NCBI RefSeq assembly: GCF_041361465.1
Contig: NZ_JBGKAC010000001.1
Span: 992,001-1,056,000, forward strand
DNA length: 64,000 bases
Reading direction: 5' to 3'
From: Halobaculum sp. MBLA0143
GTDB taxonomy: Archaea; Halobacteriota; Halobacteria; Halobacteriales; Haloferacaceae
Position 1 is the stretch's first letter, and the number at the start of each line of letters is the position of its first letter. Under the pieces are notes generated by a model. The model saw only the letters and a list, made by a program, of their open reading frames with translations, searched no databases and was not told the DNA's origin. The translations under genes were made by a program, and so were the position numbers. Below, piece after piece: positions 1 to 64,000 of the stretch.

Positions 1-772
1 CGGCTGCTAGAACAGTGCTAAAGCCAAGCTCACGCTGAAACTCCCAATCGTAAGGGGAGTAATATCGTTTCATCGCATCAACGTACTGTTGAGGATACGC
101 CAACCGTCCGACAACTGTTTCACTCATGTGGGCTGCGGACACGGTTCGTTTGTCTATATCGCTGTAATCGGTCCTTTCGTCCGCTAGCTCTGATGAAGCG
201 TACAGCTTTGCACCCACGTTCATCAGCTTTTTTGACAGTATTCCGAGTGGGCGCTGGTCCGTTCTCATCTTACCTCTGAACTTATCGAGAGGGAAGCGCT
301 TGAAGTACTGTACTGCACGTTCTGTAGATTGGTTTACCGCTGACTCAGACGGTTCGAACGAAGCTACCACAGTCTGCATGTATGTATTCAGTTTCGGTGG
401 CAGCCCTACATCCTCCTCAAACACATCTCCGGACCCTAGAGAATCCCCAACGGCATGTGCGAGACGAAGAAGTGTCAGCACATTTTTACTACCATACTCA
501 CTCACTATTGACTCTAGTTCGTTTACTGCCTCAGATTCAGATGTCGAGCTCAGGCTCCTTGCCCGACTGGTTAGGCTTGAGGCACGGGGAAATCCCATTA
601 GTCTTGTCCAATAGAATCCCGATCCAATCTCCTTTTGAGTTTCATACGGGATCTCGCCAGACTGTAGCCCTGTCACTAACGTCGGCTTCTCAGAACTACA
701 CTTCTCGCAAACTTCAGTAGGTCCGTTTGTACTTTGTCTCTCTATGTCACTGAGGCAGAGAGGGCATTCCAT
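1..772 (-). CDS. Zinc-ribbon hypothetical protein, 3' end outside window
   Basis: The minus strand is open without a stop from the ATG at 770-772 to the window edge (at least 257 codons). The N-terminus has two CxxC pairs (C3/C6 and C22/C25), a treble-clef or zinc-ribbon arrangement; the remainder is Ser-rich and helical-looking and I do not recognise it. Codon use (AAA, TCT, CTA, AGA, ATA) is unlike every neighbour downstream, and the DNA is visibly AT-richer, so recent transfer or an accessory region is likely. A TATA-like box about 25-30 nt upstream fits a leaderless mRNA. Function unknown; the open frame and the paired cysteines make a real gene likely. Confidence 0.7.
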   Translation of the reverse strand, partial: MECPLCLSDIERQSTNGPTEVCEKCSSEKPTLVTGLQSGEIPYETQKEIGSGFYWTRLMGFPRASSLTSRARSLSSTSESEAVNELESIVSEYGSKNVLTLLRLAHAVGDSLGSGDVFEEDVGLPPKLNTYMQTVVASFEPSESAVNQSTERAVQYFKRFPLDKFRGKMRTDQRPLGILSKKLMNVGAKLYASSELADERTDYSDIDKRTVSAAHMSETVVGRLAYPQQYVDAMKRYYSPYDWEFQRELGFSTVLAA

Positions 773-794
773 AGTCACATGGTATGATGCTCTG

Positions 795-802
795 TTTATA
801 AT
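795..802 (-). promoter_or_regulatory. TATA-like box for the zinc-ribbon gene
   Basis: On the minus strand this reads gattataaa. It lies about 23-31 nt before the ATG at 772, the spacing of leaderless haloarchaeal promoters. Confidence 0.5.
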
Positions 803-864
803 CCTGTGTTATTCTAATCTGACATGAATAAGTGGATCAATTCAGGCACCTCCTGACAGACGGC

Positions 865-870
865 TTAATA
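865..870 (+). promoter_or_regulatory. TATA box of the GST-like gene
   Basis: TTAATA lies 29 nt before the ATG at 894, implying a leaderless transcript. Confidence 0.5.
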
Positions 871-893
871 CCTCGGCAGAACAAACCTCCTAT

Positions 894-1925
894 ATGAGCG
901 AGGGCCGCAACATGCTCGTGGACGGCGAGTGGAAGGTCGACTTCAAACAGACGGACGAGGACGGAGAGTTCCAGCGCTCGGTCACGGACTTCCGGGACTG
1001 GATCGACGGCAGCGTGCCGGAGGCGGGCGCCGACCCCGTCTCGAACCCCGAGTTCGAAGCGGAGTCCGGGCGCTACCACCTGTACATCAACCGCGCGTGT
1101 CCGTGGGCCCACCGGGCCGCGATGTCCCGACGGCTCAACGGGCTGGAGGACCACGTCTCCATCTCGCTCACGCAGCCGGAACGGTACGATCAGGGCTGGG
1201 AGTTCTCCGACGAGCAGCCGGACCCGTTGTACGGGGAGTCGTACCTCCGGGACGTGTACCGCCGGGCCGACGACGACTACACCGGGCGCGTGACCGTCCC
1301 CGTCCTGTGGGACACTCAGACGGAGACCATCGTCAACAACGAGAGCGAGGAGATCATGCGGCAGTTCGACACCGGCTTCTCCGAACTCGGCAACGACGTG
1401 AACCTCTACCCGGAGGAGCACCGCGAGGAGATCGACGAGACCATCGCGGACGTCTACCCGAAGATCAACAACGGCGTCTACCGCGCCGGCTTCGCCACGA
1501 CCCAGGCCGCCTACGACGAGGCGGTGGACGAGCTGTTCGCGGCCCTGGACCGCTACGACGACCACCTCGCCGACCACCGCTACCTCGTGGGCGATCGGCC
1601 GACGGAGGCGGACATCGCGTTGTTCGCCACGCTCGTCCGCTTCGACCACGTCTACCACACCCACTTCCGGTGTAACCGTCGCGCGATCCACGAGTACGAC
1701 AGCCTCTGGGGGTACACGAAGGACATCTACCAGACGCCCGGGATCGCCGAGACGGTGAATATCGACCACATCACGCGACACTACTACTCCAGTCACGCAT
1801 CGCTGAACCCGAAGCGACTCGTCCCGACCGGGCCTGACATCGACTTCGGCGAGCCCCACGACCGCGCGGAACTGCCGGGCGAGCCGCCGGCGGCGCTGAC
1901 CGAGGAGACGGCGACGGCGGACTGA
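894..1925 (+). CDS. Glutathionyl-hydroquinone reductase-like (xi-class GST) protein
   Basis: The 343-aa product matches the xi-class glutathione transferase family (YqjG/ECM4 type) in length and layout. An N-terminal thioredoxin fold carries the signature RACPWAHR with the catalytic Cys at residue 69; an all-helical C-terminal domain follows from about residue 170. Family members reduce glutathionyl-hydroquinones. Haloarchaea are generally thought to use gamma-glutamylcysteine rather than glutathione, so the natural thiol substrate here is probably different (inference). The ATG is chosen because a TATA box lies 29 nt upstream. It is monocistronic, with the next gene on the same strand about 50 nt on. 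Confidence 0.85.
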   Translation: MSEGRNMLVDGEWKVDFKQTDEDGEFQRSVTDFRDWIDGSVPEAGADPVSNPEFEAESGRYHLYINRACPWAHRAAMSRRLNGLEDHVSISLTQPERYDQGWEFSDEQPDPLYGESYLRDVYRRADDDYTGRVTVPVLWDTQTETIVNNESEEIMRQFDTGFSELGNDVNLYPEEHREEIDETIADVYPKINNGVYRAGFATTQAAYDEAVDELFAALDRYDDHLADHRYLVGDRPTEADIALFATLVRFDHVYHTHFRCNRRAIHEYDSLWGYTKDIYQTPGIAETVNIDHITRHYYSSHASLNPKRLVPTGPDIDFGEPHDRAELPGEPPAALTEETATAD

Positions 1926-1977
1926 CGGCGACTGCGGGAGAGAGTTTTTGTACGAGTTAGGGAGCAAACAGGGTGTC

Positions 1978-2727
1978 GTGGTGGACTCAGAACAGTTGCC
2001 CGAGCCGTCGCTGCCGGAGCTACTGCTCGTGACCGCGTTTCTCGTCCCCGTCACCGTGGTGGCGCTGGATCTCCTCGGTGTCGTGAATCTGACATCTGGC
2101 GGTCTGCCGGTCGACGTTGCCACGTTCGCCGACATCGCCGGCGTGTTCGGATCAGTCGTCTCGACGTTCGCGCTCGTGCTCCTCTACCGGGAGCAGACGA
2201 AGATCCAACGTCGCCAGGAAGAGTGGATGGCGGCCGACCACGTCCCGGACGTGTTCGTCGACGAGTGGGAGGTGACACAGAATCGTATCGAACTGGGCCT
2301 CTCCAACCTCGGGACTGGCGTCGCTCGGAACCTGCGCGTGAAGGCGACTGCCGAGACGACCGGGCCCCACGGCGTCTCCACTGTGACGTTCGGCACGCGA
2401 GTGTCGCGGGAGCCGTCGCCCGCACGAGTTCTCCGTCCCGACGAAGATGATGTCACGAAGTTCGTCGGCGACCTCGATGTCGACGAAGTGACTGGCAGCC
2501 TCCGCACGACCGACTCGTCTGTCGAGAACGTCTTGACCTGGCTGAACGCCGAAGATTCCCCTATCGAGGTCACCCTCCGAATCGAGTACGACCATGTCGG
2601 GCGGGAGTCGGACTCTCAGCAGGTCTTCTGTTATCTCGCCGGTCCACAGAAGCTCAGATCTGCCGAGGACCTACTGGTCTCGACCGACGATCGAGCCGAG
2701 GGCGAACTGGGCACGACAGACGACTGA
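1978..2727 (+). CDS. Hypothetical two-TM membrane protein
   Basis: About 249 aa. The N-terminus has two hydrophobic segments (roughly residues 12-35 and 45-70), followed by a soluble domain rich in beta-strand-like stretches with no motif I recognise. The layout suggests an anchored cytoplasmic domain. A TTG at 1948 is also in frame, but GTG-GTG at 1978/1981 is preferred because a T-rich stretch at 1944-1949 sits at promoter distance. Family unknown. Confidence 0.6.
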   Translation: MVDSEQLPEPSLPELLLVTAFLVPVTVVALDLLGVVNLTSGGLPVDVATFADIAGVFGSVVSTFALVLLYREQTKIQRRQEEWMAADHVPDVFVDEWEVTQNRIELGLSNLGTGVARNLRVKATAETTGPHGVSTVTFGTRVSREPSPARVLRPDEDDVTKFVGDLDVDEVTGSLRTTDSSVENVLTWLNAEDSPIEVTLRIEYDHVGRESDSQQVFCYLAGPQKLRSAEDLLVSTDDRAEGELGTTDD

Positions 2728-2743
2728 CGTAGCCGAACGAGAG

Positions 2744-2749
2744 TTTATC
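2744..2749 (+). promoter_or_regulatory. TATA box for the 2774 gene
   Basis: TTTATC lies 30 nt upstream of the ATG at 2774. Confidence 0.45.
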
Positions 2750-2773
2750 ACTCAGACAGCGCTACGGTGAGAC

Positions 2774-3175
2774 ATGAGCACGAAGGAGGACAACGATCCG
2801 TTGGAGGGACTGGTCGTTGACCGCGACCGGGCCAGCAAAGAACACGTTGCGGAGGCACTTGGGGGTGTTATCGACATCGGCGACGACGGAGATCTGTTGA
2901 AAGCACCGGGGTTCGACCCGCTGAACTCCAAACAGCGTATGATTGCGCTCCTCCTGGGGCAGTGGGCAGCCTGCCAGCTCGATCTCGCCGACGAACGGAT
3001 GCTCTCTCTCGAGTACTTATCTGACCAACTCTGTTTGGCCCTACCCACGATCGACACGTACGTATCCGACGTGTCTGAGCTCGTCGTATCCGAAGGAGAG
3101 GCCTTGACGGTGGCTAACGGGCGAATTGTCGACGCTGCGGAGTTCGTCGACCCCGAAGTAACCGCCTCCGAGTGA
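2774..3175 (+). CDS. Hypothetical protein with possible helix-turn-helix
   Basis: 133 aa, acidic and soluble. Residues 75-105 (LSLEYLSDQLCLALPTIDTY) could form a helix-turn-helix, but the match is by eye only. It has its own TATA-like box 30 nt upstream, so it is probably transcribed separately from the membrane protein before it. Codon use is slightly less biased than the neighbours. Function unknown. Confidence 0.55.
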   Translation: MSTKEDNDPLEGLVVDRDRASKEHVAEALGGVIDIGDDGDLLKAPGFDPLNSKQRMIALLLGQWAACQLDLADERMLSLEYLSDQLCLALPTIDTYVSDVSELVVSEGEALTVANGRIVDAAEFVDPEVTASE

Positions 3176-3218
3176 CTGAGCCGCCCCGTAACGACGACTG
3201 TACCCCTCCGAAGTCTAC

Positions 3219-3857
3219 TCAGCCGTCCCCCGCTCCAACGTCCTCTATCTCCGGCGCCCCAGCCTCGGCCTTCGCCGCCAGGAACGACGCCTCCGCCTCC
3301 GCGAGATCACGCTCCGCGAACGACCGCAACCCCGCCCGGTACGTCTCGTCGTCCCCGTCGGCGGGCGCTGCGGTCGGCCGCTCCAGCACCCGCTCGGCCA
3401 GTCCGGTCTCGCGGCCGGTGTCGACGAAGCCGGCCTTCCAGAGCGCGTGGTACGAGAAGACGTTGTTGACGGCGATGCGCGCCGTGTCGAAGCCGGCGTC
3501 TGCGGCGCGGGCGGCGGTGAACCGGGCCAGTCGCGGGGCGACTCCCTCGCCCCGGCGGTCGCGCCGGACGGTGACGTACCGGAGCCACAGTGTCGACGGC
3601 GCCGTGCGGTCGGCGTTGCACGCGACCGCGGCGACGACGGTGTCGGGCGACTCGGTCCACTCGCGGTCGCCCGGCGGGTCGGCCGGCGGCGGGCCGGCGT
3701 CGGACAGATCCAGTTCGGCCGTCGGGGTCGCGTCCGGGTCCAGCGTCGCCGTCACGCCCGTGTCCGGCCCGTGGAACTTCCCGGCGTAGGCGAACGCGCG
3801 GTAGTCCAGCCGGAGGCGTGGGCCGTCCGGCGGCCACCCGAGGACGCGGTGGTACAC
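3219..3857 (-). CDS. GNAT-family N-acetyltransferase
   Basis: 212 aa. The acetyl-CoA binding motif A is clear: LRYVTVRRDRRGEGVAPRL (R/Q-x-x-G-x-G/A type), around residues 92-110. It is followed by a helix and the motif-B region FSYHALWKAGF. The N-terminal 60 residues and the C-terminal 40 residues are family-specific. The substrate cannot be predicted. It is convergent with the 2774 gene and divergent from the methyltransferase at 3925. Confidence 0.75.
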   Translation of the reverse strand: MYHRVLGWPPDGPRLRLDYRAFAYAGKFHGPDTGVTATLDPDATPTAELDLSDAGPPPADPPGDREWTESPDTVVAAVACNADRTAPSTLWLRYVTVRRDRRGEGVAPRLARFTAARAADAGFDTARIAVNNVFSYHALWKAGFVDTGRETGLAERVLERPTAAPADGDDETYRAGLRSFAERDLAEAEASFLAAKAEAGAPEIEDVGAGDG

Positions 3858-3924
3858 GGCCGAACTCCGAGCGCTAGCCTCAAAAACGTCAAGCTACTTC
3901 CCCGACCGGCGCGTAGGCTCGGTC

Positions 3925-4596
3925 GTGACAGACACCGGCGGGCGACACGGACCGGGAGACGTGCACTTCTTCGACCGGATCGCCGGGCTGTACGACCTGG
4001 CGATGCCGCCGGCGCGACCGACTGACCTGCGTGCCGGGCTGCGGTTCGCCGACCGACCGGTCGAACGGGTCGTCGACGCCGCGGGCGGCACCGGTCGGGC
4101 CGCCCGGGCGCTGACGGAGACGGGCGGCCCCAGCGGCGGCGTGACGCCGTCGGTGACGGTCGTGGATGTCTCCCCGGAGATGTTGTCGCGGGCGGCCGCA
4201 GGCGGGTTCGACGCCGTCCGGGGTGACCTCCGGGCGCCGCCGTTGCGACCCGAGAGCGTCGACGCGGTGGTCGTGACGGACGCGCTCCACCACGTTCCGG
4301 ACGCGGAGGCGGCGCTCGTGGCGCTGACGGAGACGGTCGCCCCCGGCGGGGTCGTTGTCGTCCGAGAGTTCGACCCCGAGACCGTCCGCGGCCGAGGGCT
4401 GGCGCTGGCCGAGCGGGCCGTCGGGATGGACTCGACGTTCCTGACGCCGGCGACGGTAGAACGGACGCTCCGGCGAGCGGGACTGCGCGCGTACGAGATC
4501 CAACCCGGATTCGGCTACACTGTCGTCGGCGTGGTGCCCCGAGGCGACGAACGCTCCCCGTCCGCGGCGACCGTCGCCGAGAATCCGGACGATTAA
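3925..4596 (+). CDS. Class I SAM-dependent methyltransferase (UbiE/MenG-like)
   Basis: 223 aa with a Rossmann-type methyltransferase fold. Motif I is VVDAAGGTGRAARAL (residues 49-63), with the acidic post-I strand VTVVDVSPEML and motif II/III DAVVVTDALHHVPDAEAAL. The HFFDRIAGLYD N-terminus is typical of UbiE/MenG-like C-methyltransferases acting on quinones, but broader substrate use is possible. GTG start. The following membrane gene starts 24 nt after its stop, so the two may be cotranscribed. Confidence 0.75.
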   Translation: MTDTGGRHGPGDVHFFDRIAGLYDLAMPPARPTDLRAGLRFADRPVERVVDAAGGTGRAARALTETGGPSGGVTPSVTVVDVSPEMLSRAAAGGFDAVRGDLRAPPLRPESVDAVVVTDALHHVPDAEAALVALTETVAPGGVVVVREFDPETVRGRGLALAERAVGMDSTFLTPATVERTLRRAGLRAYEIQPGFGYTVVGVVPRGDERSPSAATVAENPDD

Positions 4597-4620
4597 ACCG
4601 CCCGCGGGTGAGCCTCCGGT

Positions 4621-5046
4621 ATGGCCACCGCCTCGGAGTTCCTCGAGAGGAGAGTCGACCCCGGGACGCTCCCGTTGGCCGTCGGCGACGTGTTCGTGAT
4701 CGTCGCGTTCCTGTACGCCGGGACGCTGCGACACGACACGGTCGGATTCCCGCCGACGGCAGACGGACTGGTCCACTTCGGGGGAGTCGTCGCCCCGTTC
4801 CTGATCGGCTGGCTGCTCGTCTCCGTTCCGATCGGCGCCTACTCCGCCGGCGCCGGCGAGTCCGCGAAGGCGTCCGTCCCGTTGGCGATCCGGTCGTGGG
4901 TCGGCGCGGGCGTGATCGGGCTGAGCCTGCGCGCGACGCCGGTGTTCGACGGCGGCGTCCAGTTGGTGTTCGCGGCGGTCGTGTTCCTCGTCGGCACCGT
5001 CTCGCTGGGGCTGTTCCGGTACGTCGCCGGACGCCTCCGGGGCTGA
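4621..5046 (+). CDS. DUF3054-type four-TM membrane protein
   Basis: 141 aa with four hydrophobic segments (about 20-36, 53-74, 88-104 and 112-132). The sequence pattern (GDVFVIVAFLYAGTLRH near the N-terminus, RSWVGAGVIGLSLRA in the middle) matches the DUF3054 family as I remember it. This is an integral membrane family of unknown function found in haloarchaea and actinobacteria. Confidence 0.7.
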   Translation: MATASEFLERRVDPGTLPLAVGDVFVIVAFLYAGTLRHDTVGFPPTADGLVHFGGVVAPFLIGWLLVSVPIGAYSAGAGESAKASVPLAIRSWVGAGVIGLSLRATPVFDGGVQLVFAAVVFLVGTVSLGLFRYVAGRLRG

Positions 5047-5141
5047 GGCACGCGCCGTCGCGCCAGACCGAGACGACAGACGACCGAGAGCTGTCGCGCC
5101 AGAACGAAACGACAAAGAGTCGACCGACGCAAGCGTCGGGT

Positions 5142-5459
5142 ATGAGTGACACCGACTGGCCACACGACCCGGACGGCGAGCAGGGCAGCGAGGGCCGCCG
5201 GAAGTACGGCCACGCCGTCCTGGCGAAGAAGATCGACGAGTCGGAGGACTTCCCGGTCCGCGCCGGCGACTACGTCGACGAGTACGGCGACCACCCCGTC
5301 CGACTAGACGACGAGACGGTCGTCTCCGTCGCCGACGTGTTCGAGGGAATCGACGACGACGAGACGTTCGAGGACTTCGTCGCGTTCCACGAGGCCGTCG
5401 GTCGCGCGATGCGTGACAGCGGGCTGTGGACGTACGAAGGGTCACGGGCGTTCGCCTGA
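5142..5459 (+). CDS. Conserved haloarchaeal protein (DUF5785-like)
   Basis: 105 aa, very acidic. It opens MSDTDWPHDPDGEQGSEGRR and contains KYGHAVLAKKIDE and DDETFEDFVAFHEAVG, features I associate with the haloarchaea-only DUF5785 family. Function unknown. The ATG at 5142 is chosen over an in-frame upstream extension that runs through the preceding gene. The 95-nt gap before it contains two copies of a short direct repeat (gtcgcgccaga...acgaca). Confidence 0.7.
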   Translation: MSDTDWPHDPDGEQGSEGRRKYGHAVLAKKIDESEDFPVRAGDYVDEYGDHPVRLDDETVVSVADVFEGIDDDETFEDFVAFHEAVGRAMRDSGLWTYEGSRAFA

Positions 5460-5477
5460 CGCGCCGCGGCGACTCGA

Positions 5478-5933
5478 CTACCGTTCGTCGCTGTCCAGCA
5501 CCCGGATCTGGTCGCCACGCACCGTGACCGGAATCGGGACGGTCGCCTCGTACAGCTCCACCGTCACCTGGTCTTTCCCCTCGTCGATACGCTGGACCTG
5601 CGCCTTCTCACCCTTGAACGGCCCGGCGATCAGCTCCACGATGTCCCCCTCGGCGATCCCCTCGACGTCCGGGGTCGGCGAGAGGAAGTGTTCGACCTCG
5701 GACATCTTCGAGCGGCCGGCCTCGCCGTCCGGGCCTTCGACCAGCCCGCGGGAGTGGGGCACCTCCTCCAGCACGCGCCGGATGGCGGCGTCGTCGTCCG
5801 CCTCCACGAGCACGTAGCTCGTGAGCTGGTCGGGCGCCAACGCGGCGTGGATGGTCGGCTCGTCTTTGTTCGCCACCATGTCGGCGACGGTACGCTCCTG
5901 ACTCGCGGTGGTCTTGACCGAGTAGATCGGCAC
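5478..5933 (-). CDS. spt5: Transcription elongation factor Spt5 (archaeal NusG)
   Basis: 151 aa: an N-terminal NGN domain (IYSVKTTASQERTVADMV to about residue 85) followed by a KOW domain (GIAEGDIVELIAGPFKGEKAQVQRID, residues 91-118). It binds the RNA polymerase clamp together with Spt4 and raises processivity, and it can couple polymerase to the ribosome. GTG start directly abuts the secE stop codon, so translation is likely coupled. The secE-spt5 pair is the standard archaeal arrangement. Confidence 0.92.
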   Translation of the reverse strand: MPIYSVKTTASQERTVADMVANKDEPTIHAALAPDQLTSYVLVEADDDAAIRRVLEEVPHSRGLVEGPDGEAGRSKMSEVEHFLSPTPDVEGIAEGDIVELIAGPFKGEKAQVQRIDEGKDQVTVELYEATVPIPVTVRGDQIRVLDSDER

Positions 5934-6107
5934 CTAGATCCCCCCGGTTACGAAGAACATGACCACGTAGATGAGGAAGCCGACGAGCCCGACCAGGAAC
6001 ACCCCGGCGCCGGCGATCTTCGACACCTGGGAGAACTCCTCCCACTCCGGCCGGCTCGCCAGCTTGAGGACGCGTACGTAGTCGCTCAGTTCGTACTTCA
6101 CTTCCAT
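5934..6107 (-). CDS. secE: Protein translocase subunit SecE (Sec61-gamma)
   Basis: 57 aa, the normal length for archaeal SecE. An amphipathic helix (YELSDYVRVLKLASRPEWEE) precedes a single transmembrane segment (residues 31-53). It clamps SecY in the membrane as part of the SecYE-beta translocon. The ATG at 6107 matches the conserved MEVKYELSDY start. The first gene of a two-gene unit with spt5, with zero spacing. Confidence 0.92.
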   Translation of the reverse strand: MEVKYELSDYVRVLKLASRPEWEEFSQVSKIAGAGVFLVGLVGFLIYVVMFFVTGGI

Positions 6108-6201
6108 ACGCCGGCGGTACAGCGTCCCGACTCCTATATCTGACGGACCCCGGCGGCGACGGACCAGTGAGGTTTTCTCGGCGGCGACGCCACGCTCGGG
6201 C

Positions 6202-7086
6202 ATGTTGGACCGACTCCTCGGCCGTGCCGCCCTGCGGGAGGAGCTCGAAGAACTGCGCGAGGAACGCGACTCGCTCGCCGCCCAACTCGAGGCAGAGTCG
6301 GAGCGGCGCAGCGAGGCGGCCCGAGCACGCCAGGAAGCCGAGGAACGTGTCAACCGACTGGAAGACCGCGTGACGGAGCTGGAAGACAGGGTGCAGCGCG
6401 CGACCGACGACGACGGGCCGTCCGTCCGTCGGCGAGAACGGCTCTCCCGCGACCGACTCGACGAGGTGCTCGACAGGCTCGACGGCTTCGAGACCGAACG
6501 CGAGGGGGCGCTCACCGCCGCCGTCGACGAGTCGACACAGCCGGCCGTCACAGACGCCCTGGGTGACCGCGCCGTCCTGGCCCGCCAGGCGGCGCCGACG
6601 GTGGTCTGTGTCGACGACGCCGGGCTAGTCAGCGTCGCGTTGTCCCCGCCGATCCAGCCGGCGCCGTTCTGCGAGTGGGGGTCGGAGTTCCGGCTCGACC
6701 GCGAGTGGTTCCAACCGACCGGACGGTTCGGGTTCGCGCTCGTCCGGTCGGACACGTACGCCGGCGGCGTGTACGAGGGTGGCGACCGGCAGACGTTCAC
6801 GGGGTTCCAGACGGACGTGACGGGAGAACACGACAAGGGTGGGTTCTCACAGGCTCGGTTCGAGCGCCGCCGCGAGGAGGAGATCGACGACCACGTAGAC
6901 CGGGTCCGAGGGGCTCTCGACGACCTGGACGCCGACCGGCTGATCCTCGTCGGCGAGTCGACGGCACTGGACCGGCTGTCCGTCGACGCCGACCACACCG
7001 CGGCCGTCGACGCCACCGGCCACGACGAAGACGCCTTGGGTCGTGCGTTCCGCGACTTCTGGACGACGGAACTGACGGCGTTGTAG
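6202..7086 (+). CDS. Vms1/eRF1-like peptidyl-tRNA hydrolase family protein
   Basis: 294 aa. An N-terminal coiled coil (residues 8-70, heptad-rich Glu/Arg/Leu) precedes an eRF1-domain-2-like fold. The segment DKGGFSQARFERRREEEI (residues 211-228) contains a GFSQ version of the GxxQ loop (Q217) that in Vms1/ANKZF1 releases nascent chains from stalled ribosomes. This, with the downstream helix and the VGESTAL strand, supports membership of the archaeal Vms1-like release factors. A role in ribosome-associated quality control is inferred from the family. It is divergent from secE-spt5. Confidence 0.75.
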   Translation: MLDRLLGRAALREELEELREERDSLAAQLEAESERRSEAARARQEAEERVNRLEDRVTELEDRVQRATDDDGPSVRRRERLSRDRLDEVLDRLDGFETEREGALTAAVDESTQPAVTDALGDRAVLARQAAPTVVCVDDAGLVSVALSPPIQPAPFCEWGSEFRLDREWFQPTGRFGFALVRSDTYAGGVYEGGDRQTFTGFQTDVTGEHDKGGFSQARFERRREEEIDDHVDRVRGALDDLDADRLILVGESTALDRLSVDADHTAAVDATGHDEDALGRAFRDFWTTELTAL

Positions 7087-7599
7087 CTACCAGTCCACGT
7101 CGAAGACGGTCTCGTCGGCCCTCGACTCGTCGACACGGACCCTGGCGAAGTTCGTCCCGCTCAGCTCTGCGGTCCCCTTCAACATCCCCTCCTCCCACGC
7201 GACCGGGTACGGCGTCGTCGACACCACACGGGCCGTCGACTCCCCCGTCTGTTCGAAGCTGTACCCGCCGGGGGCACTGCGGTGATTGGCCTCGTAGGCG
7301 TCGGTCAGGCGTTCGAGCGCCGCCGCCGGCTCGTCGTAGCCCGCCGTCCAGTCGGCGAACCGCGGCGTCGACTCGCCGATCTTCGTCAGGGCGTTCTCTC
7401 CGGTGTCCGTCTCGACGGTGTGCAACACCGCCAGGAAGTCGTCCAACGGGTACCACTCGTCGGGGTGTGGGTCCGGTCGCTCGATCCCCGCGTCGTCCAA
7501 CATCTCTCGCATCCGGCTCTGGAACACCGACATCACGCCGTCGAGACACACCTGCACCGTCTCGCCGATCACGTCACCCTCCACGTCGGGAGTGTTCAC
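7087..7599 (-). CDS. Hypothetical soluble protein
   Basis: 170 aa. It begins MNTPDVEGDVIGETVQVCLDGVMSVF and has conserved-looking aromatic patches (DEWYPLDDFL, PRFADWTAGY) and a C-terminal beta-rich half. The pattern recalls small ligand-binding domains, but I cannot assign a family. Its start overlaps the stop of the upstream sulfurtransferase by 4 nt, so the two are almost certainly one operon and possibly functionally linked. Confidence 0.6.
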   Translation of the reverse strand: MNTPDVEGDVIGETVQVCLDGVMSVFQSRMREMLDDAGIERPDPHPDEWYPLDDFLAVLHTVETDTGENALTKIGESTPRFADWTAGYDEPAAALERLTDAYEANHRSAPGGYSFEQTGESTARVVSTTPYPVAWEEGMLKGTAELSGTNFARVRVDESRADETVFDVDW

Positions 7600-8471
7600 G
7601 CCGAGTCACCCCCGTCGCCGTCCGGATCGGAGCCGGTCACGACTCGTGTCTCCGGGTCGTCCGCCCAGTCGGTCCACGAGCCGTCGTAGTTGGCCGCCCG
7701 TTCGTCCAACAGCTCTTCGATCACGAACCAGGTGATCGACGACCGCTCGCCGACCCGGCAGTAGGTGACGGTCCCCTCCTCCCCGATCACGTCGCCGTAC
7801 ACCTCCCGGAGCGCCGGCTCCGGCTGGAACCGCCCGTCGGCAGCGACGGCCTCACCCCACGGAACGTTCTCCGCGGTCGGGACGTGTCCCTCCTCGTCGG
7901 TGGTGTCGGGCACCTCGGCGGGCGGCTTCTCCCCCCGGTACTCCATCGGGTTCCGCACGTCGACGACGTTCTCGTCCGACTCGACGGCCGACTGCACCGC
8001 CGCGCGGTCGGCTCTGATCGACGTCGCCCGCCCGGAGACGGTGTACTCCCGGGTCGTGTACGTCGGCTCGGTCGTCGTGGTCTCGTACCCTTCTAGGTCC
8101 CAGTACCGACGACCGCCGTCGAGGAGTCGCACGTCGGCGTGCTCGTAGTACCGCAACACCCACAGCGCGTGACCGGCGAACCAGTTCGCCCGGTCGCCGT
8201 ACACCACGACCGTCGTCTCCGGGGTGATTCCCAACTCACCCAGCAGTGACGACAGCTCCTCGGGATCGACGAGTTCGTCCCCGAGCCCGTCGACGAGGTC
8301 TGCCTCCCAGTCGACGCCGACGGCACCCGGTACGTGCCAGTCGTCGTACACCTCCGGCTCCATGTCCACCTCGACGAGCCGCACGTCCGGGTCGTCCGAC
8401 CGAACGGCGTCGAGGTTGTCCAGCACCCACTCTGCCGTTGCGACCGACTCGTTGTTCTCGTAGTGTGACAC
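7596..8471 (-). CDS. Thiosulfate/3-mercaptopyruvate sulfurtransferase (tandem rhodanese)
   Basis: 291 aa with two rhodanese domains. The N-terminal domain (about 12-130) is inactive. The C-terminal domain (about 150-280) carries the active loop YCRVGERSS with the catalytic Cys at residue 238. Family members move sulfane sulfur from thiosulfate or 3-mercaptopyruvate to acceptors such as cyanide or thiols; the CRVGERS loop is common in the archaeal and actinobacterial thiosulfate branch. It is transcribed with the hypothetical gene that overlaps its stop by 4 nt. Confidence 0.85.
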   Translation of the reverse strand: MSHYENNESVATAEWVLDNLDAVRSDDPDVRLVEVDMEPEVYDDWHVPGAVGVDWEADLVDGLGDELVDPEELSSLLGELGITPETTVVVYGDRANWFAGHALWVLRYYEHADVRLLDGGRRYWDLEGYETTTTEPTYTTREYTVSGRATSIRADRAAVQSAVESDENVVDVRNPMEYRGEKPPAEVPDTTDEEGHVPTAENVPWGEAVAADGRFQPEPALREVYGDVIGEEGTVTYCRVGERSSITWFVIEELLDERAANYDGSWTDWADDPETRVVTGSDPDGDGGDSA

Positions 8472-8532
8472 GGCCCCGCGTAGACCTCGAGAGTATAAAA
8501 ATTATGTAGCAGGATCGTAGCGTTTGATCGTG

Positions 8533-9831
8533 TCAACAGGCACAGTAGTACTCACGACCGCCGAACGCCGTCTCGATCGCCTTCGCTGCCGGTCCGGGGT
8601 CCGACGGACGGTAGACGCCGGTCGTGAACCCCGGCTCCGTCTCGAAGTCGCCGGCGACGAGCCGTTCCCAGTCTGCCCGCGACAGAGCGTCGCGGAAAGC
8701 GGGGTCGCTCGCACACAGCTCCAGGTAGTCCGGGAGGAACACCCACCGTGCGTCACCGACGCCGTCGCGGCCGTCCGTCCCGACGGCCCGGGCCGACGAG
8801 ACGGCGTCGACCGTGTCGGCGTACGCCGCCAACGGGAGGTTCGCCCCGGCCGCGACCGGCATCGAGATCCACTTCCAGGGCCGCGTGTTCACGTCTAAGA
8901 GGACGTACTCCCCGCGGTCCTCGTCGTAGACGAACTCCGACTCGCTGATCCCGTGGTAGCCCGTCTCGTCGAGAACCGACAGCGCCCGCTCGGCGATCTC
9001 CGGCTGGGCCGTCGTCTCGACGAGACAGGAGGTGCCGAACCCCTGCGGGTACCGCACCGCGGCGTTGCCGACGACACCCAGCGCGTCGTGGTCGGCCAAC
9101 GGTCCGTCGCCGACGCCGGCGAAGGAGACGCCGTCGGCGGGCGGTCGGTACGAGGCCAGCGAGGCGTCTCGGCCGGTCGCCACCGAGACGGACTCTTGGA
9201 CGAGCACGCGAGCGTCCGCCGCCCGGGCCGCCGCAATCGTCTCGTCGAACTCCGCGCGCGTCTCCGCCTCCACGACGTTCGTCCCGAACGCCTCCTCGAA
9301 CTTCCGTTTGTGCGCGGGCTTGACGACGAGCGGGAAGCCGCCGACGGCGTCGACAGCGTCGTCCGGGTCCGTCTCCGTCAGGTCCCGCGTCTCCGGGTAC
9401 GGCACGCCGTGTTCCTCGGCGAGTGTGTACAGGTTCGCCTTGTCCAGGACGGGGTCGACGTCCGGGTCGAAGGAGAGCCGGACCCCCTCCGGCCGTGTCT
9501 CGGCGAACCCGCGGACCCACTCGTCCATACAGGCGAACGCGACCGGCTCCGTCCCCAGCTCGGCGACGAGCGACTCCACGTCCGCCCGGAACCCCTCCGG
9601 GTCCGACAGAGGGTACGTCACGCTGCCGGCGAAGTCGACCGCCCGCGAGGGGGGCGCGACCCCGTTCTCGTCTCGGTCGACCGCGATCACCGGTACGTCC
9701 GCGGTCGACAGCGCCCGCGCCACACTCACTCCGGTGACGTGAGCGTTGGCGACGAGCGCCGGCGGTCGGTCGAACGTCGTCTCCGCCAGCGCCTCCCGGA
9801 GCCCCTCCGTCGAGTGGAATCGGTCTGCCAT
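8533..9831 (-). CDS. ATP-grasp carboxylate-amine ligase
   Basis: 432 aa. The N-terminal pre-ATP-grasp domain (PPALVANAHVTGVSVARAL) is followed by ATP-grasp signatures: FPLVVKPAHKRKF near residue 170, a central VLVQESV strand, and the metal-binding LLDVNTRPWKW near residue 320. Such enzymes form an acyl-phosphate and ligate an amine, often in polar-lipid head-group, peptide or cell-envelope metabolism; the substrate cannot be read here. The product ends in Cys-Ala-Cys. No partner gene lies beside it. Confidence 0.8.
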   Translation of the reverse strand: MADRFHSTEGLREALAETTFDRPPALVANAHVTGVSVARALSTADVPVIAVDRDENGVAPPSRAVDFAGSVTYPLSDPEGFRADVESLVAELGTEPVAFACMDEWVRGFAETRPEGVRLSFDPDVDPVLDKANLYTLAEEHGVPYPETRDLTETDPDDAVDAVGGFPLVVKPAHKRKFEEAFGTNVVEAETRAEFDETIAAARAADARVLVQESVSVATGRDASLASYRPPADGVSFAGVGDGPLADHDALGVVGNAAVRYPQGFGTSCLVETTAQPEIAERALSVLDETGYHGISESEFVYDEDRGEYVLLDVNTRPWKWISMPVAAGANLPLAAYADTVDAVSSARAVGTDGRDGVGDARWVFLPDYLELCASDPAFRDALSRADWERLVAGDFETEPGFTTGVYRPSDPGPAAKAIETAFGGREYYCAC

Positions 9832-9923
9832 ACGACCGTCTCGTGGCCCACCGCTAAAGTCTCCCGCGAAGCGGCACGCCCGGCTCCGCGACGTTTAATC
9901 GCCTCGCACCCCTCTGGCCGGCT

Positions 9924-10427
9924 GTGACCGACGACACACCCGACCGGGCGCTGCGTGCGTTCCGGCAACACGACTCACTGACCGACCCCGAAGAGACGGA
10001 CGGCGACGGCGTGACCGTGACGACGACGCCGTTCGACGCCCGGATCACCGCCGCCCCGGGCGCGGACGGCCGGCTCACGTTCGACGTGAGCGTCGCCGTC
10101 CCGACACTGTCGGCGGTGACAGAGGAGTCGGTCGCTCCGGTCGTCGAGGACGGCTGGGCGGAGACGTTCCAACTCCGCGTCGAAGACATCGGCGCCGTCA
10201 CCGCTGGGGACCACGACCTCTCCCCGTCCGTCGACCGGGACGGCGACCGGCTCGTCGTGACGGCGACGCTGTCGGATCTCGACCACGACCGCGGCACGAA
10301 CGACGCCGTCGCCGTCGTCGACTACGTCGAAGGAACGTACGTCCAAGGAGTGGTTCCCGGCTACGAGTACACCGAGCCGGTCGACGGGCTGATCCAGGCG
10401 GCGCGCGCGGCCGGCGGGAGCGCCTAG
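9924..10427 (+). CDS. Conserved haloarchaeal protein (DUF5813-like)
   Basis: 167 aa, acidic, beta-rich, starting from GTG. The N-terminus (PDRALRAFRQHDSL) and the C-terminal YVQGVVPGYEYTEPV are features I recall from the haloarchaeal DUF5813 family, which has no known function. It converges with the small minus-strand cysteine-containing gene at 10424, overlapping it by 4 nt. Confidence 0.65.
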   Translation: MTDDTPDRALRAFRQHDSLTDPEETDGDGVTVTTTPFDARITAAPGADGRLTFDVSVAVPTLSAVTEESVAPVVEDGWAETFQLRVEDIGAVTAGDHDLSPSVDRDGDRLVVTATLSDLDHDRGTNDAVAVVDYVEGTYVQGVVPGYEYTEPVDGLIQAARAAGGSA

Positions 10428-10597
10428 TCGTCGACCCGACACCACTGACAGTCGTTCCGGTACCGAACGCCGCCGGGCGAGCCCGGCCGATCCCACTCGT
10501 CGAACTCGCCGACGGGAACCTGACGGTCGCCTGCGCCGTCCAGCATCGGACAGTCGGCGTCGTGGAGGCTCCCAGCGTAGACGACGGGCTCGGTCAC
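10424..10597 (-). CDS. Small putative metal-binding protein (57 aa)
   Basis: 57 codons from a GTG at 10597. The product has H12 and C16 near the N-terminus and the pair C50-x-x-C53 near the C-terminus (NDCQWCRVDD), a plausible single-zinc His-Cys3 site. Codon use matches the host. Its stop region overlaps by 4 nt the stop of the convergent gene at 9924. Haloarchaea encode many such tiny zinc proteins. It is too short for most gene finders and has no recognised function. Confidence 0.6.
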   Translation of the reverse strand: MTEPVVYAGSLHDADCPMLDGAGDRQVPVGEFDEWDRPGSPGGVRYRNDCQWCRVDD

Positions 10598-10657
10598 AGT
10601 TCCACGAGCGCGCCCAGCCTGTTGAACCCCACGGTCACTCGACCGCGGCGCGACGCC

Positions 10658-10948
10658 TCAGTGGGAGTGACCCATCGCGTCTTCCAACGACTGCCCGAAC
10701 GCCTCCTCGAACAGCTCCGCCATCCCCTCCTCGATCTCGGTCACGTCCGCCGGCGTCTCGCCTTCCGTGTGGTGGGCGACCACGTGGGCCTGCTGGGCGA
10801 ACGACTGGATCAGGATCTCGTCGACTACCTCCACCTTCTGTTGGCCCTGTTGGGCGAGCAGGTCGACGACCCCCGTCGCCAGTTCTACGTCCGTGGTCTC
10901 TCCGTCCGGTCCCTCTACGGTGTACGTCTCTGTGTCTACGTCGGCCAT
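10658..10948 (-). CDS. Conserved haloarchaeal hypothetical protein
   Basis: 96 aa. It begins MADVDTETYTVEGPDGETTDVEL and has a long helical segment rich in Gln/Glu (QQGQQKVEVVDEILIQSFAQ) with a His-rich tail ending GHSH. Acidic and soluble, with no signal peptide or membrane segment. The composition resembles small haloarchaea-only families without function. It lies on the same strand as trxB but downstream of it by 85 nt. Confidence 0.6.
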   Translation of the reverse strand: MADVDTETYTVEGPDGETTDVELATGVVDLLAQQGQQKVEVVDEILIQSFAQQAHVVAHHTEGETPADVTEIEEGMAELFEEAFGQSLEDAMGHSH

Positions 10949-11032
10949 AGGTCACCACGGGGCGTCCGATACATAAAGATGCGCCGGAATCGTCCACGTC
11001 GCGTCCCGGCGCCGTCGGCTCCGCTCGGCTCT

Positions 11033-12094
11033 TCAGTCGTCGCCCGCGGCCGCAACCTCGCCGGTCGCGGCCGCGTCGACGGCCTCCTCCAGCCACTGGT
11101 CGACGTCCAGCGCCGCCTTACACCCCATTCCCGCGGCGGTGACCGCCTGTTGGTAGTGGTAGTCGACCACGTCGCCGGCGCCGAAGATTCCCGGTACGTC
11201 CGTCTTCGTCTGGCCGCCGCCGGTGCCGCCGTACGTCTGGATGTAACCCGTCTCGTCCAGTTCGACACCAGTGTCCGCCAGGTAGCCCGTGTTCGGGGTG
11301 TGGCCGATGGCGTAGAACACCGCACCGACGTCGAAGTCGAACTGTTCCACCTCGTCGGCGTCCGGATCGTCCAGCTTCTCCTTGGGGTGGCCGTCCGGGT
11401 GTCGGACGAGAGTGGCGTGGTCGACCCCGTCCTCGCGGCTGCCGTGGAGTTCCGTCAGCTCCGTGTTGCGCATGATCTCCACGTCACCGTCGTCGACGTG
11501 GTCTTGGACGCGGTCGATCCAGTAGTCCTCCGCCCGGAAGTTCTCCCGACGGTGTGCGATGTAGACGGTGTCGGCGAACTTCGTCAGGAACGCCGCCTCC
11601 TCCATCGCGGCGTCGCCGCCGCCGACGACGAGCATGTCCTCCCCACGGAAGAACGCGCCGTCACACGTCGCACACGTCGACAACCCGTACCCCATCAGCT
11701 CGTCTTCGCCCGGGACGCCGAGCGTGCGGGCGCTGGCGCCGCTGGCGGCGATCAGCGCGTCACAGGTGTACACGTCGCCGTTCGTCAGCTCCACCCGGAA
11801 CGGGCGTGTGGTGTCGTCGACGTCCGCGACGACCCCGTTCTCGATGTCGGCACCGAACCGACGCGCCTGTTGTTTCGAGTCGTCGATCAGCTCCGGCCCG
11901 GAGATTCCCTCGGGGAACCCGAGGTAGTTCTCCACCTCCGTCGTCAGGGTCAGCTGTCCCCCCGGCTCGTCTCCCTCGAACACGAGCGGGTTCAGGTTCG
12001 AACGGGCGGCGTAGACGGCTGCCGACAGCCCCGCGGCTCCGGTCCCGGCGACGATCAGCGGCCTGTGTTCGACTGGGTCGGCAGAATCACTCAC
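11033..12094 (-). CDS. trxB: Thioredoxin reductase
   Basis: 353 aa. The FAD-binding motif GTGAAGLSAAVYAARS lies at residues 17-32, the redox-active STCATCDGAFF (CATC disulfide) around residue 138, the nucleotide-binding GGGDAAMEEA around residue 157, and the C-terminal FAD motif GIFGAGDV. It transfers electrons from NAD(P)H to thioredoxins. The start is GTG at 12094 because the conserved domain begins immediately afterwards and a TACAAA box sits about 29 nt upstream; an upstream in-frame extension is not conserved-looking. Confidence 0.9.
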   Translation of the reverse strand: MSDSADPVEHRPLIVAGTGAAGLSAAVYAARSNLNPLVFEGDEPGGQLTLTTEVENYLGFPEGISGPELIDDSKQQARRFGADIENGVVADVDDTTRPFRVELTNGDVYTCDALIAASGASARTLGVPGEDELMGYGLSTCATCDGAFFRGEDMLVVGGGDAAMEEAAFLTKFADTVYIAHRRENFRAEDYWIDRVQDHVDDGDVEIMRNTELTELHGSREDGVDHATLVRHPDGHPKEKLDDPDADEVEQFDFDVGAVFYAIGHTPNTGYLADTGVELDETGYIQTYGGTGGGQTKTDVPGIFGAGDVVDYHYQQAVTAAGMGCKAALDVDQWLEEAVDAAATGEVAAAGDD

Positions 12095-12176
12095 GTGTAG
12101 ACGTACTCGCGGGTCGCGTTTGTACGTTGTGCTGTCGGGCGACGACGGAAGACACCCGTCCCTCTCGACGGACGCG

Positions 12177-12281
12177 CTACGGCGTCGCGGCGTCTTCGAG
12201 GAGGGCTTTCGCGGCGCGCACACCCTCCTCGGTGGTCTCCGTCTCGTTCGTCGACGCTGCTCCCGTGTGTCCTCGTGACAT
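12177..12281 (-). CDS. Small acidic peptide, family copy 1 (34 aa)
   Basis: A 34-codon ORF from ATG at 12281, product beginning MSRGHTGAASTNETETTEEG and ending AAKALLEDAATP. The C-terminal AKALLEDAA is shared exactly with copies 3-5 further on, while the N-terminus differs except for the Glu-Thr-Glu-Thr stretch. A TATA-like TAGTTT (plus-strand aaacta at 12305-12310) lies 24-29 nt upstream, so the mRNA would be leaderless. It sits just upstream of trxB on the same strand. Function unknown. Confidence 0.55.
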   Translation of the reverse strand: MSRGHTGAASTNETETTEEGVRAAKALLEDAATP

Positions 12282-12339
12282 GTGAATCGGCATCTATCCT
12301 CGTGAAACTAAGTTCCTCGGATGACACCTTCACCCGAAC

Positions 12340-12459
12340 TTACAGCTCCGTCGCGTCCGCGAGCAACGCCACCGCCGGGTGGCGCGTCCGTCCGCCGTCC
12401 GTCATCACGTTCGTCTCCTGTGCCTCCGTTTCCGTCCGATCCGTCCGTTCGTCTGCCAT
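12340..12459 (-). CDS. Small acidic peptide, family copy 2 (39 aa, diverged)
   Basis: 39 codons from ATG at 12459. The product has an N-terminal Glu/Thr-rich part and ends VMTDGGRTRHPAVALLADATEL. This aligns with the TDGG...P-A-x-ALL-x-DA-x-x-L pattern of copies 3-5 and is the most diverged member. A TATA-like TTTATT lies at 12485-12490 (minus strand), 26-31 nt before the start, again predicting a leaderless transcript. The upstream module shared by copies 3-5 is not obvious here. Confidence 0.5.
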   Translation of the reverse strand: MADERTDRTETEAQETNVMTDGGRTRHPAVALLADATEL

Positions 12460-12704
12460 CTCGTCGTACGCATTCGATCCGAAGAATAAACCTCTGACGA
12501 CCCTGACCGAAATTCGACAAGTAGTATCTGAACACAGTTGTGAATAAATCGACGAGCGTCGAGAACCCATACGTGACTCGTCGACCACGGGGAGGACGTG
12601 ACGAGGTGCGGGGAGAAGGGACGGCGAGAAACGCCGCCGCAGGAGTGGTCACCGGCAGGTGGGGTGGGTCTCGCCCGGACAGACGAGCGACCTCGGGAGA
12701 CAGT

Positions 12705-12839
12705 TCACAGGCCGGCGGCGTCCTCGAGGAGCGCCTTCGCGGGGTTCGACGGCTCCGCACTGCCGCCGTCGGTCACGATCTCTGCGTCGGTCTCGGTCTC
12801 GATCTCTGCTGCCTCGGTGGTGGACTGCGTCGTGGACAT
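12705..12839 (-). CDS. Small acidic peptide, family copy 3 (44 aa)
   Basis: 44 codons from ATG at 12839. The product opens MSTTQSTTEAAEIETETDAE and closes IVTDGGSAEPSNPAKALLED-AAGL. It differs from copies 4 and 5 in the C-terminal half at only two positions (Ser-Asn in place of Leu-Asp). No signal peptide, no cysteines, no membrane segment. The promoter TTTAAT lies 25-30 nt upstream and the first ~45 nt of upstream DNA are nearly identical to those of copies 4 and 5. Confidence 0.65.
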   Translation of the reverse strand: MSTTQSTTEAAEIETETDAEIVTDGGSAEPSNPAKALLEDAAGL

Positions 12840-12863
12840 CTTGGTTTCGCGTTGGACTGCCAC

Positions 12864-12869
12864 ATTAAA
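12864..12869 (-). promoter_or_regulatory. Core promoter of peptide copy 3
   Basis: Minus-strand TTTAAT at 25-30 nt before the ATG, embedded in a block (gttaatcgtttaatgtggca) identical in all three array units. Confidence 0.6.
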
Positions 12870-12946
12870 CGATTAACGGGAAGTAGCCAATTCCTACTTA
12901 CGACTAACGGGTGTGAGTACGCCAGAGATTCCGGCTGAATCGGTGG

Positions 12947-12961
12947 GTACATAATACAAAC
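12947..12961. promoter_or_regulatory. Distal conserved AT-rich element, copy 3
   Basis: gtacataatacaaac, 108 nt upstream of the peptide start. It may be a second TATA box (either strand) or an operator. Confidence 0.5.
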
Positions 12962-13225
12962 AGCCCCGTTACACCTACTTCCGACCTGTATCCGGACGGT
13001 ACAATCTCGTCCGCGGCGGCGCGCGTCGGCCGGGGCCTCCGAGGCCGGCAGCTGCGACGGTCGGAGGCACAGGAGGGGTGACGACGGAGGCCACTCCGAG
13101 TCCCGGGGTAAGTGGCGGTCGACGGACGGCGCCGGCGCTGGCAGACGAACGGGCGCAGAACGTACCGGACGACGGCTACACCGTGGCGGCGGTGTCGTCG
13201 GACGAGCCGGTGGTGGTGTCGTCGG

Positions 13226-13363
13226 TCACAGGCCGGCGGCGTCCTCGAGGAGTGCCTTCGCGGGGTCGAGCGGCTCTGCACTGCCGCCGTCGGTCACGAT
13301 CTCTGCGTCGGTCTCGGTCTCGATCTCTGCGTCGGTCTCGGCGGTGAACTGCGTCGTGGGCAT
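13226..13363 (-). CDS. Small acidic peptide, family copy 4 (45 aa)
   Basis: 45 codons from ATG at 13363. The product begins MPTTQFTAETDAEIETETDA, where an internal duplication of the DAEIETET unit adds length relative to copy 5. It ends with the common TDGGSAEPLDPAKALLED-AAGL. The last 30 or so residues are identical to copy 5, suggesting recent duplication or gene conversion. It has the same core promoter and the same distal tataatacaaac element as copies 3 and 5. Confidence 0.65.
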   Translation of the reverse strand: MPTTQFTAETDAEIETETDAEIVTDGGSAEPLDPAKALLEDAAGL

Positions 13364-13387
13364 CTTGATTTCGCGTTGGACTGCCAC

Positions 13388-13393
13388 ATTAAA
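13388..13393 (-). promoter_or_regulatory. Core promoter of peptide copy 4
   Basis: Same TTTAAT box and flanks as copy 3, at the same distance from the ATG. Confidence 0.6.
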
Positions 13394-13471
13394 CGATTAA
13401 CGGCGAGTGGTCAGGTCCTACTTAGGGATAACGGGAGTGAACACTCTTCGAGATTCCGGGTAATTCGGGGA

Positions 13472-13486
13472 GTATATAATACAAAC
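13472..13486. promoter_or_regulatory. Distal conserved AT-rich element, copy 4
   Basis: gtatataatacaaac, 109 nt upstream of the peptide start. The palindromic-looking gatctagatctag follows at about 13511. Confidence 0.5.
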
Positions 13487-13731
13487 AGGGCCGCTAGATC
13501 TATTTCCGATCTAGATCTAGTCGGTACAATCTCGGGCGCGCCGGCGCGCCGCCCGGCCGGCTCGGGACACGCCTGTAGCGGTCGATGGTCGACGGGCAGT
13601 GGCGTCGTCGGCGGACGGACGGTGGTGTCGCCGACGGGCGGGCACAGAACGAGCGGGTTCGACAGTCACGCCGCGGCGGCGGCGGTGTCGGCGGTCACGA
13701 CTCGACAGCTACACACCGACGGTGTCGTCGG

Positions 13732-13860
13732 TCACAGGCCGGCGGCGTCCTCGAGGAGTGCCTTCGCGGGGTCGAGCGGCTCTGCACTGCCGCCGTCGGT
13801 CACGATCTCTGCGTCGGTCTCGGTCTCTGCCGTCTCGGTGGTGGACTGCGTCGTGGACAT
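13732..13860 (-). CDS. Small acidic peptide, family copy 5 (42 aa)
   Basis: 42 codons from ATG at 13860, product MSTTQSTTETAETETDAEIV followed by the shared TDGGSAEPLDPAKALLED-AAGL. It is the first member of the array when read in the direction of transcription and faces away from the radical SAM gene at 14148, whose start is 288 nt distant. The intervening DNA carries the conserved upstream module. Confidence 0.65.
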   Translation of the reverse strand: MSTTQSTTETAETETDAEIVTDGGSAEPLDPAKALLEDAAGL

Positions 13861-13884
13861 CTTGGTTTCGCGTTGGACTGCCAC

Positions 13885-13890
13885 ATTAAA
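13885..13890 (-). promoter_or_regulatory. Core promoter of peptide copy 5
   Basis: Same TTTAAT box and flanks as copies 3 and 4, 25-30 nt before the ATG. Confidence 0.6.
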
Positions 13891-13967
13891 CGATTAACGG
13901 ATGGTTTCGAAGTCGTACTTACGACTGACGGTCGTCTGAGACGAGTGAAATACGGGAGTACGCGGTA

Positions 13968-13982
13968 GTATATAATACAAAC
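13968..13982. promoter_or_regulatory. Distal conserved AT-rich element, copy 5
   Basis: gtatataatacaaac, 108 nt upstream of the peptide start; identical to the copy 4 element. Confidence 0.5.
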
Positions 13983-14120
13983 GTGGTCTCTCGGTCTAGT
14001 TTCAGACGACAGGAACGTGTGAAATTCGCGTGCGCGCCGGGCTCTGCCGGCGCGCGCGAGAGTCCGACTCGATTCGTCGCCGAGGGGCCGCCCGTCCGTC
14101 GGCGGCAGAGACCGCACACA

Positions 14121-14126
14121 TTTACA
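14121..14126 (+). promoter_or_regulatory. TATA box of the radical SAM gene
   Basis: TTTACA, 27 nt upstream of the GTG at 14148. Confidence 0.5.
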
Positions 14127-14147
14127 CCGGGGTCGCCAACCGTGGGT

Positions 14148-15929
14148 GTGACCAGAGACCCCGCAGGCGTGGCTGTCACCATCGTCGACGGCTACGTGGA
14201 CGAGCCGGCCCACTTCGGCGTGCCGCCGTACGTCTCCACGTACCCACGCTACACCGCAGGGGCGCTCGTCGACGCGGGCGTCCCGCGCGACCAGATCGTC
14301 TACCACACCATCGACGAACTCCGGTCGGATCCCCGCAAGCGCGGGGACGTGGCGGACGCGGACCTCCTCGTCTACGTCGGTGGGATCACCGTCCCCGGAA
14401 AGTACGTCGGCGGAACACCCGCCGAGCCGGACGAGGTCCGGGAGCTGGCGTGGACCGCCGACGGCACCACGCTGTTGGGCGGTCCCGTTCGGTTCGGCGT
14501 CGGCGAGGAGAACGCCGGCGCTCAGGACATGCAGCGCGACGACTTGGACTACGACTTCGTCTCGATGGGCGACGTGGAGGCGGCCGCTCACGACCTCGTC
14601 GAGAACGGGTTGGAGGGGTACACGGACCGCATCCGCGACTACGACGAGGTCGACCGGTGGTCGAACCTCGGCGCGTTCGTCGTGGAGCAACACCCGGACC
14701 ACCCTGAGTACATCATCGCGGAACTGGAGACCTCTCGGGGGTGTGCCTACCGGTGTTCCTTCTGTACGGAGCCGATGTACGGCGACCCGGACTTCCGGTC
14801 GCCGCCGGACGTGGTCGGCGAGGTGGACGCGCTCTCGGACCACGGCGTGACGGACTTCCGGATCGGCCGCCAGGCGGACATCCTGGCGTACGGCGGCGAC
14901 GGCGAGGCGCCGAACCCGACCGCACTCCGGTCGTTGTACGCCGGCATCCGCGAGGTGGCGCCCGACCTCCGGACGCTCCACCTCGACAACATGAACCCAG
15001 TCACCATCGTCGACTACCCGGAACGCTCCCGGGAGGCGATCCGCACCATCGCCGAGTACAACACCCCGGGCGACACCGCCGCGTTCGGACTGGAGAGCGC
15101 CGACCCGGTCGTCCGCGAGGAGAACAACCTCCTCGTGTCCGCCGAGGAGTGTCTGGAGGCCGTCCGGGTGGTCAACGAGGCCGCCGGCTGGCGGCCGGGG
15201 GAACACCCCGGCGACGGCCCGACGTTCGGCGACGACGCCACCCGACGGCTCCCGAAGCTGTTGCCCGGGATCAACCTCGTCCACGGCCTGGCCGGGGAGC
15301 GGGAGGAGACGTTCGAACACAACCGCCAGTTCCTGCGTGACGTGTTAGACGAGGGGCTCCTGCTCCGTCGGGTCAACGTCCGCCAGGTGATGGCGTTCGA
15401 GGGGACTGAGATGGACGAGACCGGCGCGGAGATCGCCCGCGAACACCGCGACCAGTTCAAACAGTACAAACGAGAGCTCCGCGAGGAGATCGACCGGCCG
15501 ATGCTCGAACGGGTGGCTCCGCCGGGGACGGTCCTCCCGGACGTGTACACGGAGTACCACGAGGACGGCACCACCTTCGGTCGTCAGCTCGGTACCTACC
15601 CGTTGCTCGTCGGCCTGCCCGGCGAACTCCCCTTGGGCGAACGGATCGACACCGCCGTCGTCGACTGGGGCTACCGCTCCGTCACGGCCGTCCCGTACCC
15701 GTTGGACGCCAACGCCGCGAGTATGACGCAGCTGACTGCACTCCCGGGCGTCAACCGCGGTACCGCCGGGGACCTCGTCGTCGGTCGACCGTACGACACC
15801 GTCCGGGAGGCGACGGCCGTCGCCGGCGACGACGACCTCGCCCGGTTCCTCGCGGTCGACACCACGGCCGCGAGCGTCCCGCACGCCAACCCGGCCGCCG
15901 AGCGCGGCAAGCCGGTCGACGCCGACTGA
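14148..15929 (+). CDS. Archaeal radical SAM protein (COG1031-like)
   Basis: 593 aa from GTG at 14148. An N-terminal domain (to about residue 180) precedes the radical SAM core, which begins ETSRGCAYRCSFCTEP with the CxxxCxxC motif ligating the 4Fe-4S cluster around residue 199. The C-terminus has a helix-hairpin-helix-like segment (LTALPGVNRGTAGDLV). The arrangement fits the widespread euryarchaeal family COG1031, whose reaction is not established. The start is chosen by the TATA box 27 nt upstream and because conserved-looking sequence (VAVTIVDGYVDEPAHFG) starts just after. The MBL gene follows 3 nt after the stop, implying an operon. Confidence 0.8.
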   Translation: MTRDPAGVAVTIVDGYVDEPAHFGVPPYVSTYPRYTAGALVDAGVPRDQIVYHTIDELRSDPRKRGDVADADLLVYVGGITVPGKYVGGTPAEPDEVRELAWTADGTTLLGGPVRFGVGEENAGAQDMQRDDLDYDFVSMGDVEAAAHDLVENGLEGYTDRIRDYDEVDRWSNLGAFVVEQHPDHPEYIIAELETSRGCAYRCSFCTEPMYGDPDFRSPPDVVGEVDALSDHGVTDFRIGRQADILAYGGDGEAPNPTALRSLYAGIREVAPDLRTLHLDNMNPVTIVDYPERSREAIRTIAEYNTPGDTAAFGLESADPVVREENNLLVSAEECLEAVRVVNEAAGWRPGEHPGDGPTFGDDATRRLPKLLPGINLVHGLAGEREETFEHNRQFLRDVLDEGLLLRRVNVRQVMAFEGTEMDETGAEIAREHRDQFKQYKRELREEIDRPMLERVAPPGTVLPDVYTEYHEDGTTFGRQLGTYPLLVGLPGELPLGERIDTAVVDWGYRSVTAVPYPLDANAASMTQLTALPGVNRGTAGDLVVGRPYDTVREATAVAGDDDLARFLAVDTTAASVPHANPAAERGKPVDAD

Positions 15930-15932
15930 CGG

Positions 15933-16709
15933 ATGCACGTCGACACGTTCTCCGTCCCGGTCGACGCCGCCGCCGCGCCGACGGGGACGACGAACGCCGT
16001 CGTCGTCGCCGGCGACGAGACGCTACTCGTCGACCCTGCCGGCCGGACTGACGCCCTCGACACCGTCGTCGCGGAGAAGGGTATCGATCATGTTGCCGTC
16101 ACCCACGCTCACCCGGACCACGTCGACGCGGTCGCCGACTACGCTGCCGAGACGGACGCGACCGTCTGGGCCAGGGTCGGCCGCGAGTCTCGGTTCCGGG
16201 CGGCGACGGGCGTCGCCCCCGACCGGACGTTCCGCGACGGCGACCGGGTCGGCCCGGCGACGGTCGTGGACACGCCAGGCCACGCCCCGGACCACGTCGG
16301 CTTCGAGACGGTCGCCGGCGTCGTGTGTGGCGACCTCGCCGTCGCCGAGGGGAGCGTCGCCGTCGCTGCGCCGGAGGGTGACGTGCGGGCGTACCTCACC
16401 TCGCTGCGCCGGCTGTACGCCCGCGATCCCGATCGACTGTTCCCCGGCCACGGTCCGACGGTGACGCGACCGCGTGCCGTCTGCCGGCGACTGATCGACC
16501 ACCGACTGCGCCGGGAGCGTGCCGTCGCAGCCGCCGTCGCCGACGGCGCCGACACGGTCTCGGCAGTGGTGGACGCGGCCTACGAGAAGAACCTCGACGG
16601 AGTCCGTGACCTGGCGCGGGCGACTGTGCGAGCCCACGTGGAGAAACTGGCCCGCGCCGGCCGCGTCCGGTGGGACCCGGAGGCCGACCGGGTGACACCG
16701 GCCGAGTAG
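15933..16709 (+). CDS. MBL-fold metallohydrolase (LACTB2-like)
   Basis: 258 aa. The metallo-beta-lactamase motif HAHPDHVDAV lies at residues 59-68, with further ligands in DTPGHAPDHV (about 113), CGDLA (about 131) and PGHGP (about 173). The C-terminal 60 residues form the winged-helix-like tail of LACTB2-type hydrolases, some of which are RNA endonucleases and others thioesterase or glyoxalase-like. It starts 3 nt after the radical SAM gene, so translational coupling is likely. Confidence 0.8.
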   Translation: MHVDTFSVPVDAAAAPTGTTNAVVVAGDETLLVDPAGRTDALDTVVAEKGIDHVAVTHAHPDHVDAVADYAAETDATVWARVGRESRFRAATGVAPDRTFRDGDRVGPATVVDTPGHAPDHVGFETVAGVVCGDLAVAEGSVAVAAPEGDVRAYLTSLRRLYARDPDRLFPGHGPTVTRPRAVCRRLIDHRLRRERAVAAAVADGADTVSAVVDAAYEKNLDGVRDLARATVRAHVEKLARAGRVRWDPEADRVTPAE

Positions 16710-16720
16710 CCGGCGTGTCG

Positions 16721-16921
16721 CTACCGGAGGTCCTGCAGGTTCACGAAGCTGTGATCGTCTGCGGTGAACCAGTGGGTGAGGAGGTCGTCCTCGTCTGCGT
16801 CTGCCGGAAACACCGTCCGGCGGTCCGGCGAGTCGTCGTACCGGGCGAGCTGCGAGTGGAGGGCACCCTCGGCCGCGTCGTCGTCTGCGGTCCCCGTGGC
16901 GGGGTCTGTGTCCGCGGGCAT
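16721..16921 (-). CDS. Small haloarchaeal protein (DUF7511-like)
   Basis: 66 aa. It contains RYDDSPDRRTVFPADADEDDLLTHW followed by a short Phe-Val-Asn-Leu tail, a pattern found in a haloarchaea-only family I recall as DUF7511 (function unknown). TTTAA at about 16945-16949 lies roughly 28 nt upstream on the minus strand, supporting the ATG at 16921 and a leaderless mRNA. It converges with the MBL gene. Confidence 0.65.
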   Translation of the reverse strand: MPADTDPATGTADDDAAEGALHSQLARYDDSPDRRTVFPADADEDDLLTHWFTADDHSFVNLQDLR

Positions 16922-16985
16922 ACTCCCTATTTGGTCGTTCCAGTATTTAATCCCGGCTAAGTCGTGGCAGTACGACCTGCGAGCC

Positions 16986-17141
16986 GTCCGGTGTGTTCCA
17001 GAGTCGTCCAGTAGGTTCTGGAGCGTCCGGTGTGTTTCAGAGTCGTCTAGTAGGTTCTGGAGCGTCCGGTGTGTTTCAGAGTCGTCCAGTAGGTTCTGGA
17101 GCGTCCGGTGTGTTTCAGAGTCGTCTAGTAGGTTCTGGAGT
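16986..17141. repeat. 39-bp minisatellite, four copies
   Basis: Four contiguous 39-bp units beginning gtccggtgtgtttcagagtc. Odd copies carry gtccag and even copies gtctag, so a 78-bp dimer may have been the duplicated unit. It occupies most of the 289-nt gap between the genes at 16921 and 17211; the rest of that gap shows nothing recognisable apart from the 16945 promoter. Confidence 0.85.
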
Positions 17142-17210
17142 CGCCTGGTGGACCTCGGGGTCGCCCGGTCGGGCCTGGAGCCGTCTGGGGTGGTCCGGAC
17201 CGGTGTCGTG

Positions 17211-17615
17211 CTACTCGTCGCGGCAGCAGCCGCCGGCTTCGCCGCCGAAGTCGACGGCCAACGAGTCGGAAATCGCCTCGTTGAGCGTCTCCAGCCGCGC
17301 CTCCAGGTCGTCCTGCGCCTCTAGGTACCGGCGCATCTTCGGCATCGAGTGGAGCCGTTCCTGGGCGTCCCGCAGTTCCTCCAGAGCCGCCTCGTCCGCC
17401 TGCCCGGTCTGTCTGGCGAGTTGGAACTCCTCGCGGAGCTGCTCGAACTCCGAGATGCGTTCCTGGACCGTCTCGTCGGCCTCCACCGCGGCCTTCGCGG
17501 CCTCGAACTCGCGGTACACCGGGAGGTCGGCGATGGCCGCCCCCAACTCCGCCGCCATCGTCTCGACGTCCGTCTCACCACCCGTCTCGACCGTCTCGTC
17601 GGCGTCGACACTCAT
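17211..17615 (-). CDS. YlbF-family regulator-like protein
   Basis: 134 aa, mostly helical. Residues 25-110 (LGAAIADLPVYREFEAAKAA ... LREEFQLARQ ... LHSMPKMRRYLEAQ) match the YlbF/YmcA helical-bundle family. In bacilli those proteins modulate RNase Y and phosphorelay activity; the archaeal role is not known. The C-terminal GGCCRDE adds a Cys-Cys pair not typical of YlbF. No operon partner. Confidence 0.75.
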   Translation of the reverse strand: MSVDADETVETGGETDVETMAAELGAAIADLPVYREFEAAKAAVEADETVQERISEFEQLREEFQLARQTGQADEAALEELRDAQERLHSMPKMRRYLEAQDDLEARLETLNEAISDSLAVDFGGEAGGCCRDE

Positions 17616-17666
17616 GGCCGCTACGTCCGGGACGGAACTACTTGAGCCCGCGGGAACGCGCCGGGG

Positions 17667-17924
17667 CTAGACCACCGCCACCCCGACCGCGAGCACGCCC
17701 GTGACGACCGCGGCGGCGCTCCAGGTCCGCGGCGTGTCCAGTGAGCCGTACGGCCCCCCTTTCCGTGAGAACAGGTACACGAGGTAGACGGCCAACGGCA
17801 ACACCCGCAGCCACAGCGCCGCGTCGAGATTCAGCAGGAGCTCCGTGACGACCGTCACGGCGACGGCCGTGCCGGCGGCGCTGGCTGCGACGAGCGTGTC
17901 CTCTTTCGTCGAATCCAGATCCAT
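17667..17924 (-). CDS. Small membrane protein
   Basis: 85 aa with three likely transmembrane segments (about residues 11-32, 36-51 and 67-85) separated by a positively charged loop (FSRKGGPYG). No family recognised. It lies 28 nt after the stop of the FKBP gene on the same strand and may be cotranscribed. Confidence 0.6.
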   Translation of the reverse strand: MDLDSTKEDTLVAASAAGTAVAVTVVTELLLNLDAALWLRVLPLAVYLVYLFSRKGGPYGSLDTPRTWSAAAVVTGVLAVGVAVV

Positions 17925-17952
17925 CGGTGGCTGGCCCGCGGCGACGACGCGA

Positions 17953-18939
17953 CTACTCCTCGTCTAACTCCTCGACCAACTCGTCCGCGTCGACGTCGAT
18001 GTCCTCGTCGTCTGCGGCCTCTTCGACGGCCTCCTCCAGGCCGCCACCACCGCCGCCCATACCGCCCATGCCGCCCATCATGCCGGGCATTCCGCCGCCG
18101 TCGATGACCTCCTCGACGACGACGCGGTCCAGCCCCAGCTTGTCCATCAGCTGTTGGGCGATCTGTTGCTTCGAGAACATCCACTGCTGGTTCATCTGCA
18201 TCGCCTGCGTCGCCTCCACGATCAACGACCGACGGTCCACCTCCTGGGTCTCCGTCTCCGCTTCGCCGTCCTCGTCGTCCGGCTCCACCGTGACCTCCTC
18301 TTCGACGGTGTCTTCCTCGATCCGGATGTCCGGCGTCTCTTGGAGGTACATCCCGATCATGGCGGCCGCCTGTTCCTCCTCGTCTTCGACGCGGTCGACG
18401 ATCTCGTAGCTGTACGTCAGGTCGTCGCCCGCGAGGGGGTGATTGAAGTCGACCCGGGCACGCCCGCCGACGATCGTCTCGACGTAGCCCTGGTCACCGT
18501 CGACGGTCACTTGGGCGCCGGGGTAACGGTCGTCCTCCGGAATCTTGTCCGAGGCGACGGTCTGGACCTCGTCGGGGTCGAACTCGCCGAACGCCTCCGT
18601 GGCCGGGACGCGAACCTCGTTCTCGTCGCCGACGCTCTTCCCCTCCAGGTCCTCGTCGACGGAGTCGAACACGTGGCCCTCGCCGACCGTGACGGTCCGC
18701 GAGGTGAAGTCGTACTCTTCGTCGTCGATGCCGGCCTCCTCGGCCACCGCCTCGCTCGTCGTGTCGACGACGCGCCCCTCCTCGTCGCCCTCGGCGACGG
18801 TTCGGACGGTGTACTCCAGTTCGACGAACTCTCCGCTCTCGATCTCGTCTGCGGTCTCGTCTTCGTCTGTGCCGTCCGTCTCGTCGGCCTCGGCTGCCGG
18901 GGCGGACTCTGCCGCCTCGGACTGCTCTTCTTCGCTCAT
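17953..18939 (-). CDS. FKBP-type (SlyD-like) peptidyl-prolyl isomerase, long archaeal form
   Basis: 328 aa from ATG at 18939. After an acidic disordered leader (1-42) comes the FKBP domain with IF insertion (GEFVELEYTVRTVAEG ... VTVGEGHVFDSVDEDLEGKS ... ARVDFNHPLAGDDLTYSYEIV). A C-terminal extension of about 120 residues follows, including a Met/Gly-rich linker (GGGMPGMMGGMGGMGGGGGG) and an acidic tail. It catalyses cis-trans prolyl isomerisation and probably acts as a chaperone. A TATA-like box (plus-strand ttaaca, 18965-18970) sits 26-31 nt upstream. Confidence 0.88.
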   Translation of the reverse strand: MSEEEQSEAAESAPAAEADETDGTDEDETADEIESGEFVELEYTVRTVAEGDEEGRVVDTTSEAVAEEAGIDDEEYDFTSRTVTVGEGHVFDSVDEDLEGKSVGDENEVRVPATEAFGEFDPDEVQTVASDKIPEDDRYPGAQVTVDGDQGYVETIVGGRARVDFNHPLAGDDLTYSYEIVDRVEDEEEQAAAMIGMYLQETPDIRIEEDTVEEEVTVEPDDEDGEAETETQEVDRRSLIVEATQAMQMNQQWMFSKQQIAQQLMDKLGLDRVVVEEVIDGGGMPGMMGGMGGMGGGGGGLEEAVEEAADDEDIDVDADELVEELDEE

Positions 18940-19018
18940 GTGCCGAGAGTCGCCCGTCCGCTTCTTAACAGTCACGTTTCCCCCGTACCGTAGACTGCCG
19001 GACCTACACCCCTTCCGG

Positions 19019-19213
19019 CTACAGAATGTCGCCGATTCGGCGTGGTTCCGTGGAGAACTGCGGATCCGGCTCCACCATCTGCAACACGTCGTGGTCTGTC
19101 ACGTCCACGTACGCCTTCTGGGTCGCCTCCTCCACCAGATCCTTCTCCAGTCTGAACTCCGTGCCGGCGTACTCCACGTCGACGCCGTCCTCGTCGAAGC
19201 TGAGGGCAGTCAT
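19019..19213 (-). CDS. Conserved haloarchaeal protein (DUF5800-like)
   Basis: 64 aa, acidic, beginning MTALSFDEDGVDVEYAGTEF. The layout (RLEKDLVEEATQKAY then VTDHDVLQMVEPDPQF) matches my memory of the haloarchaeal DUF5800 family, function unknown. The ATG at 19213 is chosen over an upstream in-frame extension that would run through repeated, arginine-rich non-conserved sequence. Confidence 0.7.
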   Translation of the reverse strand: MTALSFDEDGVDVEYAGTEFRLEKDLVEEATQKAYVDVTDHDVLQMVEPDPQFSTEPRRIGDIL

Positions 19214-19260
19214 CTCCTGCTCGTTGGCCCGTGAGCCTGAAGTACGCCTCGGTGTGGGCG

Positions 19261-19320
19261 GCCGGAGGCGACGAGCGCGCCGGGAGTACCCGACGGACAC
19301 GCCGGAGGCGACGAGCGCGC
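19261..19320. repeat. 20-bp direct repeat, two copies
   Basis: gccggaggcgacgagcgcgc occurs at 19261-19280 and 19301-19320, in the 144-nt gap between the DUF5800-like gene and cysS. Confidence 0.7.
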
Positions 19321-19357
19321 TAGAGGCGCCGCCCCCGACCGACACGACGGGTAGGGA

Positions 19358-20845
19358 CTACTCGAACCGGTACGTCGGGCCGTCGTCGCCGTCCTCGACG
19401 GTCACGCCGATCGCCGCGAGGTCGTCGCGCAGTTCGTCCGCCCGCTCGTAGTTGCCGGCATCCCGCTCCCGTTCTCGCACGTCCAAGAGCAGCTCCACGA
19501 GACTCTCGGCTAACTCCACGCCGCCGCCGTCCGTCTCCCCCAGCGAGAGCCCGAACACCTCGCCGCCGAGCGCCTCGAATGCCTCGACGGCCCGGCGGAG
19601 CCCCCGGTAGTCGTACGGTCGGCCGGCGTCGACGTGGGTCTCGACGGCCGTCCCCAGATCCAACAGGGCGTTGTAGGCCGTCCGCACGTCCAGGTCGTCG
19701 TCCATCGCCGTCTCGAAGGCCGTCCGTTCGTCGGCGACGGCCGACCGGAGCGTCTCGTCGGTCACGGTCGACAGCGCCGCCGCGTCGTCACACGCCGTCA
19801 CGGCCGTCTCGTACGCCCGGCGGAGTCGGTCCCAGCGCGCCTCCGCCTCCTCCATCGCGTCCGCCGAGAAGGTCTGTTCGCCGCGGTACTGCGCGCCGAG
19901 GTAGAAGGTTCGGATCACGTCGACGCCGTACTCCGCCAGCGCGTCCGAGACGGTGAAGAAGTTGCCCAGGCTGGAGGACATCTTGTCGTCACCCGTCTGG
20001 AGCAGGCCGGTGTGGACCCACCGCCGTGCGAACGTCTCCCCGGTGGCGGCCTCGCTCTGGGCGATCTCGTTCTCGTGGTGGGGGAAGACCAGGTCACGAC
20101 CCCCGACGTGGACGTCCAGCGTGTCGCCGAGGTGGGTCGTCGACATCGCGGAACACTCGACGTGCCAGCCGGGGCGACCCTCACCCCACGGCGACTCCCA
20201 GGTCTGTCCCGTCGGGAGCGCGTCGTCGTCGTCCGCGTGGTCGTGTTTGGCGTGCTCTCGGACGGCCGCGGGCGCGACGCCGCCGGCCTTCCACAGCGCG
20301 AAGTCCGCCGGGTTACGCTTCTCCGACCGCTCGTCTGGCTCCCCCTGTGCTTCCAGGTCGTCCAGCGTCTGGTTCGACAGCGCGCCGTAGTCGTCGAACT
20401 CGGTCACGTCGAAGTAGACGGAGCCGTTCGCCTCGTAGGCGTAACCGCGGTCGATCAGCCGTTCCACGAGGGCGACGATCTCCGGGACGTGCTCCGACAC
20501 CCGGGGGTACACCTCCGCTCGCTTCAGGTTCAGCCCGCGCATGTCCTCCAAGACGGACTGGGTGTAGTGGCGGGCCACGTCCGCCTCCGTCTCCCAGTCG
20601 TCGCGCTCGCCGACGCGGGCGGTGATCTTCTCGTTCACGTCGGTGACGTTCTCGACGTGGCGGACGTCGTGGCCGCGGTACGACAGCCACCGGTGGAGCG
20701 TGTCGGCGTGGAACCACAGCCGCGCGTGTCCGAGGTGAGCGTCGTCGGAGACGGTCAGTCCGCAGACGTACAGCGTGATCTCCGCGTCGTCGTCGGAGAT
20801 CTCGACCCGTTCCCCGCACAGCGTGTCTGTCACGGACAGCGTCAT
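19358..20845 (-). CDS. cysS: Cysteine-tRNA ligase
   Basis: 495 aa. The class I signatures are present: YVCGLTVSDDAHLGHAR (HLGH in place of HIGH, with the zinc Cys just before it) near residue 27, HVECSAM in the zinc site near residue 230, and KMSSSLGN (KMSKS loop) near residue 290. It charges tRNA-Cys with cysteine. The ATG at 20845 has a TATA-like gtaaaa (20871-20876, minus strand TTTTAC) at 26-31 nt, and the conserved domain begins shortly after. Confidence 0.93.
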   Translation of the reverse strand: MTLSVTDTLCGERVEISDDDAEITLYVCGLTVSDDAHLGHARLWFHADTLHRWLSYRGHDVRHVENVTDVNEKITARVGERDDWETEADVARHYTQSVLEDMRGLNLKRAEVYPRVSEHVPEIVALVERLIDRGYAYEANGSVYFDVTEFDDYGALSNQTLDDLEAQGEPDERSEKRNPADFALWKAGGVAPAAVREHAKHDHADDDDALPTGQTWESPWGEGRPGWHVECSAMSTTHLGDTLDVHVGGRDLVFPHHENEIAQSEAATGETFARRWVHTGLLQTGDDKMSSSLGNFFTVSDALAEYGVDVIRTFYLGAQYRGEQTFSADAMEEAEARWDRLRRAYETAVTACDDAAALSTVTDETLRSAVADERTAFETAMDDDLDVRTAYNALLDLGTAVETHVDAGRPYDYRGLRRAVEAFEALGGEVFGLSLGETDGGGVELAESLVELLLDVRERERDAGNYERADELRDDLAAIGVTVEDGDDGPTYRFE

Positions 20846-20886
20846 TGGGTTGCGGTCGTCACCGAGCGGAGTAAAACTCCCCGGTC

Positions 20887-21060
20887 GACGGCAGCGTCGT
20901 TCCTGACGACGGCAGCGTCGTCTCGGACGACGGCAGCGTCGTCTCGGACGATGACTGCGCCGTCCTCGATGACGGCTACAGCGTCCCTGACGACTACAGC
21001 GTCCCTGACGACTACAGCGTCCCTGACGACTACAGCGTCCCTGACGACTACAGCGTCGCC
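20887..21060. repeat. 21/18-bp minisatellite between cysS and the 21048 gene
   Basis: One 18-mer and four degenerate 21-bp units (gacgacggcagcgtcgtctcg type) followed by four 18-bp units (gacgactacagcgtccct). The last unit runs into the stop codon of the gene at 21048. All unit lengths are multiples of three. The 202-nt gap otherwise holds only the cysS promoter. Confidence 0.8.
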
Positions 21061-21548
21061 TCCGCGGCCCGGAGCGCGGTCGCGCTGTCCCGGCGCGGGA
21101 CCGCGACCGCGAGCGTCTCGCCCGCGAGCGCCGTCGCCGTGACCGACACCCCGGCCGCGCGGAGCCGACCCAGGAGGCGTTCCAGTCCCGTCGCCGACAC
21201 CTCCCCCGTCGCCACCACGACCGCCAGGTCGCCGCCGTCGGCGACGAGTTCGGCGTCGCCGACGGCGAGCAACGGGTCGTCGCCTCCGTCGTTCTCACTG
21301 TCGCGGCCTGCCACGAGCGAGAACCCCCGGCGCACCCGCACTCGGGCGTCGTCTCCGTGAGTCGAGCGCGACAGTTCGTCGGCGTACCGCCGGAGGGCAG
21401 CCGTCACGGCGTCCGTGTCGGCGTCGTCGCCCAGCGCCGGCGCCAGGTGTGTCGCGGCGGCGGTGTAGTTGACGACTCCGGCCGCGAGCGCGTCCCGGAG
21501 GAACGGGCGCTCGTCGACCACGGTCCGTGTGCGTTCGGCGACAGTCAC
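21048..21548 (-). CDS. Conserved haloarchaeal protein
   Basis: 166 aa. The N-terminal half is helical (PFLRDALAAGVVNYTAAATHLAPAL) and the C-terminal half looks like a small alpha/beta (ACT-like) domain (GDLAVVVATGEVSATGLERL ... VSVTATALAGETLAVAVP). I recall similar haloarchaeal proteins without assigned function. The stop codon lies inside the minisatellite at its 3' side, so the C-terminus may have been altered by repeat expansion. Confidence 0.65.
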   Translation of the reverse strand: MTVAERTRTVVDERPFLRDALAAGVVNYTAAATHLAPALGDDADTDAVTAALRRYADELSRSTHGDDARVRVRRGFSLVAGRDSENDGGDDPLLAVGDAELVADGGDLAVVVATGEVSATGLERLLGRLRAAGVSVTATALAGETLAVAVPRRDSATALRAAEATL

Positions 21549-21700
21549 GAGCGTCCGGTACAGTCGACCGAACCTTACTCTGTCGGTCGTCTAGCCGCCG
21601 CCGTCCGGCTCGTCTTCGCCCGGCGCCTCTCGCCCCCGCCCGTTCCCGCGGTCTCGGCGGCTCCGAAGCCCTCAAGACTCGTCCGGCCGTGTTCGTCCGT

Positions 21701-22582
21701 ATGAGTCGAGCACTCGTGTTGGTCGCACACGGCTCTCACCTCAACCCCGATTCGAGCACGCCGACGTACGACCACGCGGACACGATCCGGGCGACCGGCG
21801 CCTTCGACGAGGTCGCCACGGGATTCTGGAAGGAGGAGCCGAGTCTGCGAGAGGTTCTCCGGACCGTCGAGAGCGACGAGGTGTACGTCGTCCCCCTGTT
21901 CGTCTCGGAGGGGTACTTCACCGAGCAGGTGATCCCCCGCGAACTCCGTCTGGACGAGTGGGACGTGGAAGACTGGGACTCCGACGGTATCTCCGCGGAC
22001 GTGGCGACGTACACGGCCGAGGACACCGGCCAGACGGTCCACTACTGTGGCCCGGTCGGCACCCACCGTAGCATGACGGACGTGATCGTCCGCCGAGCGG
22101 AGACGGTGACGGACGACCCGGACGTGGGCGAGGGGTTCGGCCTCGCCGTCGTCGGCCACGGGACGGAGCGCAACGAGAACTCCGCGAAGGCGATCGAGTA
22201 CCACGCCGACCGCGTCCGGGACACCGGCCGGTTCGACGAGGTGCGTGACCTCTACATGGACGAGGACCCCGAGGTGGACGACGTGACGGAGTTCTTCGAG
22301 GTCGAGGACGTCGTCGTCGTCCCCCTGTTCATCGCAGACGGCTACCACACGAAAGAGGACATCCCTGAGGACATGGGGCTGACTGACGACTACCGGACGG
22401 GCTACGACGTGCCGACGGAAGTGGACGGCCACCGAATCTGGTACGCGGGCGCCGTCGGGACGGAGCCGTTGCTGGCGGACGCGGCCCTGGAACGCGCGGC
22501 CGACGCCGGTGCCGACGTCGGGACGGCCGTCGACGACGTGCGCGAGTCGACACAGATTGCCGGCACGGAGGCGGACGACTGA
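21701..22582 (+). CDS. cbiX: Sirohydrochlorin cobaltochelatase, two-domain CbiX
   Basis: 293 aa, the long (CbiX-L) form with two chelatase domains. The first holds VAHGSHLNPDSSTP (His10) and the second VGHGTERNENSAKA; each has the strand VYVVPLFVSEG / VVVVPLFIADG typical of the fold. It inserts cobalt into sirohydrochlorin in anaerobic-type cobalamin synthesis, although some archaeal CbiX act with nickel or iron. The ATG at 21701 begins the conserved sequence. The next gene starts inside its stop codon (1-nt overlap), so the pair is coupled. Confidence 0.88.
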   Translation: MSRALVLVAHGSHLNPDSSTPTYDHADTIRATGAFDEVATGFWKEEPSLREVLRTVESDEVYVVPLFVSEGYFTEQVIPRELRLDEWDVEDWDSDGISADVATYTAEDTGQTVHYCGPVGTHRSMTDVIVRRAETVTDDPDVGEGFGLAVVGHGTERNENSAKAIEYHADRVRDTGRFDEVRDLYMDEDPEVDDVTEFFEVEDVVVVPLFIADGYHTKEDIPEDMGLTDDYRTGYDVPTEVDGHRIWYAGAVGTEPLLADAALERAADAGADVGTAVDDVRESTQIAGTEADD

Positions 22583-23745
22583 TGGAGGACCGACAGTTCG
22601 ACGCCCTCCTCGCGGCCGCGAGCGACGCCGGCGTCCCGAGCGGGGAGCCCGGCGTCGCGTTCGACGGCTCCGGCGTCGCGTTCGACGGGCTCCGCGTCGA
22701 GCAGACGGACGACGGCTTCCGGTTCGAGACGCCGGAGACGACGGCGACGGGACTGTCTCGCGAGACGCTGCGGGAGCACGCCGCCGACTCCCCGTACGTC
22801 CGCAACTGGTTCTTCTGGGAGTGGGTGGTCCAGAGCCACGACAGCCCCCGACGGGCGTTCTGTCGCCGTGCGGAGGGGGCCGCCGTGGACGCCCCGGGCG
22901 TCGACGGCGAGGACACTCACACCGTCCCGGAGCGTGACGCCGCGCTACGCGCCGGGATGGTGACGGAGTGGGGGCAGCTCCGGATCGAGGCGCACCTCGC
23001 GGACGACGGCACCCGGCGCTACGAGGTGCGACACGTCGACGACGCCGACGCCGACCCGGCGGCGCTGACGGCCCACGACGACCCGTTGGACGCCCGATCG
23101 ATCGCGGAGCGCGACGAACGGGACCGCTACCGCCCGCTGAAGACCGCACCGACGCTCCGGACGGGGTGGCGGTTCCCGGACCTCGACTGGCAGGGGCTCG
23201 CCCGGACCGTCGAGACGTTCTACCCCGCGACGGTGGTGAACTGGTACCGCGAGCAGACCGGCGACCTCGACGTCGACCACTGGCGCGACACCGTCGGCCG
23301 CCAGTCCGGAATCTACGGCGTCGTCAAGACCTGGGACCGCGGCGAGGGGTACGACCACGTCAACTGGGTGGCAGAGGCCTGCTGTGACGACTCCCAGTGT
23401 GTCAAGCGCCGGGAGTGGCAGTACGACGACGAGACGGACCTGGACGTGGACGGCGGCGACGGCGCGTTCCCGTGTCGAGAGCCGTGTTCGGTCGTCGTCG
23501 CGGCCGCCCGGAAGTGGACCCGACTGGAGAGCGAACAGCCACAGACGTACGAGTTCGAGCTGACGCCCAGCGAGAAAGAACAGTTGGAGGCGACGCTCGA
23601 CGCCGTCGCGGACGGCCGGGTCGACGAGATCCGCGAGGCGGACGTGAAAGACGACGCCAACCGCTACCGCGCCCGGTTCCTCCGCGCGAAGCTGTTCGAC
23701 GACGACGACAACCTCGCCGGTGTGCCGACGGAAGCCGAGGACTGA
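22582..23745 (+). CDS. CbiX-associated Fe-S protein (DR2241 family)
   Basis: 387 aa. The middle region (VVNWYREQTG ... GRQSGIYGVVKTW) is followed by a cysteine-rich cluster (ACCDDSQCVKRREW ... FPCREPC) with five Cys in about 40 residues, typical of the DR2241 family that sits next to or fused with CbiX and is predicted to bind 4Fe-4S. Association with cobalamin or siroheme metabolism is inferred from its overlap with cbiX. An internal 8-residue repeat (GVAFDGSGVAFDG) sits near the N-terminus. Confidence 0.8.
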   Translation: MEDRQFDALLAAASDAGVPSGEPGVAFDGSGVAFDGLRVEQTDDGFRFETPETTATGLSRETLREHAADSPYVRNWFFWEWVVQSHDSPRRAFCRRAEGAAVDAPGVDGEDTHTVPERDAALRAGMVTEWGQLRIEAHLADDGTRRYEVRHVDDADADPAALTAHDDPLDARSIAERDERDRYRPLKTAPTLRTGWRFPDLDWQGLARTVETFYPATVVNWYREQTGDLDVDHWRDTVGRQSGIYGVVKTWDRGEGYDHVNWVAEACCDDSQCVKRREWQYDDETDLDVDGGDGAFPCREPCSVVVAAARKWTRLESEQPQTYEFELTPSEKEQLEATLDAVADGRVDEIREADVKDDANRYRARFLRAKLFDDDDNLAGVPTEAED

Positions 23746-23805
23746 CCGCCGTCACCCCCTCCCCCGGGGTCGACGACCGACAGGAACATACCGAGCGAGC
23801 GCCGG

Positions 23806-26631
23806 GTGAGAGTCGTGAACGTCCGGGGTCCGATCGTCGACGTGGGTGAGGTGCGAACGGTCGACACACAGTACGGTAGCCGGGAGCTCGCGGAGCTGAC
23901 GATCAGACCGGACCGCGGCGCGAGCGCGCCCACCGACGTGACGCTGTGGGGGAAGTGGACGGAGACGGCGGAACTCGCGGAGTCGGGGATGGAACTGCTC
24001 GTCACCGAGGCGGACACGGACGAGTACCAGGGGGAGACGAACTACACGACGACCGGCGACAGCTACGTCGTTCTCGAGCCGGAGTTCCTCGTCGACGTGA
24101 CGGACGTGCGGTCGTGGGTGCAGTGTCCCCGAATGTACTACCTCAACAAACTGTCCGGGATCCCGTTGAACTACCCCGTGGTGAAGGGGACGGTCGTCCA
24201 CGAGGTGTTCGGCGACCTGTTGCGGGGTGTCGACTTCGAGGAGAGCGTCCAGCGACGAGTCGAGGAGGCGGGCCTGGAACTCGGACTCCTGGGGCGCGAA
24301 CGGTCCGAGGTGGAAGACGAGGTGCGGCGCAACGCGAGTGCGGTCGCGGCGTGGCTCGAACAAGGGGTGTTGACGGACACGGACGAGTGGCGTTCCGAGC
24401 AGACGCTCGTCTCGCCGACGTTCGGGATCAAAGGCCGGGCCGACGCCGTCCGCCGGGGGATGCCGGTCGAACTGAAGACGGGCAAGAACACGAACCGCGA
24501 CCCACGGTTTCAGGACAAGGTACAGGCGGCGTGTTACGCGCTCCTCCTGCGCGAGCGAGGAGTGGAGGCAGACACCGGGACACTGCTGTACACGAAGAAC
24601 GCGGCGTTGGACGACGACGAGGCGGACGGCGACCTCTCGCCGGCCAAGGAGTTCAGCGTCGGTCGGGGGCTCCTGGAGTTCGTCGTCAGGACCCGCAACG
24701 AGATTGCGGCCGCAGAACACGACACGACGGTTCCGACGGGGTACGAGGCGGACGCCGTCTGTGAGTACTGTTTCGAGCAGGACACGTGTATGGTCGTCTC
24801 CGGGCGGCTGGACCAGGAGTCGAAGGCCGGCAGCGTCGGCCGACCCGTGCCGCCCGAGGAACGCGACTACTTCGACCGGGTGTACCGCGGGCTGGAGGCG
24901 GAACGCGAGTCGATCCACGCGGAGTACCGCCGGCTGTGGGAACAGACGGCCGAAGAACGCGCCGCGAACGACCGTGCGCTGATCGGGTTGGAGCCGGTCG
25001 CGCGGCGAGAACTGCCGGGCGGCCGGTGGGAGGTGGCCGCGAGCAAGCCGGCGGAGACGGTGTCGAAGCTACGCGAGGGTGACCTGGCGCTGGCGTCGGA
25101 CGGCGACCCCGTCGGCGGCGACGCCGAACTGGCGCGGATCGGCCGACTCGGCGGGTCGCTGCCGTCGTGGGCGGACGCGACGCTGCCGGGCGACCGCGAG
25201 GCGGTCGTGGTCGACACGGACGAGCCGGTCGCGGTCGCGCGGCTCGACACCTACCCCTCGGAGCTGACGGTGGACCGGCAGCTGACGGCGCTGCACGACG
25301 CGATCCTGAAGGGTGACGAGCGCCGGAAGGACGTCCTGTTCGGCCGAGCGGACCCCGAGTTCGCCGACGAGTCGCGGACGTACGTCGACAACAACGCAGC
25401 CCAGGACGCCGCGGTGAACCGGGCGGTGAACGCCGACGACTTCGCGTTGGTCCACGGGCCACCGGGAACCGGGAAGACCCACACGGTCGCGCGGACGGTG
25501 CGGGCGCTCGTCGCCCGCGGCGACCGAGTGTTGCTGTCGGCGTTCACGAACCGCGCCGTGGACAACGCCTTAGAGGCGCTCCGAGACCAGGGGCTGACGG
25601 ACGCGACCGACGGGGACAGCTTCGGCGAGGCGGTTGTCCGCGTCGGGACCGAAGAGGGCGTCCGCGGCGACATGCAGTCCGTCCGGCTCCGGACGGAGGG
25701 CGACCCCGGCGACCGGGTGCGGGCGGTCGACGACGCCGCGGTCGTCGCCGCCACGACCGCCTCCTGTGGCTCCCGGGTGATGCGCGAGCAGTCGTTCGAC
25801 GTGGCCTTGGTCGACGAGGCCTCGCAGCTGACGGAGCCGGGGACGCTGGCGGCGATCAACCGCGCCGACCGGTTCGTCCTGGTGGGCGACCACGAGCAGT
25901 TGCCGCCGGTCGTTCAGGCGGAGGGTGGTGTCCCGGTGAGCGAGGCGGAGTTGGGCAGCGGCGTCGCGGACGGCGAGGGACCGCGCGACCCCGCCGACCG
26001 CCCGCCGCGGGCGGACCTGTCCGTCTCCCTGTTCGAGCGGCTGATCGACCGCTACCCCGAGGCCGGGGTGACGCTGACGAGCCAGTACCGGATGAGCCAA
26101 CGGATTCAGGCGTTCGCCTCCGCGGAGTTCTACGACGGCGCGCTCCGGCCGGCGACGGGCGAAGTCGCGGCCAAGTCGCTGCGTGACTTGGGCGTCGCGG
26201 AGACGGACCTCCCGACGGCGCTGCGGGGTGGCGGCGGCGTGAGCTTCGTCGACCCGGACGGCCGCCACGAGGGGAACACGAACCCCGTCGAGGCCGCGCG
26301 GGTGGCGGAGCTCGTGGAGGCGTACGTCGACGCGGGCGTCCCGCGGTCGGAGATCGGGGTGATCGCGCCGTTCCGGGCCCAGGTGGCCGAGATCGCCCGC
26401 CGGACGGACGCGACCGTCGACACGGTCGACCGCTTCCAAGGCTCCAGCGAACAGGTGATCCTCGTGTCGTTCGTCGCCGTCGGCGACCTCTCGTCGCCGA
26501 TCTTCGAGGACTACCGTCGCGTGAACGTCGCGCTGACGCGGGCGGAACGGGCGCTCGTGCTCGTCGGCGACGAGACGGCGCTGCGCTCGGACCCGGTGTA
26601 CGACCGGATGGTGGACTGGGCGGATCGGTGA
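23806..26631 (+). CDS. Dna2-like nuclease-helicase (SF1)
   Basis: 941 aa. An N-terminal OB-like segment is followed by a Cas4/RecB-type PD-(D/E)xK nuclease (GIKGRADAV ... PVELKTGKN). Four Cys consistent with a 4Fe-4S cluster clamp it: one in WVQCPRMYYL near residue 107 and three in CEYCFEQDTC near residue 324. The C-terminal half is an SF1B helicase: Walker A GPPGTGKT near 552, VDEASQ near 671, GDHEQLPP, SQYRMSQ, and VDRFQGSSEQ plus VALTRAERAL near the end. It probably processes flaps or resects ends. GTG start; GTG at 23815 is an alternative. Confidence 0.85.
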   Translation: MRVVNVRGPIVDVGEVRTVDTQYGSRELAELTIRPDRGASAPTDVTLWGKWTETAELAESGMELLVTEADTDEYQGETNYTTTGDSYVVLEPEFLVDVTDVRSWVQCPRMYYLNKLSGIPLNYPVVKGTVVHEVFGDLLRGVDFEESVQRRVEEAGLELGLLGRERSEVEDEVRRNASAVAAWLEQGVLTDTDEWRSEQTLVSPTFGIKGRADAVRRGMPVELKTGKNTNRDPRFQDKVQAACYALLLRERGVEADTGTLLYTKNAALDDDEADGDLSPAKEFSVGRGLLEFVVRTRNEIAAAEHDTTVPTGYEADAVCEYCFEQDTCMVVSGRLDQESKAGSVGRPVPPEERDYFDRVYRGLEAERESIHAEYRRLWEQTAEERAANDRALIGLEPVARRELPGGRWEVAASKPAETVSKLREGDLALASDGDPVGGDAELARIGRLGGSLPSWADATLPGDREAVVVDTDEPVAVARLDTYPSELTVDRQLTALHDAILKGDERRKDVLFGRADPEFADESRTYVDNNAAQDAAVNRAVNADDFALVHGPPGTGKTHTVARTVRALVARGDRVLLSAFTNRAVDNALEALRDQGLTDATDGDSFGEAVVRVGTEEGVRGDMQSVRLRTEGDPGDRVRAVDDAAVVAATTASCGSRVMREQSFDVALVDEASQLTEPGTLAAINRADRFVLVGDHEQLPPVVQAEGGVPVSEAELGSGVADGEGPRDPADRPPRADLSVSLFERLIDRYPEAGVTLTSQYRMSQRIQAFASAEFYDGALRPATGEVAAKSLRDLGVAETDLPTALRGGGGVSFVDPDGRHEGNTNPVEAARVAELVEAYVDAGVPRSEIGVIAPFRAQVAEIARRTDATVDTVDRFQGSSEQVILVSFVAVGDLSSPIFEDYRRVNVALTRAERALVLVGDETALRSDPVYDRMVDWADR

Positions 26632-26753
26632 GGGAAATCGAGTGAGTTTGCAGAGCCTGGGAACTCGTGCAGTCGATGCAAACCTTCCTACTCTCGGTTA
26701 CAAATACGAGAGGTTAACAATAAGACTGGCTGTCCCGTACCGAATGAGTGAGT

Positions 26754-27851
26754 ATGACGGTACACGAGCGTGGTACCCGCGGCGAATCGAGTTCGGGCGA
26801 CGAGTCTGGAGCCGTCTCACGGCGAAGTGTGCTCCAGCAGACGGCGCTTGTGGCGTCCATCGGTGGCGTCGGTGGAATCGGCGTTACCGCGGGGACTGCT
26901 GCTGCTGCCTCGAAGTGTGGTAAAGACAACGCAGACGATCCGGGGACGCTTGAGATCGTCTGGAGCAATGAAAACGAGACAGTGGGTCGAGACGGCTGTA
27001 GCCGCAGCGCCCTGCGTGGCAAGAAGGTCATCAACGGGCACTCGGTCCAGTACCGGTTCAGTTACCAGCGACCAGACACCGACGAGTGGGAGCACATCTT
27101 CATGACCGGCTCCCACTCGGTGTACCAGAGAAGCGGGTACGACTGCAATAGTTGGGAGAGGACCGACGGCGTGATGGGACACAGAGTGACCGTCGACAAC
27201 ATCTACGGTGGGTATCTGAACAACCCGGTCTCCGGAAAGGAGGTGGGAGGAAATCCTCCCGAGGGGAGTGACAGTGGGTTCATCAGCGATGCAGCCGAAC
27301 AGGTCGCAATGACTGCCATCACCGAAGCTATCGGTGCCATCAGTGCCCCCACCGGTATCGCCGCGGGCATCGCACTGGGACTGTTGGGCGACAGCAATGG
27401 CGAGAACGAGACTGACACTGACAGGATCATGTACGACTGGGACTACAGCAATGCGAAGTACTGTGGCTCCCACTTCCTCGAGTTCCGGGTGAAGGACTAC
27501 AAGAACCCGGCACTGTCGGTGACAGACGAGTCGTGGGGGAGATACCCGACGTACGCCAAGTCAGTGCAAAACATCGACATCGGTGATCCGGTCACGGAGT
27601 CTTCCACCTCCAATCTAGTCGACACTGTGTCCACTGGTGACATCATCAAGACATCCCGGGGGGAGAGCGTCCGTGTGACCGGTGCAGAAGAGCAGACTAC
27701 ACAGATGAACGACAAGAAGCGGCGACTGTCGACCGACTCACTCCCCTCCCAGTTCGTCCAGAGCTACGACGGTGACCTCAACTCCACCGAGTTCGTGGCG
27801 TTCCCGGCGAGTGTACAGACCCGGTCGATTAGCGGTCGACGCCTGGAGTAA
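26754..27851 (+). CDS. Tat-exported protein of unknown function
   Basis: 365 aa. A twin-arginine signal (SRRSVLQQTALVASIGGVGG, then Ala-rich region to about residue 52) predicts folded export. The mature part has several Cys (SKCGK, DGC, DCN, YCG), a possible Gly/Ala-rich hydrophobic segment (ISAPTGIAAGIALGLLG) and Ser/Thr-rich stretches. No family recognised. Codons such as AAT, AGT and ACA are commoner than in neighbours, suggesting an acquired gene. ATG at 26754 chosen; a GTG six bases earlier is in frame. Confidence 0.65.
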   Translation: MTVHERGTRGESSSGDESGAVSRRSVLQQTALVASIGGVGGIGVTAGTAAAASKCGKDNADDPGTLEIVWSNENETVGRDGCSRSALRGKKVINGHSVQYRFSYQRPDTDEWEHIFMTGSHSVYQRSGYDCNSWERTDGVMGHRVTVDNIYGGYLNNPVSGKEVGGNPPEGSDSGFISDAAEQVAMTAITEAIGAISAPTGIAAGIALGLLGDSNGENETDTDRIMYDWDYSNAKYCGSHFLEFRVKDYKNPALSVTDESWGRYPTYAKSVQNIDIGDPVTESSTSNLVDTVSTGDIIKTSRGESVRVTGAEEQTTQMNDKKRRLSTDSLPSQFVQSYDGDLNSTEFVAFPASVQTRSISGRRLE

Positions 27852-27898
27852 CGGTCGACAGTCGAACTCGGCCCACACGAAGTCACAACGGACGATCA

Positions 27899-28426
27899 AT
27901 GACAGAGGACACGCTCAAGACGACGAGACGGTCGGCGCTCGCGGCGACCCTCACGGGAGTGAGCGGCTGTATCGGGCTCGGGGGGGGGCAAGACGAAGCG
28001 CCGAAGCCACCGGTGCAGCTACTCGGGATCAAACTCGCTAACTGGACCCCGTTCGAGACGACACTCGACGTGGTCCTCCGGCGTGACGGCGAGACAGTCT
28101 TCGACGAGGTCGTCGAGTTCACTTCCATCGAAGCCGACGGCTGGGCCAAGAGCGTCGAGCCGACGTGGTCTGTCGCGCCGGCGAGGTACGAACTCCGTCT
28201 CTCGGGAGTCGACGGCCAGACACAACGGGCCTCGTTCCCCGGAAACATGGATTCGCCAGATAGGTGTATCTTCCTGGATATCGGCGTCAGGAAGGCTGGG
28301 TCCCCGTTCGAGTCGTCTCCGACGGATGTCGACCGGTACTACAAGATCGCCAGCTACCCAACTCGGGTGACAGAGCAGTTCGGGGAGCGCTGTCGGTTCG
28401 AGTCGCCGACTGAAAAACAGGAGTAG
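27899..28426 (+). CDS. Tat lipoprotein of unknown function
   Basis: 175 aa. The signal TTRRSALAATLTGVSGC combines a twin-arginine motif with a lipobox Cys (residue 24), the usual haloarchaeal lipoprotein export route. The mature domain is short and beta-rich (LANWTPFETTLDVVLRRDGE), with two Cys that could pair (DRCIF and ERCRF). It starts 47 nt after the other exported protein on the same strand; the two may be an operon. Confidence 0.65.
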   Translation: MTEDTLKTTRRSALAATLTGVSGCIGLGGGQDEAPKPPVQLLGIKLANWTPFETTLDVVLRRDGETVFDEVVEFTSIEADGWAKSVEPTWSVAPARYELRLSGVDGQTQRASFPGNMDSPDRCIFLDIGVRKAGSPFESSPTDVDRYYKIASYPTRVTEQFGERCRFESPTEKQE

Positions 28427-28485
28427 GCCCCTCTCGTACCGAGAACCTTTCGAGCAGTGCCACCACGGTGGCGCAGACTGGCGGG

Positions 28486-29262
28486 CTACTCCACGGGAAC
28501 GAACTGTCGCTCACGACTGTCGAATTCGAGCGTGTCACTTTGACGGCGAAAGCTCAGACACCGGTCTCTCACCCATCGAACGGCGTCGACAGACGTGTTT
28601 TGGAACGAAACGCAGGGTGATCCATTGTCGAGGACGACGACACAACACTCCGGTTGGTCCGACTCGGCGACGACGAACACGAACGGCACTTCGCGCTCCG
28701 TCACGCCGACGTACTCCGGCACCGGCTCCCGATCTTCAGACAGTAGTTCGGGACTTGCGTCGAGGGCCGCTCGTTCGACGACCACCTCCGTCATCGCCTC
28801 CAACTCGAACTGTTCGAACGCTGGCAGGAGGATGGGCGTCGCAGCGAACACCTCGTCGTTTCGCTCGAAGATTTCGGCAACCGGTTCGAGCGGCTCGAGT
28901 GGGTCGTGGCGGCGTCGCTCGGCGATGCTCGCCTCACGGAGCACACAGGGGTCGAGCCCGTCGAGTGACGAGACGGGAGCCGTGTCGGAGACCCGTTCGA
29001 GAACCGCCGCCTCCGCGTGGAGCTGCTGGACACGAGTGAACAGTCGTGTCCCCACCGGTGTCGCGTCGTAGTACCCGTTCTGTTCCGTCAGGATCCCGAC
29101 ATCCTCGAGTTGGTTCAGCGCGCGATACACGGTGGACTGTGAGCGATCCGACTCGGCCGCGAGTTCGCGCCGATCCGTTGTGCCGTCGACCACGCGCTGC
29201 ATCAACTCTCTGCGCTGGAGAAGGAGTCGGAGGCGTTCGTCGGGGACCGAACTCTGTGGCAC
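28486..29262 (-). CDS. FilR1-type winged-helix transcription regulator
   Basis: 258 aa from GTG at 29262. An N-terminal winged helix (LLLQRRELMQRVVDGTTDRR ... STVYRALNQLEDVGIL) is followed by a DUF1724/FilR1-like C-terminal domain with strands such as VPFVFVVAESDQPECCVVVL. FilR1-type proteins are archaeal regulators; the target is unknown. A minus-strand TATTAG (29287-29292) lies 25-30 nt before this GTG, preferred over a TTG at 29283. Convergent with the exported lipoprotein. Confidence 0.75.
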   Translation of the reverse strand: MPQSSVPDERLRLLLQRRELMQRVVDGTTDRRELAAESDRSQSTVYRALNQLEDVGILTEQNGYYDATPVGTRLFTRVQQLHAEAAVLERVSDTAPVSSLDGLDPCVLREASIAERRRHDPLEPLEPVAEIFERNDEVFAATPILLPAFEQFELEAMTEVVVERAALDASPELLSEDREPVPEYVGVTEREVPFVFVVAESDQPECCVVVLDNGSPCVSFQNTSVDAVRWVRDRCLSFRRQSDTLEFDSRERQFVPVE

Positions 29263-29401
29263 AGAACTGTATTTGTGAGCCAACTACTAATACAGTCTCC
29301 TTCAACCCGAATGAATTACTAGAGAGCCGCCACCGTCACACGACACTAACGACTTGTTTCGAGTAAATAGCTACAAGTACATCGAGCCGGTGGTGGAGGG
29401 T

Positions 29402-29758
29402 ATGGAGCCGGACCCGAATCGCGTCGAGGCGGAGCGGCGGATCGAACGACGGCTGGACGGCGACGCGGGGGTGGCGGAGGCGGCGGCGGCGCTCGAAACC
29501 GTCGCCCACGAGACGCGGTTGAGTCTGCTCGTCCTGTTGGCGGACCGAGGTGCGACGGAGACGGCGACGCTGGCGGACGCCGTCCCCGGCCACTGCAACG
29601 ACGTGTACTACCACCTCGACACGATGGCCGACGCGGGGCTGGCCGCGCCCGTTCCCGAGGCGTCCCGGAAGACGTACCGTCCGACGGCCACCGGCGAGGC
29701 GTTCGCGGAGGACCTGCTCGCGGCGCTGGAACGGTTGTCTGCGGTCGACGACGCGTGA
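29402..29758 (+). CDS. ArsR-like winged-helix regulator
   Basis: 118 aa. Residues 30-110 form a winged helix: AAALETVAHETRLSLLVLLA, then the recognition helix region CNDVYYHLDTMADAGLAAPV, and a wing PEASRKTYRPTATG. Family members are homodimeric repressors or activators of neighbouring genes. ATG at 29402 begins the domain; an in-frame upstream ATG at 29354 is possible. Target unknown; the CARF-like gene begins 97 nt downstream. Confidence 0.72.
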   Translation: MEPDPNRVEAERRIERRLDGDAGVAEAAAALETVAHETRLSLLVLLADRGATETATLADAVPGHCNDVYYHLDTMADAGLAAPVPEASRKTYRPTATGEAFAEDLLAALERLSAVDDA

Positions 29759-29824
29759 GAGCGGCGGCGGACGCGAGTATCGCCGCCCGTGCCGTCGTCG
29801 CCCGTGCCGGCCGAGACTGGTGTC

Positions 29825-29830
29825 TTATTT
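29825..29830 (+). promoter_or_regulatory. TATA box of the CARF-like regulator
   Basis: TTATTT, 30 nt upstream of the ATG at 29855. Confidence 0.5.
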
Positions 29831-29854
29831 GTCCGCCCCCTCGTTGTGCCGGGT

Positions 29855-30811
29855 ATGCAGACACACGTCGTTCCGGTGGGGTTCGACTACGACAGGCTGA
29901 TCGCGCCGTTGGTGCGCGATCAGTTGACGGTCGACCGGGTGATCCTGCTGGAGGGGGCCGTCGGGAGCGAGGCGAACGTCCAGTACTCTCGGAACCTGAC
30001 GCGGAAGCTGGAGACGGACTTCCAGAACCTCCTGGGGGCGAAGACGGAACGGGTGACTGTGGCGGACGTGTACGACTACGACACCGCCTTCGAACAGGCG
30101 TACGACCTCATCAACGCGGAGCTAGACGCCGACGCGGAGGTGTGGGTGAACGTCTCCGCGATGCCCCGGCCGGTGTCGTTCGCGTTCGCCACCGCCGCTC
30201 ACTCCATCACGCTGGAGCGGCAGGCGGACCGCGATCGGATCCACACCTACTACACCGCCCCGGAGAAGTACCTGGAGACGGAGCTGGCCGAGGAGCTGCG
30301 CGACAGTCGAGACCTGTTGGCGGACGTGCGGGACCGACTCGACGCGGCAGCCGAGGGAGAGCCCGGAGGACCCGAGACGGACGACGACACGGACCGCGAC
30401 GCGCTCCGAGAACGGGTGGAGACCCACCTCGCGGACGCGACGGAGCTGTTGTCGGAGTTCGACGAGCGCGGAACCACCATCGGCGCGAAGGAGATCGACG
30501 GCAGTCACATCGTCGAGCTACCGGTCGCGTCCTTCTCGAACGTGAAACCCTTCGAGGAGGTGATCCTGTTCGAGCTCGGTGAACACGGGGAGTTCGACTC
30601 CGTCTCGGAGCTGGCACAGGCGTTGGCCGACGAACTCGGCGAGGAGTACACGGACTCCTTCCGGTCGAAGGTGATCTACAACGTCGACCGGCTCGGCCCC
30701 GGCGAGAAGGGGTACATCGAACAGGAGTCACACGGGAAGTCCTACCGGACGCGTCTCTCCCGGATCGGAGAGCTGTGGGTGCGGGCCCACCGCGACAACG
30801 GGGAGGAGTGA
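29855..30811 (+). CDS. CARF-like domain transcription regulator (HFX_2341/DUF6293 type)
   Basis: 318 aa. The N-terminal 140 residues are a Rossmann-like CARF fold (THVVPVGFDYDRLIAPLVRD, VILLEGAVGSEANVQYSRNL, VWVNVSAMPRPVSFAFATAA). A linker (155-200) and a winged-helix-type C-terminal half follow (EEVILFELGEHGEFDSVSEL). Relatives occur in most haloarchaea. The CARF fold usually binds nucleotides, but the ligand here is unknown. It lies directly upstream of leuA, which makes it a candidate regulator of the branched-chain locus (inference). Confidence 0.72.
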   Translation: MQTHVVPVGFDYDRLIAPLVRDQLTVDRVILLEGAVGSEANVQYSRNLTRKLETDFQNLLGAKTERVTVADVYDYDTAFEQAYDLINAELDADAEVWVNVSAMPRPVSFAFATAAHSITLERQADRDRIHTYYTAPEKYLETELAEELRDSRDLLADVRDRLDAAAEGEPGGPETDDDTDRDALRERVETHLADATELLSEFDERGTTIGAKEIDGSHIVELPVASFSNVKPFEEVILFELGEHGEFDSVSELAQALADELGEEYTDSFRSKVIYNVDRLGPGEKGYIEQESHGKSYRTRLSRIGELWVRAHRDNGEE

Positions 30812-30878
30812 CGGAACGACGCCGTTCCGAAACGCCGAGAGATCTCTCCGGAGAACGGCTCACGACAGTATTGGCGGG

Positions 30879-32150
30879 GTGACAAGAGTTAACTCGGTAC
30901 AGATTCACTGTCGATCCGCATGTTCGATACGGAGGATACGTCGGCTCGGCCGGCGGATCGAGTTCTTCGAGGGCACGTTAACTAGCGCCCCCGAGATCGA
31001 CGACGTACGGATCTTCGACACCACGCTGCGGGACGGCGAGCAGACGCCGGGCACCTCGTTCACCCAGACGGAGAAACGCCAGACAGCGACGGCACTGGCG
31101 GAGATGGGTGTGGACGTGATCGAGGCCGGCTTCCCGGCGGTCTCCGACGACGAGTTCGCGGCGGTCGCGGAGATCGCCGAGACGGTCGACACGGAGATCG
31201 TCGGGCTGGCGCGTGTGGTCGAGGAGGACGTGACGGCCGCTCTGGAGGCGGGCGTGGACACGGTCCACGTCTTCTGTTCCACGAGCGAAGTACAGTTGGC
31301 AGACTCGATGCACGCCAGCCGCGAGGAGGCGATCGAGCGATCGGTGGACGCCGTCCGGCAGGTGCGCGAGGCGGGCGCGGACGTGATGTTCTCGCCGATG
31401 GACGCCACTCGGACGGCGGAGTCGTTCCTGATCGACGTGATCGAGGCCGTCGACGCGGTCGGCGTGGACTGGGTGAACGTCCCGGACACCTGTGGGGTGG
31501 CGACGCCGCGTCGGTTCGGCCGGCTCGTGGAGACGGTGTGTGACCACACGGACGCACGGGTCGACGTTCACACGCACGACGACTTCGGGATGGCGACGGC
31601 GAACGCGCTCGCGGGGTTCGAGGCCGGCGCCGACCAGGCGCAGGTGTCGGTCAACGGAATCGGCGAGCGCGCCGGCAACGCCGCCTTGGAGGAGGTGGTG
31701 ATGGCCGCCGAGGGCGTGTACGGCGTCGACACCGGGATCGACACGACACGGATCGCGGGGCTGTCGGCCCGGATCGAGCGGGCCAGCGACGTGACCGTCC
31801 CGGGCAACAAGCCCGTCGTCGGCGACAACGCCTTCTCACACGAGAGTGGCATCCACGCGGCGGGGGTGATCGAGAACAGCGACACGTTCGAGCCGGGCGT
31901 CGTCACGCCGGAGATGGTGGGCGCCGACCGGCAGATCGTCCTCGGGAAACACGCCGGTCGCCACGCCGTCCGGGAGCGACTCCGGGAGGCCGGCTTCGCT
32001 CCGACGGACGCCGAGACCGCGACCGTCACCCAGCGCGTGAAGGAACGCGCCGACGAGGGCCGCGTGACGGAGACGGACCTGACGGAGATCGCGGCCGCCG
32101 CGGGCGTCGGCCGGGCCGACGGGACGGGAGAGTCCGTCCGGGGTGAGTGA
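30879..32150 (+). CDS. leuA: 2-isopropylmalate synthase (or citramalate synthase)
   Basis: A TIM-barrel acyl-CoA ligase family member: IFDTTLRDGEQTPGTSF, the metal-binding HTHDDFGMATANAL, and VNGIGERAGNAALEEV. It condenses acetyl-CoA with 2-oxoisovalerate for leucine (or pyruvate, in the citramalate route). It ends shortly after the catalytic and linker regions and lacks the usual LeuA C-terminal regulatory domain, as do shorter archaeal enzymes. The first in-frame start is GTG 30879, but no ATG/GTG/TTG occurs between the presumed transcript start (30920) and the conserved core (31011), so the true start is unclear. Confidence 0.85.
   Translation: MTRVNSVQIHCRSACSIRRIRRLGRRIEFFEGTLTSAPEIDDVRIFDTTLRDGEQTPGTSFTQTEKRQTATALAEMGVDVIEAGFPAVSDDEFAAVAEIAETVDTEIVGLARVVEEDVTAALEAGVDTVHVFCSTSEVQLADSMHASREEAIERSVDAVRQVREAGADVMFSPMDATRTAESFLIDVIEAVDAVGVDWVNVPDTCGVATPRRFGRLVETVCDHTDARVDVHTHDDFGMATANALAGFEAGADQAQVSVNGIGERAGNAALEEVVMAAEGVYGVDTGIDTTRIAGLSARIERASDVTVPGNKPVVGDNAFSHESGIHAAGVIENSDTFEPGVVTPEMVGADRQIVLGKHAGRHAVRERLREAGFAPTDAETATVTQRVKERADEGRVTETDLTEIAAAAGVGRADGTGESVRGE
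30889..30894 (+). promoter_or_regulatory. TATA box for the leuA leader
   Basis: gagTTAACT; the box is 31 nt before the ATG at 30920 and resembles the gagTTAATA of the ilvB leader promoter. Confidence 0.55.
30920..30985 (+). CDS. Putative leaderless leader peptide of leuA (21 aa)
   Basis: ATG at 30920, stop TAG at 30983-30985. Codons 7-16 read TSARPADRVL. The same T-S-x-x-P-A-D-R-V-L sits at codons 7-16 of a second short ORF before ilvB (32927). Codons GAT CGA GTT CTT (13-16) are rare in this genome, where GAC, CGC/CGG, GTC/GTG and CTC/CTG dominate. TATA box 31 nt upstream. A leader peptide that senses charged Val or Leu tRNA is a reasonable inference; the peptide overlaps the leuA frame out of phase. 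Confidence 0.55.
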   Translation: MFDTEDTSARPADRVLRGHVN

Positions 32151-32151
32151 G

Positions 32152-32340
32152 TCAGGCTCCCCCGAGCCCGACCTCACCGGACAGGGCAGACAGGAGACGG
32201 AACACGGCGTAGCTCCCGACGACGGAGACGACCGCCCAGAGAGCGACGCCGCCCGGCGTCTCGACGTTCCGGCCGTAGTTGAACGCCGTCGACGCGACAC
32301 CGAACAGCAACGCGCCCGCAACGAGTCGAGTGTCTACCAC
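32152..32340 (-). CDS. Small two-TM membrane protein
   Basis: 62 aa from GTG at 32340 with two hydrophobic segments (about 6-20 and 33-52) separated by NYGRNVETPGG. No family recognised. It converges with leuA (1-nt gap) and its start overlaps by 7 nt the stop of the hypothetical gene at 32334. Confidence 0.55.
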   Translation of the reverse strand: MVDTRLVAGALLFGVASTAFNYGRNVETPGGVALWAVVSVVGSYAVFRLLSALSGEVGLGGA

Positions 32341-32774
32341 GGTCTCAGTCGCCGTCGGACGAACAAATCTGTTCGGCTGTGGTGGCGGCTCGGCAGAAGG
32401 TGACGCACCGCGGGCTCAGCTCCGTCGTCTTCTCGCAGACGGCCGTCCCCCTGGCAGCCGACGGTAGCGATCGCGTCGAACAACGTCGAACAGACCGGCA
32501 ATCTCTCGGCCCCGGCAGCCTCCTCGGCCTGCCTTTCCTCGTCGACGACCTCCGTCCGTGCGAAGACTGGCTCCCCGTCGTCGAGACGGACGGTCCCGTC
32601 TCGAGTTCGTGTCCACGACTGCGACGTCGACTCGAGCACCCCAACGCCACCTCGCCCGAACAGTTCGACGGGACCGTCGCCGTTCGACCCCGTCCCGACT
32701 CCACTCGTTGCCGCGAGTCCTGCGGTCGACCCGAGCCCACGCAGGCTCTCCCGTCGGTTCTGTCCCGACACCAC
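32334..32774 (-). CDS. Hypothetical or decayed protein
   Basis: 146 aa. It begins with a twin-arginine-like patch (NRRESLRGLGSTAGLAATSG), but the hydrophobic core is weak. The C-terminal third (HLLPSRHHSRTDLFVRRRLR) is Arg/His-rich, unlike normal acidic haloarchaeal proteins. This may be a remnant of an exported protein with a frameshifted end. Codon bias is intermediate. It overlaps the small membrane gene at its 3' side. Confidence 0.35.
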   Translation of the reverse strand: MVSGQNRRESLRGLGSTAGLAATSGVGTGSNGDGPVELFGRGGVGVLESTSQSWTRTRDGTVRLDDGEPVFARTEVVDEERQAEEAAGAERLPVCSTLFDAIATVGCQGDGRLREDDGAEPAVRHLLPSRHHSRTDLFVRRRLRPW

Positions 32775-32894
32775 CGGGAGGAAGACCCACGAGAGATAGA
32801 GCTCGGAGAGACACTATCTCGTGAGCTCTCCACTAGCCGGGTCGTCCTCGTGGAGGGGTGATCGCCTCTGTGAGTATTGTTACCGGCAGAGGAG

Positions 32895-32900
32895 TTAATA
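32895..32900 (+). promoter_or_regulatory. TATA box of the ilv-leu operon leader
   Basis: gagTTAATA; the box is 32 nt before the ATG at 32927. It predicts a long mRNA leader of about 400 nt before ilvB. Confidence 0.6.
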
Positions 32901-32926
32901 GTCTCCGGGGGGTGTTCTGGAGTACC

Positions 32927-32989
32927 ATGCCACACATCGAGGGCACGTCGGTAGTACCGGCGGATCGAGTTCTTCCGAGAGCCGCCTGA
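32927..32989 (+). CDS. Putative leaderless leader peptide of the ilv-leu operon (20 aa)
   Basis: Product MPHIEGTSVVPADRVLPRAA, stop TGA at 32987. It has three Val and one Leu in 20 residues; GTA GTA at codons 9-10 and GTT CTT at 15-16 are rare codons here. Its codons 7-16 align with those of the leuA leader, including an 18-nt identical stretch (ccggcggatcgagttctt). The predicted transcript starts at or next to the ATG. A translation-dependent attenuator is inferred from the position and composition. Confidence 0.6.
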   Translation: MPHIEGTSVVPADRVLPRAA

Positions 32990-33325
32990 CGGCTCAGACG
33001 GCTCCAACCCACCGACGGCGGCGTCGAGACTCATCACTACGTCCGCGAACGAGGTGACACGGCGTCCGGCCGTGCGTCTCGCTGCGCCGCACCGTCGCTG
33101 TGGACTACAGTCCGTGGCAGACGGCCGGTCTGTTCTGACAGAGACGCGCCCGGCAGAGTGTAGTCCGTCGAGAGCCCGCCCGCAGCAGACCGAACAGTCG
33201 GTGGTCCGGTCCGACGGCCGGCTACGCCGAGACAACTTGCGAACGAATCCGACAGTGACACGACACACAACGAGACAGACAGGCGCACAGCGAGCGAGAC
33301 AGACGAGACGGCGAGGTGACTGGCG
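32990..33325 (+). promoter_or_regulatory. Structured 5' leader region of ilvB
   Basis: 336 nt between the leader peptide and ilvB without a convincing gene. It contains an 8-bp inverted repeat ggactaca (33103-33110) / tgtagtcc (33160-33167) enclosing a smaller hairpin tctgt-tctg-acaga (around 33130-33143). No poly-T tract that would clearly mark an archaeal terminator follows. A regulatory role is inferred from location only. Confidence 0.4.
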
Positions 33326-35143
33326 GTGACCGACCCAGGCCCCGTCGCGCCGCAGTCTACGGCCGGAGAGAGCCCCGACCACGAACCGGACGCGCCGGCC
33401 GAAGACTCGACGGACGCCGGCGCGACCGACGCGGACGCGACGACTCCCGACGCAACGACGACCCACTCGGGCGCAGAGGCGGTCGTGGCGGCACTCGAAC
33501 GCGCCGGTCTGGACACGTTGTTCGGCGTCCAGGGCGGCGCGATCATGCCCGTGTACGACGCCCTGCACGACGCCGACGCGCGCCACGTCACGATGGCTCA
33601 CGAGCAGGCGGCGGCCCACGCGGCCGACGCCTACGGTCAGGTGACCGGCGAGCCGGGCGTCTGTCTGGCCACCTCCGGCCCGGGGGCGACGAACCTCGTC
33701 ACCGGGCTGGCGGACGCCGACATGGACTCCGACCCCGTGCTCGCGCTGACGGGGCAGGTGCCGACGGACCTCGTCGGCCGGGACGCCTTCCAGGAGACGG
33801 ACACGACGGGCGTCACCACGCCCGTGACGAAGGCGAACTACTTCGCGGGCGACCCGGACACGGTCGGCGAGACGGTCGGCGAGGCGGCCGCGATGGCCGC
33901 CGAGGGGCGACAGGGCCCGACGCTCGTCGACCTCCCGAAGGACGTGACCGGCGCAGAGACGGACGCGACCGTCGGCGAGCCGGCGACGCCGTCGACACAC
34001 GACCCGCCCGAGCGGGCGAGCGACGAACGGGTGGCCGGAGCCGCGGCGGCGTTCGAGCGCGCAGAGCGGCCGTTGATCCTCGCCGGCGGCGGCGTGATCG
34101 CGGCCGAGGCGACGGACCAGCTGGCCGAGTTAGCGACGGACCACGGCGTCCCGGTGACGACGACGATGCCCGGAATCGGCGCGTTCCCGGAGGACCACGA
34201 CCTGTGTCTCTCCTGGGCCGGAATGCACGGCACCGGGTACGCGAACGCCGCCATCAACCACTGTGACCTCCTGGTCGGCGTCGGCACACGGTTCGACGAC
34301 CGGCTGACCGGCGGGGTCGACACGTTCGCCCCGGACGCGGAGGTGATTCACGTCGACATCGACCCCGCGGAGATCTCGAAGAACGTTCACGCGGACTACC
34401 CGCTCGTTGGCGACGCCGGGACGGTGCTGGGGCAGTTGGCTGACGCCGTGGAGCAGTCGCCCGAGACCGCCGCCTGGCGCGAGCAGTGTGCCGACTGGAA
34501 GGCGTCGTACCCGATGGACTACGCCGCGCCGCCGGATCGACCGATCAAGCCACAGTTCGTGGTGGAGGTGGCCGACGCCGCGACGCCCGACGACACGATC
34601 GTCACGACCGGCGTCGGCCAACACCAGATGTGGGCGGGCCAGTACTGGACGTACACGGAGCCGCGGACGTTCGTCTCCTCACACGGCCTGGGGACGATGG
34701 GGTACGGGCTGCCGGCGGCCATCGGCGCGAAGGCCGCCGCCCCGGAGCGCGATGTGGTGTGTTTCGACGGCGACGGCTCGTTCCTGATGACGTGCCAAGA
34801 GTTGTCCGTCGCCGTCCGGGAACAGATGGATCTGGTCGTGTTCGTCCTCAACAACGAGGGCGTCGGGATGGTGCGTCAGTGGCAGGACGGCTTCTACGAC
34901 GGCCGACACGTCGCCTCGGAGTACCCCTGGGTGCCGGACTTCGCCGCGCTGGCGGAGGCGTTCGGCGCGACCGGCGAGCGGGCGACCACCTACGAGGAAC
35001 TGCCCGAAACCGTCGAGACCGCCCTCGAGACGGACGGTCCCGTCGTGGTCGACGTCCACATCGATCCGGACGAGAACGTGTTCCCGATGGTGCCGAGCGG
35101 CGGCGCGAACGACCAGTTCGCCCTGACGGGGGGTCACCTGTGA
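33326..35143 (+). CDS. ilvB: Acetolactate synthase large subunit
   Basis: 605 aa, ThDP-dependent. After a 45-residue Asp/Thr-rich extension come the Pyr domain (LFGVQGGAIMPVYDAL, catalytic Glu in MAHEQAAAHAADAY), the central FAD domain, and the PP domain with the GDGSFLMTCQEL...NNEGVGMVRQWQ ThDP/Mg motif near residue 475. It makes acetolactate or acetohydroxybutyrate, the first common step to valine, isoleucine and leucine. GTG start. First structural gene of the operon; the next gene overlaps it by 4 nt (GTGA). Confidence 0.94.
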   Translation: MTDPGPVAPQSTAGESPDHEPDAPAEDSTDAGATDADATTPDATTTHSGAEAVVAALERAGLDTLFGVQGGAIMPVYDALHDADARHVTMAHEQAAAHAADAYGQVTGEPGVCLATSGPGATNLVTGLADADMDSDPVLALTGQVPTDLVGRDAFQETDTTGVTTPVTKANYFAGDPDTVGETVGEAAAMAAEGRQGPTLVDLPKDVTGAETDATVGEPATPSTHDPPERASDERVAGAAAAFERAERPLILAGGGVIAAEATDQLAELATDHGVPVTTTMPGIGAFPEDHDLCLSWAGMHGTGYANAAINHCDLLVGVGTRFDDRLTGGVDTFAPDAEVIHVDIDPAEISKNVHADYPLVGDAGTVLGQLADAVEQSPETAAWREQCADWKASYPMDYAAPPDRPIKPQFVVEVADAATPDDTIVTTGVGQHQMWAGQYWTYTEPRTFVSSHGLGTMGYGLPAAIGAKAAAPERDVVCFDGDGSFLMTCQELSVAVREQMDLVVFVLNNEGVGMVRQWQDGFYDGRHVASEYPWVPDFAALAEAFGATGERATTYEELPETVETALETDGPVVVDVHIDPDENVFPMVPSGGANDQFALTGGHL

Positions 35144-35937
35144 CCACAGACGACGACGGCGACGCCGGCGAGCCGGCGACGCCGCCGGCGGTCGAGGCCG
35201 GGTCGCTCCCGACGGAGTCGTTCCGGGCGCGCCCGGAGCCACACGACGGGCTGCCGGCCGACGGGAGCCTCGCCGGGCCGGCGCCGTCGGACCGGGAGTC
35301 GCCGGCCGGCGAGCGGACGACCGACGGCGTGCGGCTGGCGGACGCCGCACGAGACGACGACGGCCGACGGCGGCGAGTGCTGTCGGCAGTCGTCGACCAC
35401 GACCCGGGCGTCCTCTCTGCCGTCTCCGGGCTGTTCTCTCGGCGGATGTTCAACATCGAGAGCCTGACGGTCGGCCCGACGGCCGACGAGGCGTACGCCC
35501 GGATGACGATCGTCGTCGACGAGTCCGGCGCGGGCGTGGAACAGGCACGAAAGCAGCTGGCCGGGCTGCCGACCGTCCACCTCGTCCGGGAGTTGGACAC
35601 GGAGCCGGTCGAGCGCGAGCTCGCGCTCGTCAAGATCGACTGCCCGGACCCGGGCGAGGTGGAGGCCCTGGCCGGGATGCACGACGCCGAGGTGGTCGCG
35701 ATCGGGCCGGAGGCGGCGACAGTCCAGATCACCGGGACGGAACGCGCCGTCGACGACGCGGTGGCGGCGTTCTCCCGGTTCCGGATCAGGGAGGTGTCCC
35801 GCACCGGGACGACCGCGCTGGACCGCACGGCCGACACCGTCTACGACCGAGCGGACCACGGCACCGCGCCGCCGGACTTCGACCCGAGCGCCGGCGAGGA
35901 ACCTGACGCGACTGACGACGACACACACGACGCATGA
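35140..35937 (+). CDS. ilvN: Acetolactate synthase small (regulatory) subunit
   Basis: 265 aa, longer than the usual 160-220. An N-terminal disordered extension (1-65) is followed by the ACT domain ([32 protein letters not shown], residues 66-97 onward) and the C-terminal ALS_ss_C domain ([18 protein letters not shown] ... [17 protein letters not shown]). It confers valine feedback sensitivity on IlvB. GTG start inside the ilvB stop; 4-nt overlap with ilvC. Confidence 0.9.
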
Positions 35938-37022
35938 CAGACGACGCACACACCGACACCGACGAGACAGCGGACACGCACGACACCGACGCGCAGATCT
36001 ACTACGAGACGGACGCGGACGACCGGCTCCTCCGCGACGAGACGGTCGCGGTGCTGGGGTACGGCAGCCAGGGCCACGCCCACGCCCAGAACCTGGCCGA
36101 CAGCGGCGTCGACGTGGTGGTCGGGCTCCGAGAGGCGTCCGACTCGCGGCCGGTCGCCCGCGAGGACGGGCTCCGGGTTGCGACGCCCGCGGAAGCCGCG
36201 GCGGAGGCGGACCTGGTCTCGATGCTCGTCCCCGACACGGTCCAGCCCGCGGTGTACGAGCAGATCGCGCCGGAGCTGGAGCCGGGCGACACGCTCCAGT
36301 TCGCCCACGGGTTCAACGTCCACTACGACCAGATCGAGCCGCCGGCCGAGGTGGACGTGACGATGGTCGCGCCGAAGGGACCGGGCCACATCGTCCGACG
36401 GGACTACCGCCGGGGCGAGGGGACACCCGGGCTCCTGGCGGTGTACCGCGACGCCACCGGCGACGCCCACGACCGGGCGCTGGCGTACGCCCAGGCTATC
36501 GGCTGCACCAGGGCCGGCGTCGTGGAGACGACGTTCCGCGAGGAGACGGAGACGGACCTGTTCGGCGAGCAGGCGGTGTTGTGTGGCGGGGTGACGGAGC
36601 TGATCGAGGCCGGCTTCGAGACGCTGGTCGACGCCGGCTACAGCCCGGAGATGGCGTACTTCGAGTGTCTCAACGAGATGAAGCTGATCGTCGACCTGCT
36701 GTACGAGGGCGGGACGACGGAGATGTGGGACTCCGTGTCCGACACCGCGGAGTACGGCGGGCTCACGCGCGGCGAAGACGTGATCGACGACGACGTACGC
36801 GAGAACATGGAGACGGTGCTCGAAGAGGTGCAGGACGGCACGTTCGCCCGGGAGTGGATCACGGAAGACCGAGCCGGCCGGCCGGCGTACGGCCAACGGC
36901 GTGCCGCGGCCGCCGACCACGAGATCGAACGGGTGGGCGCGGAGCTACGAGAGCTGTTCGCCTGGAGCGACGAGAAGGACGAAGAGACGGCGAAACGAGA
37001 GCCGGAGGCCGACGCAGTATGA
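35934..37022 (+). CDS. ilvC: Ketol-acid reductoisomerase
   Basis: 362 aa, class I. The nucleotide-binding motif [20 protein letters not shown] lies around residue 38, the PDTVQPAVY loop follows, then [13 protein letters not shown]. The knotted C-terminal domain holds the Mg-binding acidic residues ([29 protein letters not shown]). It converts acetolactate to 2,3-dihydroxyisovalerate using NAD(P)H. An acidic N-terminal extension of about 20 residues precedes the domain. ATGA overlaps at both ends. Confidence 0.94.
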
Positions 37023-38476
37023 GCGACGGAACGCTGTACGACAAGGTGTGGGAGCGCCACAAGGTGGAAGAACTGCCGGACGGCCGCGACCAGCTGTTCG
37101 TCGGACTCCACCTGATCCACGAGGTGACGAGCCCGCAGGCGTTCGGAATGCTCCGCGAACGTGACCTGGAGGTGGCGTTCCCGGAACGAACCGTGGCGAC
37201 GACGGACCATGTCGTCCCGACGGTGTCCGACGAGCGCGAGCGACCGCTGGCGGACGACCAGGCGGAGACGATGCTGTCGGAACTGGAACGGAACGTCTCG
37301 GAGGCGGGCGTCCGTTTCTTCGGGCTGGGTGACGACCGTCAGGGGATCACCCACGTCGTCGCGCCCGAGCAGGGGCTCACCCGGCCGGGGATGACCGTCG
37401 CGTGTGGCGACTCGCACACGTCGACCCACGGCGCGCTCGGCGCCGTCGGCGTCGGGATCGGCACCTCACAGATTCGGGACGTGCTGTCGACCGGCTGTAT
37501 CGCCGCCGAGAAGAGAGACGTGCGCCGGATCGAGGTGACGGGGTCGCTGGACGGGTGGACGAGCGCGAAGGACCTGATCCTCACGCTGATCCGGCGGCTG
37601 GGCGTCGACGGCGGCGTCGGCCACGTGTACGAGTACGGCGGCCCGGCGGTGCGCGCGCTGGACGTGGAGGGTCGACTCGCCCTGTGCAACATGTCAATCG
37701 AGGGTGGCGCGCGGGCGGGCTACGTCCAGCCGGACGAGACGACGTACGACTACCTCCGGGGCAAGCCGTTCGCGCCGGAGGGCGAGGCGTTCGCAGCCGC
37801 CCGCGAGGAGTGGGACGCAGTCCGGTCGGACGCGGACGCGACGTACGACGACGTGGTGACGGTCGACGCCGACGACCTGGAGCCGGTCGTCACCTGGGGG
37901 ACGAACCCGGCACAGGCGGTCGGTGTCACCGAGCCGGTGCCGGAGCCGTCGTCGCTCCCCGAGGACGAACGCGAGGCTGCCAGGACGGCACAGGCTCACA
38001 CCGGCGTGACGCCGGGCGAGCCGGTCGCCGGGACGGCCGTCGACGTGGTGTTCCTGGGCACCTGTACGAACGGTCGCGTGTCGGACTTCCGGCGGGCGGC
38101 GGCGGTGTTGGAGGGGCGTGGCCCCGACGAGACGGGCGCCGTCGGCGACGGCGACCCGGTCCACGAGGTCGCCGACGGCGTCCGAGCGGTCGCGGTGCCG
38201 GGCTCCGAGACCGTCAGAGAACGGCTGGAGGCCGGCGGCGTCGCGGACACGTTCCGGGCGGCCGGCTTCGACTGGCGCCAGGCCGGCTGTTCGATGTGTC
38301 TGGCGATGAACGGGGACGAACTCGTCGGCGACGAGCTGTGTGTGTCGTCGTCGAACCGGAACTACGTCGGCCGGCAGGGGTCGACGGACGCCCGGACGGT
38401 GTTGGCGAGCCCGGCGACGGCGACGGCGTCGGCCGTCCGCGGGGTCGTCACGGACCCTCGGGAGGTGACCGAATGA
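37019..38476 (+). CDS. leuC: 3-isopropylmalate dehydratase large subunit
   Basis: 485 aa, aconitase family. Signatures: [20 protein letters not shown], the cluster Cys in [12 protein letters not shown] near residue 346, and [14 protein letters not shown] near residue 425, supplying three ligands to a 4Fe-4S cluster. With LeuD it isomerises 2-isopropylmalate to 3-isopropylmalate in leucine synthesis. ATG at 37019 overlaps the ilvC stop by 4 nt and the same overlap joins it to leuD. Confidence 0.93.
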
Positions 38477-39096
38477 GTCTCCCCGAACGGGGGTCTGCGG
38501 TGCGGCGCGTCGCCGGCACGGCCGTCCCGTTGCCCGGCGACGACGTGGACACGGACCAGATCGTCCCCGCGCGGTTCCTCAAGGCCGTCACCTTCGACGA
38601 GATGGGGGAGTACGTGTTCTACGACGAGCGGGCGGCCGCGGACGGCGACCACCCGTTCGACGACCCGGCGTACCAGGGTGCCCGGATCCTGGTCGTCGGC
38701 GACAACTTCGGCTGTGGCTCCTCGCGGGAGCACGCCCCGCAGGCGTTGCTCCGGTGGGGTGTTCGCGGCATCGTCGGCGTCTCCTTCGCCGAGATCTTCG
38801 CCGACAACTGCTCGTCGCTGGGGGTGCCGACCGTTACGACCGACAGAGAGACGGTCGACGACCTCCGGGGGTTCGTGCGGTCGAACCCGGACGCTGGTAT
38901 CGAGATCGACGTGGTCGACGAACGGGTCGTGTACGACGGTCGGGAAGTTCCGGTCGGGATCGACGACTCCGCGCGCGCCGCGCTCGTCGACGGGCAGTGG
39001 GACACCACGACGATGATGCGGGCGAACCTGGACGCGGCCCGGGAGACCGCGGCGGAACTGCCGTACACGGACACGAAGCCGGGAGGGGAGCCGTGA
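38473..39096 (+). CDS. leuD: 3-isopropylmalate dehydratase small subunit
   Basis: 207 aa. It contains [20 protein letters not shown] near residue 20 and the swivelling-domain substrate loop [17 protein letters not shown] near residue 76. This is the partner of LeuC. Length is typical of the bacterial-type LeuD rather than the shorter archaeal homoaconitase subunit. ATG and stop each overlap neighbours by 4 nt. Confidence 0.93.
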
Positions 39097-40100
39097 CGGA
39101 CGAGGTGCTCGTGATCGAGGGCGACGGGGTCGGCCGCGAGGTGGTGCCGGCGGCAGTTCGAGTGTTGGAGGCGACGGACGCGCCGTTGTCGTTCGCGTCG
39201 GCGCCCGCCGGCGACGCGGTCGCAGAGCGGACGGGCGAGCCGTTGCCGGCGGAGACGTACGACCGTGCGGCCGCCGCCGACGCCGTCCTGTTCGGTGCCG
39301 CCGGCGAGACGGCCGCGGACGTGATCTTACCGCTCCGGGAGGCGGTCGGCTCGTTCGCCAACGTCCGGCCCGCCCGCGGGTACCCCGGTGTCGACGCCGT
39401 CCGACCGGGGACGGACCTCGTCTTCGTTCGGGAGAACACGGAGGGGGTGTACGCCGGCCACGAGGCGGAGGTCGCCGACGGCGTGGCGACGACCACCCGG
39501 GTCGTCACCCGGGAGGCCTCCCGGCGAATCGCCGAGTTCGGCTTCGAGTACGCCGCCGACCGCGGGCTGTCGGTGACGGTCGCGCACAAGACGAACGTGA
39601 TGCGGGCGACGGACGGACTGTTCCTGGAGACGGTCGAGACCGTCGCCGAGGAACGCGGCGCAGACTACGAGGCGGCGCTGATGGACGCACTGGCGACGGA
39701 GCTCGTGACGGATCCGACGGCCCACGAGGTGATCCTCACGCCGAACCTCGCGGGCGACGTGTTGTCGGACCTGGCGGCCGGCCTGGTCGGCGGACTCGGA
39801 CTGTTGCCCAGCGCGAACGTCGGCCGCGACGGCGGGCTGTTCGAGCCGGTCCACGGCACCGCGCCGGACATCGCGGGCGAGGGCGTCGCCAACCCGACCG
39901 CGACGCTGCTGTCCGCGGCGCTCCTGTTGGAGCACCTGGGTCACGACGACGCCGCGACGGCGGTCGAGGAGGCGACGGAGACGACGCTGGCCGAGGGGCC
40001 ACACACCCCGGACCTGGGCGGCGACGCGACGACCGAGGCCGTGACGGAGGCGGTCGTCGACAGGCTGGGGAGGGAGGCGACGACTGTCCACGAGCAGTGA
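39093..40100 (+). CDS. leuB: 3-isopropylmalate dehydrogenase
   Basis: 335 aa, isocitrate/isopropylmalate dehydrogenase family. [17 protein letters not shown] starts the fold. [14 protein letters not shown], the catalytic [13 protein letters not shown], and [28 protein letters not shown] with the nucleotide-binding [19 protein letters not shown] follow. It oxidises and decarboxylates 3-isopropylmalate to 2-oxoisocaproate. GTG start overlapping leuD. Compact compared with the usual 345-360 aa. Confidence 0.93.
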
Positions 40101-40126
40101 ACACAGATGCAGATACAACACACACG

Positions 40127-41875
40127 ATGAGCAGTCAGCGATCCGACGACACGGACGGACGGACGGACAGAGACGCGAAAGACCCGGAGCTGCCGAGCGC
40201 GGCGGTGACGGAGGGGGCGGATCGCGCACCACACCGCGCGATGTTCCGGGCGATGGGGTACGACGACCGGGACCTGTCGGCCCCGATGGTGGGGATCGCC
40301 AACCCCGCCGCGGAGATCACGCCGTGTAACGTCCACTTAGACGACGTGGCGGCCGCGGCCCACGACGGCGTCGCCGACGCCGGGGGGATGCCAGTGGAGT
40401 TCGGCACGATCACTATCAGCGACGCCATCTCGATGGGGACGGAGGGGATGAAGGCCTCGCTGATCTCCCGCGAGGTGATCGCCGACTCCGTCGAACTCGT
40501 CGCGTTCGGGGAGTCGTTGGACGCGCTCGTGACGGTCGCGGGCTGTGACAAGAACCTGCCGGGGATGATGATGGCGGCGATCCGGACGGACCTGCCGACG
40601 GTGTTCTGCTACGGCGGGACGATCCTCCCCGGGGAGTTCCAGGGCGAACAGGTGACGATCCAGGACGTGTTCGAAGGGGTCGGCGCCCACGCGGAGGGTG
40701 ACCTCTCTCGAGCGGAGTTGGAGGAACTGGAGCACGCCGCCTGCCCTGGGGAGGGGTCGTGTGCGGGCATGTACACTGCGAACACGATGGCGACGCTGTC
40801 GGAGGGGCTCGGGCTCGCGCCGCTGGGGTCCGCGACCGCGCCGGCGCCGACGGAAGAACGCCAGCGTGTCGCCGAGCGGGCCGGCGAGACGGCCCTGGAC
40901 GCCGTCGCCGACCGGCGGCGCCCTTCGGAGATCCTCACCCGGGAGTCGTTCGAGAACGCGGTGGCGCTCCAGGTGGCCGTCGGCGGGTCGACGAACGCCG
41001 TGCTCCACCTGCTCGCGCTGGCGGCGGAGGCGGGGATCGACCTGGAGATCGGGGAGTTCGACGAGATCTCTCGTCGGACGCCCCACGTCGCCAACCTCCG
41101 GCCGGGCGGGACGTACGTCATGGCGGATCTCCACCGACAGGGCGGCGTGCCGGTCGTGATCCGGCGGCTGTTGGACGCGGGGCTGCTCCACGGTGACGCC
41201 GCGACCGTCACCGGACGGACGATCCGGGAGGAGATCGAGCACCTAGATCTCCCCGCAGACGACGAGGTGGACCCGGAGGTCGTGCGACCGGTGTCGAACC
41301 CGATCCACGAACAGGGTGCGATCGTCGTCTTAGAGGGGAACCTCGCGCCCGACGGCGCGGTGCTGAAGGTGACCGGCGACGACGTGGTCGAACACGAAGG
41401 GCCAGCCCGGGTGTTCGAAGACGAGGAGACGGCGATGGCGTGGGTGCAGGACGGCAACCTCCAGTCGGGGGACACGCTCGTCATCCGCAACGAGGGCCCG
41501 CGCGGCGGCCCGGGGATGCGGGAGATGTTGGGCGTCACCGCTGCGGTCGTCGGCCAGGGCCACGAGGACGACGTGGCGTTGCTGACGGACGGCCGTTTCT
41601 CCGGGGCGACCCGTGGGCCGATGGTGGGTCACGTCGCGCCGGAGGCGGCTGCGGGCGGTCCGATCGCCGCGCTGGAGGACGGCGACACCGTCCGCGTGGA
41701 CGTGTCCGACCGGACGCTCGCGGTAGACGTGAGCGACGCGGAGATCCAGCGACGACTCGACGAGCGCGAGCCGCCAGCGCCCGCCTACGAGTCGGGCGTG
41801 CTGGCGAAGTACGGTCGGACGTTCGGGTCGGCCGCCGACGGCGCGCCGACGAACCCAGCGGCACGCCGAGAGTGA
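40127..41875 (+). CDS. ilvD: Dihydroxy-acid dehydratase
   Basis: 582 aa, IlvD/Edd family. Cluster-binding Cys lie in ITPCNVHLDDVA, TVAGCDKNLPGM and the CPGEGSCAGMYTANTMA segment; IRNEGPRGGPGMREML and LLTDGRFSGATRG lie near the C-terminus. It makes 2-oxoisovalerate and 2-oxo-3-methylvalerate. ATG 40127 is preferred over in-frame GTG 40097, which would restore the operon's 4-nt overlap, because the ten extra codons (GAT, GCA, ACA, ACA) look non-coding for this genome. Last gene of the operon. Confidence 0.92.
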   Translation: MSSQRSDDTDGRTDRDAKDPELPSAAVTEGADRAPHRAMFRAMGYDDRDLSAPMVGIANPAAEITPCNVHLDDVAAAAHDGVADAGGMPVEFGTITISDAISMGTEGMKASLISREVIADSVELVAFGESLDALVTVAGCDKNLPGMMMAAIRTDLPTVFCYGGTILPGEFQGEQVTIQDVFEGVGAHAEGDLSRAELEELEHAACPGEGSCAGMYTANTMATLSEGLGLAPLGSATAPAPTEERQRVAERAGETALDAVADRRRPSEILTRESFENAVALQVAVGGSTNAVLHLLALAAEAGIDLEIGEFDEISRRTPHVANLRPGGTYVMADLHRQGGVPVVIRRLLDAGLLHGDAATVTGRTIREEIEHLDLPADDEVDPEVVRPVSNPIHEQGAIVVLEGNLAPDGAVLKVTGDDVVEHEGPARVFEDEETAMAWVQDGNLQSGDTLVIRNEGPRGGPGMREMLGVTAAVVGQGHEDDVALLTDGRFSGATRGPMVGHVAPEAAAGGPIAALEDGDTVRVDVSDRTLAVDVSDAEIQRRLDEREPPAPAYESGVLAKYGRTFGSAADGAPTNPAARRE

Positions 41876-41881
41876 GTCGAG

Positions 41882-42445
41882 CTACGGATCGAACCGCGCC
41901 AACAACTGGGCCGTCGTCGCAACGACCGCGAACTCGCCGTCGAGGTGGGCGAGTGCGGTCCGGTGGACTTCGCCCGCCGGAATCGTCTCGCCGTCGAGTT
42001 CGCGGTCGTGGGTGGCGCTCGCGTCACGCGCCAGGAACACCTCGTAACCGCGATTCTCGGCGGCCCGGGTCGTCGTCGACACGCAGTGGTCCGTGGTGAG
42101 CCCGGCGACGACCACCCGTCCGACGCCGAACTGGTCGAGCCACCCCGCCAGCCCGGTGCCGAGGAACGCGCCGTTGACCCGTTTCGTGAACGTCGCCTCC
42201 GGCCCGTCGGCCGTCGGCGAGGGGCCGAGCCCGTCGAGGAACGCGAACCCCGGCTCGCCCCGAGACAGCGGGGAGTCGGGCTCCGTCGAGTCGTGTCGGA
42301 CGTGTGCGACCGGCCAGCCGGCCGCGCGCCAGGCGTCCAGCAGTTCCCGGGCGTTCACCTCGGCGTCGGGATTGGTCCGCTCGCCCCAGCGGTCGTCGTG
42401 GAAGCCGCGCTGGAGGTCGACGAGGAGCAACGCCGGTGGACTCAC
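41882..42445 (-). CDS. Isochorismatase-family cysteine hydrolase
   Basis: 187 aa. The cysteine hydrolase triad pattern is visible: Asp in [12 protein letters not shown] (residue 10), Lys in [12 protein letters not shown], and Cys in [19 protein letters not shown]. It hydrolyses an unknown amide or enol ether (nicotinamidase, ureidoacrylate amidohydrolase and isochorismatase are relatives). GTG start overlaps by 4 nt the stop of the gene at 42442, forming a two-gene unit. It converges with ilvD. Confidence 0.8.
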
Positions 42446-43263
42446 GACGAGCCTCCGCCGGCGACGGGGTCGACCGCGGGCGACACCTTCGGGTGGTCAC
42501 GGGTCACGTGGATGGGACACTCGTCGGGCGACTGCTCGGGGTTCGACTCCAGCATGTACTGTAGCCACTCGCGGTCACCCTCGGTCCCCCAGTCGCCGAG
42601 GTCGGCGTGGGGACAGACGCCGTCGTAGTCGACGAGTCGGTCCTGGATCGTGTCGCGGGCGCGCTCGCCGGCCTCCGTGTCGGCGGTCACGCCCATCGTC
42701 TCGAACAGGGCACGGGGCTGGAACGTGATCTCCAGCCCGACCGGGCAGTACCGGCTCATCCGGTCGTCGTAGAAGGGTGCCCGACAGGTGGGGAAGATCG
42801 GTTCGTCGTCGAAACAGAACTCCCAGTAGGGGTCGTCGGGGTCCGTCGGAATCTCCTCCGGCCACGGCTCGGGGTCGTGGACGTGGAGGAACTGGAGGAC
42901 GTGCCACAGCCGTTCGTGGTACGCCGCCTCCGACAGCGACTCCTCGGGCGGCCGGAAGAACGTCACCAGCGACGCGCGCTGGCTGTGGTCGTCCCACACC
43001 CGGAGGTACTCCCGGAGCGTGTCGCGCAGCCCCAACAACGCGTCGGGGTCGGTCGTCGACGGGACGACTGTGTACAACGGGTCGCCGGCGGCGACGGACT
43101 CCGCGCCGAAGAAACACGGGAACGGCTCGCCGTCCCGCTCGCCCGTGAGTCCCTCGTAGAAGCTCTCCCAGTGATCCCGCGCCCAGTCGGGGTAGTCGCC
43201 GGACTCGACGCGCTCGCGGAACGTCGTCTGGTCGACGAGCGCCTGGACTCCGGGCTCGTTCAT
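42442..43263 (-). CDS. YqcI/YcgG-family protein
   Basis: 273 aa. Features of the YqcI/YcgG family: the [18 protein letters not shown] segment, [46 protein letters not shown], and the [18 protein letters not shown] region. The catalytic role is not settled; the fold has been linked to heme or metal-dependent oxidases in some biosynthetic clusters (family knowledge from memory). It is transcribed first, then the isochorismatase-like gene. Confidence 0.75.
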
Positions 43264-43366
43264 ACCGTCCGTTCGGCCCGGAGCGACTTCGGGGTGTCGT
43301 CTCCGCGCGGCACGAACGCGAGGTGTCGTCTCCAGACGGACCGACGGAACGACGCCGCGACCGTCG

Positions 43367-44113
43367 TCACGGCGACAACACGCTCGTCCCGCCGTCCGTG
43401 GCCGACAGCCACTCGGCCCGCGAGATGGAGTACTGAACCTCGTCGTGGACGGTGCCGTCGTCGTACGCGGTGACGTTGCGCTCGACGCCGTCGCGGCGGC
43501 CGCCGAGCCGGTCGACGTACTTCTCGATGGCCCGCCCCGACTGCTCGTTGCGGGGCTCGTGGCTCACCCGGACGACCCCCAGGTCGAGGCGGTCGAAGGC
43601 GAGCTCTACGAGCGCGGTCGCCCGCTCGCCGGAGTAGCCCCGCCCCCAGAACGGCTCGCGGAGCCAGACGCCGAGGTAGCCCGCACGGCGGTCCCAGTCG
43701 ACGTCGAGCCCGCCGAAGCCGACGATCTCGCCGGGGTCGCCGCCCAGCTCTCCTTCGCGGAGCCGGATCACGTACGCCGCGGTCTCGCCGTCGGCCCACC
43801 CCGCCCGACCGCGTTCGAGGAACGACTCCGAGGTCCTCGGGGCGTCGTGTGGCGACCACGGCAGCCACCGGGTGAGCCGCTCCATCCCGTCGCCGGAACA
43901 GATCTCGTACACCCGGGTCGCGTCGACGTACGCCGGCGTCCGTGGCTCCAACAGCAGTCGTTCCGTCCGGATGCGCTCGGGGAACAGCTCCGACTCCGCC
44001 GCTGGCGTCGACTGCGCCGGTGTCTCCGCCGCCGGCGCCGACTCCGTTCCCGCCGACTCCGCCGCCGGCGCCGACTCCGTTCCCGCCGACCCCGCCGACG
44101 GCGTCTCACTCAT
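43367..44113 (-). CDS. GNAT acetyltransferase, RimJ/RimL type (copy 2)
   Basis: 248 aa. After an Ala/Ser/Glu-rich N-terminal tail with an imperfect tandem repeat (SAGTESAPAAE), a RimL-like GNAT domain runs from RIRTERLLLEPRTPAYVDA through AGYLGVWLREPFWGRGYSGE to VRVSHEPRNEQSGRAIEKYV. It is a paralogue of the gene immediately upstream and overlaps it by 8 nt. The substrate may be protein N-termini or a small amine. Confidence 0.8.
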   Translation of the reverse strand: MSETPSAGSAGTESAPAAESAGTESAPAAETPAQSTPAAESELFPERIRTERLLLEPRTPAYVDATRVYEICSGDGMERLTRWLPWSPHDAPRTSESFLERGRAGWADGETAAYVIRLREGELGGDPGEIVGFGGLDVDWDRRAGYLGVWLREPFWGRGYSGERATALVELAFDRLDLGVVRVSHEPRNEQSGRAIEKYVDRLGGRRDGVERNVTAYDDGTVHDEVQYSISRAEWLSATDGGTSVLSP

Positions 44114-44792
44114 CCGTCGTCGCCTCGGGCGTCACCTCTGCCGGCGGGACGCCTTCGAGTGCCGGCTCGTCGAGCTCGTCGACGAACGTCGCCGGCGGCT
44201 CGTCGACGGTCGCTTCGTACTCCTCGCGGGAGACGCTGAAGCTGACGGTGTCGTGTGGCTCGCCGCCGACGGCCACCTCGTTGCGGAAGCGACCCTCGCG
44301 GCGACCACCCATGCTCTCGACGTACTTCTCGATGGCCCGGACGGACTGCTCGTTGTCCGGCAGCACGTCGACGGAGACGATCTCCAAGTCGAGCCGTTCG
44401 AACGCGAGCGCCGCCAGCGCCCGGGCGCGCTCGCCGGAGTAGCCCCGGCCCCAGAACGGCTTCCGGAGCCAGACGCCCAGCGTCCCGCGCCGACGGTCCC
44501 AGTCGGGGCCGAGGGCGGCGTTGCCGGCCAACAGCCCGGCGTAGGGCTCGCCCTCGCGCGGGATCACGACGTAGCCCGCCCACTCGTGGTCGTCCCACTT
44601 CTCCGTGAAGTCTGCCAGCACGTCTGCGCTCTCCTTCGGGTGGTCGTGGGGCTCCCAGGAGAGGAACTCCGTCTCTCGGTCGATCGTCGTCGTCTGTCCC
44701 GCGCCGGCGGCCGCGTAGAACTGCCTGGCCCCGAGCGCGCGGTCCATCCGTTCGAGCCGGAGTCGGTCCGTCTCGATCAGTTCGGGGAACAT
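44106..44792 (-). CDS. GNAT acetyltransferase, RimJ/RimL type (copy 1)
   Basis: 228 aa, no N-terminal tail. The GNAT core (LIETDRLRLERMDRALGARQ ... LGVWLRKPFWGRGYSGERAR ... VSVDVLPDNEQSVRAIEKYV) is closely similar to the next gene, with the same WGRGYSGERA acetyl-CoA loop. The pair arose by tandem duplication. ATG at 44792. Confidence 0.8.
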   Translation of the reverse strand: MFPELIETDRLRLERMDRALGARQFYAAAGAGQTTTIDRETEFLSWEPHDHPKESADVLADFTEKWDDHEWAGYVVIPREGEPYAGLLAGNAALGPDWDRRRGTLGVWLRKPFWGRGYSGERARALAALAFERLDLEIVSVDVLPDNEQSVRAIEKYVESMGGRREGRFRNEVAVGGEPHDTVSFSVSREEYEATVDEPPATFVDELDEPALEGVPPAEVTPEATTDE

Positions 44793-44906
44793 TCGTCTGG
44801 GGTGTCGTGTCGGGGGTCAAAAATCCTCGCCGGGGTGTGTGAGTGGTTTCCAGTGTCGCCGCAACACCCGAAGAGACAAGTGTCTCTCCGGACGCGACCC
44901 GAGACG

Positions 44907-45431
44907 ATGGACGAGAGCGGTCGCGCGACAACGACGAGCAGACGACGGATCCTGGCCGGCGTGCTCGCCGTCACCGCCGGCTGTGGCGGGACGCCCTCGG
45001 AGTCGACACCGGAGCCGCTGCCGTACCGACACCTGGAGTCCGAGCCGTTGTACGTCGGCGAGACGGTCGAGGCGGCGTTCCCGGACGGGGTCGGCTTCGT
45101 CTCGGAGCCGACGGCGGCGACGCTGGCGGTGTTGGGACGGGAGACGGCGGTCGACGGCGGCCGCGTCGGCGAGTGGCTGACCGCCGGCGTCGCGGTCGCC
45201 GTCGCCGGACGCCCGGCCAGGCCGACGCTGTGGCGGCTCCTCACCTCGGGTGGTGTCGACGAGTCGTTCACCGTCAGCTTCGACCCGGACGGTGGGTCGG
45301 AGTCGTACCTCGTCGCCGCCGTCGACCCGGTCGACGACCGACGGCTCGTCCCGATCTTCGCCGACAGCGAGTTCCAGCGACCCGTCACGTACGCGGTCGA
45401 CGACGTGCTTCGCGGGGTGGTCGAGGGGTAG
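44907..45431 (+). CDS. Tat lipoprotein of unknown function
   Basis: 174 aa. The signal TTTSRRRILAGVLAVTAGCGG has a twin-arginine motif and a lipobox Cys at about residue 26. The mature part is compact and beta-rich (LESEPLYVGETVEAAFPDGV, ESYLVAAVDPVDDRRLVPIF). ATG 44907 is chosen because an upstream in-frame extension runs through the divergent GNAT gene. No family recognised. Confidence 0.65.
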   Translation: MDESGRATTTSRRRILAGVLAVTAGCGGTPSESTPEPLPYRHLESEPLYVGETVEAAFPDGVGFVSEPTAATLAVLGRETAVDGGRVGEWLTAGVAVAVAGRPARPTLWRLLTSGGVDESFTVSFDPDGGSESYLVAAVDPVDDRRLVPIFADSEFQRPVTYAVDDVLRGVVEG

Positions 45432-45543
45432 ACGCGGGGTGGACGGCCGGGCAGTCGACGGACGCCGGTGACCGCCCGCCCCCGCCTGGCGACCCCACAC
45501 CGCAACCCTGATTCGCGCGGCTCCGCTACGGAGTGGTACTCAG

Positions 45544-46794
45544 ATGGCGACCTACCACATCGAGACGTACGGCTGCACCTCCAACCAGGGGGAGAGCCGC
45601 CGAATCGAGCGGTCGCTCCGCGACGGGGGCCACCGCCCGGTCGACGGGCCAGAGGAGGCGGACGTGGCGATCCTGAACACCTGTACGGTCGTCGAGAAGA
45701 CGGAGCGGAACATGCTCCGGCGGGCCGAGGAGCTGGACGACACCGCGGCGGACCTGATCGTGACGGGCTGTATGGCGCTCGCCCAGGGCGACGAGTTCGA
45801 GTCGGCCGACGTGGACGCCCAGGTGCTCCACTGGGACGACGTGCCGACGGCCGTCCGCAACGGTGAGTGTCCGACGACGACCGGCGGGACGGAGCCGATC
45901 CTCGACGGCGAGGTCGGGATCCTCCCCATCGCGCGGGGCTGTATGTCGAACTGTTCGTACTGTATCACGAAGTTCGCCACCGGCCGGATCGACTCCCCCC
46001 CGGTCGCGGACAACGTCGAGAAGGCACGGGCGCTGATCCACGCCGGCGCCTCGGAGGTCCGCGTCACCGGTCAGGACACTGGCGTGTACGGCTGGGACGA
46101 GGGGGAACGGAAGCTGCCGGAACTGCTCGACCGGATCTGCGACGTCGACGGTCAGTTCCGGGTGCGTGTCGGGATGGCGAACCCCGGCGGCGTCCACGGC
46201 ATCCGCGAGGAACTGGCGGACGTGTTCGCTCGTAACGAGGAGCTGTACAACTTCATCCACCTCCCGGTCCAGTCCGGATCGAACGACGTGTTGGAGGAGA
46301 TGCGCCGTCAGCACCGCGTCGAGAAGTTCCTGGAGATCGTCGAGACGTTCGACGACCGGCTGGACCACTGGACGCTGTCGACGGACTTCGTCGTCGGGTT
46401 CCCGACGGAGACGGACCACGACCACGAGCAGTCGATGGCGTTGCTGCGCGAGGTCCGTCCGGAGAAGGTGAACGTCACGCGGTTCTCGAAGCGCCCGGGC
46501 ACGGACGCCGCCGAGATGAAGGGGCTCGGTGGGACGATCAAGAAGGAACGCTCGAAGGAGATGAGCGCCGAAAAGCGGGAGATCGTCGAGGCCGCCCACG
46601 AGGCGATGGTGGGCGAGCGCTTCGACGTGTTGGCCGTCGAAGACGGCACCGCCGACTCGATCAAGTGCCGCGACCCGGCCTACCGCCAGGTGATCGTCCA
46701 GAACGCGAGCGACCACGGGGTCGAGCTCGGCGACTTCCTGGAAGTCGAGATCACCGGCCAGAACACGATGTACGCCTTCGGCGAACCGGTGTGA
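45544..46794 (+). CDS. tRNA t6A37 methylthiotransferase (MtaB/CDKAL1 type)
   Basis: 416 aa. Three parts: the N-terminal MTTase domain with cluster Cys in ETYGCTSNQGESRR, NTCTVVEKTE and VTGCMALAQG; the radical SAM core ARGCMSNCSYCITKFATG near residue 132; and a C-terminal TRAM domain (GERFDVLAVEDG onward). It adds a methylthio group to threonylcarbamoyladenosine at position 37 of ANN-decoding tRNAs, improving fidelity. ATG at 45544. It stands alone. Confidence 0.9.
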   Translation: MATYHIETYGCTSNQGESRRIERSLRDGGHRPVDGPEEADVAILNTCTVVEKTERNMLRRAEELDDTAADLIVTGCMALAQGDEFESADVDAQVLHWDDVPTAVRNGECPTTTGGTEPILDGEVGILPIARGCMSNCSYCITKFATGRIDSPPVADNVEKARALIHAGASEVRVTGQDTGVYGWDEGERKLPELLDRICDVDGQFRVRVGMANPGGVHGIREELADVFARNEELYNFIHLPVQSGSNDVLEEMRRQHRVEKFLEIVETFDDRLDHWTLSTDFVVGFPTETDHDHEQSMALLREVRPEKVNVTRFSKRPGTDAAEMKGLGGTIKKERSKEMSAEKREIVEAAHEAMVGERFDVLAVEDGTADSIKCRDPAYRQVIVQNASDHGVELGDFLEVEITGQNTMYAFGEPV

Positions 46795-46815
46795 CCGGCG
46801 GTTGCGGCCGCCGCT

Positions 46816-48231
46816 CTACTCCGAGGCTCTGATCTGCTTCACGTCCTCCACGGTCGGTGCGTTCGTCACGACGACCGTGTCACCGTCGCGTGTCACCACG
46901 AAGGCGTCGGCGAACGGACCGTCCGGGATCACGTACGTGTCGTTCCCGACTGATCGGGCGCCCTGTCGTTCCAGCCCCTCGCGGTAGGCGGCGGCGAACT
47001 CGCGGGCGTCGGCGGTCGTGTCCCACCGGAGCCGCCAGACGTAGCCGTCGCGGTCGCTGTCGGTGTAGGCGACGAGCGTGTCGCCAGCCCAGCCCGTGGA
47101 CGCCTCGACGGCGTACGTCTGTGGGGCGTACGGGCCGTCACGCTGGGTGAAGTTCTCGAAGCTGACGTAGCCGGTGTTCAACAGCGTCGCGTACACGCCG
47201 AGTTCGCCGAGCGTACGATTGTCGGCGCCGGGGAGTGGCCACCACTCTTCGCCCGATCGGTCGGCCTCTCGCACTCGGACGGCCGTCTCCGTTGGGTACG
47301 TCTCGGGGTGGGTCGTCTGTTCGGTCGTCGTCGGCGGGTCGTCGTAGGCGGCGTTCACGGCCTCCCAGCCGCCACGCTCGTAGAGCTCGTGGACGAAGTC
47401 CGTGCCCTCGGCGTACGGCTGATAGAAGATCGGGAGCAGCCTCCGCTCGTAGTCGATCTCGTTGTCGTCGTCGGTGTCGGTGTCGACGCCGTCGCCACCG
47501 CCGTCGTCTGGCACCGGGAGACAGGACCACTCCGTGTCACACCGCTCGGCGTACAGCCGCTCGACGTAGCGGGCGTCACCCTCCCTGAGTCCACGCAGCG
47601 CGTAGTTCCGGTCGAACCCCTCGGTAACCGTCCGCTCGAAGTGTCGGGCCTGGAGCGCGTGGACGAGTTCGTGCGCGAGCGTCCGTGTGTTCACCGTCGG
47701 GTTCTCGGTGTCGCTCACGAGGACGATCTCGTCCGCCCGAGAGTCGTAGAAGCCCAGGAGCGAACTGCCGGAGAGTTCGCGGTACGCCTCCGCGTACGAC
47801 GTGTTCTCTCCGACGGCGAACAACGCCTCGTACTGCTGTCGTTCGACACGCTCGCCGCGCGGGGGCAGCGAGCGGTCGGGTGCGCCCCCGCGGAAGTTCT
47901 CTCGCGAGACCACGCGGATGTCGACGGACCCCGTGAACTCCAGCCCGCGAATCAGTTCGACACGGGCCATCGTCCGGTCCAGAACGTCTTCGAGCTCTCT
48001 GTCCGTGAGGCCGTCACTCGGCGTGATGTCCAACTCGGCGGTGGCTTCGACGTGGTCTTCGACGCCTAGCTCGTCGTCGACGGTCATCCGCGAGACCGCC
48101 GCGTCCGACTCCCCAGAGTCTGTGGCGGCCGCCGCCGTCACCTCCGGGCCGTCGCCGGGGCTGCCACCCCCGCCACAGCCAGCCAACACCAGACACAGAC
48201 AGACGACTACCGCCGTGATCGGGCGTTTCAC
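46816..48231 (-). CDS. HELVH-motif surface lipoprotein (Hvo_1808-like), copy A
   Basis: 471 aa from GTG at 48231. The lipobox signal ITAVVVCLCLVLAGCGG is followed by a long extracellular domain. The metalloprotease-like NTRTLAHELVHALQARHFER (HELVH, zinc motif HExxH) lies near residue 198, with EGDARYVERLYAERCDTEW downstream supplying a possible third ligand. Similar to a haloarchaeal surface family I recall as Hvo_1808. Minus-strand TTTTTAAC box at 48256-48263, 25-32 nt upstream, predicts leaderless mRNA. Paralogue immediately upstream. Confidence 0.75.
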   Translation of the reverse strand: MKRPITAVVVCLCLVLAGCGGGGSPGDGPEVTAAAATDSGESDAAVSRMTVDDELGVEDHVEATAELDITPSDGLTDRELEDVLDRTMARVELIRGLEFTGSVDIRVVSRENFRGGAPDRSLPPRGERVERQQYEALFAVGENTSYAEAYRELSGSSLLGFYDSRADEIVLVSDTENPTVNTRTLAHELVHALQARHFERTVTEGFDRNYALRGLREGDARYVERLYAERCDTEWSCLPVPDDGGGDGVDTDTDDDNEIDYERRLLPIFYQPYAEGTDFVHELYERGGWEAVNAAYDDPPTTTEQTTHPETYPTETAVRVREADRSGEEWWPLPGADNRTLGELGVYATLLNTGYVSFENFTQRDGPYAPQTYAVEASTGWAGDTLVAYTDSDRDGYVWRLRWDTTADAREFAAAYREGLERQGARSVGNDTYVIPDGPFADAFVVTRDGDTVVVTNAPTVEDVKQIRASE

Positions 48232-48255
48232 AGCCAATTGACTACGCCGCCAAAA

Positions 48256-48263
48256 GTTAAAAA
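48256..48263 (-). promoter_or_regulatory. TATA box of surface lipoprotein copy A
   Basis: Minus-strand TTTTTAAC at 25-32 nt before the GTG at 48231. Confidence 0.55.
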
Positions 48264-48286
48264 GTACTCATACTGACACGACGAGA

Positions 48287-49648
48287 TCACGCCGCGTCGT
48301 CGCTCCGTGGGGTCCGAACCTCGTCGAGCGCGGCGACGGTCGGCGCGTTCGTCACCACCACGGTGTCGCCCTCGCGTGTCACCCGGAACGCGTCGGCGAA
48401 GCCGCCGCTGGGAATCACGTACGTGTCGTCGCCGACGGATCCGGCGCCCTGTCGTTCCAGTCCCTCGCGGTATGCGGCGGCGAACGCCCGGGCGTCGGCG
48501 GTCGTGTCCCACCGGAGCTTCCAGACGTAGGCGGCGCGGTCCCCGTCGGCGTACGCGACGAGCCGGTCGCCGGCCCAGCCCGTGGACGCCTCGGCAGCGT
48601 ACGTCCGACTGGAGTAGGGGCCGTCGGCCTCGTAGTAGCGCTCCCGTGGGACGGCACCGGCACCCCACAGCGCCGTGAACGCGCCGAGTTCACCCAGCGT
48701 CCGGCTCTCCACCCGTTCCCACGCCGGACCGGAGCGATCGGTCACAGTCACCGCGACCGGTCGTTCGTCGGGGTAGGCCTCGGGGTGGATCGTCTGTTCC
48801 GTCGAGACCGGCGGGTCGCCGTAGGCGGCGTTCACGGCGTCCCAGCCGCCGCGCTCGTGGAGTGCGTGGACGAAGCCGGCGCCGTCGGCGTACGGCTGGT
48901 AGACGACCGCGAACAGCCCGCGGTCGTAGTCGACGCCGTCGCCACCGTCGCCGTCGTCCGTCGGCGTCGGGAGACAGGACCACTCCGTGTCACACCGCTC
49001 GGCGTACAACGTGTCGACGTAGCGCGCGTCACCCTCCACGAGACCGGTGTAGGCGGTCCTGGCGTCGTGGCCGTCCGGGCGGCGGCCGCCGAAGTGTTGA
49101 TTCTGGAGCGCGTGGACGAGTTCGTGTGCGAGCGTCCGGGTGTCGATCCGGGGGCGCGAGCCGCCGACGACGACGATCTCGTTGCTGGCGGCGTCGTAGT
49201 ACCCCGCGACGGCGCTGCCGTACAGCTCGTCGTAGGCGGCGCCGACGGACTCGGCTTCGCCCAGCAGGAACGTGGCCTCGAACTGTTGTTCGCGGAGGCG
49301 TCTGGTCTGTGGCGCCACCGTGGCGCCGAAGGCGGCCTCCTCGCGGTACTCCGCCCGGGAGAGCACTCGGAGCCCGACGGGCTGGGTGAACTCCAAGCCG
49401 CGGATCAGTTCCACCCGGGCCATCGTTCGGTCCAAGACGAGCCCGAGTTCGTCTCTGGTGAGCCCGTCGGAAGCCGTCACGTTCAACCGGGCGTCGGCGG
49501 CGACGCCGTCCTCGACGCCGAGCCGCTCCGGCGCGTCGGTGCCGACGAGGGGACTCGACGACGGGGTCCGTGGCGGGGCGGCGGCACCGCCACAGCCGGC
49601 GAGAACCAGACACAGACAGACGAGCACCGCGGGGAGGGCCCGTGACAC
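48287..49648 (-). CDS. HELVH-motif surface lipoprotein (Hvo_1808-like), copy B
   Basis: 453 aa from GTG at 49648, beginning with the lipobox signal SRALPAVLVCLCLVLAGCGG. It aligns with copy A through most of its length: DTRTLAHELVHALQNQHFGG, EGDARYVDTLYAERCDTEWS, and the C-terminal RQGAGSVGDDTYVIPSGGFA. The C-terminal domain is the most similar part, down to DNA level. A possible extracellular metalloprotease. An upstream in-frame start exists, but a T-rich box about 28-30 nt before this GTG supports it. Confidence 0.75.
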   Translation of the reverse strand: MSRALPAVLVCLCLVLAGCGGAAAPPRTPSSSPLVGTDAPERLGVEDGVAADARLNVTASDGLTRDELGLVLDRTMARVELIRGLEFTQPVGLRVLSRAEYREEAAFGATVAPQTRRLREQQFEATFLLGEAESVGAAYDELYGSAVAGYYDAASNEIVVVGGSRPRIDTRTLAHELVHALQNQHFGGRRPDGHDARTAYTGLVEGDARYVDTLYAERCDTEWSCLPTPTDDGDGGDGVDYDRGLFAVVYQPYADGAGFVHALHERGGWDAVNAAYGDPPVSTEQTIHPEAYPDERPVAVTVTDRSGPAWERVESRTLGELGAFTALWGAGAVPRERYYEADGPYSSRTYAAEASTGWAGDRLVAYADGDRAAYVWKLRWDTTADARAFAAAYREGLERQGAGSVGDDTYVIPSGGFADAFRVTREGDTVVVTNAPTVAALDEVRTPRSDDAA

Positions 49649-49760
49649 AGTCTCTCGTGGCTGTCCCGTGAACAAAAGCGTGTCCACCGCGGCCACGGGC
49701 GTCGGTGGAACCGCCAGAGGTGACCGGGACCGGCAACAGGAACTGAAAGCAGTAGGAACA

Positions 49761-49767
49761 CTTACAC
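49761..49767 (+). promoter_or_regulatory. TATA-like box of the SPFH gene
   Basis: CTTACAC, 24-30 nt before the ATG at 49791. Confidence 0.45.
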
Positions 49768-49790
49768 CCGGGAGTCACGAAGTAACGAGC

Positions 49791-50960
49791 ATGGTTCCCG
49801 TACCACTACAGGCGGGCTTCAGCCTGGCGCTAGTCGGACTGTTGTTCCTCCTGCTGGCGGTCGTCACCGTCTGGCAGTCCGTGGTCATCGTCGACGCCTA
49901 CGAGAAGAAGGCGAAGACGGTGTTCGGGCAGTTCGACACGCTGCTGGACCCCGGGATCAACTTCGTGGAGCCGTTCGTCTCCAACACCCACGCGTTCGAC
50001 ATGCGGACGCAGACTCTGGACGTGCCGCGTCAGGAGGCGATCACCCGGGACAACTCCCCGGTGACCGCCGACGCCGTCGTCTACATCAAGGTGATGGACG
50101 CCAAGAAGGCGTTCCTGGAGGTTGAAGACTACAAGACGGCCGTCTCGAACCTGGCCCAGACCACACTGCGTGCCGTGCTGGGTGACATGGACTTAGACGA
50201 CACGCTGAACAAGCGCCAAGAGATCAACGCTCGCATCCGCAAGGAGCTCGACGAGCCGACCGACGAGTGGGGTATCCGAGTGGAGTCCGTCGAGGTGCGG
50301 GAGGTCAACCCCTCGAAGGACGTCCAACAGGCGATGGAGCAACAGACCTCCGCCGAGCGGAAGCGGCGGGCCATGATCCTGGAGGCGCAGGGTGAGCGCC
50401 GCTCCGCCATCGAGGAGGCGGAAGGGGAGAAGGAGTCGAACATCATCCGCGCCCAGGGTGAAAAGCAGAGCCAGATCCTGGAGGCACAGGGTGACGCAAT
50501 CTCCACCGTGCTGCGCGCGAAGTCCGCCCAGTCGATGGGCGAGCGTGCGATCATCGAGAGAGGGATGGAGACGCTGGAGTCCATCGGCGAAGGGGAGTCG
50601 ACGACGTTCGTGCTCCCGCAGGAGCTCACCTCGTTGGTCGGTCGCTACGGCAAGACGCTCACCGGCTCCGACGTCCAGGAGTCCGAGGGGCTCGACTCGC
50701 TCGACTTCGGCGACGAGACTCGCGAGATGCTCGGGCTAGACGACATCGACGAGATGATCGGACAGCTCGACGAGATCGAGGGGATGGAAGGGATGAGCGA
50801 CGACGTCGAGAACGGCGAGGACTCGATCGCCGACATGGACGAGGTCGTCGGCGACGGCGAAGACCAGATCGAGTCCACAGAAGACGTCACGGGCGGCGAC
50901 GGCACGGTCGACCAACCGGACGAGCCGCTCAGTGAGGAGCTCGAGACGGAAGTGGAGTAA
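49791..50960 (+). CDS. SPFH/stomatin-prohibitin family membrane protein
   Basis: 389 aa. An N-terminal membrane anchor (residues 8-32) is followed by the SPFH domain (VDAYEKKAKTVFGQFDTLLDPGINFVEPF ... VEVREVNPSKDVQQAM). An Ala/Glu-rich coiled coil (AERKRRAMILEAQGERRSAIEEAEGEKESN, residues about 185-255) precedes a very acidic tail (300-389). Such proteins oligomerise into membrane microdomain scaffolds and often regulate proteases. No NfeD partner gene is adjacent, unlike many prokaryotic stomatins. Confidence 0.88.
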   Translation: MVPVPLQAGFSLALVGLLFLLLAVVTVWQSVVIVDAYEKKAKTVFGQFDTLLDPGINFVEPFVSNTHAFDMRTQTLDVPRQEAITRDNSPVTADAVVYIKVMDAKKAFLEVEDYKTAVSNLAQTTLRAVLGDMDLDDTLNKRQEINARIRKELDEPTDEWGIRVESVEVREVNPSKDVQQAMEQQTSAERKRRAMILEAQGERRSAIEEAEGEKESNIIRAQGEKQSQILEAQGDAISTVLRAKSAQSMGERAIIERGMETLESIGEGESTTFVLPQELTSLVGRYGKTLTGSDVQESEGLDSLDFGDETREMLGLDDIDEMIGQLDEIEGMEGMSDDVENGEDSIADMDEVVGDGEDQIESTEDVTGGDGTVDQPDEPLSEELETEVE

Positions 50961-51064
50961 CGCCTCGGCTCGACTACTGCTTCGGGACGGGGGGAGGCGG
51001 TCGAACGTGCTCCCCACGCGGTCTCTCGGGTTCTCGGAAGCAGTCGGACCGACGACCCGAACAC

Positions 51065-51073
51065 TTTTTTACA
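51065..51073 (+). promoter_or_regulatory. TATA-like box of the 51094 regulator
   Basis: TTTTTTACA, about 25-29 nt before the GTG at 51094. Confidence 0.45.
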
Positions 51074-51093
51074 CAGGCTCCGTAACGAGTCTC

Positions 51094-51714
51094 GTGAGCC
51101 GAGAGGTAGACGACGAGAAGCGCGACACTCTCCGGCGGTTCGCCGCCCTCGGAGCGGCGACCCCGTTGGTGTCGGCGGAGGCGACCGCCGAGAGCGACGA
51201 CGGCGACGACCGCTCGGCCGTGCGGGACGCGATCCGGGGGTACCTCTCGCGGACTCCCGGCGCACACTTCTCGAAGCTGCGCGACGATCTACGGCTGGGG
51301 ACGGGGGAGACCCAACACCACCTCCGCACCCTGGAGTCGGAGGGGGCTGTCGTCTCCACCCGCGACGGCGACTACCGTAGATTCTACCCCGCCGGGCAGT
51401 TCTCCGCGTTCGAACAGACGGCACTGGGCTACCTCCGCCGCGAGACCGCACGCGGAGTCGTCGTAACCCTGTTGCGGGAGCCGGACGCCTCCGGTGCGGA
51501 CGTGGCCCGGGCGCTGGACGTCTCCCGACCGACCGTCTCGAACTACGTCGGCGAACTGGAGTCGGCCGGGCTGTTGGACCGGTCGGACGGCTACGCCGTG
51601 GTGCGCCCGGAGACGATCATCACGCTGCTCGTCCGGTACGCGGACTCCTTCGGCCCGGACGCGGCGGCGTTCGCCGACGACGCTGCCGCCGACCTCGTCT
51701 CGTACGACGGCTGA
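51094..51714 (+). CDS. Two-winged-helix transcription regulator
   Basis: 206 aa from GTG at 51094. Two winged helices follow each other: AVRDAIRGYLSRTPGAHFSKLRDDLRLGTGETQHHLRTLESEGAV (residues about 46-90) and the second with the recognition helix SGADVARALDVSRPTVSNYVGELESAGLL (about 134-162). The N-terminal 25 residues (KRDTLRRFAALGAATPLVSA) look like a twin-arginine signal, unusual for a DNA-binding protein. Its last codons and stop form the first unit of a 29-bp minisatellite. Confidence 0.75.
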   Translation: MSREVDDEKRDTLRRFAALGAATPLVSAEATAESDDGDDRSAVRDAIRGYLSRTPGAHFSKLRDDLRLGTGETQHHLRTLESEGAVVSTRDGDYRRFYPAGQFSAFEQTALGYLRRETARGVVVTLLREPDASGADVARALDVSRPTVSNYVGELESAGLLDRSDGYAVVRPETIITLLVRYADSFGPDAAAFADDAAADLVSYDG

Positions 51715-51914
51715 TCGCCGTCCTCGTCTCGTGCGACGGCTGATCGCCGTCCTCGTCTCGTACGACGGCTGATCGCCGTCCTCGTCTCGTGCGACGGCTG
51801 ATCGCCGTCCTCGTCTCGTGCGACGGCTGATCGCCGACCTCGTCTCGTACGACGGCTGATCGCCGTCCTCGTCTCGTGCGACGGCTGATCGCCGACCTCG
51901 TCTCGTACGACGAC
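51694..51914. repeat. 29-bp minisatellite, seven full copies plus a partial
   Basis: Contiguous 29-bp units beginning ctcgtctcgtacgacggctg, with a/g and t/a variants, starting at 51694 and repeating every 29 nt to 51896 with a partial copy after that. The first unit encodes the C-terminal LVSYDG and the TGA of the regulator gene. There are no spacers, so it is not a CRISPR array. Confidence 0.88.
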
Positions 51915-51976
51915 GCCGCCGTTCGGGTGAAGCGCCGACCACAACCGTCAACAGCCACGACACCGGAGCCACCCCC

Positions 51977-53323
51977 GTGACAGTCGTCGCCGTCGACGAC
52001 ACCGACTCCCGGACGGAGGGGATGTGTACGACGTACCTCGCGGCGCGGCTCGCCGAGCGACTGCCGACGGAGCGCCGGCTCCTCGTCCGGCTGTCGCCCG
52101 CGGTCGCCCACAAGACCCGCGGCAACGCCGCCGTCGCAGTCCACACGACGGCCGCCCCCGACCGGGCCCGCGAGGCGGCCGTCGACCTCGTTTCGTCGTA
52201 CGCCGTCGGCGACGCGAGTACGGGCGTCGTCGTCGCTCCAGGCTCGCCGGACGCGGTGGCGCCGGCGGTCGCGTCGTTCGCAGAGACGGCGGTTCGCCGG
52301 CCGGTTGACCCCTCCCGGGCGTTGTCGCTGCTGTCGGAGACGGGGTACGACGCCGTCGGCTGGGGTGACGGGCGGCGAGTGGTGGACGACGACCCTGGCG
52401 GGGACGAACTCGTCGGTCGCGGGCGGGTCGGGGCGCTGGCGGCCGTCGGCGCCTGGCGGGCCTCGTCCGAGTGGACGTACGAGCGGATCGACTACCGGAA
52501 GTTCGAGCGCTGCGGGACACCCCGCGAGGTCGACGCGCGGAGCGTGTTCGCTGCCGCGGCCGACGGCTACCCGGCGGCGTGGGACACGGTCGACCGAGTC
52601 GCCGGCGAGGCAGTGTGCGTGCCGAACGCGCCGGGACCGATTCTCTACGGGATTCGTGGTGACGATCCGGACGCGGTCGCGGCGGTCGCCGACGGCGTCG
52701 AGGCGGAGCCAGTGGAGCGCTCCGCCGTGTTCGTCACGAACCAGGGGACGGACGCGCACTTGCAGCCCGGAGAGATCGGTGGCCTCCGACAGGACCGAGC
52801 GTACCGGGTCGACGGGACGGTGACCGAGTCGCCGACGACACGGGCCGGCGGGCACGTCTTCTTCGAACTCGGCGACGACGGCGGTGACGGAGACAACGGC
52901 AGCGACGGCGACGACTGCGACGACGCTGGCGACGACCCCGAGACGGTCGACTGCGTGGCGTTCGAACCCACCGGGCGGTTCCGCGACCGGGTGCGAGCGC
53001 TCCGGGTCGGCGACGATGTCACCGTCTGCGGGGAGTACGACGACGGGACGGTGAAGCTGGAGAAGTTCGCCGTCCGGGCGCTCTCCCGGACGGAGCGGGT
53101 CGTACCGGAGTGTCCCGAGTGCGGTCGGTCGATGGAGTCGGCCGGCCGCGACCAGGGCTACCGGTGTCGGGACTGCCGGACGACGGCGCCGGGGAAGGCG
53201 ACCGTCACGGTGGAGCGAGAGCTGGAGTCGGGCTGGTACGAGGTCCCGCCGTCCGCGCGCCGGCACGTCGCCCGGCCGCTCGTCCGCGGCGGGTTCGACG
53301 CCCCGACACACCCGGAGTGGTAG
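51977..53323 (+). CDS. tiaS: tRNA(Ile2) 2-agmatinylcytidine synthetase
   Basis: 448 aa. The N-terminal kinase-like TCKD domain begins VVAVDDTDSRTEGMCTTYLA, with the KTRGNAAVAVHT segment around residue 47. A ferredoxin-like domain and an OB domain (GHVFFELG ... VRALRVGDDVTVCGEY) follow, and a C-terminal zinc ribbon (CPECGRSMES ... YRCRDCRT). It joins agmatine to C34 of tRNA-Ile2 so that it reads AUA codons; essential in archaea. An acidic insertion rich in Gly/Asp (GDDGGDGDNGSDGDDCDDAG) interrupts the OB domain. Confidence 0.92.
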   Translation: MTVVAVDDTDSRTEGMCTTYLAARLAERLPTERRLLVRLSPAVAHKTRGNAAVAVHTTAAPDRAREAAVDLVSSYAVGDASTGVVVAPGSPDAVAPAVASFAETAVRRPVDPSRALSLLSETGYDAVGWGDGRRVVDDDPGGDELVGRGRVGALAAVGAWRASSEWTYERIDYRKFERCGTPREVDARSVFAAAADGYPAAWDTVDRVAGEAVCVPNAPGPILYGIRGDDPDAVAAVADGVEAEPVERSAVFVTNQGTDAHLQPGEIGGLRQDRAYRVDGTVTESPTTRAGGHVFFELGDDGGDGDNGSDGDDCDDAGDDPETVDCVAFEPTGRFRDRVRALRVGDDVTVCGEYDDGTVKLEKFAVRALSRTERVVPECPECGRSMESAGRDQGYRCRDCRTTAPGKATVTVERELESGWYEVPPSARRHVARPLVRGGFDAPTHPEW

Positions 53324-53698
53324 CTACTGCTCGTCGCCCTCGGGCCGCTCGACGCTCGGCTCGGCGCCGGGTCGTTCCTCGACGATCTCGATCTCGACGG
53401 TCTCCCGGGAGAGGCCGACGCGGGCGAACTGTGTGCGGACGTGGTCTTCGGCCGCGGTCAGGGCGGCCTCGCGGGTCTCGAACCCGCGGGGCATCGGCGA
53501 CTCGAAGGCGACGCGGATCGTCTCGCCGTCCAACTCCAGCTCCGAACCCCCGCTGTCCACCTGGTAGAAGGCGTCACACACCCAGACGTACGGAGCGTCC
53601 TCGTCGGGCGCGCCCTTGAACGAGGGGGCCTCCTCGCCGCGTTCGTACACCGTCCCCGTGAGAGCCGTCCCGCCGGCCCGCCCCCGAACGAGTAACAT
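53324..53698 (-). CDS. Conserved haloarchaeal protein
   Basis: 124 aa. It starts MLLVRGRAGGTALTGTVYER and has conserved-looking segments PYVWVCDAFYQVDSGGSEL and ETREAALTAAEDHVRTQFAR. Soluble alpha/beta, function unknown; I recall it as a haloarchaea-only family. It ends immediately at the tiaS stop (convergent, no gap). The 39-nt gap to the next gene upstream allows cotranscription with the 53738 gene. Confidence 0.65.
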   Translation of the reverse strand: MLLVRGRAGGTALTGTVYERGEEAPSFKGAPDEDAPYVWVCDAFYQVDSGGSELELDGETIRVAFESPMPRGFETREAALTAAEDHVRTQFARVGLSRETVEIEIVEERPGAEPSVERPEGDEQ

Positions 53699-53737
53699 AG
53701 CCGACGTAGGTGGCCCGGGTATTTAAACGGCGTCGGC

Positions 53738-54427
53738 TCACTCCCCGCGGAGGTCGAGTCTGGAACAGCCCCACCCCCACGCCGCCGCGGCGACCACCTC
53801 GGCGTAGAAGACGACGAAGAAGCCGACGCCGACCGACACGAGACTGACGCCGGCGGCGACGCCGACGGCGAGCGCGGTCAGTCCGGTCGCCCAGCCGACG
53901 AAGTACCGGGCGTCCGTCGCGGCCTCGCGGACGAGTCGGCCGGAGACGGCCGGGCGGAGCCGGCGGTGTCGGCCGACGGCCGTCAGTGCGGCCGGCAGGG
54001 GGTAACAGAACACGGCCGCGGAGACGAACGCGGCGGTGCCACCGACGAGCAACACGCCCGCCTCGCCGGCCGTCGGGGCACCCCCGGTCGCGGCACCGAG
54101 CCCGGAGACGCCCCGTAGCGTCACGGCGACGACGGCCGCGGGGACGGCGAGGTAGCCGGCCGCGACGACCGTGCCACGGAGGCCGTCGGCGAGCAGTCGG
54201 CGGAGTTGGCCGACGGTCGGCGGGAGGGTGACCACCGCCGGGGCACCGTGGTCGCCGGCGCGGGCGTCGCCGGCGACGTGGACGAGCACCGCGAGGAGGT
54301 AGCCGACGACCGGGAGCAGGGGAGCGAAGGGGAGATACACCGCCAAGAGGTGGAGGCCGCCGCCGACGAGCAGCGTCTCGGCCCCGGCGGGGCCTCGGAA
54401 CGGGTACGCCAGCAGTCCGTCCTGCAT
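53738..54427 (-). CDS. DUF4013-type membrane protein
   Basis: 229 aa, strongly hydrophobic with about five membrane segments (for example LLVGGGLHLLAVYLPFAPLL, VVAAGYLAVPAAVVAVTL, GVAAGVSLVSVGVGFFVVFYA). The pattern of a single four-to-five helix unit with DARYFVGWATGL near the C-terminus fits the DUF4013 family of haloarchaeal and methanogen membrane proteins, function unknown. Confidence 0.65.
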   Translation of the reverse strand: MQDGLLAYPFRGPAGAETLLVGGGLHLLAVYLPFAPLLPVVGYLLAVLVHVAGDARAGDHGAPAVVTLPPTVGQLRRLLADGLRGTVVAAGYLAVPAAVVAVTLRGVSGLGAATGGAPTAGEAGVLLVGGTAAFVSAAVFCYPLPAALTAVGRHRRLRPAVSGRLVREAATDARYFVGWATGLTALAVGVAAGVSLVSVGVGFFVVFYAEVVAAAAWGWGCSRLDLRGE

Positions 54428-54543
54428 CGCCCCGGGCTACCGGTGGTCCGGGTTTCAGGGTGTCGTTCCGTCTCTCGCTCGCTGTGTCGCTCCGTCGCTC
54501 CGGAGTGAACAGGGCTTTGTCGCCGGCGGGCGAGTCGCCGGAC

Positions 54544-55383
54544 GTGAAGACGAACGTCCACAGCGACTGGGAGGACTGGCTCCCGACGGCGGTCGCGTCG
54601 GCCGACCCGGACGGGCTGGCGCTCTGGTACCTGGGGTGCAACGGGTTCGCGGTCACGACCGGGGAGACGACCGTCTGGATCGACCCGTACCTCGGGACGG
54701 GCGACCCGCCGCGGACGGTCCGGATGGTGCCGGTGCCGTTCGACCCGGCGGACGTGACCGCCGCCGACGCGGTGTTGACGACCCACGAACACACGGACCA
54801 CGTCCACGGGCCGTCACAGGCGCCGATCCTGGCCGAGACCGGTGCGGACCTGTACGCCCCGGACGACTCACTCGCGGTCGCCCGCGAGACGGAGGCCTGG
54901 ACGGAGACGTGGGACGTGAGCGAGTCGCAGTTCACCGAGGTGACCGAGGGGGACAGCTTCGAGGTCGGCGACCTGACCGTGGACGTGGTCGAGGTGAACG
55001 ATCCGGACGCGACACACCCGGTCGGCTACGTCCTCCAGTACGACGGGCGGACGGTGTTCCACGGCGGCGACACGAAGCCACACGACGGGTTCACCGCGGT
55101 CGGCGAGCGGTACGACGTGGACTTGGCGGTCGTCGCGTTCGGCTCCGTCGGGACGATTCCGGACGAGGAGACGGGCGACCCGGTCGAGACGAAGTGGTAC
55201 TGTGACGAGAACGAGGCGGTCGCGGTCGCGCGGGCGCTGGACGCCGACCGACTCCTGCCGACCCACTGGGACATGTGGAAGGGGCTGACGGCGGAGCCGA
55301 CGGCGCTACACGACCACGTCCGGAGCTTCGACGCGCCACGAGACCTGACGGTAGTAGAGATCGGCGACCGCGTCGACCTCTGA
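54544..55383 (+). CDS. MBL-fold hydrolase, UlaG-like
   Basis: 279 aa from GTG at 54544. The metal motif TTHEHTDHVHG lies around residue 79; other ligands are in VFHGGDTKPHDGF and LPTHWDMWKG near the C-terminus. This matches UlaG-type (L-ascorbate-6-phosphate lactonase-like) metallohydrolases, but substrates vary widely. A longer in-frame start at 54460 would add Arg/Ser-rich sequence unlike this proteome, so GTG 54544 is preferred. Confidence 0.8.
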   Translation: MKTNVHSDWEDWLPTAVASADPDGLALWYLGCNGFAVTTGETTVWIDPYLGTGDPPRTVRMVPVPFDPADVTAADAVLTTHEHTDHVHGPSQAPILAETGADLYAPDDSLAVARETEAWTETWDVSESQFTEVTEGDSFEVGDLTVDVVEVNDPDATHPVGYVLQYDGRTVFHGGDTKPHDGFTAVGERYDVDLAVVAFGSVGTIPDEETGDPVETKWYCDENEAVAVARALDADRLLPTHWDMWKGLTAEPTALHDHVRSFDAPRDLTVVEIGDRVDL

Positions 55384-55454
55384 GACCGGCGTCGCCCCGT
55401 GTCGGGCGTCGTGCAGCCCGAGAGGTTTTTGTGCCGGGTGTTGAACGGACGGAC

Positions 55455-57986
55455 ATGAGCCAGGGGTCCGACAGCGACGAATCAGTCGAGGTGGAAGGCG
55501 ACGGGCTCGTCGTCGACAAGCGGTTCGACGCCGAGGAGTTTCCCGTGCCCGCCATCGCGTTCCGTATCAGCTCCGAGCGAGCGGAGTCCGTGGAGTTCCT
55601 GCTCGTCGACCAGATCCCGGAGTCGTTCCCGATGGACCGTGTCGGCTTCCACCCGGACTACGAGGCGGAGCACTGGACCGCCTACCAGGACCACCGTGTG
55701 GAGTTCCGCCGGCGGATCGACCCCGGCGAGACGGTGGAGACGGTGTACGGCATCCGGACGGAGGATCTCGACGGCGTCGACGACTTCCTCGTCCCTCCGG
55801 CGGTGACGGAGGCCACCGAGGAGAGCGACCCCGCCGGCGACGTGACGGACGTGATCGGCGACGACTCCTCACAGATCGTTCGGGACGTGTTGTCCGGCGA
55901 CCGCGACGCGGTGCCGGGGACCGACGCCGGCGCGGACGAGTCCGTCCTCGGCGGCGACGACCCGCTGGGGGGCGACGACGGCGGGTTCCTCGGCGGCGGG
56001 ACGGAGGCCACGGACGACCCAATCGCCGAGGCGAGCGACGGCGACGATCCGTTGGCGGAGTCCAGCGACGACGACGGTCCGTTGGCGGATCCCGGTGACG
56101 ACGGTCCGTTGGCGGATCCCGGTGACGACGATCCGTTGGCGGATCCCGGTGACGACGATCCGTTGGCGGATCCCGGTGACGACGATCCGTTGGCGGAGTC
56201 CAGCGACGACGACGATCCGTTGGCAGACCCCGGTGACGACGATCCGCTGGCGGAGCCTGACCCCGCAGACGACTCGTTCGTCGACTCCGGCGAGGACCCG
56301 CTCGCCGACCCCGAGCCCGCGGACGACCCACTCGCAGAACAGGAGTCGCCGGCCCCAGTCGAGACGGACACCGAGCCGACAGCAGAGGAGTCGCCGGCCG
56401 AGGAGACGGCGACCGACGAGGGACCGGAGCCGGCGACGGTCGATCCGGACGCGACGGACGCGGTCGGCACGGCAGACGAGACGATCGAGTCACCGGCCGT
56501 CGACGAGGGACCGGAGCCGGCGACGGTCGACCCGGACGCGACGGACGTGGTCGGCACGGCAGACGAGACGATCGAGTCGCCGGCCGTGACCGACGACGAG
56601 CCAGCGACGGCGGACGCAGAGCCGGCGGCAGCGGACGCGGAGCCGGCGGCAGACGAGCCCGTCGTGCCCGACGAGACGGCGGCGGACCCGGAGCCTGGCG
56701 ACGCCGCCGACGCAGCCGGAGACGAGCCGGGGCTCGGGACGGTCGAGGCCGCCGACGCGGCGGCGTCAGAGACCGACCACGAGCCGGGCGACGTGGCCGT
56801 CGAGGTCGGCGGGACGGACGGCTACGAGGGCGACCGTGGCACGGAGGCGTCGACGGACGACGAGGCGTCCGTCGCGGAGACGCTGGCGACGGAGCTCCGG
56901 CGCGGCGAGGTGTCGGCAGAGGCGAAGGCGACCCTGGCACGGGAGTTGGAACTGGACCACTCGACGAGCGTCGACACCCGGATCACCAGACTCCAGTCGC
57001 AGGTGGCGGATCTGGAGGCGTACAGCGACGCGCTCGCGGCGTTCATCGACGAGAACGGCACCGGCGACGAGCTGATCCAGGAGTTCGAGGCGGAGACGGC
57101 CGAGCTCCGGGAGTCGGTCGAGGAGATGCGCGAGACGGTCGCGGCGGCCGAGCAGGCCCGCGAACGGCTCCGCGAGACGGTCGAGAGCGTCGAGACGGAG
57201 GTCGGCGACGTGACCGCGGAGGTGACGGAGTTGAGCCGCGACCTCGGCGTCGCGACCGAGCGGCTGGACGACGTGACGGACGACGTAGCGTCGTTGGACG
57301 ACCGGGTGGCGGGCGTCGAGACGGACGCGGTCGAGGCGGCGGAGACGGCCGGCGAGGCGGCCGCGACGGCAGACGACGCGCTCGACCGGGCCGCGGGCGC
57401 CGAGGAGACGGCCGCGACGGCCCGCGACCGACTGGACGAGGTCGACGAAGACGTGGACGCGGTCGCGGGCGACGTAGAGAGCGTCGCCGACGACGTGCGC
57501 GAGGTCGCGGCCGACACGGACGAGCTGTTCGAGGCCGTCGCGGACGTCGACGAGGCGGTCGAGCGGGTGGACGACCGGGTGGACGAGACGGACGACCGGG
57601 TGGACGCGGTCGCGAGCGACGTGTCGGCGCTGCGCGAGGAGGTGTCGGAGCTCACCGACACCGTAGACACGACCCGGTCGGAGATGACGGACCGCCACGA
57701 GGAGCTGACGACGACGACCGAGGAGTTGGAGGCGTCACTCGCGGAGGTCAGAACGGAGCTGTCGAGTCTGGACGAACGGACGGTCGGGACGGAGGAGCTG
57801 TCCGGCGTGCGCGACTCCGTCCGGCAGTTGGAGGGTGAACTGGACACCGTCGAGAGTCTCGTCGACGACCGGGTCGCGGAGGTGCAGTCGTCCGTCCGGG
57901 ACGTGGAGTCGGACGTGACGGAGCTCCAGGAGTTCCGCGACCAGCTGTCGTCGGCGTTCGGCCCCGGCGGCGACGGGACGGAGTGA
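55455..57986 (+). CDS. Large acidic protein with DDPLADPG repeats and a long coiled coil
   Basis: 843 aa. The N-terminal domain (residues 1-115) is globular, with FPVPAIAFRISSERAESVEF and RVEFRRRIDPGETVETVYGI. Residues about 187-300 are dominated by tandem acidic repeats (DDDPLADPG type) and 300-470 by Glu/Ala/Pro-rich disorder with a longer duplicated block (EGPEPATVDPDATD twice). From about 515 to 830 a continuous coiled coil resembles chemoreceptor or SMC-like helices. No signal peptide or membrane segment. Function unknown; a scaffold role is a guess. Confidence 0.75.
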   Translation: MSQGSDSDESVEVEGDGLVVDKRFDAEEFPVPAIAFRISSERAESVEFLLVDQIPESFPMDRVGFHPDYEAEHWTAYQDHRVEFRRRIDPGETVETVYGIRTEDLDGVDDFLVPPAVTEATEESDPAGDVTDVIGDDSSQIVRDVLSGDRDAVPGTDAGADESVLGGDDPLGGDDGGFLGGGTEATDDPIAEASDGDDPLAESSDDDGPLADPGDDGPLADPGDDDPLADPGDDDPLADPGDDDPLAESSDDDDPLADPGDDDPLAEPDPADDSFVDSGEDPLADPEPADDPLAEQESPAPVETDTEPTAEESPAEETATDEGPEPATVDPDATDAVGTADETIESPAVDEGPEPATVDPDATDVVGTADETIESPAVTDDEPATADAEPAAADAEPAADEPVVPDETAADPEPGDAADAAGDEPGLGTVEAADAAASETDHEPGDVAVEVGGTDGYEGDRGTEASTDDEASVAETLATELRRGEVSAEAKATLARELELDHSTSVDTRITRLQSQVADLEAYSDALAAFIDENGTGDELIQEFEAETAELRESVEEMRETVAAAEQARERLRETVESVETEVGDVTAEVTELSRDLGVATERLDDVTDDVASLDDRVAGVETDAVEAAETAGEAAATADDALDRAAGAEETAATARDRLDEVDEDVDAVAGDVESVADDVREVAADTDELFEAVADVDEAVERVDDRVDETDDRVDAVASDVSALREEVSELTDTVDTTRSEMTDRHEELTTTTEELEASLAEVRTELSSLDERTVGTEELSGVRDSVRQLEGELDTVESLVDDRVAEVQSSVRDVESDVTELQEFRDQLSSAFGPGGDGTE
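56050..56260. repeat. In-frame 27-30 nt tandem repeats inside the acidic coiled-coil gene
   Basis: Seven or so units of gacgatccgttggcggatcc-cggtgac type, coding for DDPLADPG/DDPLAESSD. Length variants keep the frame. Confidence 0.8.
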
Positions 57987-58029
57987 CGGAAACGAGTCGT
58001 TTTTCCCCGACGGCGCGAACCGAACGACG

Positions 58030-58926
58030 ATGACAGCGCCAGTCGCCGTCGCAGTGCCGCGCAAAGGTCGCCCGCTGGAGGCAGCACTCGAACGACTCGC
58101 GGGGGTCGGCGGGTCGTCGGCGACGGCGCTGGCCGACGACGTGTCCACGACGCTCCGCTACGAGAAGGCGGTGACCAAAGGGGCGGAGACGGCCGACGCG
58201 GACGTGTACGACCGGCTGGCGTCGTACAGCGACACGGACGGCGGACCGGAGTACACGCTCGTGCGGGACGAGCGTGCCGGCCACCCGCGGCGTGTCGTGT
58301 TCGACAGCGCCACGATCCGAGCGGACGGCACCCCCGTTCGGCTCGTCGGCCGGGAGGAGCCGTTCCGCGCGCTCCGTACCCACGAGTTCGCGCTGGGGTT
58401 CGACTCCGCCGATCTGGTGTTGGAGGAGGTGGTGGCACTGGCGCCGGAGGGGGTCGACTCCATCGCAGACGTGAACGAACGGATCGACCCGCGTGACACG
58501 GACGTACGGATCGCAACCGGGCTCGGGGACACCGTCTACCACACGCTGATGGCGACGCCGGAGACGATACCCGCGGGCGAGAGCCTAGACCGGTCGTTCG
58601 TCGCCGACTACGAGGGGCCGCTGTGTATCTCGCCGCGCTACGAACGGCTCGTGGAGGCGGTGCTCGGGACGGACGCGCTGTCGGGCGTCGAGTTCAGCTA
58701 CCCGGAGACGGGGCGTGAGGAGGAGGCGGCCGTCGCCGACACCGGAGTCGGCGTGTACCTCACCGTCACCGGGAGCACGGCCCGCGACCACGGGCTCGTC
58801 GTCGGCGAACACCTGTTCCCCAGCGAGACGGTGTTGTTGGAGAACGAGGTGGAGACGACGGACGCCAGCGACCGGCTCCGACGCCGGATCGCGGCGGACG
58901 TGGAGACGGCCATCGAGGCGGCCTGA
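58030..58926 (+). CDS. Possible HisG-like / periplasmic-binding-fold protein
   Basis: 298 aa. The N-terminus PVAVAVPRKGRPLEAALERL resembles the start of ATP phosphoribosyltransferase catalytic domains, and later segments (DSADLVLEEVVALAPEGVDSIADV, DRSFVADYEGPLCISPRYER) are compatible with the two-lobed periplasmic-binding fold of HisG. It lacks a clear PRPP-binding signature, so it may be a non-catalytic relative. Haloarchaea carry such stand-alone homologues. No his genes nearby. Confidence 0.5.
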   Translation: MTAPVAVAVPRKGRPLEAALERLAGVGGSSATALADDVSTTLRYEKAVTKGAETADADVYDRLASYSDTDGGPEYTLVRDERAGHPRRVVFDSATIRADGTPVRLVGREEPFRALRTHEFALGFDSADLVLEEVVALAPEGVDSIADVNERIDPRDTDVRIATGLGDTVYHTLMATPETIPAGESLDRSFVADYEGPLCISPRYERLVEAVLGTDALSGVEFSYPETGREEEAAVADTGVGVYLTVTGSTARDHGLVVGEHLFPSETVLLENEVETTDASDRLRRRIAADVETAIEAA

Positions 58927-59178
58927 CGGCCGCGACGCCGGGAGCGACGCGGCCGACGGTCGTCGGTGTGGTTCGCGTCCCGGCAGTTGTCGGTGGGGAG
59001 GTTCGTTCTCCGGCGGTTGTCGGTGAAGGGTTCGTGCTCCGACAGCCTCCGAGCGGTTCGCACGGGCGGGAACTCCACCGGCGACCGCCGGTGCCGGGAG
59101 CGTGTCGTCACCGGAGACGTCTCCCGTGACGCAACCGTTTCGCAAGCTACACGACCGCGGCGCCCGAACTCGCCGGCG
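58927..59178. other. Intergenic region with imperfect 30-bp direct repeat
   Basis: 252 nt without a convincing gene. Two adjacent imperfect units (cggcagttgtcggtggggag and cggcggttgtcggtgaaggg, each followed by gttcgt-ctc) lie at about 58980-59040. Confidence 0.5.
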
Positions 59179-60558
59179 ATGTCGACGCGTCGACGCGCCG
59201 CCGTGGCTGCTGCGGTCGGACTCGCCGGGTTGACCGGACGTGGGCTGGCACACAGCGGCGGGCTCCGCGGGACGGCCCCGGAGTCGTTGGCCGTGCCGAC
59301 GTGGCTGTTCCTGGCGACCGGCGGCGGCGTCGTCGGCGCCTCCTTCCTGCTGGCGTCGTTCGTCACCGACCGGGCGTTCTTGACGCGGATCGACGGCTGG
59401 CGCGGGCCGACGGTCCGGGTCGGCCGGGTCGGGGGCGTCGCCGGCCGACTGCTGGGACTCGTGGGGCTGGCGCTCGTACTGATCACCGGGCTGTCTGCGG
59501 GGTCGGTCACGCCGACGGAGCCGGCCCGCAACGCCGCGACACTGATCGTCTGGGTCGGGTGGTGGGGGGCGTTCGTCGCCTCCACGTACCTCGTCGGCGA
59601 CACCTGGCCGACGGTCGACCCGTTCCGGACGGTGGCCGAACTGCTGCCGACGCTGGACCGGGCGTACCCGGACCGCCTGGGAGCGTGGCCGGCGACGGCG
59701 GGTGTGCTCGGGCTCGTGTTCCTGGAGGTGGTGACGCCGATGGCGGACGACCCGCGGCTGCTCGCGGTCGTGGTCGCGGGCTACGGGGTCGTGACAGTCG
59801 CGGGCGCGGTCGTGTTCGGGTCGGCGACCTGGTTCGGGACGGCCGACCCGTTGTCGCGGCTGGCGGCCGTCTACGGCCGGGTGGCGCCGGTTGCCCGGAC
59901 CGGAGACGGCTGGACCGTCCGGCTGCCCGGCACCGGCGCGACGGAGACGGACTGGGTGACGGGTCGCGACGAGGTGGCGTTGGTCGTCGCCGTCGTGTAC
60001 GCGACGACGTACGACGGCTTCGTCGGCACCGGGCTGTGGCAGACGGTCGCGGAGACGGTCGTCGGCGCCGGCCTCCCGCCGTTGGTCGCCTACGTCGGAC
60101 TCCTGCTCGTCGGGTTCGCCGCCTTCCTCGGTGGACTGTGGGCCGCCGGGCGACTCGCCCGCCGGACGGCGGCGACGTTCCTGACGCCCGCGGCGCTCGT
60201 CCGACGGGTGACGCCGTCGCTCTTGGCGATCGCCGCCGGCTACCACCTCGCACACACGCTCGGGACGACGCTGGCGCTGACGCCGGCAACACTGACCGTG
60301 CTGGCGGCGCCGGTGTCGCCGCCGGCGACGGTGCCGACACTCGTCGTGCCCGCCTGGTTCGGTGCCGTCGGGATCGCGACCGTCCTGGCCGGTCACCTCC
60401 TGGCCGTCTGGGTGGCACACACGGTGTCGTACGACCTGTTCCCGGACAGACTCCAGGCCGTCCGGAGCCAGTACGGGATCACGGTCGTGATGGTGGCGTA
60501 CACGATGATCGCCCTGTGGATCGTGACGACCCCAGGAGGGGCCCCGCCGTACGTATGA
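59179..60558 (+). CDS. Polytopic membrane protein
   Basis: 459 aa with about ten to twelve hydrophobic segments, starting STRRRAAVAAAVGLAGLTGR. Loops contain conserved-looking WPTVDPFRTVAELLPTLDRA and GYHLAHTLGT (two His in a membrane helix) and a C-terminal GHLLAVWVAHTVSYDLFPD, so a redox or metal-related membrane enzyme is conceivable, but I do not recognise the family. ATG 59179 is chosen; upstream in-frame sequence is Arg/Ser-rich and unlikely. The next gene overlaps its stop by 4 nt. Confidence 0.7.
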   Translation: MSTRRRAAVAAAVGLAGLTGRGLAHSGGLRGTAPESLAVPTWLFLATGGGVVGASFLLASFVTDRAFLTRIDGWRGPTVRVGRVGGVAGRLLGLVGLALVLITGLSAGSVTPTEPARNAATLIVWVGWWGAFVASTYLVGDTWPTVDPFRTVAELLPTLDRAYPDRLGAWPATAGVLGLVFLEVVTPMADDPRLLAVVVAGYGVVTVAGAVVFGSATWFGTADPLSRLAAVYGRVAPVARTGDGWTVRLPGTGATETDWVTGRDEVALVVAVVYATTYDGFVGTGLWQTVAETVVGAGLPPLVAYVGLLLVGFAAFLGGLWAAGRLARRTAATFLTPAALVRRVTPSLLAIAAGYHLAHTLGTTLALTPATLTVLAAPVSPPATVPTLVVPAWFGAVGIATVLAGHLLAVWVAHTVSYDLFPDRLQAVRSQYGITVVMVAYTMIALWIVTTPGGAPPYV

Positions 60559-60833
60559 CCGACGAACCAGACGACACGGAGCTGTCCGTGCCGGCAGACG
60601 CGGAACGGTTCGACTGCCCTCACTGTGACCGAGTGTTCGCGCGCGAACGACACCTGAACCTCCACCGCGGCCAGGCTCACCCGGGCGTCGTGACGGACGC
60701 GGAGGCGGCGGCGTACCGCTCGGCCGCCGAGGCGGAGTGGACGGCGCTCAGACGCTACCGCTACGTCGCCTTGGGTGTGCTCGTGTTGCTGTACTTCGGC
60801 TTTCTCGTCGCCTTCGCCGTGGTCGGAACGTGA
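60555..60833 (+). CDS. C2H2 zinc-finger protein with C-terminal membrane anchor
   Basis: 92 aa. A classical C2H2 finger, FDCPHCDRVFARERHLNLHRGQAH (CxxC, 12 residues, HxxxxH), lies around residues 20-42. A helix with a Tyr-Arg stretch and one transmembrane segment (VALGVLVLLYFGFLVAFAVV, residues 71-90) follow. ATG overlaps the stop of the polytopic membrane gene by 4 nt, so the two products are likely made together and may interact at the membrane. Confidence 0.75.
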   Translation: MTDEPDDTELSVPADAERFDCPHCDRVFARERHLNLHRGQAHPGVVTDAEAAAYRSAAEAEWTALRRYRYVALGVLVLLYFGFLVAFAVVGT

Positions 60834-60906
60834 CCCACAGACGAGATTCTCGTAAATTGCCGACGGCCCCAAACAATAGGTGGGTGTAGTCCCTGCCGTA
60901 CGACAC

Positions 60907-61062
60907 ATGCCGCAATGTAGAAACTGTGGTTCGTTCGTCACGGAGCGGTACGTCCGAGTGTTCGCGCCACCGGGAATGGACGACGTTCGGGTCTGCCCCT
61001 CCTGTGAGGACATGGTCCGCGAGGGGGCCAGTGTCCGCGAGGCCCGATCCAAGCGCGTCTGA
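60907..61062 (+). CDS. Small zinc-ribbon protein
   Basis: 51 aa: MPQCRNCGSFVTERYVRVFA then VRVCPSCEDMV. Two CxxC pairs (C4/C7 and about C33/C36) make a zinc ribbon of the haloarchaeal micro zinc-finger kind; the C-terminus is basic. An AT-rich stretch (acaatagg) about 30 nt upstream could be the promoter of a leaderless mRNA. A longer in-frame start at 60880 is possible but the CRNCG context starts best here. Confidence 0.75.
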   Translation: MPQCRNCGSFVTERYVRVFAPPGMDDVRVCPSCEDMVREGASVREARSKRV

Positions 61063-61202
61063 CACGACTCGCGAGGCGTCTCGACTCTGCAACGGCCGAC
61101 GACTGTGACGCACGCCGGACGGCCGGGGACCGTCCGGGGTGACGGCGGCTCTCACACCCCCACCGCGTTCTCCAGTGGCCTGAAGTCACCCCGGCCCCTG
61201 GT

Positions 61203-62675
61203 GTGGCTGTGTCCGACACCGACGTTCTCTGGCTGCGACGCGACCTCCGACTCCACGACAGCCCCGCGCTCGCGGCCGCCGCGGCCGCAGACGAACTGCT
61301 CGCGGTGTACTGCTTCGACCCCCGGGAGTACGGCGACCGCCCGTTCGGCGGCCGCGACTCCTTCCGCTACCGGAAGACCGGCGCCCACCGGGTCCGGTTC
61401 CGGCGGGAGGCGGTCGCCGACCTCCGGGAGCGACTCCGCGAACGGGGCGGCGAACTGCTGGTCCGCCACGAGCGCCCGGAACGGGCGCTGCGGACGGTCG
61501 CCGACGCCGTCGACGCCGACACCGTCCACTACCACACCCGGCCGTCGCCCGAGGAGATGGGCGTCGAGGAGGCCGTCCGCGAGCAGTTCCGCAACCGTCC
61601 GACGGCGACGGAACGCCACTGGGGGCACACGCTGTACCACGTCGACGACCTCCCGGTCCGGTACACGGAGATTCAGGACACGTACACTCCGTTCCGGAAC
61701 ACGGTGGAGGCGGGCGCCGAGGTGCGCGAGCCGTTGGAGACGCCCGAACTCCCGCCGACGCCGGCGACGGAGCCGTCACCCGGTGAGATCCCGACTCCGG
61801 AGACGCTCGGCGTGGAGCCGGCGACACCGGACGACCGGGGTGTCCACCCGTTCCCCGGCGGGGAGTCGGCGGCGCTGGACCGACTGGAGTCGTGGATGTG
61901 GGACGGGGACAACCTCCGGTCGTACCGCGACACCCGCAACGGGATGGTCGGTCCGGACTACTCCTCGAAGTTCTCACCGTACCTCAACGAGGGCTGTCTG
62001 TCGCCGCGGTACGTGAAACGGGAGGTAGACCGGTACGAGGCGGAACGAGTGTCGAACGACGACACCTACTGGCTCGTGTTCGAACTGCTGTGGCGCGACT
62101 TCTTCCAGTTCCAGGTCGCCAAACACGGCGCGACGTTCTTCGAACGGCCGGGGATCAGAGACCGCGAGATCGACTGGGCCGACCCGGAGACGGACCCGAA
62201 GGCGGCGAGTCAGTTCCGCCGGTGGTGTGAGGGCGCAACCGGGATCCCGTTCGTGGACGCGAACATGGTCGAGCTGAACCAGACGGGTTACGTGAGCAAC
62301 CGGGGCCGCCAGATCGCGGCGAGCTTCCTCGCCAACAACCTCCGGATCGACTGGCGTCGGGGGGCGGCGTACTTCGAACGGCGGCTCGTCGACTACGACC
62401 CGGCCTCGAACTACGGCAACTGGGCGTACATCGCCGGCGTCGGCAACGACTCGCGCAACCGCCACTTCGACGTGTCCTCACAGGCGGAGAAGTACGACCC
62501 CGACGGGACGTTCGTCCGGCGGTGGCTGCCGGCGCTGTCGGACGTCCCGGCCGACGCCGTCCACGAGCCGTGGACGCTGACGCCCGCCCAGCAGCGTCGC
62601 CACGGGGTCGAACTGGGTATCGACTACCCGGAGCCCGTCGTCGACTTAGAGGCGAGCTACGAGAAGCTGCCGTAG
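61203..62675 (+). CDS. Cryptochrome DASH / photolyase-family flavoprotein
   Basis: 490 aa. The N-terminal DNA photolyase domain (LWLRRDLRLHDSPALAAA) is followed by the FAD-binding C-terminal domain. It contains TGYVSNRGRQIAASFLANNL, DWRRGAAYFERRLVDYDPAS, and NYGNWAYIAGVGNDSRNRHF, the pattern of CRY-DASH rather than class I CPD photolyase. CRY-DASH proteins bind FAD and an antenna and repair CPDs mainly in single-stranded DNA. GTG start at 61203. Expected in a sun-exposed halophile. Confidence 0.88.
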   Translation: MAVSDTDVLWLRRDLRLHDSPALAAAAAADELLAVYCFDPREYGDRPFGGRDSFRYRKTGAHRVRFRREAVADLRERLRERGGELLVRHERPERALRTVADAVDADTVHYHTRPSPEEMGVEEAVREQFRNRPTATERHWGHTLYHVDDLPVRYTEIQDTYTPFRNTVEAGAEVREPLETPELPPTPATEPSPGEIPTPETLGVEPATPDDRGVHPFPGGESAALDRLESWMWDGDNLRSYRDTRNGMVGPDYSSKFSPYLNEGCLSPRYVKREVDRYEAERVSNDDTYWLVFELLWRDFFQFQVAKHGATFFERPGIRDREIDWADPETDPKAASQFRRWCEGATGIPFVDANMVELNQTGYVSNRGRQIAASFLANNLRIDWRRGAAYFERRLVDYDPASNYGNWAYIAGVGNDSRNRHFDVSSQAEKYDPDGTFVRRWLPALSDVPADAVHEPWTLTPAQQRRHGVELGIDYPEPVVDLEASYEKLP

Positions 62676-63395
62676 CTACAGCAACGCGTCGATGTCTTCT
62701 TCCTGAGTGACGTCGACACCGTCGTCGGTGACGACCGCGAGGTTGATTCCGTTGCCGGAGGCGGTGTCGCGTTCCATCGCCGACTGGACTGCGCTGACCG
62801 CGACCGTCTCGGCGTCGTCGACGGAGATGCCCTCCTCGTACTGCTGTTCCAACACACCGAGGGCGTACTGGGAGCCGGAGCCGGTCACGGTGTAGTTCTC
62901 GTACGTCGTGCCGCCAGCGGCGTCGATGGAGAAGACGTGGCTGCCTTCGCTGTCGACGCCGCCCAGGATCGGCTGGACGATGAAGAAGCCGCCGGAGCGC
63001 AGCAGGTTCGCCGTCAGCGTCGACAGCGCCTCCATGCTCATGTCCTCGCCGCGGCGGGCCTCGTACAGCCGGACCTCGGCCTTCAGCGTCTCGATGAGGT
63101 TCTGTGCGGCGGAGACGGAGCCGGCGATGGTGAGCGCGGCCGTCGGGTGGATCTCCTCCACCTTCTGGACGTTCTTCGAGGAGACCATCGGGCCCAGGGA
63201 GGCACGCATGTCCGTCGCCATCACGACGCCGTCGTCGGCCTTCAGGCCGACCGTGGTGGTGCCGGTCTTCATCTCGCCGGCGTCGTCGGCCGCGGCGCGC
63301 CGCTCCGTGTCTTCGAACTCACCGATCTCCGGGCCGAACACCGTCTGGTCGTCGACGCCCGAGATCAGATCGTCGGAATCGCTAGTCGGTCGCAT
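62676..63395 (-). CDS. psmB: Proteasome beta subunit
   Basis: 239 aa. A 45-residue propeptide is followed by G|TTTVGLKADDGVVMATDMRA, so Thr46 becomes the N-terminal nucleophile after autocleavage; MATDMRAS supplies the conserved Asp and the ASGNG segment lies near the C-terminus. It forms the catalytic rings of the 20S core with the alpha subunit, fed by PAN. ATG at 63395 with minus-strand TTTTATC at 63421-63427, 26-32 nt upstream. Convergent with the photolyase gene. Confidence 0.93.
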   Translation of the reverse strand: MRPTSDSDDLISGVDDQTVFGPEIGEFEDTERRAAADDAGEMKTGTTTVGLKADDGVVMATDMRASLGPMVSSKNVQKVEEIHPTAALTIAGSVSAAQNLIETLKAEVRLYEARRGEDMSMEALSTLTANLLRSGGFFIVQPILGGVDSEGSHVFSIDAAGGTTYENYTVTGSGSQYALGVLEQQYEEGISVDDAETVAVSAVQSAMERDTASGNGINLAVVTDDGVDVTQEEDIDALL

Positions 63396-63420
63396 TGACG
63401 CAGAGTAAGTGGGCGCGGCA

Positions 63421-63427
63421 GATAAAA
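63421..63427 (-). promoter_or_regulatory. TATA box of psmB
   Basis: Minus-strand TTTTATC, 26-32 nt before the ATG; a leaderless transcript is expected. Confidence 0.6.
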
Positions 63428-63469
63428 GCGTCCTTCCCGTGGTGACGCCGTCGCCGTGATCGGAGGGCC

Positions 63470-63850
63470 TCACTCCGTCGCCGACTCCGGGTCGGCGTCC
63501 GTGCCGTTCCAGTGGCCGACTGCGAATCCGAACACGCCGAGTCCGAGGCCGAGCGCGACGGCGGCGGGGTAGCCGGGAGGCGCGAGCGCGGCCGCGAGCG
63601 TCGTCCCGCCGAACGTCAGCCCGCCGCCGAACACCCCCGCGGCGAGGCTCGACCCGTTCCGTCGGCCCCAGACGAGCTCCGGGTGACGGGTCACGAGCAG
63701 TCCCGTGGCCGCGTACAGACACCCGACGGCGGCGAGGGTGACGGGGCCAGTGCCGCCGAACACCGGATCACTCTGTCTGGCGAGCCCGGCGACGGCCGTG
63801 GCGGCGCCGCCGACCAGCAGTGCCACTCCGTACTGTCGCGTCGAGGTCAC
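63470..63850 (-). CDS. Small membrane protein, four TM
   Basis: 126 aa with four hydrophobic segments (about 7-22, 33-53, 68-88 and 94-112) and a short acidic tail. GxxxG-rich helices (GGLTFGGTTLAAALAPPG). No family recognised. It lies upstream of psmB on the same strand, but psmB has its own promoter in the 75-nt gap. Confidence 0.6.
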   Translation of the reverse strand: MTSTRQYGVALLVGGAATAVAGLARQSDPVFGGTGPVTLAAVGCLYAATGLLVTRHPELVWGRRNGSSLAAGVFGGGLTFGGTTLAAALAPPGYPAAVALGLGLGVFGFAVGHWNGTDADPESATE

Positions 63851-63883
63851 GGTCGTGACTGACCGACGCCGTCCGCTTGAGAA

Positions 63884-64000
63884 TTACTCCGTGTCTCCGT
63901 CCGTGTGACTGTCGTACGTCTCGTTGGCCCACTCGACGAGCCGGCCGACCGGGAGGACGACCCCGGCCCGGCGGGCCAACAGGGCAAGGGGGAGGGTGAC
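63884..64000 (-). CDS. C-terminal end of a gene running off the window
   Basis: 38 codons up to TAA at 63884-63886 on the minus strand. The visible end (LPLALLARRAGVVLPVGRLV then EWANETYDSHTDGDTE) has a hydrophobic start and an acidic tail and is open to the window edge. Too short to assign. Confidence 0.45.
   Translation of the reverse strand, partial: VTLPLALLARRAGVVLPVGRLVEWANETYDSHTDGDTE

Follow-up and report, generated by a model that had tools for sequence, protein, structure and literature searches.

On the minus strand of a 64,000-nt stretch of the Halobaculum sp. MBLA0143 genome (hereafter the window), five open reading frames (ORFs) of 34–45 aa, all with the C-terminus (A)KALLEDA, follow one another between positions 12177 and 13860, raising the question of whether such short frames are genes and, if so, where they came from and what controls them. 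An earlier note had described five tandem minus-strand ORFs of this size here and read them as a small-protein family under duplication. All five were found in place, and the locus is organized as follows:

14152..15929, plus strand: divergent radical-SAM gene, related to TIGR04013 but scoring under the cut-off of that family; not conserved as a neighbour
13732..13860, minus strand: W5, micro-gene of 42 aa (MSTTQSTTETAETETDAEIVTDGGSAEPLDPAKALLEDAAGL), identified by the family profile and by purifying selection on its C-terminus
13226..13363, minus strand: W4, micro-gene of 45 aa, identified by the family profile
12705..12839, minus strand: W3, micro-gene of 44 aa, identified by the family profile
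12340..12459, minus strand: W2, diverged micro-gene of 39 aa that keeps TDGG...PAVALLADATEL, identified by the family profile
12177..12293, minus strand: W1, diverged micro-gene that keeps AAKALLEDAATP, 38 aa from ATG 12293 (preferred), else 34 aa from 12281 (12177-12281)
11033..12094, minus strand: trxB-like thioredoxin reductase gene 82 nt downstream of W1, with GTG at 12094 as its start

Five tandem micro-genes and their coding status

Comparison of the copies confirmed that W3, W4 and W5 are near-copies ending in TDGGSAEP-xx-PAKALLEDAAGL, and that W1 and W2 are diverged and still bear the motif. With W3 as tblastn query against its own genome, W5 and W4 were retrieved with E-values of 1.6e-16 and 3.7e-16; the family profile retrieved W2 (1.7e-11) and W1 (7.4e-9), both being themselves rows of that profile. 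These values exclude chance. Over the 3.58 Mb genome the profile finds exactly five copies with E < 1e-8, the next match being a long unrelated frame (E 0.07). The copies also vary in N-terminal length through internal repeats, as the earlier note had claimed, always in frame (e.g. ETDAEI twice in W4). Between W4 (13215-13321) and W5 (13721-13827), 107 nt covering the C-terminal coding part and the 3' edge are without any difference, which suggests a very recent duplication or gene conversion.

The individual TATA boxes previously assigned to all five genes hold for W3–W5 (TTTAAT, −30 to −25) and W2 (TTTATT, −31 to −26), and not for W1, which has no convincing one. The latter gene follows W2 at a distance of 58 nt. 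An in-frame upstream ATG at 12293 is preferred as its start because a GAGG Shine-Dalgarno-like sequence precedes it (12301-12298). Because of this short gap, the GAGG with the upstream ATG and the lack of a TATA box, W1 is probably translated from a joint W2-W1 transcript in which it comes second. The inner genes of an operon in the related genome G002 likewise carry a GAGG-type sequence before the ATG (TAACACGAGG...ATG), and the same genome has a counterpart of W1 upstream of trxB (L033:1597-1692).

Selection between copies, which had been proposed as a check, was measured as pN/pS, with pS and pN summed across the 12 C-terminal codons in ten representatives of the 16 copies extracted from four genomes of the genus. 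We obtained a pS of 0.61 and a pN of 0.11, giving a pN/pS of 0.18 on the conserved C-terminus: synonymous sites are nearly free while PAKALLEDAxxL is kept. Between W5 and the G001 copy, 9.0 changes are synonymous and 1.0 is non-synonymous. The N-terminal part varies in length and sequence and keeps its Glu/Thr/Asp composition; all indels are in frame, and none of the copies found is frame-broken. Synonymous divergence with a preserved protein, together with in-frame indels, thus excludes that the frames are fortuitous or belong to a non-coding repeat. The conservation of upstream DNA along with the ORF would suit a repeated DNA or RNA element whose reading frame is incidental; the kept protein sequence, the in-frame indels and an Rfam search without match all oppose this explanation, to which we give practically no credence. 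As judged from the substitution pattern, we show instead a translated family under purifying selection with a conserved reading frame. Together with the finding of copies at multiple loci across the four genomes, this upholds the small-protein family under duplication that the earlier note had proposed.

AlphaFold2 modelling of 15 sequences gave one helix (residues 30–39, block pLDDT 84), the remainder being of low confidence and the pTM 0.25; a fold search with this model returned no match, as expected for a single short helix. Cysteine is missing from 13 of the 15 sequences and occurs once in each of the other two, so that none is conserved, and the C(P)XCG zinc-finger motif pair was found in none. 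The N-termini are hydrophilic and devoid of a hydrophobic stretch in all 15, in agreement with the absence of an export signal noted before, as is the arrangement of a conserved C-terminal part behind a variable N-terminus made of low-complexity Glu/Thr/Asp repeats. Searches in Pfam, NCBIfam, PHROGs, PADLOC, PDB and Rfam gave no known-family match of note, the sole NCBIfam match (E 0.015) being far below its cut-off.

These properties bear on the possibility that the micro-proteins are RiPP precursors matured by the adjacent radical-SAM enzyme. RiPP precursors often occur in tandem copies, and the radical-SAM gene is the divergent neighbour of the array both in the window and at the G002 locus C360. 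However, it is found at these two loci only, being absent from the other four (L037, L038, L039 and L040), and its product scores above the cut-off of no RiPP-maturase model. The C-terminal position of the conserved part, the low complexity of the variable one and the lack of a conserved Cys and of an export signal also argue against it, and neither a conserved leader nor modifiable core residues were recognized. A RiPP-like product is less likely because the radical-SAM gene is not a conserved neighbour, and we regard it as highly improbable.

Distribution and history of the locus

Copy number differs among the four genomes of the genus: five in the window genome (G000), one in G001, seven in G002 (an upper figure, because this metagenome-assembled genome may mix strains) and three in G003, i.e. 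11 copies at five loci in the three genomes other than that of the window. The earlier proposal to search for other multi-copy arrays was thus borne out within the genus, for example by the G002 operon at C61, whose five copies are spaced by ~140 nt and adjoin Spt5. At G002 C360 the order is that of the window (radical-SAM gene, micro-gene, W1-like gene, trxB). The contigs C360 (L033) and C61 (L038) share a trxB end at only 89% identity, hence the suspicion of mixed strains.

Outside the genus, 170 family-level and 392 order-level genomes were searched; a weak order-level hit in G326 aside, none of the hits inspected covers the conserved C-terminus, the sensitivity of these searches, like that of all our homology searches, being limited by the shortness of the proteins. 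Weak matches in G019, G064 and G248 were rejected, each being either without the C-terminal motif or part of an unrelated ORF. An origin from viruses or plasmids was likewise set aside, since no micro-gene match was found in plasmid, phage and IMG/VR collections, where haloarchaea are thinly covered. Across the genomes searched, the micro-genes are a genus-restricted (orphan) and previously unnamed protein family.

The neighbouring genes tell how this family entered the genus. Four other genera of the family (L091-L094) have DUF357 and trxB side by side in divergent orientation, the matches being ~155-560 nt apart with no micro-gene between them. In G001 a micro-gene sits between DUF357 and trxB, and in G003 two micro-genes follow DUF357. 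Since the spacer is empty in four genera and occupied in G001 and G003, the gene was gained there within the genus, as read from gene order, either by birth from non-coding DNA or by transfer from a source not sampled here. The DUF357 side was rearranged in the window genome and G002, where DUF357, an HlpB-like gene and tbsP are found elsewhere (L208, L209), and the units of tandem duplication measure ~500 nt in the window and ~140 nt in the five-gene operon of G002. Two further observations concern the flanks of related loci. Downstream of trxB in G002, an ORF (L033:3183-3877) was judged by eye to be transposase-like, of the TnpB/IS200-IS605 accessory type. Behind the micro-gene of G003 C219 lies an AT-rich gene (L040:4474-5355) with a GC3 of 0.45 against ~0.75-0.9 around it, hinting at foreign DNA at that locus.

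The trxB gene adjoins micro-genes in the window, in G001 and at G002 C360, and W1, its G002 counterpart and the G001 copy all stand directly upstream of it on the same strand, as would a leader peptide or attenuator controlling trxB and later duplicated. Most copies, however, are hundreds of bases from trxB or elsewhere (G002 C61, G003 C80 and C219), trxB has a conserved promoter sequence of its own near CGGACAGCACAAC-TACAAA that is kept in genomes devoid of micro-genes, selection acts on the protein sequence, and Rfam again gave no match. A role as trxB leader is therefore very unlikely.

Promoter elements and a probable link to TbsP

Upstream of W3–W5 we recognized three elements, all on the minus strand, which the earlier note had not remarked on and which make the promoter the most telling feature of the locus:

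13969..13983, minus strand: E1 of W5 (CGTTTGTATTATATA), at −123, the best window match to the tbsP box of other genera
13916..13930, minus strand: E2 of W5 (CGTCAGTCGTAAGTA), at −70, resembling the tbsP promoter box
13887..13899, minus strand: E3 of W5 (CGTTAATCGTTTA), at −39 relative to the start codon; the TATA box TTTAAT overlaps it
13473..13487, minus strand: E1 of W4 (TGTTTGTATTATATA)
13419..13433, minus strand: E2 of W4 (CGTTATCCCTAAGTA)
13390..13402, minus strand: E3 of W4, located by exact-site pattern search
12948..12962, minus strand: E1 of W3 (TGTTTGTATTATGTA)
12895..12909, minus strand: E2 of W3 (CGTTAGTCGTAAGTA)
12866..12878, minus strand: E3 of W3, located by exact-site pattern search

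Eight promoters from three species were compared (W3, W4 and W5; G002 C360 and C61; G003 C80 a, C80 b and C219), using the pattern CGTTAGTnnYAARYR and close variants for E2 and CGTTARTYGTTTA for E3. In all eight, without deviation, E2 starts at −70 and E3 at −39. E1 (GTATTATATAC) lies ~48 nt further upstream in the window and G002. The 31 nt from E2 to E3 and the ~53 nt from the start of the E1 box to E2 correspond to about 3 and 5 turns of the helix, and at −30 the TATA hexamer within E3 fits, as expected, a leaderless start. Every exact E3 site in the four genomes (8/8) stands before a micro-gene; for E2, whose pattern was defined on the micro-genes, this is true of five of the seven exact sites, the other two lying upstream of tbsP genes at a distance of 43 nt. 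Neither the G001 copy nor W1 or W2 has a good E1 or E2 box. The fixed positions across species demonstrate at the sequence level that the micro-gene family shares a distinctive promoter.

Of 19 genomes sampled from other genera, most have a box, CGTTARTATTAAATA, ~40 nt upstream of tbsP, which encodes a regulator of sugar metabolism. In Haloferax volcanii, TbsP controls gapII jointly with TrmB and has effects on motility and biofilm, according to work cited in PMC13286277. We built a matrix from those 19 tbsP promoters, with no micro-gene included, and scanned both strands of the window: the five best sites, and seven of the best 12, fall in the promoters of W3–W5, which are duplicates and hence not independent. 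Matrices with permuted columns placed their top five all there in 13 of 1000 trials and reached the top-twelve count in 26 of 1000. From these controls, composition explains part of the box signal, the region being AT-rich and the box overlapping BRE/TATA-like sequence. A search for an E1/E2 regulon within the genus returned few candidates besides tbsP genes. Taken together, these data argue fairly well for TbsP-type control of the micro-gene family, the promoter box being a predicted TbsP binding site.

TbsP-type regulators are expanded in the genus: at E <= 1e-10 the window genome yields 15 matches and G001 yields 20, and many of the regulator genes (L155-L210) have a conserved GTATTAA-type box upstream. 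The product of one such gene, 2.6 kb from the G001 micro-gene, scores 369.7 bits against the NCBIfam TbsP model, above its cut-off of 300, and G003 has the counterpart of this gene at the same place, also at 2.6 kb; ~209 kb separate the regulator gene from the micro-genes in the window genome. In a tree of 58 TbsP-type proteins, the vertically inherited tbsP groups with other genera in clade B (support 98/90), and the copy beside the micro-genes forms a separate clade A with four members, all from the genus (support 99/95). No clade-A protein was the best match in any other genus sampled. Clade A and the micro-gene distribution therefore indicate that both appear confined to the genus and once shared a locus.

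This raises the possibility that the micro-protein binds the co-evolved TbsP paralog, as a sponge, anti-regulator or intracellular peptide ligand, and thereby exerts feedback on the promoter of its own gene. Confinement of both partners to the genus in the sampled genomes, their proximity in G001 and G003 and the TbsP-type boxes in the micro-gene promoters are in its favour, while the ~209 kb between them in the window genome and the lack of any sequence relation between the micro-protein helix and the TbsP N-terminal helix count against it; on balance we find such binding rather unlikely. Mimicry of that TbsP helix by the C-terminal motif was rejected, TbsP being ordinary among 3420 protein blocks (median quantile 0.21). 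The fuller version, in which regulator and peptide partner were born together at one locus, with boxes in helical phase and a helix binding the TbsP paralog, is unlikely too, a little more so. If true, it would amount to an intracellular, dosage-tuned peptide feedback circuit, which to our knowledge has not been described in archaea.

Proposed mechanism and comparison with known systems

The account that we prefer, with a probability of about 0.5 for the whole, is that of an orphan micro-protein under TbsP-type control whose C-terminal helix docks on a partner and whose dose depends on copy number. The product would be small and cytosolic, with a disordered acidic Glu/Thr/Asp-rich N-tail and a conserved C-terminal helix. 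Its transcription would be controlled either by the ancestral TbsP or by the genus-specific paralog, whose gene lies 2.6 kb away in the two genomes with the likely ancestral locus. The N-tail might act as a spacer of which the exact sequence matters little, the helix (PAKALLEDAxGL) might dock on a putative cellular partner, as tentatively suggested by C-terminal conservation and the single-helix model, and the number of copies would set the dose.

The locus offers a clear example of a young gene family in archaea, with an empty site in sister genera, strong selection and rapid change in copy number, and, with a promoter linked to a named regulator, it allows both the birth of a gene and the role of an orphan micro-protein to be tested directly. 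By implication, the TbsP regulon would have a small-protein arm; we know of no small-protein target of TbsP. The micro-proteins are not homologues of TbsP (NF047393; PF19138 and PF23336), their link to it being the box that its genes share with the micro-gene promoters.

In Gram-positive bacteria, RRNPP peptide-regulator pairs consist of a small gene near that of its regulator, with a conserved C-terminal peptide and a variable N-terminus. The micro-genes resemble these pairs in all three respects, a likeness in how the systems may work and not one of membership: unlike RRNPP systems, they have no signal sequence, exporter or TPR regulator, the TbsP fold is unrelated, and the hydrophilic N-termini carry no export signal of the kind expected on a pro-peptide.

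Closer to hand are the haloarchaeal micro-proteins, which measure < 70 aa and number 282 in Haloferax volcanii (PMC10716476). Like them, the W family is very small, acidic and cytosolic-looking, with a leaderless-type promoter. The studied subclass consists of zinc-finger proteins with C(P)XCG motifs, whereas the W family has no Cys pair, is multi-copy, is confined to one genus and has a special shared promoter. The micro-proteins are thus a new family within a known kind, the lineage-specific small proteins, and their regulation and clean empty site make them more useful than most of these.
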